From the NCBI GenBank assembly GCA_016867135.1, contig VGKH01000011.1, positions 1 through 35,140 on the forward strand: a DNA stretch of 35,140 nt. Direction: 5' to 3'. Below the pieces are notes generated by a model. It was given only the letters and a program-made list of their open reading frames with translations, ran no database searches and was not told the DNA's origin. Shown here piece after piece: positions 1-35,140 of the stretch; the stretch's first letter is position 1; every line of letters begins with the position of its first letter. This stretch comes from Candidatus Omnitrophota bacterium (lineage in GTDB: Bacteria; Omnitrophota; Gorgyraeia; VGKH01). The position numbers were made by a program, and so were the translations under genes.

Positions 1-234
1 AAGGCTAATCGATTAGTCAGTACCCCGCTCATTAAAGAATGCATAGGGCATCTAGAGTGTTTGCTGCGAGATGCAAAAGAAGTAGGAGACCATATCTTAT
101 TTATCGGCGAGGTAGTTTTTGCTAGCGCAGAGGATGAGTTATTTAACGATATTTGGATTCCCGATAAAGTTAAGTTAGTCTATCATCTAGGCGGCGCTAA
201 TTTTACTTCCTCGGGTGATTTGATTAAGGTTTAA
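1..234 (+). CDS. Flavin reductase-like domain protein, C-terminal part
   Basis: The reading frame is open from base 1 to a TAA at 232-234, giving 77 C-terminal residues of a gene that starts outside the window. The stretch TPLIKECIGHLEC, the later GDHILFIGEVV and the closing YHLGGANF follow the conserved C-terminal half of the flavin reductase-like (flavoredoxin) family, which binds FMN noncovalently and passes electrons between flavins or to small redox partners in the cytoplasm. The substrate cannot be told from this fragment. The next gene begins 24 nt downstream behind a strong Shine-Dalgarno, so the two may share a transcript. The family call is from remembered motifs only. Confidence 0.7.
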   Translation, partial: KANRLVSTPLIKECIGHLECLLRDAKEVGDHILFIGEVVFASAEDELFNDIWIPDKVKLVYHLGGANFTSSGDLIKV

Positions 235-258
235 TAATTTTTAAGAAGGAGGAGGTTG

Positions 259-405
259 ATGGATCAAATGGTTGGTAATATCCCGTCAGTTTTATTTTTT
301 ATCTCAGGTTTAATCCAATTGCTATTTTTTATTTGGATGTTTGTATTTCCTATTATTATCATAAAGAAACTTAGCGAAATATCTAAAACTCTAAAAAATA
401 AATAG
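259..405 (+). CDS. Small single-span membrane protein (48 aa)
   Basis: A 48-codon frame starts at ATG 259, a few bases after a purine-rich Shine-Dalgarno (AAGGAGGAGG, 246-255), and stops at TAG 403-405. Residues about 9-36 are a continuous hydrophobic stretch, followed by a Lys-rich tail (KKLSEISKTLKNK), so it should be a single-span inner-membrane peptide with a cytoplasmic C-terminus. A second ATG at codon 4 is possible but less well spaced. I do not recognise a family. The strong ribosome-binding site and tidy fit between two genes support real translation. Confidence 0.6.
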   Translation: MDQMVGNIPSVLFFISGLIQLLFFIWMFVFPIIIIKKLSEISKTLKNK

Positions 406-439
406 TTCAGCAATATTAATTTACGAAAGGTAAGAAGTA

Positions 440-913
440 ATGAAAAAGATATTCTTTTTACTTTTACCTGCATTGTTTATCGGTTGCGTAACGATAAAGA
501 TGCCTGAAACTATCCAGGAAGACTTCGTCTATAAAAAGGTTTTTAACGCTGATTTTGAGGAATCGATAAAGGCAGCTACGGCAACTTTAGAGGACTTTGG
601 CTGGAAGGTTGCTGACATTTCCAGGTCAAAACTTATCAAGCAAGATAGGACGCTGGATAAAAACACGATATACCTAGCGTACATATTTACTGAAATAAAA
701 CAGGCCCAGCTGTTTTTAACCAGCAGCTATTCTACATTCAATGTTAGGGTTGAGCCTATTGATGATGCCCACACCGAGATCGCCATACGTTATCTATCGG
801 TTGTGCCGATTCCGCCTTTTTATAACAAGAAGATAGACTATAAAAACGATAAGTTAGTAGAGAAGATTTATTTAAGAATTGAAGATAATTTAAAGAAAGA
901 AGGCTCTTCCTGA
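440..913 (+). CDS. Hypothetical lipoprotein (157 aa)
   Basis: The N-terminus MKKIFFLLLPALFIGC is a lipoprotein signal peptide: two lysines, a hydrophobic core and a lipobox LFIGC with the lipidated Cys at residue 16. The mature part has the mixed alpha/beta pattern of small envelope lipoproteins: an early FEESIKAATATLEDFGWKV helix that looks at sequence pairs over time, then beta-rich segments (FNVRVEPID, TEIAIRYLSV). It would sit in the periplasm, anchored to one of the membranes. I cannot name a function. It ends 81 nt before lexA, which has its own promoter, so the two are probably separate units. Confidence 0.7.
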   Translation: MKKIFFLLLPALFIGCVTIKMPETIQEDFVYKKVFNADFEESIKAATATLEDFGWKVADISRSKLIKQDRTLDKNTIYLAYIFTEIKQAQLFLTSSYSTFNVRVEPIDDAHTEIAIRYLSVVPIPPFYNKKIDYKNDKLVEKIYLRIEDNLKKEGSS

Positions 914-955
914 TATCTGCTAATGATAGATAGGGGAGGGTTTTATTTTTTTCTC

Positions 956-984
956 TTGACACCCACACATATGAGTGGTATAAA
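956..984 (+). promoter_or_regulatory. Sigma-70 promoter of lexA
   Basis: TTGACA (956-961), a 17-nt spacer and TATAAA (979-984) match the housekeeping consensus almost perfectly. Only nine bases separate the -10 box from the lexA ATG at 994, so the expected start of transcription falls at or within a few bases of the start codon. No Shine-Dalgarno can fit, implying a leaderless or nearly leaderless mRNA. Confidence 0.8.
963..978 (+). promoter_or_regulatory. Palindromic operator candidate (LexA box?)
   Basis: CCACACATATGAGTGG is a 16-bp inverted repeat (CCAC-N-CAT / ATG-N-GTGG) with a single mismatched pair. It fills the spacer between the -35 and -10 boxes of the lexA promoter, where a repressor would block polymerase. 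LexA proteins usually repress their own gene, so this is the natural candidate for the LexA box here. It does not match the well-known E. coli, Bacillus or alphaproteobacterial boxes. Confidence 0.55.
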
Positions 985-993
985 GCAAGTATT

Positions 994-1605
994 ATGGAAA
1001 TCATAAAAGACCTTACCGCAAAACAGAGAAAGGTATTGTTGTTTATCCAGGATAAGATAAAGCAGGAGGGGTTTCCGCCTACGATAAGAGAGATCGCAGC
1101 CAGTTTCGGGTTTAGTTCGACTGGTACGGTCAGGGACTATCTAGCTGCGCTTAAGAAAAAAGGTTATCTAAAGATCACGCCTAAGAAATCAAGATGCATT
1201 GACTTGGTTAGGCGCGCCGGGTTTAGAATCCCTATTTTAGGAAATGTCATGGCCGGGCCGCCCAATCTTGCATTTGAAGAAGTACAGGGTTATTTAGATT
1301 TAGATGATTTTTCCTCCAGGTATGACAATGATATTTTTGCCTTAAGAATAAAAGGTGACAGCATGGTAGACGCCGGTATGTTTGAAGGCGATATAGCTAT
1401 AGTCAGAAAACAATCCGCAGCTCAGGATGGCGACTTTATTGTGGCTCTTATAGAAGATGAAGCTACGGTTAAGCGCTTCAGGCATCAAGCCAAGGCAAGA
1501 GATCATCATATCTGGCTTGAGCCGGCCAACAGAAATTATCAGCCGATCCATAAAGAATTCAGTTTAATCGGTAAGGTAATCGGGGTGTTGAGAAGATATG
1601 TTTAA
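994..1605 (+). CDS. lexA: LexA repressor (SOS regulator)
   Basis: The 203-residue protein has the full LexA layout. An N-terminal winged HTH begins LTAKQRKVLLFI and contains PPTIREIAASFGFSSTGTV (about 28-46). The Ala-Gly autocleavage site lies in GNVMAGPP (A87-G88). The S24-type protease domain has the catalytic Ser in GDSM (S123) and Lys in ATVKRF (K160). It represses DNA-damage genes until RecA filaments trigger self-cleavage. The ATG at 994 is fixed by the family's usual N-terminus, even though no ribosome-binding site precedes it. The last 8 bases overlap the next gene, so the pair is translationally coupled, and dinB lies just beyond. Confidence 0.95.
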   Translation: MEIIKDLTAKQRKVLLFIQDKIKQEGFPPTIREIAASFGFSSTGTVRDYLAALKKKGYLKITPKKSRCIDLVRRAGFRIPILGNVMAGPPNLAFEEVQGYLDLDDFSSRYDNDIFALRIKGDSMVDAGMFEGDIAIVRKQSAAQDGDFIVALIEDEATVKRFRHQAKARDHHIWLEPANRNYQPIHKEFSLIGKVIGVLRRYV

Positions 1606-1903
1606 TCCCAAGGCCCGCTGGGACAGAGAGCTTCCGCAAAATGAAAACGATTTGTTAGATGAAAGAATTTCGGTCTATGCCTTTTTTGACAAAGGCAAGA
1701 TCACCCCTAAGCATTTTATCTGGAAGAATAATACCCACGAGATTAAACAGACTACCTATTTTTGGCAGGAGAGACAGGGTAAGGAATTAATCAGCTTCTT
1801 CTCCGTAGATACCGGAAGCGATATCTACCAATTATCTTTTAACAATACCACTTTTGGTTGGCGCCTGGATAAGCTTATTTCTTCTGTTTGTGATTCCTCT
1901 TAA
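1598..1903 (+). CDS. DUF6504-like protein coupled to lexA
   Basis: A 101-residue protein whose ATG at 1598 lies inside the end of lexA. The central part (ISVYAFFDKGKITPKHFIWKN, then two further strands ending FGWRLDKL) resembles the small beta-rich DUF6504 family, which I know mainly as a neighbour of Y-family polymerase genes such as imuB. That fits here, with lexA upstream and dinB downstream. There is no signal peptide or membrane segment, so it is cytosolic. The biochemical role is unknown; a part in translesion synthesis is an inference from context. Family assignment is from pattern recall and should be treated as moderate. Confidence 0.6.
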   Translation: MFNPKARWDRELPQNENDLLDERISVYAFFDKGKITPKHFIWKNNTHEIKQTTYFWQERQGKELISFFSVDTGSDIYQLSFNNTTFGWRLDKLISSVCDSS

Positions 1904-1928
1904 AATGATACTGTTGGGAAACTTATTT

Positions 1929-2046
1929 TGAACGCAGATATTCGCAAATTACACACAGATGGTCGCAGATAAGATATCTGCGTAAATTCGCGTTTCCGCC
2001 AAAGGCGGATCCGCCTGCGGCGGAAGATTTGCGACAATCTGCGTTA
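1929..2046. repeat. Nested palindromic repeat between DUF6504-like gene and dinB
   Basis: Three palindromes are nested here. The outer arms AACGCAGAT...TCGCAAAT near 1930-1949 pair with their inverse near 2025-2046. A perfect stem CGCAGATA / TATCTGCG with a 3-nt loop sits inside. A GC-rich palindrome (CCGCC, then the 12-bp perfect GGCGGATCCGCC, then GGCGG) covers about 1997-2024. It has no coding capacity and looks like a REP- or MITE-type intergenic repeat. It separates dinB from the lexA transcript. Confidence 0.7.
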
Positions 2047-2084
2047 AAGTTTACTTTTTAGACAATATCAAAATATAAACAAAG

Positions 2085-3254
2085 ATGTTTTTGCATATTG
2101 ATATGGATGCATTTTTCGCATCCATAGAACAAGCCATAAATCCCTATCTAAAAGGCCAACCTTTAATCGTAGGTTCAAGAGCAAATAAATACCATACAGT
2201 TGTCTGCGCAGCATCTTATGAGGCTAAAGCCCTAGGTATAGATTCAGGCATGAGCACAAGGGAGGCATTTAAGATATGCCCCCAGGCTAGGTTTGTAGCA
2301 GCAAACTCTGCCCGCTACATCTTTACTTCAGAGCAGATTTTGGAGATTCTTGGAGATTTTGGCCCTAATTTAGAGTATGTTTCGGTGGATGAATTTCTTT
2401 TGGGTTTTGAAGGATCGGAGGGAGCTGTGCAACGGATTATCGAGGTATCCCGCAATATAAAGCAGGCTATAAAAGAGAGGTTTTCTATAACCTGTTCCAT
2501 AGGTGTTGCCCCAACCCGTATTTTAGCCAAATTGGCTTCTAAGCTGGATAAGCCTGATGGCCTGATGGTTATCGGTCCGGAGCAAATCCCTGCGGTCTTT
2601 AAAAGCTTACCGGTTCAGGTTATTTGCGGCATTGGCCCAAGCTTAAAGGCCAGGCTTAATTCCTTAGGTATAGTAACTCTCAAAGACCTTTTTGAAGCCC
2701 CGGAGCAGGTTTTGACCAGCCATTTTGGCAAGGTAGGCGGCTGGCTTTATGAGGCGGTTAGGACTAACAAAGATCTTCCAGTTGCATTCTTTGACATCCC
2801 GGAAGGGCCCCCAAAATCAATCGGCCACTCATATACCTTATCCAGGGAAACTTCCAGTAATGAGACAATTTTTGCTTGGATTAGACTGCTATCTGAGATG
2901 GTTTCTACAAGGCTTAGGCAGCAAAACTTGGAGGCTAAAACCCTACATTTGTATCTTTTAAATTTAAATGAAAATAGGGGGTTTTCCCGCCAAAAAACCT
3001 TTAGTCAGCCTACGTCCGATGGCTGCGAGCTTTATAAACGCTGTAGGGGCATTGTAGGCTTAAATAAAGGCATAAATTTCATGGTCCGCGCAATAGGCGT
3101 CACTAGTTCAAATTTTGTCCACCAAGAAGGCTTGTTTTTGTTTAATGAACAGGCAAAAAGGCACAACCTTTTAAAGTCCCTGGATAGCATAAATCGGAAG
3201 ATAGGGGAATGGTCAATTTTTCCAGCTTCAGTATTATTAACTAGCCGAAAATAA
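2085..3254 (+). CDS. dinB: DNA polymerase IV (Y-family translesion polymerase)
   Basis: 389 residues with all Y-family landmarks: HIDMDAFFAS at the N-terminus with metal ligands D6 (and D8 nearby), the YEAKALGI finger region, VSVDE with D102 and E103, GVAPTRILAKLASKLDKPDG, and a helix-hairpin-helix around VICGIGPSLKARLNSLGI. It copies past damaged bases with low fidelity. QEGLFLF near the C-terminus may be a beta-clamp-binding peptide. The start follows the usual family N-terminus, but no clear Shine-Dalgarno precedes it. A TATAAA at 2074-2079 lies only 5 nt upstream with a weak -35, so promoter position is uncertain. With lexA upstream, SOS control is likely. Confidence 0.93.
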   Translation: MFLHIDMDAFFASIEQAINPYLKGQPLIVGSRANKYHTVVCAASYEAKALGIDSGMSTREAFKICPQARFVAANSARYIFTSEQILEILGDFGPNLEYVSVDEFLLGFEGSEGAVQRIIEVSRNIKQAIKERFSITCSIGVAPTRILAKLASKLDKPDGLMVIGPEQIPAVFKSLPVQVICGIGPSLKARLNSLGIVTLKDLFEAPEQVLTSHFGKVGGWLYEAVRTNKDLPVAFFDIPEGPPKSIGHSYTLSRETSSNETIFAWIRLLSEMVSTRLRQQNLEAKTLHLYLLNLNENRGFSRQKTFSQPTSDGCELYKRCRGIVGLNKGINFMVRAIGVTSSNFVHQEGLFLFNEQAKRHNLLKSLDSINRKIGEWSIFPASVLLTSRK

Positions 3255-3546
3255 TCTGCCCCAAAATAAGTAAATTTGGGTAAGAATCTGCCAAAAAATG
3301 CCAATAACTGTCCTGATATTTAAAACTAAGGTAAGACCAAGTAAGTTTGCGCGGGGTTATCCACAAGATATTTTTGAGTTGCTATATCCTTATATAGATA
3401 TTAACCTTAGTTTGACTTTGTCACAATATAGGAAGTTAACATAAGATATATTATAGGAAGTTATACCCTAGTCTATTCGGAGGCGTTATTTGTGCATTTC
3501 GGAGTGAATTGATTGGGTATTTTGAGACTTTCCGAGGCTTTCTGCG
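3255..3546. other. Convergent intergenic region with a 12-nt direct repeat
   Basis: I see no gene in these 292 bases between the ends of dinB and the DUF134 gene. TATAGGAAGTTA occurs twice (3427-3438 and 3452-3463), start to start 25 bp apart, and a perfect DnaA-box nonamer TTATCCACA lies at 3357-3365. A short CCCAAA / TTTGGG hairpin follows dinB near 3260-3282 but lacks a T-run, so I do not call it a terminator. Confidence 0.5.
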
Positions 3547-3894
3547 CTAAGTTATGGCAGAATTTTTATTGGGATTTTTGGCCGGAGAAGCTAAATTTTT
3601 TAAAGAATAATTACCACCCTGGATCCTTATTATCTTTCCCATGATTAAGGCCTCTGCAAGGCTCCTACGTCCGTGATTTAGCACTCTAGAAAAGGTTTGT
3701 TGGGATATTTGCATGTTTTTGGCTGATTCCTTTTGGCTTAAGCCTATAAAATCAGCCATTCTTAGGGCTTCAAATTCTTCAATTTTTAATACTATTTCGT
3801 CAGGTCTGCCCGGTTTTCCTCTGGGGCTAAATTGCCTTATTTGAGGTTCATTTTTAATAATTCTTAGTTTTTTTGGCCGGCCACGAGGTTTCAT
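3547..3894 (-). CDS. DUF134 (UPF0251) family DNA-binding protein
   Basis: The frame is open from 3993, but I choose ATG 3894: it follows a strong GGGGG ribosome-binding site and gives the family's usual N-terminus, MKPRGRPKKLRII (115 aa). DUF134 proteins have a Pro/Arg/Lys-rich start, a conserved EEFEALRMADFIGLSQKESAKNM segment and a sigma-like helix-turn-helix (here ISQQTFSRVLNHGRRSLAEAL, about 69-90), ending with GKIIRIQGG. They are thought to be small transcription regulators with unknown effector. The usual C-terminal Cys- or His-rich metal region is missing. A 16-bp palindrome sits just upstream of this start and is a candidate autoregulatory site. Confidence 0.85.
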   Translation of the reverse strand: MKPRGRPKKLRIIKNEPQIRQFSPRGKPGRPDEIVLKIEEFEALRMADFIGLSQKESAKNMQISQQTFSRVLNHGRRSLAEALIMGKIIRIQGGNYSLKNLASPAKNPNKNSAIT

Positions 3895-3910
3895 AAACCC
3901 CCTGGTTATT

Positions 3911-3926
3911 ATGAGTGCGTACTCAT
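3911..3926 (-). promoter_or_regulatory. Palindrome upstream of DUF134 gene, operator candidate
   Basis: ATGAGTGCGTACTCAT has 6-bp perfect arms (ATGAGT / ACTCAT) around a GCGT centre. It lies 17 nt upstream of the chosen start of the DUF134 regulator and just before its ribosome-binding site, a common place for an autoregulatory operator. No companion copy was noticed elsewhere in the window. Confidence 0.4.
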
Positions 3927-3952
3927 TATTATTGCGGTTTTTTCGGTTGGGA

Positions 3953-4807
3953 TTATTGCGTTTTGCCTGCCTCGTAATCAACCAAGGTAACAATAATCTT
4001 TGTAAACAAGTATGATCTTAAGATAGAAATTAAAGGAAGCCTTCTGCTATCTGCGCTGAAATAGCCTATAGCGCTGCCCCTTGTTGTTTCCTTCCCTTCT
4101 ATTTCAGCTCTTGGCTTGATTAAAAAGGCGTCAAATGTCCCTAATTTTTTAATCTTTATAAATTCCTTTTTCTCAATATTTGCGTAAATCGTGTAGTTTT
4201 TCTCGCTGTTTATTATGTTATAAATAACCGTATCTCCGAGTTCCATATTCAAGGTCCTTAGATAGTAAAAGGCTGTAAGGGTGTCCTGGCAGTTTTCGGG
4301 TATTTTGAAGGTCTTCTCTGATCCATCGAGTGAGTTCTTAAAATAAGCGGTATTTTCTTCTTGATAGAAATCAGTGCATGCTTGTTTTCTATAAAATCCC
4401 TCTTTTCGTTCTACTTCATGCCTTAATGTACAGAGATTCTTGGTGTCCATAAAGGAAATAAACCTATCTCGTACAGGAAAAACTGCCGACATCATTGGGT
4501 TAGTTTCAGCTGTTAGCTCGATACGGTAGGCATCTTTTCCGCGGATAATTTCTTTTCCTTTGATTTCCGAAACTACAGTTCCGACAGGTACCCCTAGCCA
4601 GCTAATCTTGAAAGTCATTTTTTCGCCAATATTGAATAATTTCTGGGTGTCCTGGATTTGGATATCTTTAGCTATTTTGAGTTGGCCATCAATTTTAATA
4701 TGTTTTGTTCTTTTTGCAGTGGAACAGCCTTGGCAAATTAGGCTTATAAATAACAAAATTCCTATTAAGGTTACTGAAGTTCTTCTTTTATTGGGATTTA
4801 TTTTCAT
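3953..4807 (-). CDS. DUF3108-type lipoprotein
   Basis: 284 residues. A basic start and hydrophobic stretch end in LICQGC, a slightly unusual lipobox (Cys rather than Leu at -3), with the mature Cys at about 28. The rest follows DUF3108: NIGEKMTFKISWLGVPVGTVVSEI, then beta strands with DAYRIELTAET, a VRDRFISFMD turn and KLGTFDAFLIKPR. DUF3108 proteins are periplasmic or outer-membrane-facing beta proteins of unknown function, often encoded near envelope genes. The start overlaps the upstream coiled-coil gene by 20 nt, so the two are translationally coupled. The 3' end lies upstream of the chosen DUF134 start. Confidence 0.75.
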   Translation of the reverse strand: MKINPNKRRTSVTLIGILLFISLICQGCSTAKRTKHIKIDGQLKIAKDIQIQDTQKLFNIGEKMTFKISWLGVPVGTVVSEIKGKEIIRGKDAYRIELTAETNPMMSAVFPVRDRFISFMDTKNLCTLRHEVERKEGFYRKQACTDFYQEENTAYFKNSLDGSEKTFKIPENCQDTLTAFYYLRTLNMELGDTVIYNIINSEKNYTIYANIEKKEFIKIKKLGTFDAFLIKPRAEIEGKETTRGSAIGYFSADSRRLPLISILRSYLFTKIIVTLVDYEAGKTQ

Positions 4808-5555
4808 TTTGTTTGTCTTCGCTTATCTGTTCGTCTGCTTTTTCTTTTTCAAGCACTTCTTTCACTATTTTCTTTAAGCTTGATTCCTTGGCAGGAGTTT
4901 CAGGCGTTGCTTGGTCAGTTTTTTCTTGCGGGGCCGGTTTTATCTGAAAAAGTTTTTCACTTACAGTTTTTTCCTCTGTTTTTGGAATTACGGGAACGTG
5001 GTTTTCTGCTCTTGGAAGCGCTGGTGGTTGATTAGGCAGTTCCATCTCTTTTTTTAGATTGGATATATCCGTTTTTAATCTGGCAATTTCTTCGTCTTTA
5101 AGCTTTAATGCATTATCCTTAGCATTGAGGCTGTCCTTAATTTTCTTTAGTTCATCCTGTGTTTGTTTTGTCTCGGCTTGCGATTGTTTTAGCTCTAATT
5201 CGATCTTCTGGCTTTGTTCTGTTTTGTTATTTAAGGTTTTTTCTAGCTCCGCGAGAGTTTTATTTAATTCTATTTTGGATTGCTGATCTGCTTTCAGAGC
5301 CTTATCAACTTTGTCCAATTCAGAACTTTTTTGCTGTATTTGCATTTTTAAATCGTTTAGCTCTCTATGCGGCTCTTGAGATGTCTTTTTTAAGGCGGAT
5401 ACTTCATTTTTCAGGTTTTCGTTATCTATCTGCAGGCTTCGGATTAATGATTCCCTTCCATTTGTTTCGCCCTTTTGTTGCTTATCTTGTTTTAATATAA
5501 GCCATACTATGGCCCCAAAAACCGCAGAAACAGTTATTACATATAAAAAAAACAA
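4788..5555 (-). CDS. Membrane-anchored coiled-coil protein
   Basis: 255 residues. One N-terminal transmembrane helix (about 2-22, FLYVITVSAVFGAIVWLIL) is followed by a long, highly charged heptad-rich coiled coil (about 38-172), then a Pro-rich, low-complexity tail rich in Glu and Lys. It should be a bitopic inner-membrane protein with a rod-like soluble region. No catalytic motif is visible and low-complexity composition makes family assignment unsafe. It is coupled to the downstream DUF3108 lipoprotein through a 20-nt overlap, suggesting an envelope role for the pair. An AAGAGGAGG-like ribosome-binding site precedes the start. Confidence 0.7.
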   Translation of the reverse strand: MFFLYVITVSAVFGAIVWLILKQDKQQKGETNGRESLIRSLQIDNENLKNEVSALKKTSQEPHRELNDLKMQIQQKSSELDKVDKALKADQQSKIELNKTLAELEKTLNNKTEQSQKIELELKQSQAETKQTQDELKKIKDSLNAKDNALKLKDEEIARLKTDISNLKKEMELPNQPPALPRAENHVPVIPKTEEKTVSEKLFQIKPAPQEKTDQATPETPAKESSLKKIVKEVLEKEKADEQISEDKQNENKSQ

Positions 5556-5577
5556 TTTATACCTCCTCTTCAGGAAC

Positions 5578-5838
5578 TTAAGACGATTTTAAAAGGCCTG
5601 GGATGAGTTCTTTCATTGCGCTATCAACTTTTTCCCATTTTTTAGAAGTTTGTATGGTGAATTTTTGCTTCCTTTTCCATTGTCCTTTTTTTCTTTGCCA
5701 CAGATAAAGGCTGATTTGTCTTCTCCCGTATGATTCTTGCAATACTACCGCAGACCACCAGCCAGCCCCTTTGCTAGTTGTCCTGAAGTCGACCACTTTT
5801 ATTGATGGACTTACGGGTAAAGTTTCATTGTCTTCCAT
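5578..5838 (-). CDS. Hypothetical small protein (86 aa)
   Basis: A short protein with a good CAGGAGG ribosome-binding site. It is rich in Trp and basic residues (GWWSAVVLQES, LYLWQRKKGQWKRKQKF) with a strand-like pattern and a C-terminal helix ending in LIPGLLKSS. It has no signal peptide or membrane span. The composition suggests a small nucleic-acid- or surface-binding fold, but I do not recognise a family. It lies 22 nt upstream of the coiled-coil gene in the same direction, so it is probably co-transcribed. Confidence 0.55.
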   Translation of the reverse strand: MEDNETLPVSPSIKVVDFRTTSKGAGWWSAVVLQESYGRRQISLYLWQRKKGQWKRKQKFTIQTSKKWEKVDSAMKELIPGLLKSS

Positions 5839-5897
5839 GCCAACCTCCTGATAGAATATAAAATATTTACTTATTCTTACTTATATTTACTTATATT

Positions 5898-6098
5898 TTA
5901 TTGCTTCGCCTTGATCTTTTCCCAAATTAAAACTATTAATTTTCCAAGAAGCCAAATGCAAAAGCATACAAAAATTACTATCAGAGCTATCCTTAAAGCT
6001 ATAGCTAAAAGTAGCCAAAATGGCATTAACAAAACTCCGATTCCTGCTAAGACAAATACGGCAACTATGAAAATTAAGCCTATTAAGAACTCTTTCAT
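5898..6098 (-). CDS. Small two-span membrane protein (66 aa)
   Basis: Almost entirely hydrophobic: two spans (about 4-25 and 28-52) and a short basic tail (WEKIKAKQ). An AGGAGAG ribosome-binding site lies ahead of the ATG and a promoter (6119-6146) is well placed, so it is likely the first gene of the minus-strand unit running to the DUF134 gene. No family recognised. Confidence 0.6.
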   Translation of the reverse strand: MKEFLIGLIFIVAVFVLAGIGVLLMPFWLLLAIALRIALIVIFVCFCIWLLGKLIVLIWEKIKAKQ

Positions 6099-6118
6099 CT
6101 ATTCTCTCCTCTTTGACT

Positions 6119-6146
6119 ATATTACCATAAATTATTGCTAAATCAA
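6119..6146 (-). promoter_or_regulatory. Promoter for the 66-aa membrane protein unit
   Basis: Read on the minus strand: TTGATT (6141-6146), a 16-nt spacer and TAATAT (6119-6124), about 20 nt ahead of the ATG and its ribosome-binding site. It is back to back with the cvpA promoter. Confidence 0.5.
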
Positions 6147-6172
6147 AAAGTTTTTTATAACAAAATTATACC

Positions 6173-6201
6173 TTGAAAAATTTTAATAAAAAATGTAGAA
6201 T
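6173..6201 (+). promoter_or_regulatory. Promoter of cvpA-like gene, abutting the start codon
   Basis: TTGAAA (6173-6178), 17-nt spacer, TAGAAT (6196-6201). The ATG at 6210 begins only 8 nt after the -10 box and no Shine-Dalgarno is present, so the transcript would be leaderless. Confidence 0.6.
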
Positions 6202-6209
6202 ATAGCAGT

Positions 6210-6947
6210 ATGATAGATATTGTGTTTTTGTTTGTAATATTGTATTTTACCCTTTCTGGATTGCAGAAAGGTTTCCTTTCCTATTTTCTAGAGTTTTTAT
6301 TAGTTTTTGCTTGTTTCGGCGGTTCTTGGCTTTATTACAAAGAAACCCATAATTTTCTCTATAGCCTCATAATTTTATTCCTCGCTCCCTTAGTTATCGC
6401 TATCATATTCAGATTCCTACTTCACATATCTTTAGAACGATATCAAAATGTAAAACGCATTTTTGTATCGCACATAAATAACATTGCAGGAGGAATAATC
6501 GGTTTTTTCTGGGGGGTTATTTGGGTGGTTTTAATTTCAGTTGTAGTTAATATCGTTCCGGTTAACAGCGAAGGGTTCCTTAAGGCAAAAGATAATGTTA
6601 AAGATTCCTATGTCTTGAATTTCGTTAAGGCGGTAGCGCCATTTAAGGGCGTATTTATTTTAGATAAACTTAATAACTTAAGCGTAATAATGAACGATCC
6701 GCAAGCTACTAAAACATTAAAGTATAATCCAGAATTCCAGAAACTTATGGCAGAGGAAAGAATCCAGGATTTTCTCAGAGACCGGGTAGTCATGATGCAA
6801 TTAAAAAATAGGCAAATCCTTGGCCTGCTAGCCAATCCTAAATTTATAGCTATCCTAGAAAACCCCGGGCTCCTGAAGAAATTCTTAGATATTGATTTTG
6901 AGGGAGTGGTTGAATTCTCAAAGCAAGATAAGGTTAAAATACCTTAA
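6210..6947 (+). CDS. CvpA family membrane protein
   Basis: 245 residues. The N-terminal 120 residues contain four hydrophobic spans and the CvpA pattern: MIDIVFLFVILYFTLSGLQKGF, then NNIAGGIIGFFWGVIWVVLI. The C-terminal 100 residues are soluble and helical (FQKLMAEERIQDFLRD, FIAILENPGLLKKF), a common extension in CvpA-domain proteins. CvpA was first linked to colicin V production in E. coli; its general function is envelope-related but unclear. This is the only plus-strand gene beyond dinB. Its 3' end overlaps the end of mlaD by 14 nt in convergent orientation. Confidence 0.8.
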   Translation: MIDIVFLFVILYFTLSGLQKGFLSYFLEFLLVFACFGGSWLYYKETHNFLYSLIILFLAPLVIAIIFRFLLHISLERYQNVKRIFVSHINNIAGGIIGFFWGVIWVVLISVVVNIVPVNSEGFLKAKDNVKDSYVLNFVKAVAPFKGVFILDKLNNLSVIMNDPQATKTLKYNPEFQKLMAEERIQDFLRDRVVMMQLKNRQILGLLANPKFIAILENPGLLKKFLDIDFEGVVEFSKQDKVKIP

Positions 6948-7524
6948 GAAGGCCGCCTTTAATTAATTTCTCTTCGATTCTATCCAGTATCCTTTTAAAC
7001 GTGTAAGAGACATAGTTGAGTTGTTTTGTTATCGCGGTAGTTTCTTCCGATAATTTTCTGAAAGAATCAGACGTTTGTTGCAGATTTTCTGCCCAGTTCT
7101 GAATGTCTAGAGGATCTTTACCGATTAGAGGCCTTTTAAAATCGTAAATTTCTCCTTCTTCGGGGGGCGCTATTTCAATTAGCTTATCTCCTAATATGCC
7201 TGCGGTCTTTATGGAGAAATCTGAACATTTCTCGACCTGCGTTTTATATTTTTGATAGATGCTTAATACTACCCTTACTTTTCTGTCTGCTATTGGCTTC
7301 TCTATGAAATCCACATTAGAGACCGATCCGACATTTACTCCCGATAGCCTTACTGGAGCTCCGATTTCTAATCCGCCGACGTTTTTGAACAACACCCCTA
7401 TTGAGAATTTTTGTTGAGCAAAACCTTCTTTAGATCCAACAAAGAATAAAAGAAAAACCAATAAAACCAAACCCAAAATAAAAAATAGTCCCGCAATCAA
7501 CTCTTTACTTAAATCGCCTTTCAT
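6934..7524 (-). CDS. mlaD: MlaD-like MCE-domain lipid-transport protein
   Basis: 196 residues: one N-terminal membrane anchor (about 9-30), then an MCE domain (about 38-118) with FSIGVLFKNVGGLEIGAPVRLSGVNVGSVSNV and AGILGDKLIEI, followed by a helical tail. MlaD-type proteins form a hexameric ring attached to the MlaFE ABC transporter and move phospholipids between membranes. The tail is long enough for the central helical pore. It is the last gene of the minus-strand set after mlaE, a lipoprotein gene and mlaF. No mlaC or mlaA was seen nearby. The final 14 bases overlap the cvpA 3' end. Confidence 0.9.
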   Translation of the reverse strand: MKGDLSKELIAGLFFILGLVLLVFLLFFVGSKEGFAQQKFSIGVLFKNVGGLEIGAPVRLSGVNVGSVSNVDFIEKPIADRKVRVVLSIYQKYKTQVEKCSDFSIKTAGILGDKLIEIAPPEEGEIYDFKRPLIGKDPLDIQNWAENLQQTSDSFRKLSEETTAITKQLNYVSYTFKRILDRIEEKLIKGGLLKVF

Positions 7525-7544
7525 AATTTACCACCTTTTAAGTG

Positions 7545-8270
7545 TTAATTGTCCAACATCAGAAATTGTCTGACTTCTTTTTGCTGAGTCTTGCAAATTT
7601 CCTCTTTTGTTCCTTTTGTTATAAGTTTCCCTTCATAAAGCAAAGCAATAGTGTCAGAAAAACGTAATACGTTACTTACATCGTGAGAAACAATTATGCT
7701 GGCAGATTTTAATGATCTTGCTATGCCAGATATGAGCTGCATTATGGATAAAGACTTATTGGGATCAAGGCCCGCAGTTGGTTCATCGCATAAGAATATT
7801 TTCGGTTCCATTATTATCGCCCGAGCTATGCCGATCCTCTTTTTCATCCCTCCGCTTAATTCTTCTGGCAATTTTTCTTCAATATTATGCAATTCTACCC
7901 GATAAAGGGCATCTTTGACTTTTTTTTTGATTTCTAATTCAGAAAACTTGGTATTCTCCCTTAAGGAAAAAGCAAGGTTATCATAAACAGTCATAAAGTC
8001 AAAAAGCGCAGATTCTTGAAATAGGTATCCAATATTCTTGCGGAGTTCCAGTAGCTCTTTTTCCCTTAGTAAATTAATATCAGTTCCGTTTATGATAATT
8101 TTACCCTCATCTGGTATAAGGAAACCCATGACCAGTTTTAAGAAAACACTTTTGCCCGAGCCGCTCTCTCCGATAATAGAGACGATTTGGTTCTTCTCTA
8201 CCCTTAGGTCGATACCGTTAAGAACAGGATGGCCGTTAAAAGACTTCTTTAAGCCTGTAATTTCAATCAT
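7545..8270 (-). CDS. mlaF: MlaF-like ABC transporter ATP-binding protein
   Basis: 241 residues with a complete ABC ATPase set: Walker A GESGSGKS (34-41), Q-loop Q85, signature LSGGM (138-142), Walker B IFLCDEPTAGLDP with D162/E163, and H-loop H196 in IIVSHD. The MlaF-type signature region is followed by KKRIGIARAI. It powers phospholipid movement through the permease encoded two genes upstream. The first 8 bases overlap the preceding lipoprotein gene, and mlaD starts 20 nt after its stop, so all are one operon. Confidence 0.93.
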   Translation of the reverse strand: MIEITGLKKSFNGHPVLNGIDLRVEKNQIVSIIGESGSGKSVFLKLVMGFLIPDEGKIIINGTDINLLREKELLELRKNIGYLFQESALFDFMTVYDNLAFSLRENTKFSELEIKKKVKDALYRVELHNIEEKLPEELSGGMKKRIGIARAIIMEPKIFLCDEPTAGLDPNKSLSIMQLISGIARSLKSASIIVSHDVSNVLRFSDTIALLYEGKLITKGTKEEICKTQQKEVRQFLMLDN

Positions 8271-8577
8271 TTTTCTCGAAAACCCTAAATTGGTATTTTC
8301 CGAATTTAGTATACAGCCTATTATAAGGTCGTATTTCCCTTTTTTCTATGTAGACCCTTTCTCCATTATAAGTGAATATCAGCAACATTTCTCCGTCTTT
8401 CAAGTTTTCTATCACGTCTTTTGGATACCATGCTTCTTCTTCGAATATGATAGGCTCCCCATTGCGAATCCATTGCGACTCTATTACTGAGTCATCAAGG
8501 TTGTCTCTATTAAGATTGGCGCAGCCAGCATGAAGCGTAGCCAAAATAAATAATATAAATACTATTTTTCTCTTCAT
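8263..8577 (-). CDS. Small lipoprotein within the mla operon
   Basis: 104 residues. A signal peptide (MKRKIVFILFILATLHAGC) ends in a lipobox-like LHAGC, Cys19. The mature part is short with alternating beta segments (MLLIFTYNGERVYIEKREI). It sits between mlaE and mlaF, starts 4 nt after mlaE and overlaps mlaF by 8 nt, so it is translated with the transporter. I do not recognise the family. An accessory role in lipid transport is inferred from location only; typical mla operons do not carry a gene here. Confidence 0.7.
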   Translation of the reverse strand: MKRKIVFILFILATLHAGCANLNRDNLDDSVIESQWIRNGEPIIFEEEAWYPKDVIENLKDGEMLLIFTYNGERVYIEKREIRPYNRLYTKFGKYQFRVFEKND

Positions 8578-8581
8578 TGAT

Positions 8582-9361
8582 TTACCCCCAGAAAGTTAAG
8601 ATTATCTTAGTCAAAATAAAATTAAATGAAATCACGTATATGCAACATAATGCCACTGATTTTGTAGTATACTCTCCTACCCCTATGGATCCGCCTTTTG
8701 CTTGATAGCCTTCAAAACAGCAGATGATTGAGATTATGAGGGCAAAAAATAAAGTTTTAATCATACCGCCAATAAAATCCACAAGAGTTATTGCGATAAC
8801 GGTCTTATGAAGGTATATCCCGTACGGAATATTGGCGTCCCAGACGCCAATAATAAATCCACCAAAAACTCCTAAGATTTCAGAGATTACGATTAGGATG
8901 GGCAGAACTATCACACAGGCGACGATCCTCGGGATAATGAAATATTCTACAGGGTCAACCCCCATGGCTCGCGTAGCCAATAATTGCTCGCTTACTTTCA
9001 TTGAGCTTATCTCCGCCGCCATCTTCGAGCCGGCTTTGCCAGCGAATATTATCGAACCAAGCACAGGGCTTAATTCTCTAACCAATGAAAGCGATACGAG
9101 TTGAGCAACATATTCTTTGGCACCGAACCTTGATAGTATTACAACAGATTGGATAGCTAGCACCATCCCCATGGCGAGTGAAGTTAGGGCAATAATCCCG
9201 ATAGATTGCACGCCCTGCGAATAAATCTGCTTCATGACCTCAGTTAACTTCGTGCCATTTCTAAGGAATTTTGATAAGATTTCAGAAATAAAAAAAAGTA
9301 TTTTTCCTAGTTGTTGCAGAGATTCTATCAAGTATCCGCCAATTTTAATTAAAAAGCTCAA
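8582..9361 (-). CDS. mlaE: MlaE-like ABC permease
   Basis: 259 residues with the MlaE pattern: several membrane spans, the conserved RELSPVLGSIIFAGKAGSKMAAEISSMKVSEQLLATRAMGVDP cytoplasmic segment (around 94-138), then AGFIIGV-like and C-terminal spans. It forms the membrane core of the Mla phospholipid transporter with MlaF. The start is a TTG at 9359-9361, chosen because AAGGAG lies 5 nt upstream and the family N-terminus fits. The nearest upstream gene (60-aa protein) ends 31 nt before. Confidence 0.92.
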   Translation of the reverse strand: MSFLIKIGGYLIESLQQLGKILFFISEILSKFLRNGTKLTEVMKQIYSQGVQSIGIIALTSLAMGMVLAIQSVVILSRFGAKEYVAQLVSLSLVRELSPVLGSIIFAGKAGSKMAAEISSMKVSEQLLATRAMGVDPVEYFIIPRIVACVIVLPILIVISEILGVFGGFIIGVWDANIPYGIYLHKTVIAITLVDFIGGMIKTLFFALIISIICCFEGYQAKGGSIGVGEYTTKSVALCCIYVISFNFILTKIILTFWG

Positions 9362-9392
9362 CGGGGCTCCTTAGAATTATGCGCTAGATATG

Positions 9393-9575
9393 TTATTTTT
9401 TAAAGAGTTGGTTTAAAGATATGGAAATTAATATCAGGGTATTCGCAGCAGTCAGAACTCCTATGGAAGTAAACATTTTTAAGGCCACAGAAGGTTCACC
9501 GTAGAATCTAGAAAAGACAGCATATAACGCTAATGCTAGGCCAAAAAACAAAAAAATCATACTTGTTGTCTTCAT
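9393..9575 (-). CDS. Small membrane protein, FSRFYGEPSVAL family, copy 1
   Basis: 60 residues, two hydrophobic spans (about 4-21 and 36-54) joined by YAVFSRFYGEPSVALKMF. The same loop recurs in the 58-aa protein at 9860-10036, so the two are paralogues and the loop is the conserved part. A CGGAGG ribosome-binding site precedes ATG 9575. No known family recognised. It lies between another small membrane protein and mlaE, in the same direction. Confidence 0.65.
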   Translation of the reverse strand: MKTTSMIFLFFGLALALYAVFSRFYGEPSVALKMFTSIGVLTAANTLILISISLNQLFKK

Positions 9576-9600
9576 GGGTACCTCCGATTTTAAAGAATTG

Positions 9601-9819
9601 TTATTCTGGATAAGCTTTTGAAACGTACTTTTTTATTCTTAAATTATAAAAAACTGCCGATATTTCCGAAACAAAGAAAGCTACCACTAAAAGAGTCTTG
9701 GCAATGGTCGCATCATAAAATATAAGCGGCGAGACAAAAGTACTGATATATAATATTGAGTTAAGAATGAAAAGAAAATTCTTAATATCCGATTTTATAC
9801 TTGGTTTCCTATCTTCCAT
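9601..9819 (-). CDS. Small membrane protein, IKNFLFILN family, copy 1
   Basis: 72 residues with a short charged N-terminus (SIKSDIKNFLFILNSILYIS) and two spans, ending in a basic tail (LRIKKYVSKAYPE). The 70-aa protein at 10975-11187 shares the K-N-F-L-x-I-L-N motif, the span spacing and an RI-x-KY tail, so these are paralogues. No Shine-Dalgarno is evident. Function unknown; the repeat of the pair argues that it is a real gene. Confidence 0.6.
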   Translation of the reverse strand: MEDRKPSIKSDIKNFLFILNSILYISTFVSPLIFYDATIAKTLLVVAFFVSEISAVFYNLRIKKYVSKAYPE

Positions 9820-9859
9820 TTTAATTGTAATAATATATTTTACATGTTATATAAAGATA

Positions 9860-10036
9860 CTATTTTTTCTGCTTCGCAATCAGGGCCAAGACAAAAACTA
9901 TATTGGCTAACACCAAGAAGCTCAGAGATCTAAAGCGCATTAAGGCCACAGATGGTTCTCCGTAAAATCTTGAGAAAATTGCATATACCAGAAGCACAAA
10001 ACCTATCGCTAGAAGTATCTGACTAAGGTTTTTCAT
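9860..10036 (-). CDS. Small membrane protein, FSRFYGEPSVAL family, copy 2
   Basis: 58 residues, from ATG 10034-10036 to TAG 9860-9862, with a very strong AAGGAGGGGG ribosome-binding site and its own promoter (10064-10092). Two spans flank YAIFSRFYGEPSVALMRF, nearly identical to the loop of the 60-aa protein at 9393-9575 (SRFYGEPSVAL invariant). Conservation of the loop across two copies with diverged spans is good evidence for a functional protein. No known family recognised. Confidence 0.7.
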   Translation of the reverse strand: MKNLSQILLAIGFVLLVYAIFSRFYGEPSVALMRFRSLSFLVLANIVFVLALIAKQKK

Positions 10037-10063
10037 ACCCCCTCCTTTTTGTCTTTAGGTGAT

Positions 10064-10092
10064 ATTATATTATTAAAAATCATCACTTTCAA
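10064..10092 (-). promoter_or_regulatory. Promoter of the 58-aa membrane protein
   Basis: On the minus strand TTGAAA (10087-10092), 17 nt, TATAAT (10064-10069). The expected transcript starts near 10057, giving a leader of about 21 nt with the ribosome-binding site. Confidence 0.7.
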
Positions 10093-10111
10093 CATAAATT
10101 TGACAATATCG

Positions 10112-10906
10112 TTATTTTGCAATATAGCCAACTGTTACAGCGAAAAGTATAGCTAATCCCAGAATCACCCTATAAATAACAAATAAGCTCAAGTTCGCTT
10201 TCCTTAGATACTTCAATAAAAATCTGATACTGAATATCGCAGTCAGCATAGAAGTTATAATTCCTATAAAAAAGTAAAGATTCAGCTCGCTGAGTTCCAT
10301 CTTGCTTATTTTTAGTACTCCAGCACCCAAAATGATAGGTGTTGCTAGCAAGAAAGAGAATTTTGCCGCTTCTTCTCTTTTGAGCCCAGCTAATAATCCT
10401 GCCGTTATTGTAATCCCGGAACGAGAAACTCCGGGTATTATTGCTAAGGCTTGAGCGATACCGATAAATATAATTTCTTTTAATCCCACAGCTTTTATTT
10501 CTTTTACTAGATTTCTTTTTCTATCCGAGATCCACAGGAGGATCGCCCCCATAATGAGGGCTGCAGCAATAATGGTTGGACTGCGGAAGAAAGTTTCCGC
10601 AGCTTTTTCCAGCTTATACCCTGCCAGCGCTGCAGGTAGACTCGCTAAGAGAAGAAACCAAAGAGTGCGTGCTTCCTGCGATTTTGGTTGAGTTAAGGCT
10701 TTTTTAAACATTGAAACCCAGTCTTTAAAAAAATAGAGAATTATTGCAAGCATGCTGCCTAAGTGTAGCGCAACATCGAAGGTTAGTCCTTGGTAAATAT
10801 TCTTTAGAAATAAAGGCACGATAATAAGGTGGGCCGAGCTAGAGATCGGCAGGAATTCCGTAATGCCTTGAAGAGCTCCTAGAATTATTGCGTAGGTTAT
10901 AGACAT
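10112..10906 (-). CDS. uppP: Undecaprenyl-diphosphatase UppP/BacA
   Basis: 264 residues from ATG 10904-10906. An in-frame upstream codon at 10939 exists, but this start has a GAGGTGG ribosome-binding site and the usual family N-terminus. Motifs are complete: the first signature LGALQGITEFLPISSSAHL (about 10-28) and the second PGVSRSGITI (about 157-166), within seven or eight membrane spans. The enzyme recycles undecaprenyl diphosphate to the monophosphate carrier for peptidoglycan and other envelope polymers, and can confer bacitracin resistance. It lies between members of the small membrane protein pairs, probably transcribed from the promoter at 11195-11222. Confidence 0.94.
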   Translation of the reverse strand: MSITYAIILGALQGITEFLPISSSAHLIIVPLFLKNIYQGLTFDVALHLGSMLAIILYFFKDWVSMFKKALTQPKSQEARTLWFLLLASLPAALAGYKLEKAAETFFRSPTIIAAALIMGAILLWISDRKRNLVKEIKAVGLKEIIFIGIAQALAIIPGVSRSGITITAGLLAGLKREEAAKFSFLLATPIILGAGVLKISKMELSELNLYFFIGIITSMLTAIFSIRFLLKYLRKANLSLFVIYRVILGLAILFAVTVGYIAK

Positions 10907-10974
10907 AATATTAAGCCACCTCGTATCAAGAGATGGCAAAGAATGTTATATCCTGTAAATTTGTTATTCAATTA

Positions 10975-11187
10975 TTAGTCAATTCTGTGGTATTTATTGA
11001 TGCGTATATAATAAAAGTATAAAGACATAATGGAAATCCCCAATGAATACAAAAACGCCGTAATAAAAATCTTCTTATTCTCAAAAACGTAAAGTAGCAC
11101 CAATGAAGTTATAAATAAAGTAAAATTTAAGATTGTTAAGAAGTTTTTAACTTCATATTTGATGCTATGCCTTAGCTTATCATCCAT
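10975..11187 (-). CDS. Small membrane protein, IKNFLFILN family, copy 2
   Basis: 70 residues; N-terminus MDDKLRHSIKYEVKNFLTILN then two hydrophobic spans and a tail RINKYHRID. It is a paralogue of the 72-aa protein at 9601-9819 by motif and layout. The ATG at 11185-11187 is only 7 nt downstream of a TATAAT box, and there is no ribosome-binding site, so the message looks leaderless. uppP follows 68 nt downstream. Confidence 0.6.
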   Translation of the reverse strand: MDDKLRHSIKYEVKNFLTILNFTLFITSLVLLYVFENKKIFITAFLYSLGISIMSLYFYYIRINKYHRID

Positions 11188-11194
11188 GCATATT

Positions 11195-11222
11195 ATTATA
11201 GTAAGTTTTTATGATTATGCAA
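11195..11222 (-). promoter_or_regulatory. Promoter abutting the 70-aa membrane protein start
   Basis: Minus strand: TTGCAT (11217-11222), 16 nt, TATAAT (11195-11200). Seven bases separate the -10 box from the ATG, placing transcription start at or next to the first base of the start codon. Confidence 0.65.
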
Positions 11223-11266
11223 CAAAAATACGATATGATTTCAGGATAATTTTTATCTAGCTGGTA

Positions 11267-12892
11267 TTATTCTTGTTTCAGGATTTTTACAAAGGCAGGA
11301 ACTACGTAGGGGTCGAATTGTTTTTCGGAATTTAGTTCTAGTTCGTTTATGGCTTCCAGTATCGTCATTTTCCTATACCGATACGGTCTATCTGAAGTCA
11401 TGGCGTCAAATGAGTCCGCGCAAGCAACTATTCTTGCCTCAATGGGGATCTGCTCTTTTTTTATGCCGTCAGGATAGCCAGCGCCGTCAAATCTTTCATG
11501 ATGGTGCCTCACGCAAGGAATGCCAGCCCTTAAGAAACTAAGCGGTTCTAACATTTCGGCACCTTTTACTGGGTGTAATTCAATCAAGGCTCTTTCTGCC
11601 ATGGTAAGCTTACCCGGCTTGTTAAGTACTATATCTGATATGGCAATCTTTCCTACATCGTGCACTTTACTGGCATAGTTTAGGGTTTCCACTTGTTTGT
11701 CGGTGAGTTTTAGACTTCTTGCGATTTTGATCGAATACTGGGTCACTCTTTCAGAATGCCTCATTGTGTAAGGGTCGCGCGCCTCCATAGCTAAAACTAA
11801 GGTGTGGATGGTGTTAAAATAGTTGATATGAACATCTTGGTAAAGTCTTGTTTCCTGAATAGCAAGGGCCGCCTGAGAGGCAAAGGCAATCAGCAAATCA
11901 ATTTCTTCCTTGGTTATATTCTTAGGATATTTGAAATAGACGCTTATTACGCCAAGCACCTCTTCGTTAAATACTGCAGGAACAGATACAGAAGAAACGA
12001 TCCCTTCTCTTTGGGCTAATTTAGGGTACATTACACGGGGATCGTTTGCCACGTTATTTATGATGACCGGTTTTTTTATCGCAGCAGCTATCCCTGAAAC
12101 GCCTTCGCCTATCTTTACCGGTGAATTTTCCAAGAATCTTCTGCTCAAGCCGACGCTTGCATCCGAAAGCATTATTCCATTTTCTAAAGGCTTAATTAAT
12201 CTGAGACATGCAGCGTTTGCCCCAGTGATCTTTTTAGAGAAATTAACTATTATGTCTAGCGTCGCCTGCAGGTCAGTTGAATTAGATAAGGATGTGTTTA
12301 TTTGAGTCATATCCTGAATTTCTTCTTTGGCGAACTTGAGTTTTGAAACAATGTTAGAATATTTTTCTTTAAGCATACCGTTCAATTTGGTAGTATGCTT
12401 ATTCATTTTTCTTAAAGAGCTGATATTTGATTTCAACTTTTTATTTGCTTCAAAAAGATGCCGGCATATATTCTTGAATTTGCAGATTAGGCTGTTTTTG
12501 TATTTTTCTTCTTTTTTGCTATAGGTAATATCTTGGATTAGTTCTAAAGCCTGGGTTACTCTGTTGCCTTTTTTGATGGGAGTGGCAATTACTAGATAGT
12601 ATTTTTTTTCTTTATTTTTACCGACAATGGTTTTTTCTGACCTATGTATTTTTCCGTCTTTTAGTGTTTTTACTATTGGGCATTTTGGGCAGATTTTATT
12701 TCTTCCTTGGTGGATCTCGTAACAATGTTTGTTTTCATTTTTGTCGGCACTCCCAAACCATTTTCCATATTGAGAATTAGACCATTTGACCCTCATGTTT
12801 TTATCGATTAAACATAAACCGGCGCACAGGCCATCTAGGATCTCTTTTGAGTTACATTCGTTTTTGGTTAATGATTCGTTTTGTTTAATCAT
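11267..12892 (-). CDS. PAS-GAF-HD-GYP cyclic-di-GMP phosphodiesterase
   Basis: 541 residues with no signal peptide or membrane span, so cytosolic. A PAS domain (about 15-125) contains a Cys-rich stretch HCYEIHQGRNKICPKCPI. A helical linker (130-200) joins a GAF domain (about 205-350), followed by HD-GYP (about 355-541). The HD pair is HDVGK (411-415) and the signature HHHERFDGAGYPDG is at 463-476, both intact, so phosphodiesterase activity against cyclic di-GMP is expected. The input signal is unknown; the PAS cysteines could hold a metal or sense redox. No ribosome-binding site precedes ATG 12892, and a terminator ends 18 nt upstream, suggesting readthrough control. Confidence 0.92.
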   Translation of the reverse strand: MIKQNESLTKNECNSKEILDGLCAGLCLIDKNMRVKWSNSQYGKWFGSADKNENKHCYEIHQGRNKICPKCPIVKTLKDGKIHRSEKTIVGKNKEKKYYLVIATPIKKGNRVTQALELIQDITYSKKEEKYKNSLICKFKNICRHLFEANKKLKSNISSLRKMNKHTTKLNGMLKEKYSNIVSKLKFAKEEIQDMTQINTSLSNSTDLQATLDIIVNFSKKITGANAACLRLIKPLENGIMLSDASVGLSRRFLENSPVKIGEGVSGIAAAIKKPVIINNVANDPRVMYPKLAQREGIVSSVSVPAVFNEEVLGVISVYFKYPKNITKEEIDLLIAFASQAALAIQETRLYQDVHINYFNTIHTLVLAMEARDPYTMRHSERVTQYSIKIARSLKLTDKQVETLNYASKVHDVGKIAISDIVLNKPGKLTMAERALIELHPVKGAEMLEPLSFLRAGIPCVRHHHERFDGAGYPDGIKKEQIPIEARIVACADSFDAMTSDRPYRYRKMTILEAINELELNSEKQFDPYVVPAFVKILKQE

Positions 12893-12909
12893 GGCATCAT
12901 TGTTAAAAT

Positions 12910-12935
12910 AAAAAAAACCGAGCCCCTTGCTCGGT
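12910..12935 (-). terminator. Rho-independent terminator ahead of the HD-GYP gene
   Basis: Stem ACCGAGC / GCTCGGT (12917-12935) with a 5-nt loop, followed on the minus strand by an unbroken T-run (A's at 12910-12916 and beyond). It ends the short transcript started at about 13011 and lies directly ahead of the HD-GYP start, so it could also act as an attenuator. Confidence 0.8.
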
Positions 12936-12944
12936 TCAAAATAT

Positions 12945-12974
12945 TCAACTGGGCAGTTTGGTAAATTCTTCCAT
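12945..12974 (-). CDS. Nine-codon leader ORF (MEEFTKLPS)
   Basis: ATG 12972-12974 follows GGGAGG by 6 nt, a better initiation site than many full genes here. It encodes MEEFTKLPS and stops at TGA 12945-12947, 10 nt before the terminator stem. The size and position fit a leader peptide. No run of one amino acid suggests classical amino-acid attenuation. Confidence 0.4.
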   Translation of the reverse strand: MEEFTKLPS

Positions 12975-13017
12975 TTTGTTCCTCCCTACCCTAACCAGCG
13001 ATATCTTCTCTAGTTTA

Positions 13018-13046
13018 AGTATACAACATAAAATTACGAGAGTCAA
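13018..13046 (-). promoter_or_regulatory. Strong promoter of the short leader transcript
   Basis: Minus strand TTGACT (13041-13046), 17 nt, TATACT (13018-13023). This is one of the best sigma-70 matches in the window. The 170 bases to its right, up to the end of the next gene at 13219, hold no gene; an AT-rich imperfect palindrome lies at about 13099-13114. Confidence 0.75.
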
Positions 13047-13218
13047 GGAGATGCGATTTTATGATTCCAACCCATTCATTCTCAATAAGTTACAAAGCAT
13101 CATTTATAATGAATAATTGGAACTAGAGAATTTGAGTTTTTTTCAGGATTTTTTAAATTTCAAGGAGACAAGAAGTGTTTGGCAACAAAATGAGATGCAG
13201 GTTGAAGCTTATGCAGAA

Positions 13219-13617
13219 CTACTTTAATTTGTAGACTTTATCGTTATGCCTAACCCTGGATTTAACAAGTAGACCTATTTCTTTTCCTTTTGCGGCAGAT
13301 TCTACGGGTTTGCGGTCAATTTGCAGTGAATTAACTTTCTGGATAAAATCAGTGGTGTGGCCTTTTATGTGCAGTGAATCGTTAACAGATATAACGCCTT
13401 TCTTTATTTTGATTACACCGGCTTTAACATGAGGAAAATAATGGGTTATTGCCCCAACCAATTCTTCGCTTGAAGCTTTCTTAATTTTAGTTTTTGCAAT
13501 AGCTTTTGTCTTTGTAATCTTCGCTTTTGTTTTCTTAGCTGGGAGTTTCGGTGTTGTTCTTTTTGTTTTTTTTGCAGTTTTTTTTGCCTTGAAAAGTTTC
13601 TTTAGTTTTGAAAGCAT
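13219..13617 (-). CDS. EF-Tu domain 2-like protein with a basic Lys/Ala tail
   Basis: 132 residues. The N-terminal 48 are almost all Lys, Ala and Thr (repeated KTKAKITKTK-type runs), like a histone H1-style tail. The C-terminal 80 (VGAITHYFPHVKAGVIKIKKG through GKEIGLLVKSRVRHNDKVYKL) match the translation-factor domain 2 beta-barrel, found as small stand-alone proteins in several phyla. HIKGHTTDFIQKVNSLQIDRKPV is the conserved core. The tail should bind RNA or DNA. Function is unknown; a ribosome- or nucleic-acid-associated role is inference. AGGTGGAGG precedes the ATG. It ends a run of co-directional genes from the ParA fusion. Confidence 0.75.
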   Translation of the reverse strand: MLSKLKKLFKAKKTAKKTKRTTPKLPAKKTKAKITKTKAIAKTKIKKASSEELVGAITHYFPHVKAGVIKIKKGVISVNDSLHIKGHTTDFIQKVNSLQIDRKPVESAAKGKEIGLLVKSRVRHNDKVYKLK

Positions 13618-13631
13618 GTTCCTCCACCTTT

Positions 13632-13961
13632 TTATAAGGAAATTTTTTCCGCAAAATCACTAATTACCGGGATCTTGGTCGATTTCCCCCCAAGTGCCTG
13701 AATCATTCCAAAAAGCGAGGCAATGCCAAAGATTAAAAACCCTAGTTTAAAAATAAGCGCACCAACAGTCGGTATTACGCTTATTATGATAATAGCAACT
13801 TCTCCTACGAAGATTATTAAGCCTTGTTTTGCGTGGAAAAGCGCAAAATTATTTTCTTTTTTAAAAACTAACGGAATTATGCATAGCCCGAACAGATAGC
13901 TCATGAGGGCAAAGATTTTTCCTTCTTGGATTTCTTTTTTTGTGGTCTGTTCTTTGTTCAA
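13632..13961 (-). CDS. Tic20/DUF4870-like membrane protein
   Basis: 109 residues with an N-terminal charged part and three to four hydrophobic spans. EGKIFALMSYLFGLCIIPLVF, then NNFALFHAKQGLIIFV, follow the DUF4870/Tic20-like pattern, where an H-x-K-Q-x-L motif begins the second span. Function in bacteria is unknown. The start is a TTG (13959-13961), only 2 nt after the stop of the ParA-CBM48 gene, implying translational coupling; no ATG occurs before the first span. EF-Tu-domain gene follows 14 nt downstream. Confidence 0.75.
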   Translation of the reverse strand: MNKEQTTKKEIQEGKIFALMSYLFGLCIIPLVFKKENNFALFHAKQGLIIFVGEVAIIIISVIPTVGALIFKLGFLIFGIASLFGMIQALGGKSTKIPVISDFAEKISL

Positions 13962-13963
13962 GG

Positions 13964-15028
13964 TTAGATTTCAATCAAGGAATTATATCCGCCGAAATTA
14001 TTTTCTTCTTTGTTGGGATTGGAAGGATCTTCCTGCCATTCTCCGTCAACGACAAATTTATAATGATATGTTCCCGGCCGCAGCGTTAACCTTTTGACCC
14101 AAGAACCGCCGTTGTTTCGGGATAATTTATTTTCTTCCGAAGCCTTCCAATTGTTGAAGTCGCCGACTATGTATACCTCTTGTGCGTTGGGATTTTGCAG
14201 AGAGAAAGTGATCTCGCCAAGTTGTTTTACCTTTTCCTTGACCATTTGGCGCATTATATTATCAAGGGAAGCTTCTTTTCTGTACATTATCTCGCTGGCA
14301 AGATAAAAATAGTCTTTTGAGCCGCGGCTATATTTTGCGTAGGTAACTGCTGATTGGCCGCTAAGGCTAGCCTCTTTTAATTTAACATTTGTATGGATAA
14401 TGGTTTTAAAAAGATTGGCTGAATATTTTTCTTTGATCGCATTGAGGATCTGGAAAGAATGCCTGAGGCGAGAATCAAACATGGTTATAAGCAGCCTATA
14501 TTTAACCGGATGGTTTAGGCGCGTAGAGATCAGATCAATGATTTCTAATAGCCTATCAACCCCTATCAGAGAGAATCTGCTGGGCTCAACGGGGATTATG
14601 ACCTCTTGGGCGGCTCTTATGGCGTTAACCGTCAAAATGCCCAGGTTGGGAGGGCAATCAATCAATATGTAGTCGTAATCACTCTCTATTTCTTTTATCG
14701 CTTCAAATAATTTTAGCTCCCTTCCAATTTCATCGGATAGCTCTTGTTCCAAGGTGCCTAGCAAAATATTCGCCGGGGCAACGTCAAAGTTTGCTTCCAC
14801 ATTTACGATTATGTCTTTAAGGGTTAATTTTTCGCTCGTATAGGTAGAAAGGACATTATAAATGCTGTTTTGCGATTCTATGTTGAGTCCTAAAGTAGCA
14901 TGAGACTGAGGGTCTAAATCGATCAAGAGCACTCTTTTTGAATTTACTGCCACGGCGCTCGCAAGATTTACTGCCGTTGTTGTTTTGCCGCAACCACCTT
15001 TTTGATTAGCAATAGCAATTACTGACAT
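13964..15028 (-). CDS. ParA-family ATPase fused to a C-terminal CBM48 glycogen-binding domain
   Basis: 354 residues. The N-terminal 255 or so are a ParA/Soj ATPase: deviant Walker A KGGCGKTTT (K10 signature Lys, K15), VLLIDLDPQSHATLGL, Walker B YILIDCPPNLG and VPVEPS-like switch region. Residues 272-354 are a clear AMPK1/CBM48 (isoamylase-N-like) module: VYIVGDFNNW, then GTYHYKFVVDGEWQEDP and a closing GGYNSLIEI. CBM48 binds alpha-glucans. No ParB or parS was seen nearby, so chromosome partition is less likely than positioning of some cargo. The ATG follows AAAGGGGG. Between it and the 198-aa gene lies the GIY-YIG cassette. Confidence 0.9.
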   Translation of the reverse strand: MSVIAIANQKGGCGKTTTAVNLASAVAVNSKRVLLIDLDPQSHATLGLNIESQNSIYNVLSTYTSEKLTLKDIIVNVEANFDVAPANILLGTLEQELSDEIGRELKLFEAIKEIESDYDYILIDCPPNLGILTVNAIRAAQEVIIPVEPSRFSLIGVDRLLEIIDLISTRLNHPVKYRLLITMFDSRLRHSFQILNAIKEKYSANLFKTIIHTNVKLKEASLSGQSAVTYAKYSRGSKDYFYLASEIMYRKEASLDNIMRQMVKEKVKQLGEITFSLQNPNAQEVYIVGDFNNWKASEENKLSRNNGGSWVKRLTLRPGTYHYKFVVDGEWQEDPSNPNKEENNFGGYNSLIEI

Positions 15029-15120
15029 TAATTGCCCCCTTTCAATGAGACCACGATTTACGCCTGCCTGACGGCAGGCAGGGAAGTGTTAGCGACGTAA
15101 ATCGTATGGTCGAATTGAAC

Positions 15121-15137
15121 CCCCCACACCAATTATT
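15121..15137 (+). repeat. Inverted repeat, left, cassette A
   Basis: CCCCCACACCAATTATT; its perfect inverse is at 15398-15414. Just outside, GAATTGAAC on the left resembles the inverse of TCAAATTC on the right, so the similarity extends to about 25 bp imperfectly. Confidence 0.85.
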
Positions 15138-15388
15138 TTAGACTTTCAGCGATGCGTCTTTTTAATTGAGAGTAGGCTCTCGACCTTAATTTTAAGTTTT
15201 GCTCTCTTTTGCGAGCATCTTTTTCAGACTTATAACCTTCGCAGTAGACTAAATCAAATGGCTTCCTTAATTTGGTAGATATGACCAAGCCATTGTTATG
15301 TTCTTTGACTCTACGCTCTAAGTTATTGGTAAAACCTATATATAACTCTTTGTCTTTTTTTGCTTTTCAGTAGATAAACATAAAACAT
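15133..15388 (-). pseudogene. GIY-YIG endonuclease, frameshifted
   Basis: Start ATG 15386-15388 gives MFYVYLLKS; after a run of seven A's (T's at 15355-15361 on +) the frame must shift by one base to continue KDKELYIGFTNNLERRVKEHNNG and on to the TAA at 15133-15135. Joined, it is an 85-residue single-domain GIY-YIG (UvrC N-domain/YhbQ-like) nuclease with both Tyr motifs (YVYLL, LYIGFT), the catalytic Arg in LERRVKEH and the Glu in KREQNLK. One extra base in the homopolymer explains the break; it may be a true pseudogene, slippage-expressed, or a sequencing error. Codon use does not stand out. Confidence 0.8.
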
Positions 15389-15397
15389 GTTCGCCCT

Positions 15398-15414
15398 AAT
15401 AATTGGTGTGGGGG
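15398..15414 (-). repeat. Inverted repeat, right, cassette A
   Basis: AATAATTGGTGTGGGGG, the exact reverse complement of 15121-15137. Without the intervening gene the two repeats would form a terminator-like hairpin whose outer 12 bp equal those of the porin terminator at 16187-16215. Confidence 0.85.
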
Positions 15415-15444
15415 TCAAATTCAGCCAACAAACTTACGTTCGTT

Positions 15445-16041
15445 TCACTCCGTAAGTTTGGGCTTTATTTGACCTTTAGCATAAAAATGAACATCGTCAA
15501 TTAAAACAGAGCCTTTGGTTTCATCCGTATTCCATGCTTCTATGATAAAAGATAACTTGTTAATATTAGTCCAATCAGAAATTTCCTTGAATTCTTTTAG
15601 AGGGATAGTTATTTTTTGCCATTTAGCCTCTAACGTATCAAGATAGTATACAGATTTCTCTTTCTTTTTGTTTTCAAGAGAAACTTTTAAAATTCGCGGC
15701 GAGAGACGGCTTCTGCCCCGCACATAAAAAACCAAAGAGTCGTAATTTTCCACGTTTACATTTTGCAGATGTAAAGAGAAATTCTCTACTTGAGGAGCGT
15801 TATCTTTGAAATTATAGACAACTCTTAAAGGATAATAATTTAATGCCAAAGTCAAGGACTGTTCTTGTTTTTGAATGTCTTTGGTATTTTTAGCGCTAAT
15901 AAAATAGAAAGAAGGCAAAAGTGTTATTGCTATTAGGTTTGCAAATAGGATAACCTTCATGAAGTTGTACTTCTTTTTCTTTTTGGTTTTTTTACCCAGA
16001 TAGACTTGGGCTAGATGTTCGTAAATCTCTTCTCTTGTCAT
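15445..16041 (-). CDS. Membrane-anchored jelly-roll (CBM11-like) protein
   Basis: 198 residues. A Lys-rich stretch (KKTKKKKKY, 17-25) precedes one membrane span (about 28-50), so the C-terminal part is periplasmic. That part (about 62-190) is a beta-sandwich similar to CBM11/CIA30-type carbohydrate-binding domains: LVFYVRGRS, WQKITIPLKEFKEIS and a closing GSVLIDDVHFYA. It probably binds sugars or proteins at the envelope; no catalytic motif. The last codons and TGA (15445-15447) lie inside the right hairpin of cassette A, so the C-terminal KPKLTE may have been created by the insertion. It is transcribed from 16106-16135. Confidence 0.7.
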   Translation of the reverse strand: MTREEIYEHLAQVYLGKKTKKKKKYNFMKVILFANLIAITLLPSFYFISAKNTKDIQKQEQSLTLALNYYPLRVVYNFKDNAPQVENFSLHLQNVNVENYDSLVFYVRGRSRLSPRILKVSLENKKKEKSVYYLDTLEAKWQKITIPLKEFKEISDWTNINKLSFIIEAWNTDETKGSVLIDDVHFYAKGQIKPKLTE

Positions 16042-16105
16042 TTGCTTAATATTTTATCCGATTAGGATTGATTTTGTCGGCCTTCGAAAACTAGGCGCGA
16101 TATAA

Positions 16106-16135
16106 ATATTAACATGTTGTCGCCGAATATGTCAA
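16106..16135 (-). promoter_or_regulatory. Promoter of the jelly-roll protein gene
   Basis: Minus strand TTGACA (16130-16135), 18 nt, TAATAT (16106-16111). The leader is about 58 nt and has no strong ribosome-binding site. Confidence 0.65.
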
Positions 16136-16181
16136 ATATAAAAACTAATTTTTTCTTTCTAGGTAAGATACCGCGTTTAAT

Positions 16182-16215
16182 AAAAACCCCCACACCAAAA
16201 TCTTTGGTGTGGGGG
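16182..16215 (-). terminator. Rho-independent terminator of the porin gene
   Basis: Perfect 13-bp stem CCCCCACACCAAA / TTTGGTGTGGGGG (16187-16215) with a 3-nt loop, followed on the minus strand by TTTTTATT. It lies 17 nt past the porin stop. Confidence 0.92.
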
Positions 16216-16232
16216 TAATTTACTACATCGTC

Positions 16233-17681
16233 TTAGAAACTAACTGCACAGGTTCCGATTAACTGAGTTGCAACTTCGTGGTTATGATCCTGATCAAAAG
16301 CAGCGCCAGGAATAAATGCGCCATAAGTTAGACCGAATTGCACATCTTCAGTATAATCATAAACCGCAGATAGGTCAAACTCGCGTCCTAGATGCTGGTT
16401 ATCACCAGTCATAACTGGAGTCCGGCTATTTCCATCTATGCCGTATATCGTTAGAACGCTGACTCCATGTGTGCCAGGAGGTTCGACTGCTAGATAAACA
16501 TCGGTGTATTCTAATTTCACACTTAAGTCTTCCATTGGAACTGCGGAAGCGTTGAAACCAAATGCTCTGGTGTTGGTGGCATCAAACAAAACGTTGTAGA
16601 TCTTTCCAGTGCCTTGGTTTTCGTAAAGCTGATCCCATGCCCTATATTCGCCTCTGCCATCAGTTCCATCTGCAGGGTTTTTGTCTCCAGAATAGTAGGA
16701 CATATGAGCGCCGATGGACGGTGAGTATTTCTTCAGCTTTTCAAATGGTAACGCATAGCTTCCGGTTACCTGGTATGCCATAGCTTCGCGTGATCTTGAA
16801 GGTCCAGCAGCAGTTACTGCTTTTGAACCAGTTTGCCATGCCATTTCAGCTGTTACAATCATGTCTTTCATTGGAGCTGCTACTGCTCTAATACCAGGGC
16901 ACCAAAGAGTATCCGGAGTTGCATTTATAGAACCGGAAGTAGGTGTCTTGTCATTTCTGTAGAGTAAATATGTTTCTAACATCGTTCCCCATTTGTCGCC
17001 TAATGCATAGCTTGCTTTTGCGCCATAGAGATCAATATCATTTTTGTCTTCGAGCTGTGCGCCTGTCTTCTGATTTTCATCGATCTTGCTATAGAATGCT
17101 TCGATCATCAAAGGATCGTAATCCAAATTAACCTTTACTGCATCGAAAGCTTTGCGAAGACTGAGGTCTCTGTTGGCAATAGCTGCATAGCCAGCACCGT
17201 AGTTAGTTAAAGAGGTTCTGTTGGTATCCGAATCACCTAAAACAAAACCTGCGCCCCACATTAATTCCTGGCGACCAAGCGTAACTGAGACTGGAGAATC
17301 AAACATTTCCTTCATCGTTAAGGAAGCTAAATCAATATCAACTTCGTTGTCATCTTGTCCGTTTTCGCTTAAAGAAGCACCTCCGGCAACATCAACATTA
17401 GTAGAAGTTTGAACTTCTTTACCCCAATCTCTTTCATTTAAGAGCCTAACTGTTGCTGAAACATTTTCCGTAAGGTCGGTATCTATTCTTACGCGAGTTT
17501 GGGACATGATGACGTTAGATTCATCTTCGCCATCAGCATCTCCTAAGTCAAATCCGCTTCTTCCGATCGCGCTGACTTTTAGATCACCGCTTACTTTTAC
17601 ATTCTGTACTGCAGCGTGTGCGCTTACTGCTAAACCGAGCACAAACGCAACAGCAATTATAATTATTAAACGTTTACTCAT
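16233..17681 (-). CDS. Outer-membrane porin, alginate-export-like beta-barrel
   Basis: 482 residues. A Sec signal peptide (about 1-24, cleavage after SAHA) is followed by many amphipathic beta strands and a terminal Phe (GTCAVSF), the usual outer-membrane assembly signal. VKVSGDLKVSAIGRSGFDL, LGRQELMWGAGFVLGD and the later KASYALGDKWGTMLE resemble alginate-export/OprB-like porins. Substrate is unknown. Upstream are AAGGAGG, a 23-codon leader ORF and a promoter at 17850-17878; downstream is a perfect terminator, so it is a single-gene unit. Base composition is richer in GC than neighbours, consistent with a highly expressed gene. Confidence 0.85.
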   Translation of the reverse strand: MSKRLIIIIAVAFVLGLAVSAHAAVQNVKVSGDLKVSAIGRSGFDLGDADGEDESNVIMSQTRVRIDTDLTENVSATVRLLNERDWGKEVQTSTNVDVAGGASLSENGQDDNEVDIDLASLTMKEMFDSPVSVTLGRQELMWGAGFVLGDSDTNRTSLTNYGAGYAAIANRDLSLRKAFDAVKVNLDYDPLMIEAFYSKIDENQKTGAQLEDKNDIDLYGAKASYALGDKWGTMLETYLLYRNDKTPTSGSINATPDTLWCPGIRAVAAPMKDMIVTAEMAWQTGSKAVTAAGPSRSREAMAYQVTGSYALPFEKLKKYSPSIGAHMSYYSGDKNPADGTDGRGEYRAWDQLYENQGTGKIYNVLFDATNTRAFGFNASAVPMEDLSVKLEYTDVYLAVEPPGTHGVSVLTIYGIDGNSRTPVMTGDNQHLGREFDLSAVYDYTEDVQFGLTYGAFIPGAAFDQDHNHEVATQLIGTCAVSF

Positions 17682-17714
17682 TTTGTTTTTTACCTCCTTA
17701 AAAAAAGTTTTATA

Positions 17715-17786
17715 TCATGAAACTAGGTAATTTTGCCTAGAAATATAATCTATGTCTATACACCAGATTTTCGATAACTTCGGCAT
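17715..17786 (-). CDS. Leader ORF upstream of the porin (23 codons)
   Basis: ATG 17784-17786 follows AAAGGAGGG by 11 nt and reads MPKLSKIWCIDIDYISRQNY then LVS, with TGA at 17715-17717. A CTAGG/CCTAG hairpin overlaps its last codons. It lies in the long 5' leader, 33 nt before the porin start. Real translation would give coupling or a leader-peptide control. It could also be chance. Confidence 0.35.
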   Translation of the reverse strand: MPKLSKIWCIDIDYISRQNYLVS

Positions 17787-17849
17787 TTAATTTTTAACCC
17801 TCCTTTCCCGCCAAGATTAAAGTCATCACTGGTTGTATAAGTTACATAT

Positions 17850-17878
17850 TTTTTATCATAAACAAGCGGCATTGTCAA
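17850..17878 (-). promoter_or_regulatory. Promoter of the porin gene
   Basis: Minus strand TTGACA (17873-17878), 17 nt, TAAAAA (17850-17855). The -35 box is perfect, the -10 weaker. The leader would be about 160 nt, unusually long, and holds the leader ORF. Confidence 0.55.
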
Positions 17879-17966
17879 GATTTTTTTTATAATATTTAAG
17901 CTGATATATCTTATGGTTTACCAAGGGATTACAGCTCTTGAGAAAGAGGCAGCTTAGTAAAGTCAT

Positions 17967-18179
17967 ACGGCTACGGTTACGATGCCCGTTTCGTCTATCG
18001 GTTACGTCTTGAGCCTAAAGAAACTTATGATAAATTTGTACTTCTTTTAGTTGTGAGGTCTTTTAACCCACTTTCACAACTCATAACCCGACTCATTACC
18101 CACAACACATTCTCACAACAAATAGTTACGTTACCGTCACCTTAACCGATACGGGTTTCGTTACCCTAACCTTAGCCGA
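17967..18179. repeat. Inverted-repeat element (GGTTACGATGCCCGTTTCGT type), copy 1
   Basis: The left arm (17967-18008) and right arm (18125-18179) are imperfect inverses of each other. The middle 115 nt hold several CACAAC/GTTGTG copies. The left arm is nearly the same as 19144-19183. The element ends just after the stop of the PHP gene. From the porin promoter to here (17879-17966) I see no gene. Confidence 0.65.
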
Positions 18180-18185
18180 AATTCT

Positions 18186-18827
18186 CTATGTGTTCAAAAA
18201 TATTTTTTGGAGATTTCGGTAGATTATTGCCAATTCTTTTGGGGAAAGACCGGCTTTTATACCGAGTTGTTTTAACGCTGCTGGAGTGGGAATATTTTCC
18301 GGAGAATGACTGTCAGTGTTTAGGATTAAATTTGCACCGTAAATCCTAGCCATTTTTATCACATGTGAATTTGTTTGGCGATGTCCTTTGCGCGCAGTTA
18401 CCTCTAAGAAAATATTTTTCTTTTTTGCTAGTAGAACTTCTTCTTTTGAGATTTTTCCCGGATGTGCGAGTATATCTATGTCTGAATTTAATGCGGCTTT
18501 ATTAGTTCCTTTTATAACTGGTTCCACAGGACTTTCACCGTGTGCGACGATAATTTTTATTCCGTGCTTCCGCGCATATTTTGCCAATTTGGAAAATTGC
18601 TCCAAAGGAACGTGGGTTAATTCTATCCCTGGCAAAACCTTAATTCTTTTCTTTGGCCAGTTTTTACAAAAAGTTTCTATTTCGCAAACGACTCTTTTGA
18701 TATTTGAAATATCAACGTGATCGGTGATTGCGATTGCTTTATAGCCTTTTTCTTCGTATCGCCTTGCCAATTCCGAAGGAAGCAAGCAGCCGTCGCTTAA
18801 TAATGAATGGGTATGAAAATCGTACAT
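18186..18827 (-). CDS. PHP-domain phosphoesterase (histidinol-phosphatase-like)
   Basis: 213 residues from ATG 18825-18827. The frame is open 15 codons further up, but that extension lies in a simple repeat, and MYDFHTHSLLSDG is the family's N-terminus. PHP metal motifs are visible: DFHTHS (4-9), ITDH (about 34-37), GIEL, VAHGES, DILAHPGK and LNTDSHS near the C-terminus. The size and motifs fit histidinol-phosphatase-like PHP proteins without a partner domain. The substrate is uncertain; no his genes are nearby. An AT-rich simple repeat occupies its upstream region, with no clear ribosome-binding site. Confidence 0.85.
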   Translation of the reverse strand: MYDFHTHSLLSDGCLLPSELARRYEEKGYKAIAITDHVDISNIKRVVCEIETFCKNWPKKRIKVLPGIELTHVPLEQFSKLAKYARKHGIKIIVAHGESPVEPVIKGTNKAALNSDIDILAHPGKISKEEVLLAKKKNIFLEVTARKGHRQTNSHVIKMARIYGANLILNTDSHSPENIPTPAALKQLGIKAGLSPKELAIIYRNLQKIFLNT

Positions 18828-18834
18828 AGTAAAC

Positions 18835-18950
18835 TTAAAAGTAAAAAGTAAAAAGTAAAAAGTACAACTCAAAAGTTAAAAGTTTTAAATTTTGAATTTT
18901 GCCTTGCACTTTTGCCTTTTTCCTTTTGCCTTTTTCCTTTTGACTTTTTT
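18835..18950. repeat. Simple-sequence tracts
   Basis: Tandem AAAAAGT units (about 18835-18864) and alternating TTTTGCC / TTTTTCC units (about 18899-18945) make this strongly repetitive. No gene is visible. Confidence 0.7.
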
Positions 18951-18954
18951 AGAA

Positions 18955-18979
18955 TGCCCCAGGGCGGAGTCGAATCCTT
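18955..18979 (-). other. tRNA 3'-end fragment
   Basis: The minus strand reads GGATTCGACTCCGCCC then TGGGGCA, a T-arm plus acceptor 3' strand. It matches the 3' end of the tRNA-Arg at 19052-19125 at 20 of 25 positions. No D-arm or anticodon arm accompanies it; the adjoining bases are palindromic repeats. It is a relic or a duplicated end, not a tRNA gene. Confidence 0.6.
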
Positions 18980-19022
18980 CGATTACACTCAGGATTCGAC
19001 CCTGAGCTTGTCGAAGGGTCGA
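18973..19022. repeat. Palindromic repeats between tRNA fragment and tRNA-Arg
   Basis: AATCCT (18973-18978) pairs with AGGATT (18990-18995), and TCGACCCT (18996-19003) pairs with AGGGTCGA (19015-19022). The TTCGAC/GAGCTTGTCGAAGGGTCG type of sequence is a widespread bacterial intergenic repeat. Confidence 0.6.
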
Positions 19023-19051
19023 TCACCGACGCCCCGACAATTTTATTAATG

Positions 19052-19125
19052 TGCCCCTGGGAGGAGTCGAACCCCCGACACGAGGTTTAGGAAACCTCTG
19101 CTCTATCCAGCTGAGCTACAGGGGC
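19052..19125 (-). tRNA. tRNA-Arg (anticodon CCU)
   Basis: A full cloverleaf folds on the minus strand. The acceptor stem GCCCCTG (19119-19125) pairs with CAGGGGC (19053-19059). The D-arm is GCTC/GAGC, the anticodon stem GAGGT/ACCTC around the loop TTCCTAA (anticodon CCT), and the T-arm GGGGG/CCTCC with one G-T pair around TTCGACT. The discriminator base is A and CCA is not encoded. It decodes AGG. Confidence 0.95.
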
Positions 19126-19138
19126 AATGTTTAAAGCG

Positions 19139-19251
19139 TCTTTCGGTTATGGTTACGATGCCCGTTTCGTCTGTCGGTCACGTTAAGCGTCTTTATATTT
19201 TCTACCGTAACCCTTGCCGTTACCGATACGGGCTTCGTTACCCTTACCGGA
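19139..19251. repeat. Inverted-repeat element (GGTTACGATGCCCGTTTCGT type), copy 2
   Basis: Arms at about 19144-19183 and 19204-19250 are imperfect inverses, GC-richer than the surroundings. The left arm repeats 17972-18006 nearly exactly. It lies between the tRNA and the end of apt, at the 3' end of a gene like copy 1. Confidence 0.65.
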
Positions 19252-19257
19252 ATACGA

Positions 19258-19794
19258 CTACTTCTCTGTTTCCTTAAATTTAACTATCGAGAGCAGCGGA
19301 TATTCTTTAAGTTTATCCTTGCCTTTTAAGTCTTTTAATTCAATCAAAAAAGCAATGCCGATAATCTGGCCTTTTAATTTTTGAATGAGTTCCGTTACTG
19401 CTTTGACCGTGCCTCCGGTAGCCAATAAATCATCAATGATTAAAACACGAGCGCCTTCCGATATGGCGTCTTCATGCATCTCTAAAGTGTCGGTTCCGTA
19501 CTCTAGCGCGTAAGTCGCGCTTATAGTCTTGGAAGGCAGCTTCCCTTTTTTTCTTACTGGAACAAAACCGGCTTTTAATTTATAAGCTACGGCAGCGCCA
19601 AAAATGAATCCCCTGGATTCAACAGCGACAACTGTGTCGATATTTTGTTTACGATAATTTTTGGCTAAAAGATCAATTGCTTTTTTAAAAGCATCTTTGT
19701 CTTTTAGTAAGGTTGTGATATCCCTAAAAAGAATTCCCGCTTTAGGAAAGTCAGGGATGCTGCGGATAGAATTTTTTAAATCAGATTTTTTCAT
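19258..19794 (-). CDS. apt: Adenine phosphoribosyltransferase
   Basis: 178 residues with the APT pattern: IRSIPDFPKAGILFRDITTLL at the N-terminus, VVAVESRGFIFGAAVAYKL, the flexible loop KLPSKTISATYALEYGTDTLEMH, and the PRPP-binding VLIIDDLLATGGT (about 116-128). It converts adenine and PRPP to AMP in purine salvage. The first 14 bases overlap the upstream LacI-type sensor gene, so the two are co-translated; that sensor may respond to a purine or nucleoside. Confidence 0.95.
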   Translation of the reverse strand: MKKSDLKNSIRSIPDFPKAGILFRDITTLLKDKDAFKKAIDLLAKNYRKQNIDTVVAVESRGFIFGAAVAYKLKAGFVPVRKKGKLPSKTISATYALEYGTDTLEMHEDAISEGARVLIIDDLLATGGTVKAVTELIQKLKGQIIGIAFLIELKDLKGKDKLKEYPLLSIVKFKETEK

Positions 19795-20644
19795 TGTTAT
19801 TCTTCCTTTCAGGTTTTGCGCAAGTGGCGCGCTTGATTAATTGCGTTCCCAGAAAGATCTTAACAGGAGTTTTTAGTTTTTCTTGGACAATCTGGTCTAA
19901 TTTTTCTACGGCTATCCTTCCCATTTCCATCAATGGTTGGCTAACAGTTGTCAGCCCGATTGGGCTGTAGACATTGATAGGATTGTCATCAAAGCCCACA
20001 ACAGATAATTCTTTAGGTATTAACAGATTATAGGATTTTGCCACGTCGATTACCTCTAAGGCCATAATATCCGAAGCAGCAAAAATCGCTGTAGGCGGGT
20101 TTTTAAGCTTAAGCAGATTCATCGCTGCTAATCGCGCAGAAGATCTCAAGAAATTTCCAGGGCCAATGTATTCTTCTCTGACTTTGACCCCTTTTTTATC
20201 CAAAGCTTCTTTGTAGCCTTCCAGCCTGAGTTTCCCCGCCTGTGTGGTTAAGTCGCCGGCAATAGTGGCAATATCAGTATGGCCAAGATCCGTTAGGTAA
20301 TCTACCACGTCCATGGAAGCTTTTTTATTATCAATGCTGATGCAATTGATCGGTTCCTCAAAAAAATTATTCATAACTATATAAGGAATTTTCTTAGCAA
20401 TTACCTTTTTTAAAGTAATCAGGTCGCTATCAATATCAGCGAAGAGAATGCCATCAATATTCTTTGGATTTAACAAGGAGCTGGTGAGCCAGTCTGCATG
20501 AGAATATCTTTCAGTAATATGAATCAACAAATCGACTTTTAGGCGGCTAGCCGCGACACTGGCCCCTTTAATTACTTCGCAGGAAAAATAAGAATGAAAT
20601 ATGTCCTCAAACCTGGGTATTATCAATGCGTAGATCTTATTCAT
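19781..20644 (-). CDS. LacI-type ligand-binding domain protein lacking the HTH
   Basis: 287 residues matching the periplasmic-binding-like sensor core of LacI/PurR regulators. IYALIIPRFEDIFHSYF begins the first lobe, followed by IDGILF, ISIDNKKASMDVVDYLTDLGHTDIATIAG, the second-lobe FAASDIMALEVIDVA and VVGFDDNPI. The usual 55-60-residue N-terminal helix-turn-helix is absent: the protein starts at the linker boundary, with GGAGAAAG ahead of ATG 20644. There is no signal peptide, so it is not a transport-binding protein. It overlaps apt by 14 nt. Cassette B lies immediately upstream and may have removed the HTH, or this is a sensor without direct DNA binding. Confidence 0.85.
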   Translation of the reverse strand: MNKIYALIIPRFEDIFHSYFSCEVIKGASVAASRLKVDLLIHITERYSHADWLTSSLLNPKNIDGILFADIDSDLITLKKVIAKKIPYIVMNNFFEEPINCISIDNKKASMDVVDYLTDLGHTDIATIAGDLTTQAGKLRLEGYKEALDKKGVKVREEYIGPGNFLRSSARLAAMNLLKLKNPPTAIFAASDIMALEVIDVAKSYNLLIPKELSVVGFDDNPINVYSPIGLTTVSQPLMEMGRIAVEKLDQIVQEKLKTPVKIFLGTQLIKRATCAKPERKNNNEKI

Positions 20645-20694
20645 CTTTCTCCTTTAATGAGACCATGATTTACGCGACTGTAAAGAAGCGTAAA

Positions 20695-20981
20695 TCATAA
20701 GGTTGAATTAAACCCTTGACATTTTGCCTTAGGAAAAGATTTTATCAATCTTTCTATAGTTTTCTTTCTTGTCTTTCCGTTCTTAAGCTTCATTTCGTAT
20801 CTGAATGCTTCTGTATGTGAATTAAATTCTTTATAATAAACCAATTTCGGTTGTTTATTTTTTGTATAATGAACGCATCCTTTTATATGGTCTTTAACTC
20901 TTTCTGTTAGATTGCTTGTATGACCGTAGTATTTGGTGTCATTATTACATTCAAAGTTAACGTATAATAAATTTTATACAT
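20695..20981 (-). pseudogene. GIY-YIG endonuclease with disrupted start
   Basis: From codon 20962-20964 a GIY-YIG domain reads YVNFECNNDTKYYGHTSNL, then TERVKDHIKGCVHYT, and ends beyond the inverted repeat at TGA 20695-20697. The YYG motif, the catalytic Arg (TERVKDH) and the Glu (YEMKLK) are present. The only suitable ATG (20979-20981, MYKIYY) is in a different frame, and a stop closes the domain frame just upstream, so a one-base indel near codon 6 has broken it. This is a diverged relative of the nuclease in cassette A, not a recent copy. Confidence 0.75.
20711..20728 (+). repeat. Inverted repeat, left, cassette B
   Basis: AACCCTTGACATTTTGCC, with its perfect inverse at 20983-21000. The flanking GAATTA resembles GAACTT on the other side, so a degenerate GAATT-x-AACCC end is shared with cassette A. 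Confidence 0.85.
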
Positions 20982-20982
20982 T

Positions 20983-21000
20983 GGCAAAATGTCAAGGGTT
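20983..21000 (-). repeat. Inverted repeat, right, cassette B
   Basis: GGCAAAATGTCAAGGGTT, exact reverse complement of 20711-20728. It contains a TTGACA read into the nuclease gene, but no well-spaced -10 box follows. Confidence 0.85.
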
Positions 21001-21050
21001 AAGTTCAGACAGACGATTTACGTCAACTATCGTTTCCGTAAATCGTGTCT

Positions 21051-21884
21051 TCACTTAATCTCCTCTTCGATAGTTTCTTTTTCTTGTTGGGTGATAAAAT
21101 TCTTCAATTTTTTTAAGGCTACCTCTTCTATCTGTCTGACTCTTTCGCGGGAAACTCCCATTTTCTTGGCAATTTGAGCCAGGGTGTGTGACTCTCCGTT
21201 AGTCAATCCGAATCTAAGATCCAGAACTTTTCTTTGTTTTTTGTTCATAAAGCCTAAAAGATCTAGAATTCTTTCTTTGTCTAGGAAGCGCCCTAATTCT
21301 TCATCGGGAGCGGCCATGCTTTCATCTTCGATAATATCTTTGACTTGGCCTTCTTTATCCTCGCCGATGGGCGCCTCCAGGCTTGACATCTTTGTAGTCC
21401 ATTTGTCTATATCTCTTATTTTCTCAAGCGGTAACTTCATTTTTTTGGCGACTTCTTGTTCGGTGGGTTTGCGCTTTAATTTATTAGTTAATTTATCTTT
21501 CGTCTTCTTCCATTTGGAAATGTTTTCGCTCATGTATACGGGTATGCGGATAATCTTTCCCTGTTCGATAATAGCGCGCGTGATACTTTGTTTTATCCAC
21601 CATGCGGCGTAGGTTGAAAAACGAAAACCCTTTTTGGGGTTGAATTTATCCACCGCGCGCATGAGGCCGATATTTCCCTCTTCAATCAAATCCATAAAAG
21701 GAATGCCAAAGTTCATGTATCGTTTGGCAATATTGATTACCAGCCTTAAATTAGATCTGATCATTTTTGAACGCGCGTGCTTATCTCCCCGTTTTATGCG
21801 TTTAGCCAGGTCGATTTCCTCGTGCGCCTTCAAAAGCGGGATATGCCTTATTTCTTTAAGATAGGTTTTTATCGATTCAGCCAT
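21051..21884 (-). CDS. Sigma-70 family RNA polymerase sigma factor (RpoD/RpoS-like)
   Basis: 277 residues with region 1.2 (SIKTYLKEIRHIPLLKAHEEIDLAKRI), 2 (NLRLVINIAKRYMNFGIPFMDLIEEGNIGLMRAVDKF, then FSTYAAWWIKQSITRAI), 3 (GKIIRIPVYM) and 4 (LDLRFGL to VSRERVRQIEEVALKKLKNF). Region 1.1 is absent, as in short group 1 or group 2 sigma factors. It recognises -10 and -35 boxes of the kind found in this window. Whether it is the principal sigma cannot be told. It lies 75 nt after ppdK in the same direction, with a small inverted repeat between, and no clear ribosome-binding site. Its stop is within the right hairpin of cassette B. Confidence 0.93.
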   Translation of the reverse strand: MAESIKTYLKEIRHIPLLKAHEEIDLAKRIKRGDKHARSKMIRSNLRLVINIAKRYMNFGIPFMDLIEEGNIGLMRAVDKFNPKKGFRFSTYAAWWIKQSITRAIIEQGKIIRIPVYMSENISKWKKTKDKLTNKLKRKPTEQEVAKKMKLPLEKIRDIDKWTTKMSSLEAPIGEDKEGQVKDIIEDESMAAPDEELGRFLDKERILDLLGFMNKKQRKVLDLRFGLTNGESHTLAQIAKKMGVSRERVRQIEEVALKKLKNFITQQEKETIEEEIK

Positions 21885-21910
21885 ATTAATTTCGGGAGTA
21901 ACCAGTTACC

Positions 21911-21943
21911 AGTAACCAGTTGCCAGAACATCTTCTGGTTACT
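21911..21943. repeat. Hairpin between ppdK and sigma-factor gene
   Basis: AGTAACCAG (21911-21919) pairs with CTGGTTACT (21935-21943), 9 bp perfect. Several further GTTACC/GGTAAC units flank it between 21896 and 21963. There is no T-run, so it may be an RNA-processing site or a repeat rather than a terminator. Confidence 0.55.
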
Positions 21944-21959
21944 GTTCTTTGGTCACCGG

Positions 21960-24683
21960 TTACTTTTTTAACACTGCCTGTGCCGCTGCCAATCTGGCAA
22001 TAGGCACTCTAAATGGCGAACAGCTGACGTAATTCATTTTGACCTTATGGCAGAATTCAACCGAAGCCGGCTCGCCGCCATGTTCGCCGCAAATGCCGAC
22101 CTTTAAATCTTTTCTAGTTTTTCTTCCGCGCTCGATTCCCATTTTGATAAGCTCGCCTATTCCTTCTTGGTCGATAGTTTGGAATGGGTCTGCAGGCAGG
22201 ACTCCTTTATTTAAATAATCCGGTAAGAATCCGCCGATATCGTCGCGGGAGAAACCAAATCCCATCTGGGTCAAATCATTGGTGCCAAATGAGAAAAATT
22301 GCGCAACTTCAGCGATTTTGTCCGCAACGATTGCAGCTCTGGGAATTTCAATCATCGTGCCGAATAAATGAGGAATCGATTTTAATTTATATTTCTCCAG
22401 GACTTCTTTGTATACTTTTTTACAAAGATCGAGCTGATTATTTAATTCTTTGACGGCGCAGACAACCGGGATCATGATTTCTGGCTCAACCTTTTTACCG
22501 GCTTTAATCAATTCTGCAGCCGATTCAAGGATTGCGCGAACCTGCATCTCGGTGACTTCAGGATAAGTTACGCCTAAACGCACGCCGCGGTGCCCCATCA
22601 TGGGGTTGCTTTCGCGTAAGGCCTCTGCCCTTTTTGCCAGATCATCCATTGAAATATTCAGGCTTTTTGCCAAAGCTTCTAATTTATCTTTTTCATGTGG
22701 GACAAATTCATGGAGTGGCGGATCAAGCAAGCGTATGGTTACGGGTAAGCCCTCCATCGCTTCAAGAGTCCCTTTCATATCGGATTTAACATGGGGGAAT
22801 AACTCTTGAAGAGCAGCTCTGCGCTCAGCCTCGGTTTTAGAGATAATCATTTTACGCAGCTTGAACAAGGGCTCTTCAGCACCTTTGCCATAAAACATAT
22901 GTTCTGTCCTAAACAGGCCGATGCCTTCAGCCCCGAATTGACGGGCCTTTTTGGCATCTTCAGGAGTATCAGCATTGGTTCGGATTTTTAATTTACGGAT
23001 TGAATCGCAGACCTTCAAAAATGAAAATAAAATGTCGTTCTCTTCGCTGGCGTCCATCATGGGAAGTTGGCCTTCGTAGACATTTCCTTTTGTGCCGTTA
23101 AGCGTAATCCAATCCCCTTCTTTTAATGTCTTACCTTCAACAGCTACGGTTTTGTTCGTGGCATCAACATGAATTGCGCCGCAGCCTACTATGCAGCATT
23201 TCCCCCAGCCGCGGGCAACCAAAGCTGCGTGCGAAGTCATTCCGCCTCTGGCGGTCAAGATTGCTTGAGCCACACGCATACCTTCTACATCTTCGGGGTT
23301 AGTTTCTTCTCGTACGAGAATTACCTTTTTACCCTGTTTTGCCCAATTCACAGCTTCGTGCGCAGAAAAGACTATTTGTCCTGTTGCGCCTCCCGGGCCC
23401 GCAGGTAGTCCTTTGGCTAAAGGTTTTTTAGTTAATTCAATCTTCGGGTTGATAATCGGATGGAGTAATTCATCAAGTTGCGCAGGCGTAACTCTTAACA
23501 CAGCCGTTTCTTTTTTGATGAGTTTTTCCTTGATCATATCCATCGCCATTTTTATAGCTGCCGGGCCGTTACGTTTTCCTACGCGGCATTGCAGCATAAA
23601 GAGCTTGCCCTTTTCGATGGTAAACTCGATATCCTGCATATCATGGTAATGTTTTTCTAATCGATTCTGGATAGCAAAAAGCTCCTTATAAATCTTGGGC
23701 ATGGTTTCTTCTAAAGTCTTTAATTCTTTGTTGTGTTCGCTCTTGGAATAAGAATTGATAGGGGCAGGAGTTCTGATGCCGGCTACAACATCTTCTCCCT
23801 GAGCATTGATTAGATATTCGCCGTAAAATTTATTTTCGCCGTTTCCGGGGTTTCTGGTAAAAGCAACGCCGGTGGCTGAATCACTCCCCATATTTCCGAA
23901 GACCATGGTCTGGACGTTTACCGCCGTGCCCCATTCATCGGGGATGTTTTCAATCCGACGATAGCTTATGGCGCGTTTTCCGTTCCAGGAAGCAAATACA
24001 GCGCCGATACCACCCCAAAGTTGTTCGCGGGGATCGTCGGGAAAGTCTTTCTTCAAAACCTCCTTTACCTTTTTCTTGAATGAATCGCAAAGACGTTTTA
24101 AATCTTCGCCATTTAAATCTGTATCGGTTTTGGCATTTTTTTCCTTTTTGACCTGGGCCATAATCCGTTCTAGTTGTTTGCGGATTCCCATTTCGTCACC
24201 TTCAGGTTCGATGCCAGCTGCTTTTTCCATAACCACATCGGAATACATCATGATTAACCGACGATAGGCATCATAAACAAAACGTTCGTTATTGGTTTGT
24301 TTAATTAAGCCGGGGATAGTTTTGGTGGTAAGTCCGACGTTTAAGACTGTTTCCATCATCCCGGGCATGGAACGCCTGGAGCCCGAGCGGACAGAAACTA
24401 AAAGCGGATTGTTAATATCACCGAATCCTTTATCCATTAAGTCTTCTACTTTTTTTAGAGCCTTATTGACTTCTTCCTTAAGGCCTTTAGGATAACTCTT
24501 TTTATTTTTATAATAATAAGTGCAGACTTCGGTGGTAATAGTAAATCCTGGAGGTACGGGAAGGCGTAAATCTTTTCCTCCTGCCATTTCTGCTAGGTTG
24601 GCACCTTTGCCACCTAAAAGATTTTTCATCGTTTCATTACCATCTGCTTTGCCGCCGCCAAAGAAGTACACGTTTTTTGACAT
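21960..24683 (-). CDS. ppdK: Pyruvate, phosphate dikinase
   Basis: 907 residues, slightly longer than the usual 870-890. The N-terminal ATP-grasp region has LLGGKGANLAEMAG and SVRSGSRRSMPGMMETVLNVG. The swivelling domain has the phospho-His motif GGMTSHAALVARGWGK, H485. The C-terminal PEP/pyruvate TIM barrel has GIGLFRTEHMF, SFGTNDLTQMGFGFSRDD and VGICGEHGGEPASVEF with C865. It interconverts pyruvate and PEP using ATP and Pi, or PPi and AMP, in glycolysis or gluconeogenesis. GGGAGGAGG lies 11 nt before the ATG, and glyS ends 23 nt upstream, so the genes are co-transcribed. Confidence 0.97.
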   Translation of the reverse strand: MSKNVYFFGGGKADGNETMKNLLGGKGANLAEMAGGKDLRLPVPPGFTITTEVCTYYYKNKKSYPKGLKEEVNKALKKVEDLMDKGFGDINNPLLVSVRSGSRRSMPGMMETVLNVGLTTKTIPGLIKQTNNERFVYDAYRRLIMMYSDVVMEKAAGIEPEGDEMGIRKQLERIMAQVKKEKNAKTDTDLNGEDLKRLCDSFKKKVKEVLKKDFPDDPREQLWGGIGAVFASWNGKRAISYRRIENIPDEWGTAVNVQTMVFGNMGSDSATGVAFTRNPGNGENKFYGEYLINAQGEDVVAGIRTPAPINSYSKSEHNKELKTLEETMPKIYKELFAIQNRLEKHYHDMQDIEFTIEKGKLFMLQCRVGKRNGPAAIKMAMDMIKEKLIKKETAVLRVTPAQLDELLHPIINPKIELTKKPLAKGLPAGPGGATGQIVFSAHEAVNWAKQGKKVILVREETNPEDVEGMRVAQAILTARGGMTSHAALVARGWGKCCIVGCGAIHVDATNKTVAVEGKTLKEGDWITLNGTKGNVYEGQLPMMDASEENDILFSFLKVCDSIRKLKIRTNADTPEDAKKARQFGAEGIGLFRTEHMFYGKGAEEPLFKLRKMIISKTEAERRAALQELFPHVKSDMKGTLEAMEGLPVTIRLLDPPLHEFVPHEKDKLEALAKSLNISMDDLAKRAEALRESNPMMGHRGVRLGVTYPEVTEMQVRAILESAAELIKAGKKVEPEIMIPVVCAVKELNNQLDLCKKVYKEVLEKYKLKSIPHLFGTMIEIPRAAIVADKIAEVAQFFSFGTNDLTQMGFGFSRDDIGGFLPDYLNKGVLPADPFQTIDQEGIGELIKMGIERGRKTRKDLKVGICGEHGGEPASVEFCHKVKMNYVSCSPFRVPIARLAAAQAVLKK

Positions 24684-24706
24684 TTAACTAATGATCCTCC
24701 TCCCTA

Positions 24707-26020
24707 CTATTTATAAAGTTTGTTAAAAATATAGTCCTTTAATTTATCTACAGAAATTCTGTCTTGTTTCATGGTGTCTCTGTCGCGAACTGTTACTTGT
24801 TTATCTTCAAGAGACTGGACATCGACCGTTACGCAAAGCGGAGTGCCGACTTCATCCTGCCGGCGATAAAGTTTGCCGATTGCCGCGGTGTCATCATATA
24901 CAGACACCATGCATTTTTGTAAATCTTCTTTTATTTTGTGCGCCAATTCCACGATTTTGTCATTCTTTTTAAGAAGCGGTAGCACCGCTACTTTAACTGG
25001 AGCTAAATCACTGTGTAGCTTGAGCACGGCGCGCGTTTCGCCTTTGACTTCCTCTTCAAAATAAGCATCGACCAAAAAAGCCAGTACGCTCCTATCTACT
25101 CCACCCGAAGGTTCAATGATATAAGGATAGCCGTCGTTTTCTTTTAGATCGGGAACCGTGAGTTTCTGTCCGCTGAATTGAGCGTGTTGTCTTAGATCGA
25201 AATCCGCGCGGTTGGCGATACCTTCCAATTCCGACCAACCAAACGGAAAATTATATTCCACGTCAGTGCAGAATTTTGCATAATGGGCGAGTTCGTCTTT
25301 TTCGTGCTCTCTTTTTCTTAAATTTTTTTTGCTGATTCCGAGATTCAAATACCAATTAAATCTTTCCTCAACCCAATAATTGTAGAATTTATCGGCATCT
25401 TTTGGATCGACAAAATATTCTATCTCCATCTGTTCGAATTCCCGGGTGCGGAAGGTGAAATTCCCCGGAGTGACTTCATTGCGGAAAGATTTGCCGATTT
25501 GGGCAATACCAAAGGGGAGTTTTTTGCGGGCAGTGTTTAATACGTTGGTAAAATTGACAAATATTCCTTGTGCAGTTTCGGGGCGAAGGTAGCTTAAGGC
25601 GCTGGCATCTTCAACGGGGCCAAGATAGGTCTTAAGCATAAGGTTGAAAGCGCGGCCTTCGGTGAAATCTTTGGAGCCGCAATCAGGGCAAGTATCTCCA
25701 ATTTTATCTTTGCGGAATCTCCTCTTGCATTTTTTACAGTCAACTAGAATATCAGCGAAGCTTCCTGTATGTCCTGAAGCTTCCCAAGTTTTAGGATGCA
25801 TGAGGATGGCGGCATCAAGTCCGACCATGTCATCGCGGCGTTGGACAACCGCTTTCCACCAGGCGTTTTTTACATTGCGTTTTAACTCAACCCCCAGCGG
25901 TCCATAGTCCCAGCTATTAGAAAGTCCACCATAAATCTCAGAAGACTGGAATATGAAACCTCGACGCTTGCACAATGAGGTTATTTTTTCCATTAAGTTA
26001 TCTGTCATATAATTAAACAA
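24707..26020 (-). CDS. glyS: Glycyl-tRNA synthetase, single-chain class II type
   Basis: 437 residues of the alpha2-type (eukaryote/archaea/Firmicute-like) GlyRS. Motif 1 region EIYGGLSNSWDYGPLGVELKRN, a zinc-like CKKCKRRF...CPDCGS knuckle (about 91-115), motif 2 GKSFRNEVTPGNFTFRTREFEQMEIEYF, motif 3 EPSGGVDRSVLAFL and an anticodon-binding C-terminus. It charges tRNA-Gly. I take the TTG at 26018-26020 as start: it is 6 nt from the GGGAG ribosome-binding site, whereas the ATG four codons on is 18 nt away. A stem in the leader covers that site. Promoter at 26133-26161. Confidence 0.95.
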   Translation of the reverse strand: MFNYMTDNLMEKITSLCKRRGFIFQSSEIYGGLSNSWDYGPLGVELKRNVKNAWWKAVVQRRDDMVGLDAAILMHPKTWEASGHTGSFADILVDCKKCKRRFRKDKIGDTCPDCGSKDFTEGRAFNLMLKTYLGPVEDASALSYLRPETAQGIFVNFTNVLNTARKKLPFGIAQIGKSFRNEVTPGNFTFRTREFEQMEIEYFVDPKDADKFYNYWVEERFNWYLNLGISKKNLRKREHEKDELAHYAKFCTDVEYNFPFGWSELEGIANRADFDLRQHAQFSGQKLTVPDLKENDGYPYIIEPSGGVDRSVLAFLVDAYFEEEVKGETRAVLKLHSDLAPVKVAVLPLLKKNDKIVELAHKIKEDLQKCMVSVYDDTAAIGKLYRRQDEVGTPLCVTVDVQSLEDKQVTVRDRDTMKQDRISVDKLKDYIFNKLYK

Positions 26021-26026
26021 TTTTAT

Positions 26027-26102
26027 CTCCCGAATGAAGCGACTCTTGTAGGTTTAGCTTCGGGATCCCGAAGATCTTCTTCATAGAAACACTACATTCG
26101 GG
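26027..26102 (-). promoter_or_regulatory. Structured leader of glyS covering the ribosome-binding site
   Basis: On the minus strand CCCGAATG (26095-26102) pairs with CATTCGGG (26029-26036). The GGG at 26029-26031 is part of the GGGAG ribosome-binding site (26027-26031), so the 8-bp stem would block translation. Inside are TGTAG/CTACA pairing and a perfect palindrome CTTCGGGATCCCGAAG (26058-26073). It does not fit a T-box or glycine riboswitch as I know them. Confidence 0.55.
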
Positions 26103-26132
26103 ACATGAGATTTTCTTGTGACATAGGTTATT

Positions 26133-26161
26133 ATTCTAACTTAAAAAATTCCAAAATTCAA
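26133..26161 (-). promoter_or_regulatory. Promoter of the glyS-ppdK unit
   Basis: Minus strand TTGAAT (26156-26161), 17 nt, TAGAAT (26133-26138). The leader is about 106 nt and contains the nested hairpins. Confidence 0.65.
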
Positions 26162-26242
26162 GTTTTTAAATAATTATATTAACTTGATAGATTTTTTGAT
26201 AACGTTTTGCGGAGAGAGTTTGAAAATCGGCTTGGTAAAATT

Positions 26243-26641
26243 CTATTTTAAAGCCGCCAATAATTCATTACTGTTGTCTGCGTTTAAGACTAACCGACAT
26301 GGGCAAGTGCTGGTACAGGCGCTACCATAACAATATTTAAGGTTGATATTCTTAGATTTTAACTTGGCAGCCAATTCGCTTAACGCTCCGGGCTTGTTTT
26401 CTAAATCCACCATCACTACGTCAATTTCTTTTACCTGCCAACCTTTTGTTGCTATCGCATTTTTTATTTTGGCATTATTATTAGTGACCACATAAAAAAC
26501 TGCCTTACCTTCCATTCCGTAGGCGCAAAGCGCTTCGATATTTGTGCCTTGTGAGGCAATGATTTTGGTAAGTTCTTCCAACACCCCGATTTTATCCGGC
26601 GTTGTAATATTTAATTCTTTAGCCAACTTTGCTGTTGCCAT
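26243..26641 (-). CDS. Tandem ACT-domain protein
   Basis: 132 residues forming two ACT domains: ELNITTPDKIGVLEELTKIIASQGTNIEAL (about 8-37), then VVMVDLENKPGALSELAAKLKSKNINLKYCY (about 75-105). ACT pairs bind amino acids and regulate metabolism. No catalytic domain is attached, so it is a stand-alone sensor. The second domain is followed by a Cys-rich CTSTCPC, which could bind a metal and is unusual. It has a good promoter and AAAGGAGG. Ligand unknown. Confidence 0.8.
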   Translation of the reverse strand: MATAKLAKELNITTPDKIGVLEELTKIIASQGTNIEALCAYGMEGKAVFYVVTNNNAKIKNAIATKGWQVKEIDVVMVDLENKPGALSELAAKLKSKNINLKYCYGSACTSTCPCRLVLNADNSNELLAALK

Positions 26642-26666
26642 GTATTCCTCCTTTCCTTTATCCTAA

Positions 26667-26695
26667 TTTATAGCAAGAAAATAAAATTTTTGCAA
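26667..26695 (-). promoter_or_regulatory. Promoter of the ACT-domain gene
   Basis: Minus strand TTGCAA (26690-26695), 17 nt, TATAAA (26667-26672). The leader is about 20 nt and ends with the AGGAGG ribosome-binding site. Confidence 0.7.
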
Positions 26696-26747
26696 GGAAA
26701 TAAAATCTCGGTTTATAAAAGTCAGATAATTATTTTGGTAGGTTTAA

Positions 26748-27188
26748 CTATTTGCTGACGAGAGGGAAGTTTTCCTGTTTTTGTGGTTTCTTGTAGGTAT
26801 TGTAATCGACTCCGCGTTCAAGGAAACGCTCGTCTATTCGCTCGGGTTCAAAAAACTTCCTCACGAATCGCTTCGCTTTCGATGTATCAAATTCTTTGCA
26901 GCAATAAATATCAACTGAAATGTAGTTTTTTACTGATAAAGTGTGGATGACTATGGAGCTTTCTACTAACGGAGCCCAGCCGGAAAGCCCAGCCTTGTCT
27001 GGGAAACGGGTAGCGTCTGTGAAGAAGATGCTGGGAGGAGCTTGCTTTTCCATCCCCAAATGGGCGACGATCTCGTCGAGAAATTTATAACCCAATGCCA
27101 AGTCGTCGCAGACTCCTGGCTTACAGTTATAAAGGTCTAATAAAAGTTCGTATCCGAACGGTTCGTGTTTCTTTAGTCTATTTTCGAT
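26748..27188 (-). CDS. speD: S-adenosylmethionine decarboxylase proenzyme, ATC start
   Basis: The conserved protein runs well upstream of the first canonical start (a TTG at 27101). In frame from 27188 it reads IENRLKKHEPFGYELLLD, then LYNCKPGVCDD, joining ALGYKFLDEIVAHLG. FGYELLLDLYNC is the expected N-terminal strand of bacterial SpeD. The self-cleavage Glu-Ser lies in LVESSIVIHT (S77, H82), so the pyruvoyl cofactor can form. It supplies decarboxylated SAM for spermidine synthesis. No ATG, GTG or TTG occurs between the upstream stop and residue 30; an ATC at 27186-27188 lies 6 nt after AAAGGA and is the likely, non-standard or mutated, start. Confidence 0.8.
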   Translation of the reverse strand: MENRLKKHEPFGYELLLDLYNCKPGVCDDLALGYKFLDEIVAHLGMEKQAPPSIFFTDATRFPDKAGLSGWAPLVESSIVIHTLSVKNYISVDIYCCKEFDTSKAKRFVRKFFEPERIDERFLERGVDYNTYKKPQKQENFPLVSK

Positions 27189-27227
27189 CTTTGTTCCTTT
27201 TTTTGTCTAGATGCTTTACAAATTTAA

Positions 27228-27256
27228 TTTATAACAAGTTTTGAAAAAAAATGCAA
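27228..27256 (-). promoter_or_regulatory. Promoter of speD
   Basis: Minus strand TTGCAT (27251-27256), 17 nt, TATAAA (27228-27233). The transcript would start near 27221, leaving a 33-nt leader with AAAGGA and no ATG. Confidence 0.75.
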
Positions 27257-27284
27257 GAGAAATTTTTAAAATTTTTATCTTTAG

Positions 27285-27635
27285 TTAGTAATCGTCAGTA
27301 AGCTCAACTTTTTTTCTCAATTGTTTTTTCTCAGAACGCAATTTTTTTTGCTTAAAAGTCTCTTCTTTTTTACCCGGTGGTAAAATTGTGGGAATTCTTT
27401 TTTTTCTTTTCTTTGTTAATTCCAATAATTTCTTTTTTAATCTGTGCAGCGCGAGTTTTTTATTATCTATTTGCGTGCGAAATTCGGTTGCGATTGCTTC
27501 AAGTCCCGTGGGGATATGATGTACTTTAACCGCAGTCTCTTTTTTATTCTTTCTTTGGCCGCCCGGACCGGGGCTCCTGTAGAAAAAGACTTTTGTTTCT
27601 TTGATGAGGTTGTCTAAATTGATTCTTTCTTTCAT
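27285..27635 (-). CDS. GGQ release-factor-like protein (ribosome rescue type)
   Basis: 116 residues forming one RF-1 catalytic domain: FFYRSPGPGGQRKNKKETAVKVHHIPTGLEAIATEFRTQ, with the GGQ at about 25-27, and a long basic helical tail rich in Lys and Arg. There is no stop-codon-recognition domain. Such stand-alone proteins (ArfB, C12orf65/mtRF-R or RfH-like) hydrolyse peptidyl-tRNA on stalled ribosomes; the basic tail binds the ribosome. Which type this is cannot be told. R-K-N-K replaces the more usual N-V-N-K after GGQ. It starts 17 nt after panB. Confidence 0.8.
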   Translation of the reverse strand: MKERINLDNLIKETKVFFYRSPGPGGQRKNKKETAVKVHHIPTGLEAIATEFRTQIDNKKLALHRLKKKLLELTKKRKKRIPTILPPGKKEETFKQKKLRSEKKQLRKKVELTDDY

Positions 27636-27652
27636 AAAATCAGAATTTAATG

Positions 27653-28483
27653 CTAAATCTTATCCAGTTCTTCCTTCTTTATGGTAAAGCTGTGTTCTGG
27701 ACCTGGAAATTCACCATTCAGTACTTCTTCTTTATATTTTTTAAATGCTTCCAGAATTTTCGGAGATAGATTAATGTATTGCTTGACGAATTTTGGCTTG
27801 AATCTTTCAAAAAGTCCGAGTAAATCGTGCGTGACTAATACTTGGCCGTCGCAATAAATGCCAGCGCCGATTCCAACCGTTGGAATTTTTAACTTCTCCG
27901 TGATTTGTTTCGCTACTAAGTCTGGAACGCATTCCAAAACGATGCTGAAACATCCCAATTTCTCCAGAAGCCCTGCTTGGGAAATTAATCTTTTAGCGGC
28001 ATCGGCGTCTTTGCCCTGGACTTTAAATCCTCCCAGTTGATCAGCGGTCTGCGGCGTAAGTCCGATGTGCCCCATAACCGGGATTCCTGCCTTGATAATT
28101 GTCTCCGTGACTTGGGGGCATTTATCAAACCATTCAAGTTTTACCGCGTCGCAACCTTCATCTATAAAACGCTTGGCGTTCTTTACCGATTCTTCAGGAT
28201 TTGTCTGGTAGGATTCATAGGGCATATCCCCTACTAAGAAGGCATATTTTACTGCACGTTTGACCGCCTTAGTGTGATGAATCATTTCGGTCATCCCTAC
28301 TTCAGTAGTTGATTTTAATCCTAGTACGACGTTCGCTACCGAGTCTCCAACTAAAATCATATCTATCCCTGCTTGATCAATTAAAGATGCCGTAGGAAAA
28401 TCATAGGCCGTAAGCATGGTGATTTTTTGCTTTTTTTGTTTCATTTTCTTGATGTCTTCCAGGGTAATCTTTTTTCGTTCCAT
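27653..28483 (-). CDS. panB: 3-methyl-2-oxobutanoate hydroxymethyltransferase
   Basis: 276 residues of PanB: ITMLTAYDFPTASLIDQAGIDMILVGDSVANVVLG at the N-terminus, HTKAVKRA, GDMPYESY, the GHIGLTPQ motif (PVMGHIGLTPQTADQLGGFKVQG), FSIVLECVP and VGIGAG. It makes ketopantoate from 2-oxoisovalerate and 5,10-methylene-THF, the first step of pantothenate and CoA synthesis. No panC or panD is in the window. The start is 5 nt past the nfnB stop, so it is in the same operon. Confidence 0.96.
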   Translation of the reverse strand: MERKKITLEDIKKMKQKKQKITMLTAYDFPTASLIDQAGIDMILVGDSVANVVLGLKSTTEVGMTEMIHHTKAVKRAVKYAFLVGDMPYESYQTNPEESVKNAKRFIDEGCDAVKLEWFDKCPQVTETIIKAGIPVMGHIGLTPQTADQLGGFKVQGKDADAAKRLISQAGLLEKLGCFSIVLECVPDLVAKQITEKLKIPTVGIGAGIYCDGQVLVTHDLLGLFERFKPKFVKQYINLSPKILEAFKKYKEEVLNGEFPGPEHSFTIKKEELDKI

Positions 28484-28488
28484 CTTAC

Positions 28489-29910
28489 CTACCTCTTTTT
28501 TAGATAATTATCTATCGACACAGCCGCTTTTTTGCCTGCGCCCATGGCAGAAATTACGGTGTCGGCTCCGGTAATTATGTCTCCTCCGGCAAAAACGCCG
28601 GGGATTGATGTCATTAGATTTTCATCTACCCAGATCGTTCCGTCTTCGTTGACCTTTAAATTAGGTGTCGATTTATAAAGCAAAGGATTTGGGTTTTGTC
28701 CGATAGCCACAATGACTGTATCCACATCTAAGATAAATTCTGAATTTTTAATAGGGACCGGCCTGCGTCTTCCCGAAGCATCGGGTTCGCCAAGCTGCAT
28801 CTGGATACACCTCATTCCTTTGACAAAACCATTTTCACCCCGCCCTTCTTTTAATATTTTATTATTTTTTGAAGAAGAGCGGGGTTCATCAACAATAATT
28901 TCTACCGGTTGAGTCAGTAGTTTGAATTTTAGGCCTTCTTCTCTGGCATTTTCGATTTCTTCAGCTCTAGCTGGCATCTCCTGTTCGCTTCTACGATAAA
29001 CCAAAGTTACATCTTTTCCTAGTCGCATGGCTACTCTGGCGCAATCAAAAGCAACATTACCAGCTCCCACCACAGCGATTTTTTCTCCGATATTGACGGG
29101 AGTGGCGTATTCAGGAAATTTATAGGCCTTCATCAGATTAATTCTGGTTAGGAATTCATTGGCAGAGTAAACCCTGTTGGCATTTTCTCCTGGAATTCCC
29201 ATAAATTGAGGCAAGCCAGCGCCGACTGCGATAAAAATCGTTTTAAAACCTTGTTGAAAGAGCTCATCAATGGCGTATGTCTTTCCGATTAAAACATTGG
29301 GGCGTAAATCTACGCCAAGAGATTTAATATAATCCACTTCTTGTAAGACAATTTTTTTGGGAAGCCTGAATTCCGGGATGCCGTACATAAGCACGCCTCC
29401 GGGAAGATGCAGTGATTCAAACATGGTGACATTGTATCCCATTTTTGCCAGATCCGCAGCAGCGGTTAGCCCAGCAGGACCGGAACCTGCGACAGCAACT
29501 TTGTCAGATTTTACGCTTTTGGTTGGTGTTATTGTCTGTCCTATTGCAGATTCATGATCAGCGGCAAAACGTTCTAGGGAGCCAATGTTTATGGCTTGAT
29601 TTTTCTTACTTAAGATACAGGCTATTTCGCATTGATTTTCTTGGGGGCAAACCCTTCCGCAAACGGCTGGTAAATTATTTTTTTCTTTAATTTTCTTTAT
29701 GGCCTCATCCAATTTATTTGCAGAAATCAGTTTAATAAAAGCGGGAATATCTATCTGTACCGGGCAGCCAGCTACGCATAGAGGTTTTTTACATTGGAGG
29801 CAACGTTTAGCCTCGGCAAGCGCTTGTTCTTTGGAAAAGCCCAGCGCTACTTCAAAGAAGTTTTTTACTCGTTCTTCGCTCTTTTGCTTGGGCATCTTTT
29901 GTTGAGACAT
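28489..29910 (-). CDS. nfnB: NfnB-like NADPH-binding iron-sulfur flavoprotein (GltD family)
   Basis: 473 residues. The N-terminal 4Fe-4S region has CLQCKKPLCVAGCP (about 37-50) and CGRVCPQENQCEIACIL. A first nucleotide-binding fold GSGPAGLTAAADLAKMGYNVTMFE binds FAD; a second, VVGAGNVAFDCARVAMRLG, binds NAD(P)H; VFAGGDIITGADTVISAMGAG closes it. This is the GltD/NfnL family. The overlapping gene for a ferredoxin-NADP reductase-like subunit upstream makes it the large subunit of NfnAB (electron-bifurcating NADH-ferredoxin:NADP oxidoreductase) rather than glutamate synthase; no gltB is present. AAGGAG precedes ATG 29910. Confidence 0.88.
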   Translation of the reverse strand: MSQQKMPKQKSEERVKNFFEVALGFSKEQALAEAKRCLQCKKPLCVAGCPVQIDIPAFIKLISANKLDEAIKKIKEKNNLPAVCGRVCPQENQCEIACILSKKNQAINIGSLERFAADHESAIGQTITPTKSVKSDKVAVAGSGPAGLTAAADLAKMGYNVTMFESLHLPGGVLMYGIPEFRLPKKIVLQEVDYIKSLGVDLRPNVLIGKTYAIDELFQQGFKTIFIAVGAGLPQFMGIPGENANRVYSANEFLTRINLMKAYKFPEYATPVNIGEKIAVVGAGNVAFDCARVAMRLGKDVTLVYRRSEQEMPARAEEIENAREEGLKFKLLTQPVEIIVDEPRSSSKNNKILKEGRGENGFVKGMRCIQMQLGEPDASGRRRPVPIKNSEFILDVDTVIVAIGQNPNPLLYKSTPNLKVNEDGTIWVDENLMTSIPGVFAGGDIITGADTVISAMGAGKKAAVSIDNYLKKR

Positions 29911-30704
29911 TCTTCTTGCTCCTTAAATAAATTCAATCTGGATTTTAATTCCTTAAAATCAACCAAATGGCCGTCGAATTCCGGTCCATCAACACAGCCA
30001 AAATAAGTTTTTCCACCCACTGTTACTCTGCAGGCACCGCACATGCCCGTAGCGTCTACCATGATCGGATTCAGATTAACCACAGTTTTTATTTTTAATG
30101 GCCGCGTTGCTTCGGATACCGCTGCCATCATTGGTACCGGGCCGATAGCGTATACTAAATCAATATGTTTGTTAGCTTGGAATAATTTATTTAATACTTC
30201 GGTTACCAGTCCTTTTTGTCCATATGTGCCGTCATCTGTGGTTACGTAGAATTGGTCACAGGTATCTTTCATTTCTTTTTCCAGAAATATCAGGTTTTTA
30301 CTGCGCGCTCCGATGATTCCGATAACCTCGTTTCCTTCGTTCTTAAATGCGCGGCTGACAGGATAAACCTCAGCAATGCCTACCCCGCCTCCTATACAGA
30401 CTATGGTGCCAACATTTTTTATTTCCGTTGGCTTTCCTAGAGGCCCGAGCACTGCCTGAATAGAATCCCCTACTTTAAGCTCCGCCAAAGTATTGGTAGA
30501 ATGTCCGACTTCCTGAAAAATTAATTTAATCGTATTTTTTACAGGATTCCAGTCTGCCAGAGTTAGGGGAATCCTCTCTCCTTTTTCATCAACAATAACA
30601 ATGACAAATTGCCCGGTTTTTGCTTTTTGGGCAATTTCGGGAGCGTTAATTTTGATTTCATTTATTCCCGGAGCAAGGCTTTTCTTAGAACATATCGAAT
30701 ACAT
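29865..30704 (-). CDS. nfnA: NfnA-like sulfide dehydrogenase/ferredoxin-NADP reductase subunit
   Basis: 279 residues: an FAD-binding beta-barrel (GERIPLTLADWN), an NAD-binding fold (IVCIGGGVGIAEVYPVSRAF), and a C-terminal 2Fe-2S site in VDATGMCGACRVTVGGKTYFGCVDGPEFDG. This is the PyrK/SudB/NfnS type. With the overlapping nfnB it forms the NfnAB complex, which balances NADH, NADPH and ferredoxin pools. Sulfide dehydrogenase activity is another possibility. The last 46 bases overlap nfnB and the first 20 overlap apbE. Confidence 0.88.
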   Translation of the reverse strand: MYSICSKKSLAPGINEIKINAPEIAQKAKTGQFVIVIVDEKGERIPLTLADWNPVKNTIKLIFQEVGHSTNTLAELKVGDSIQAVLGPLGKPTEIKNVGTIVCIGGGVGIAEVYPVSRAFKNEGNEVIGIIGARSKNLIFLEKEMKDTCDQFYVTTDDGTYGQKGLVTEVLNKLFQANKHIDLVYAIGPVPMMAAVSEATRPLKIKTVVNLNPIMVDATGMCGACRVTVGGKTYFGCVDGPEFDGHLVDFKELKSRLNLFKEQEECLNKRCPSKRAKNE

Positions 30705-31641
30705 GAATATCGTCCTCCGTATAAATTAGAGCTCGAGAATTATTATAATAATTAACCAGGTCTAATCCTTTTTCTTTTCCAAGCACAAAAATCGTGGTGG
30801 CTAAGGCATCTGCGGTTAAGCAATCTTGTGCCAGAACAGTCGCAGATATAACCTTGGATTCTGCAGGATGTCCTGTATGCGGATCAATCATATGAGAATA
30901 ACGCTTATCTCCTACTACAAACATTTGCTGATAGTCGCCAGAGGTAGATACTGCCTGATCTTTAAGATTCAATATATCTAATAATTCTTTTTTATTGCGA
31001 GGATGTTGAATTCCCACTTGCCAGGGTTCTCCGTTTTTGTCTCCCAAACAAAATATATCCCCAGCTACGGAAATTAAGCAAGATTTTACTCCGAAGTCTC
31101 TAACTTTTTTGATGGCGCAATCGACAGCGTATCCTTTTCCCATAGCCCCGAGGTCTACTTTTATGCCTTCTTTTAAAAACGCGATAGTTGATTCTTTTTC
31201 ATCAATCAAGACCTTATCGAAGCCGACTAATTGTTTAGCGTTCTTGATATCTTCGCTTTTAGGCAAAACGTTGTTTTTAATCGCTTTTTTCCAGATATCA
31301 ACTAAAGGTCCAACGGTGACATCAAAGGCGCCGTTACTGGCAAGATAAAACTCTTTTGCTTTTATGAGAACGTATAATAAATCCGGGCCGACCTTGAGCT
31401 TGCCCGAGGCATTTAATTTTGATACTTCGCTATCAGGGATATATTTGCTTAAAAGGTTTTCAACCCTTCTTATCTCATTAAAAGCTATATCAATTGCTTG
31501 CTGATCAGGGCAGGTAATCTCTACTATCGTGCCCATCAAGAATTCGCTGCGTTTGTAATAGTTATTTTTAGAGCAAGAAAATATATTAATGATAAACACG
31601 GTTGAAATCAATAAAAAAAGTGTATTTTTCAAGAGTCTCAT
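30685..31641 (-). CDS. apbE: FAD:protein FMN transferase (ApbE lipoprotein)
   Basis: 318 residues with a lipoprotein signal ending INIFSC (Cys23). ApbE motifs follow: EFLMGTIVEITC, the FAD-binding KVDLGAMGKGYAVDCA, SVAGDIFCLG, VSTSGDYQQ and the metal-binding SHMIDPHTGHPA with the later TADALATTIFVLG. It covalently attaches FMN to Thr of flavoproteins such as RnfG/NqrC, in the periplasm. No target is in the window. The start overlaps polX by 4 nt (ATGA). Confidence 0.95.
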   Translation of the reverse strand: MRLLKNTLFLLISTVFIINIFSCSKNNYYKRSEFLMGTIVEITCPDQQAIDIAFNEIRRVENLLSKYIPDSEVSKLNASGKLKVGPDLLYVLIKAKEFYLASNGAFDVTVGPLVDIWKKAIKNNVLPKSEDIKNAKQLVGFDKVLIDEKESTIAFLKEGIKVDLGAMGKGYAVDCAIKKVRDFGVKSCLISVAGDIFCLGDKNGEPWQVGIQHPRNKKELLDILNLKDQAVSTSGDYQQMFVVGDKRYSHMIDPHTGHPAESKVISATVLAQDCLTADALATTIFVLGKEKGLDLVNYYNNSRALIYTEDDIHVFDMF

Positions 31642-33356
31642 TTTTTTATCTTTAATAAGTTCTCAATATCAAGAGTGTTTACTATATCACTTTTTTCAAG
31701 CCATCCCCTTCTTGCGACGGCTATGCCGAATTTCATTCCGTTCAGATGCTCAAAACTATGCGAGTCGGTCCCGATGGCTAATTTTACACCTTTTTCTTTA
31801 GCGGCTCTAGCATGAATATCGTTTAGGTCAAGCCTGTTGGGGAAAGCGTTAATTTCCAAAAAAGTCCCCGTTTCTTTTGCTACTTTTAGAATTTCATCAA
31901 AATCCAAATCGTAGGGGTCTCTTGTTCCCCATAGTCTGCCGGTTGGATGCGCGATAATATCGACGTGTTTGTTCTTGCATGCGCTAACGATTCTTTTAGT
32001 TAGTTGTGTTTTGGATTGTTTAAATCCAGTATGTACCGCAGCAACTACAACGTCAAATTCGGCTAAAACATTATCATTATAATCAAGATTGCCTTCTGAA
32101 TCAATATCTACCTCTGTGCCGTAAAGTATAGTAAAATCCTTAAATATCTTGTTTAATTTTTCAATTTCGCTTTTTTTCTTTTTCAAATCATCAATAGACA
32201 TGCCGTTTGCTACTCTTAAGCTTTGCGAATGGTCAGTAATGGCAATATATCTATACCCCTTTTCTATGGCAGCTTGAGCCATATCTTGGATTGAGCTTTC
32301 ACCATCAGAATAAGTTGAATGCGTATGCAGGTCTCCCTTTATATCCGTTATTTCTATTAGATTGGGGAGCTTGTGCTCAGAGGCAAGCTCTATCTCTCCG
32401 GTATCTTCGCGCAATTCCGGTTCGATATAATCAAGTTTTAGTAATTTGAATATTTCTTCTTCAGTTTTCCCCGCAAGATATTTATCTTTAGCAGTTCTTA
32501 CTGAAAATACTCCGTATTCGCTTATTTTTTGTTTTCTTCTTTGAGCAATTTGGCGGAGCTTAACATTAAAATTCTTAGACCCAGTAAAATATAAAAGCGC
32601 TGCCCCGAACTCTTTTTCACCGACAACTCGCACGTCTACCTGAACGTCATCTTTAGTCAGGACTGAGGATTTAGTTTCGCCAGTGGCGAGGATTCTTTTT
32701 GCTGGAGGAAGCTTTGTAAAAGTATTCATGATTTTTTTGGGATGATTTGAGACTATTAAGATATCTATATCTTTTACCGTTTCTTTCATGCGCCTTAAAC
32801 TTCCAGCCACAGAAATCTTTTTGACTTCCTGGATTTTTCTTAAAGCCGATGTAAAATATCCGGCGATTTCCATAGCAGTTGCCAAGGACATTCTTTCTTT
32901 GCCTTTCTTGACAAGCTCTATTCCTTTTTGGATATTTTCAATGGTTTTATCCTTTATGCCAAAAATACCATCCAGTCTTTTTTTCTTTATCGCTAGTTCA
33001 AGATCCAAGATGCTCTTTATTTTTAATTTATCATAAAGTAGCTTGGTTGTTTTTGGTCCTACTGAAGGAATATTTAATATTTGTAGCAAGCCTTCGGGGA
33101 TAGTTTTTTTTAGGTCGCGCAGAAACTTAAGTTTTCCGGTCTTGTGGAATTCTTTAATTTTCTCAGCCAGATCTTTACCGATTCCTGGTATATCTGTAAG
33201 GTTGTCCCTTTTTATAAATTCTGCTATATCTTCGGTTGTGGATTCAATATTTTGAGCCGCTCTTTCATAAGCGCGGATCCTGAAGACATTATCGCCTTTT
33301 ATTTCGAGAATTCTGGCTATTTCTCTAAAAATTTCGGCAATTTCTAGATTTCTCAT
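31638..33356 (-). CDS. polX: DNA polymerase X with PHP exonuclease domain
   Basis: 572 residues. Helix-hairpin-helix repeats (DIPGIGKDLAEKIKEF; LNIPSVGPKTTKLLYDKL) are followed by the nucleotidyltransferase palm with VAGSLRRMKETVKDIDILIVS (the two Asp of the active site) and DVQVDVRVV. The C-terminal PHP domain has GDLHTHSTYSDGE, AITDHSQSL, VVAAVHTGF, IIAHPTGRL and GTDSHS, the metal ligands needed for 3'-5' exonuclease. It fills short gaps in base-excision repair. The preceding PAP2 gene ends 26 nt upstream. Confidence 0.96.
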   Translation of the reverse strand: MRNLEIAEIFREIARILEIKGDNVFRIRAYERAAQNIESTTEDIAEFIKRDNLTDIPGIGKDLAEKIKEFHKTGKLKFLRDLKKTIPEGLLQILNIPSVGPKTTKLLYDKLKIKSILDLELAIKKKRLDGIFGIKDKTIENIQKGIELVKKGKERMSLATAMEIAGYFTSALRKIQEVKKISVAGSLRRMKETVKDIDILIVSNHPKKIMNTFTKLPPAKRILATGETKSSVLTKDDVQVDVRVVGEKEFGAALLYFTGSKNFNVKLRQIAQRRKQKISEYGVFSVRTAKDKYLAGKTEEEIFKLLKLDYIEPELREDTGEIELASEHKLPNLIEITDIKGDLHTHSTYSDGESSIQDMAQAAIEKGYRYIAITDHSQSLRVANGMSIDDLKKKKSEIEKLNKIFKDFTILYGTEVDIDSEGNLDYNDNVLAEFDVVVAAVHTGFKQSKTQLTKRIVSACKNKHVDIIAHPTGRLWGTRDPYDLDFDEILKVAKETGTFLEINAFPNRLDLNDIHARAAKEKGVKLAIGTDSHSFEHLNGMKFGIAVARRGWLEKSDIVNTLDIENLLKIKK

Positions 33357-33382
33357 AATTTATCTATTTTCTAAAATTGATT

Positions 33383-33931
33383 TTATAAATCACGCAGACT
33401 TTGAAAAAATTTCTCAATCCCTAAAAACAACATAGAAAGTAGGCTCCCGATTAATAATCCGGCTATTACATCGGTAGGATAATGGTGGCCAAGATAAATC
33501 CTTGATATACCTACAAGCAAAGCAATTGGTATTAACGCAAAGCCTAATTTCTTATATTTGAAACATAATATAGTTATGACTACGGCTATTAGAGTTGAGT
33601 GAACCGAAGGGAATGCAGGAGATTGAGTTTTCCCTATAACGCTGATACCGGTGTATAGCTCTAAAGGGCGGGGCCTGTTTACCGCCTCTTTTATTACCAT
33701 GGCCAGAAAATAAGAAATGTAACCGGTGAATAAAATAAAAACAGAAACAAATTTTTCTTTATATCTTCCTAATATAAACATCAGAATACATAATATTATG
33801 ATTGCTGGTGGTTCTGCCAGGCGCGTAATAAATGGGAAGATCGTATCTAGAGAATGGTTCTTTAAAGTTTTATTAATAAAAAAGAATATTGCCTTATCCA
33901 GAGTAAGCATTGTATTTAATAAGTTTTCCAT
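33383..33931 (-). CDS. PAP2-family membrane phosphatase
   Basis: 182 residues with five to six membrane spans. All three PAP2 motifs are present: KEAVNRPRP (about 84-92), FPSVHS (about 107-112) and SRIYLGHHYPTD (about 142-153), with catalytic His in the last two. These enzymes remove phosphate from lipid phosphates such as undecaprenyl diphosphate or phosphatidic acid on the periplasmic face. It could overlap in role with UppP at 10112-10906. The ATG is 2 nt past the GH1 stop, so it is coupled to it. Confidence 0.9.
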   Translation of the reverse strand: MENLLNTMLTLDKAIFFFINKTLKNHSLDTIFPFITRLAEPPAIIILCILMFILGRYKEKFVSVFILFTGYISYFLAMVIKEAVNRPRPLELYTGISVIGKTQSPAFPSVHSTLIAVVITILCFKYKKLGFALIPIALLVGISRIYLGHHYPTDVIAGLLIGSLLSMLFLGIEKFFQSLRDL

Positions 33932-33933
33932 AT

Positions 33934-35140
33934 CTAATTTTCTCCTTGTGACTTAATAAAATTAGCATATTTTCTCGCGCTTTCTCTAGCCGTTCTTTTA
34001 AGACTAGAATAGTCTATTTCAGCGAGCCCAAACCTGGGTGAGAATCCTTTATCCCATTCAAAGTTGTCGATTAAAGACCAGTATAGATAGCCTATGACTG
34101 GTATATCTAAGTTCAAGGCTTTCTCAATTTGTTTTAAATGTTGAAAAATAAAATCCCAGCGCTGGTTGTCGTCCTGAGTGCAGATCCCATTTTCAGTTAT
34201 TAAAATAGGTAAATTAAATTTTTTTAAAGCCCTTAAAGATTCTATGATGCCTTCAGGATAAATTTCCCAGCCAAGCGAATTTTTATTTGCGGCGTGATTA
34301 TGCATAGTGTTACAGTGTGTTCCGAAGCATTCCTTGATATTTGGAAGGGAAAATTTCACAAAATTTCTTGTGTAGTAATTTAAACCGATAAAATCCAAAT
34401 GGTTTTTTATTTGATCCATGAAATCAAAATTAAAGAATTTGTTTCTTAATAAGGCAGCAGTTTTATTCAATAGGGAAAAATTATTCGGGCACGCCTGAAA
34501 CAACTGGAATTGTTTGGCAATGCTTACCATCGGTTTGTCATAATTCATATTTTTATAAATTTGATGAATCTTATCGTAAGCTTTTTTGTGAGCTATAATT
34601 AAATTGTCTTTTACTCTATTTGCTTTAAGCAGCGATTTCTCTCCTGCTGGCCAAGCACCGGTTATATATGATGCGTGGACATAAACCATTGGTTCGTTAA
34701 TTGTGATCCAGTATTTGACACTCCCCCCTAGGCTAGAGACAATTTTTTCTGTATATTTTTCAAAATAAGTTGCAATATATTTGTTTAGCCATCCGCCTTT
34801 TTTAAAGAGCCATAATGGGTTGGTAAAATGATGTAATGTAACTATTGGTTCAATATTTCTTTTTAGAAGCGCATCAATGACTTTTTTGTAATGCGCAATT
34901 TCTTTTTCGCTAAATTTATTTTCTTCCGGCTCTACCCTGCTCCATTCTATTGAAAAACGATGGGCATTGTGGCTTAATTCTGAAGCTAAATTAAAATCAT
35001 CTTCAAATAGCTCATAATGATTACAGGCTTTTCCGGAAGGCTCGATGAATTTTCCTTGTTGCTCGCAATACCACCAGTCGTTATTTGTATTGGCGCCTTC
35101 GACTTGATGCGATGATGTGGCCGCTCCCCATAAGAATTCT
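33934..35140 (-). CDS. Family 1 glycoside hydrolase (beta-glucosidase type), N-terminus outside window
   Basis: The open frame runs to base 35140 and begins EFLWGAATSSHQVEGANTNN, so only about ten N-terminal residues are missing. GH1 motifs are intact: HRFSIEWSRVEPEE, acid/base TINEP (about 150), nucleophile ITENG (LPILITENGICTQ) and the closing YLYWSLIDNFEWDKGFSPRFGL. It cleaves beta-linked glucosides or galactosides, or phospho-sugars; the substrate cannot be told. The visible part has no signal peptide. It appears to be upstream of the PAP2-polX unit in one operon. Confidence 0.93.
   Translation of the reverse strand, partial: EFLWGAATSSHQVEGANTNNDWWYCEQQGKFIEPSGKACNHYELFEDDFNLASELSHNAHRFSIEWSRVEPEENKFSEKEIAHYKKVIDALLKRNIEPIVTLHHFTNPLWLFKKGGWLNKYIATYFEKYTEKIVSSLGGSVKYWITINEPMVYVHASYITGAWPAGEKSLLKANRVKDNLIIAHKKAYDKIHQIYKNMNYDKPMVSIAKQFQLFQACPNNFSLLNKTAALLRNKFFNFDFMDQIKNHLDFIGLNYYTRNFVKFSLPNIKECFGTHCNTMHNHAANKNSLGWEIYPEGIIESLRALKKFNLPILITENGICTQDDNQRWDFIFQHLKQIEKALNLDIPVIGYLYWSLIDNFEWDKGFSPRFGLAEIDYSSLKRTARESARKYANFIKSQGEN

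Follow-up and report, generated by a model that had tools for sequence, protein, structure and literature searches.

The DNA examined here, a 35,140-nucleotide stretch of a Candidatus Omnitrophota contig (the window), encodes a protein in which a ParA ATPase is joined to a predicted alpha-glucan-binding domain of the CBM48 type. The gene is conserved over most of its phylum and is accompanied by a conserved partner gene and, in many genomes, by genes of alpha-glucan metabolism. With confidence that we would call evenly balanced, we read the fusion as the ATPase component in a so far undescribed system of ParA type (A/D ATPase), which is dedicated to intracellular alpha-glucan and works with a separate ATPase-activating partner. 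Although each part comes from a known family, we know of no counterpart for their combination, for its partners or for the cargo that they imply. No description of a ParA-CBM48 fusion was found in the open-licence literature, which leaves its novelty not proven. The first-pass annotation, made from the sequence letters, had recognized the joined domains at 13964-15028 without stating the strand, and had missed both the partner gene and the wide distribution of the fusion. The features of the locus are listed below.

13964..15028 (stop codon included), minus strand: ParA-CBM48 fusion protein, 354 aa (ORF and Pfam)
14279..15028, minus strand: ParA/MinD ATPase domain, fusion residues ~1-250 (AAA_31, AF2 model, residue counts)
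13967..14188, minus strand: predicted AMPK1_CBM/CBM48 alpha-glucan-binding domain, fusion residues ~281-354 (Pfam, PDB match, residues)
15445..16041, minus strand: partner protein, 198 aa, with cytosolic N-terminal tail MTREEIYEHLAQVYLGKKTKKKKK, one TM helix and an extracytoplasmic CBM11-like jelly roll (locus conservation, AF2, Foldseek)
15970..16041, minus strand: candidate ParA-contacting, ATPase-activating tail, partner residues 1-24 (conservation and analogy with AAP N-termini; PMC7993993, PMC10241942)
15029..15444, minus strand: ~400-bp insertion between partner and fusion, with ends that are inverted (CCCCCACACCAATTATT/AATAATTGGTGTGGGGG) and an ORF for a degenerate GIY-YIG endonuclease
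16233..17681, minus strand: outer-membrane beta-barrel protein of the Alginate_exp family, second gene upstream (Pfam)
13632..13961, minus strand: small hydrophobic membrane protein, 109 aa, starting 2 bp past the fusion stop

The plus strand at 13964-15028 is full of stops, and the fusion is read from the minus strand. Pfam hmmscan searches bore out both domains above cut-off, with AAA_31 covering residues 1-175 (E 3.3e-54) and AMPK1_CBM covering residues 281-354 (E 1.5e-15, 57.6 bits against a cut-off of 26.8); the CBM_48 model also matched (4.8e-8). The previously quoted motifs KGGCGKTTT, GDFNNW and YKFVVDGEWQEDP are all present in the protein. The ATPase domain contains the deviant Walker A motif NQKGGCGKTTT, DLDPQSH, IDCPP and R187, and the residues of note in the CBM are W294, K324, W331, F345, and N349. 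The full-length structure prediction that had been proposed was obtained with AF2 from an alignment of 48 homologues and gave a Soj-like model with a mean pLDDT of 93, in which confidence was lower only at the helix-helix linker around residues 251-270. The first 250 residues superpose on the Soj/ParA structures 9a6n, 8ray, and 2bek (TM 0.92-0.95 by target length; Foldseek), and the ParA domain is ~40% identical to Soj-type ParA. The closest solved CBM to the C-terminus is that of AMPK-beta1, 1z0n (E 3.7e-10; phmmer against the PDB).

All 48 aligned fusions matched both AAA_31 and AMPK1_CBM. The residues K10, G12, K15, T16, D39, and D124, comprising the signature Lys, Walker A, hydrolysis Asp, and Walker B positions, were kept in 48/48, and Q41 and H43 were likewise invariant; Cys13 of KGGCGKT and R187 were each retained in 47/48. 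R187 aligns with R189 of Bacillus subtilis Soj, which we take to be a DNA-contact residue, and is by this alignment the predicted nucleoid/DNA-contact arginine of the fusion; an open-licence literature search found no text on a DNA contact of Soj R189. In AMPK-beta1, the residues W100, W133, K126, and L146 touch glucan, and their mutation lowers glycogen binding (PMC2642990). Using the contact list of that study, we aligned W100 with W294, K126 with K/R324, W133 with W331, and L146 with F/Y345, whereas the position aligned with T148 varies and is not conserved. The aromatic contacts, the loss of which had been named as a point against the first-pass reading, were retained: W294 and W331 are invariant in the 48 fusions, as are Y323 and D328, and position 345 is F or Y in 42/48. 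Position 324 is K or R throughout (48/48).

A full-length copy of the fusion, 89% identical, was found in a same-genus genome, and co-linear full-length homologues occur in ~30 of 59 class relatives. The search for the same fusion in other genomes, another earlier proposal, returned a homologue at E<=1e-58 in 202 of 285 genomes of the phylum Omnitrophota (~70%), as well as members in other phyla. These occurrences rule out chance or an assembly artefact, and a MAG chimera at the domain joint is ruled out by the co-linearity of the joint in many families. The C-terminal alignment, used to scan contigs of GTDB genomes, picked out 80 loci, 54 of which parse as ParA-CBM48 fusions, mostly from Candidatus Omnitrophota and also from Krumholzibacteriota, Eisenbacteria, Latescibacterota, a Gemmatimonadales MAG, and Phycisphaerae. 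By direct reading, a Zixibacteriota MAG (L127) has the ParA and CBM48 motifs in a single frame. One record titled Planctomycetales (L121) shows the GH57-partner-fusion order and falls within Omnitrophota in the tree, and its label is probably wrong. A plasmid or phage origin was rejected: plasmid matches were mainly to the ParA domain (best matches with 69-75% coverage, <45% identity); coverage of >=80% of the fusion was reached in 29 of at least 5000 plasmid records, and no phage record covered >=80% of it.

In the tree of ParA domains, one branch with support of 100/98 separates all 48 sampled fusions from the oriC ParAs and from a third ParA family, which bears KGGCGKT. Another contig of the host genome carries a parA-parB pair next to dnaN, dnaA, and yidC, so the fusion is an extra ParA in this host, and no ParB gene adjoining the fusion was found in its neighbourhood. 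On the strength of the separate host pair and the separate clade, a chromosomal ParA under another name was rejected. The third family has KGGCGKT without a CBM (L182 2305-3252, L183 2245-3078, L185 5083-5985, and L188 2435-3385) and forms its own clade (99/86), with a small MerR-like HTH gene upstream; the protein encoded downstream is 295-649 aa long and has motifs such as RKVSTLFTYFK.

A gene for the partner, an undescribed inner-membrane protein, lies directly upstream of the fusion, in the same direction, in ~50 of 82 unique loci (45 by automatic count, corrected by hand by removing L138 and adding L115, L081, L084, L092, L141, and L145). Compared with family profiles, the partner had no match above any cut-off and gave weak CBM_11/CBM30/MAM hints in Pfam. 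Its AF2 model (pLDDT 85) consists of a tail helix (residues 3-15), a TM helix (27-53), and a beta sandwich nearest to CBM families 11 and 30 (1v0a, E 4e-7, TM ~0.5; Foldseek). Since a run of lysines precedes the TM helix, the positive-inside rule places the tail inside and the remainder outside. The most conserved positions lie within the first 14 residues, where L10, A11, and Y14 are nearly invariant, and also include W141 and F165; outside the genus the rest of the protein is 14-37% identical to the window protein. The candidate tail motif is h-A-x-x-Y-[LF], followed by the lysine run.

A same-genus genome is free of the GIY-YIG insertion, and there the partner and fusion genes abut or overlap. 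Two short matches to the insertion at window positions 20651-20715 may be remnants of similar elements. The beta-barrel gene was found near the fusion in about ten other loci and the small hydrophobic membrane protein at +1 in 9/34 loci; both are uncertain members of the system. Some loci (L088, L090, and L160) have the fusion without a recognisable partner next door. Together with L126 and L130 they represent one Omnitrophota lineage in which purQ/purL and a LOG-like gene flank the fusion, and in L126 and L130 the membrane partner still lies in between. Farther downstream on the same strand, window positions 6934-9361 hold MCE/Mla-type lipid transport genes (MlaD-like, ATPase, and MlaE permease) and a small lipoprotein. 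An Rfam scan of the window returned tRNA only.

In ~16 other fusion loci, the gene directly downstream encodes a pseudo-ATPase that resembles FleN/FlhG and has an N-terminus like that of ParB (LGKGLEDISHLFLS). In loci without the membrane partner, the downstream protein starts with a basic, ParB-like segment whose motif is of the same kind as that of the membrane partner; the N-terminal boxes include LGKGLEDISHLFLS (L127), LGKGLEDISYLFLS (L124 and L131), KRLADVSHLFLS (L152), RRLSEISHLFLS (L165), and others. The pattern [IVLF][SA]x[LV][FY][LFI] near the N-terminus occurs in 14/18 downstream proteins versus 39/1268 neighbouring genes, at a p of 2e-18 that ignores relatedness and refers to a pattern shaped on these same data. 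In some soluble partners the motif follows LGKGL, as in the host-genome ParB, the N-terminus of which is KKKVLGKGLSALI. The body of the L127 protein matches FleN 5j1j (E 7e-21), but it differs from FleN/FlhG in its degenerate Walker A (GDHRSLEKSF) and its added ParB-like box. AAPs are modular proteins with short charged N-terminal tails (PMC7993993, PMC10241942, PMC11229316), and two unrelated partner bodies with similar heads beside the same ATPase are what this modularity predicts. The gene that comes after a divergent ParA-CBM48 fusion at L134 (6588-7469), and overlaps it by 4 bp, encodes an AAA_22 (ExeA/GspA-like) ATPase that may represent a third type of partner.

The neighbourhoods link the fusion to alpha-glucan. 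In 21 unique loci, the partner has a GH57 alpha-glucanase gene as its next upstream neighbour, and the GH57 proteins of these loci are related to the solved GH57 structures 8zyi/9iht (E 1e-83). The second fusion copy in genome G008 adjoins a full-length glycogen phosphorylase (GlgP) and GH57, a GH57 branching enzyme with a BE_C domain is encoded downstream of the fusion at L078, and a neighbouring gene at L135 reads, by its sequence, as a 4-alpha-glucanotransferase. The host itself has the glycogen metabolism that the first-pass annotation had proposed to look for, with GlgA and GlgC above NCBIfam cut-offs, an alpha-glucan phosphorylase above its own cut-off, a GH57 branching enzyme adjoining GlgC, and further GH57 enzymes. 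The GT5 glycogen synthase was missing in 11/202 genomes with the fusion versus 17/83 other genomes (Fisher p 3e-4, not tree-corrected), and the 11 absences could be about the level expected from incomplete MAGs. The GT35 phosphorylase, found in 29/59 relatives, was uninformative as a co-occurrence marker and was set aside. Stand-alone AMPK1_CBM genes stand directly beside a GT5-like glycosyltransferase and near GH57 at G028:C43:45623-46359, G045:C30:13699-14441, G016:C50:18979-19752, and G019:C56:31177-32049, and are possible unfused glycogen-targeting modules. Clusters of adjacent proteins (126-943 aa), each with one or two AMPK1_CBM domains, were seen at L157, L159, L169, L170, L171, and L176 in MAGs of Krumholzibacteriota, Eisenbacteria, and Elusimicrobia. 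The alpha-glucan link drawn in the first-pass annotation was strengthened by the gene order, with GH57 in 21 loci, and its two explanations, granule placement or segregation and glycogen sensing, both remain conditional.

The cargoes that A/D ATPases are known to move comprise DNA, protein organelles, flagella, chemoreceptors, and the divisome. To our knowledge, the cargo in these systems is bound by the activator and not by the ATPase. In the positioning model that we favour, ATP-bound dimers of the fusion would bind the nucleoid and, via CBM48, glycogen particles or the glycogen-making machinery. The N-terminal tail of the partner would dock on the ATP dimer and trigger hydrolysis and release, as the tails of ParB, MinE, PomX, and McdB do; it would be presented at the inner membrane in most Omnitrophota and on the FleN/FlhG-like pseudo-ATPase elsewhere. 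With the activator at a fixed place and the ATPase riding on the glucan, the usual arrangement would be reversed, and because of this, repeated binding and release would tether glycogen to the nucleoid and distribute it there, position it relative to the membrane, and divide it between daughters. Sequence and model show the architecture of the fusion, its conservation, its linkage to the partner, and its glucan context. From these we infer that the fusion binds the nucleoid in an ATP-dependent way and glucan through CBM48, that the tail activates it, and hence that glycogen is placed or segregated. As known A/D systems put the cargo on the activator, the proposed arrangement is without close precedent. 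Against a glucan cargo counts the fact that CBM48 domains can also mediate protein contacts. Further points against the model are the variable position aligned with T148, the loci without a recognisable partner next door, and the 11 fusion genomes in which no GT5 was detected.

The fusion has the same fold as Soj/ParA of chromosomal ParABS systems (TM 0.94 by target length) and shares with it the deviant Walker A, the hydrolysis residues, and the predicted DNA-contact Arg, but differs in its C-terminal CBM48, the Cys of KGGCGKT, a DPQxH signature, the lack of adjacent ParB/parS, a membrane or FlhG-like protein as partner, and its separate clade. With McdA/McdB, PomZ/PomX, ParC, and PpfA it shares the predicted logic of an ATPase with a short-charged-tail activator and a non-DNA cargo (PMC10241942, PMC7993993); in contrast to these systems, its cargo module is on the ATPase and its predicted cargo is alpha-glucan, and its identity to McdA is only 23-24%. 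Its CBM keeps the glucan-contact Trp and Lys/Arg of the AMPK beta-subunit but is attached to a ParA ATPase instead of a kinase complex.

The main rival, possible if rather doubtful, is that glycogen is not moved and that CBM48 instead signals the state of glycogen or oligosaccharide, like the CBM of AMPK, and sets the conformation of the ATPase, which would act through the partner on another process such as a membrane protein, flagellum/pilus-type machinery, or transcription. The CBM of AMPK-beta is an allosteric glycogen sensor (PMC2642990), the partners vary by lineage while the presumed sensor is constant, the soluble partner resembles FleN/FlhG, a family that includes regulatory antiactivators, and a ParA-family protein can serve as a nucleotide-dependent regulator. 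However, the fusions retain the predicted DNA-contact Arg and every hydrolysis residue, as positioning ATPases do, and the recurrent neighbours are GH57 genes, not regulators. We leave such a switch at about half the weight of positioning because the cargo module sits on the ATPase, unlike in known A/D systems.

We consider it unlikely that the porin-like barrel, the inner-membrane partner, GH57, and the fusion form an envelope-linked station coupling capture of outside glucan to inside storage, with the ATPase merely recruiting or localising the machinery as BcsQ does for cellulose synthase. The CBM11/CBM30-like outside domain of the partner, the upstream beta-barrel gene in ~11 loci, and GH57 at the next position would fit such a station, as would the likeness to BcsQ, itself a ParA-like ATPase linked to a glucan polymer, whose Pfam model (CBP_BcsQ) matches 48/48 fusions. 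Yet some lineages have a soluble partner without the outside domain and barrel, and the fusion, which has its own CBM, scores 85.2 bits against the NCBIfam (TIGR03371) cut-off of 157.85; no bcs, other cellulose, or export genes were seen in the fusion neighbourhoods. Less plausible still is that CBM48 is an enzyme-scaffold adaptor only, like plant PTST, targeting glycogen enzymes to the particle or nucleoid with an ATPase cycle that is vestigial or serves assembly. Non-catalytic CBM48 adaptors are known, and stand-alone AMPK1_CBM genes occur beside GT5 and GH57 in relatives, but the hydrolysis residues and the partner tail are strongly constrained. An ordinary chromosome or plasmid ParA with a chance-gained CBM and no glycan role, for which the ~40% identity to Soj-type ParA speaks, is highly improbable and largely refuted by gene context and conservation: ParB is absent next door, the host parAB is separate at dnaA/dnaN/yidC, the clade is distinct, the CBM contact residues are invariant across phyla, and alpha-glucan genes are adjacent.

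Returning to the positioning model, we propose, more tentatively than the model itself, that several phyla may run an ATP-driven partition of a carbohydrate store, in which a glycogen-binding ParA motor and a membrane or pseudo-ATPase activator would position glycogen and pass it on like a plasmid or carboxysome. The results suggest that the bacteria with the fusion actively place or segregate their glycogen stores. A polysaccharide cargo, if true, would be a new class of cargo for A/D ATPases, and it would mean that bacteria manage their glycogen in space and pass it on, a matter that has seldom been raised. The fusion family is conserved in several phyla, among them a large uncultured one of which it covers ~70%. 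Through it, two partner families that had no name can be interpreted, and it offers a testable variant of the ParA principle, with the cargo module on the ATPase and not on the activator.
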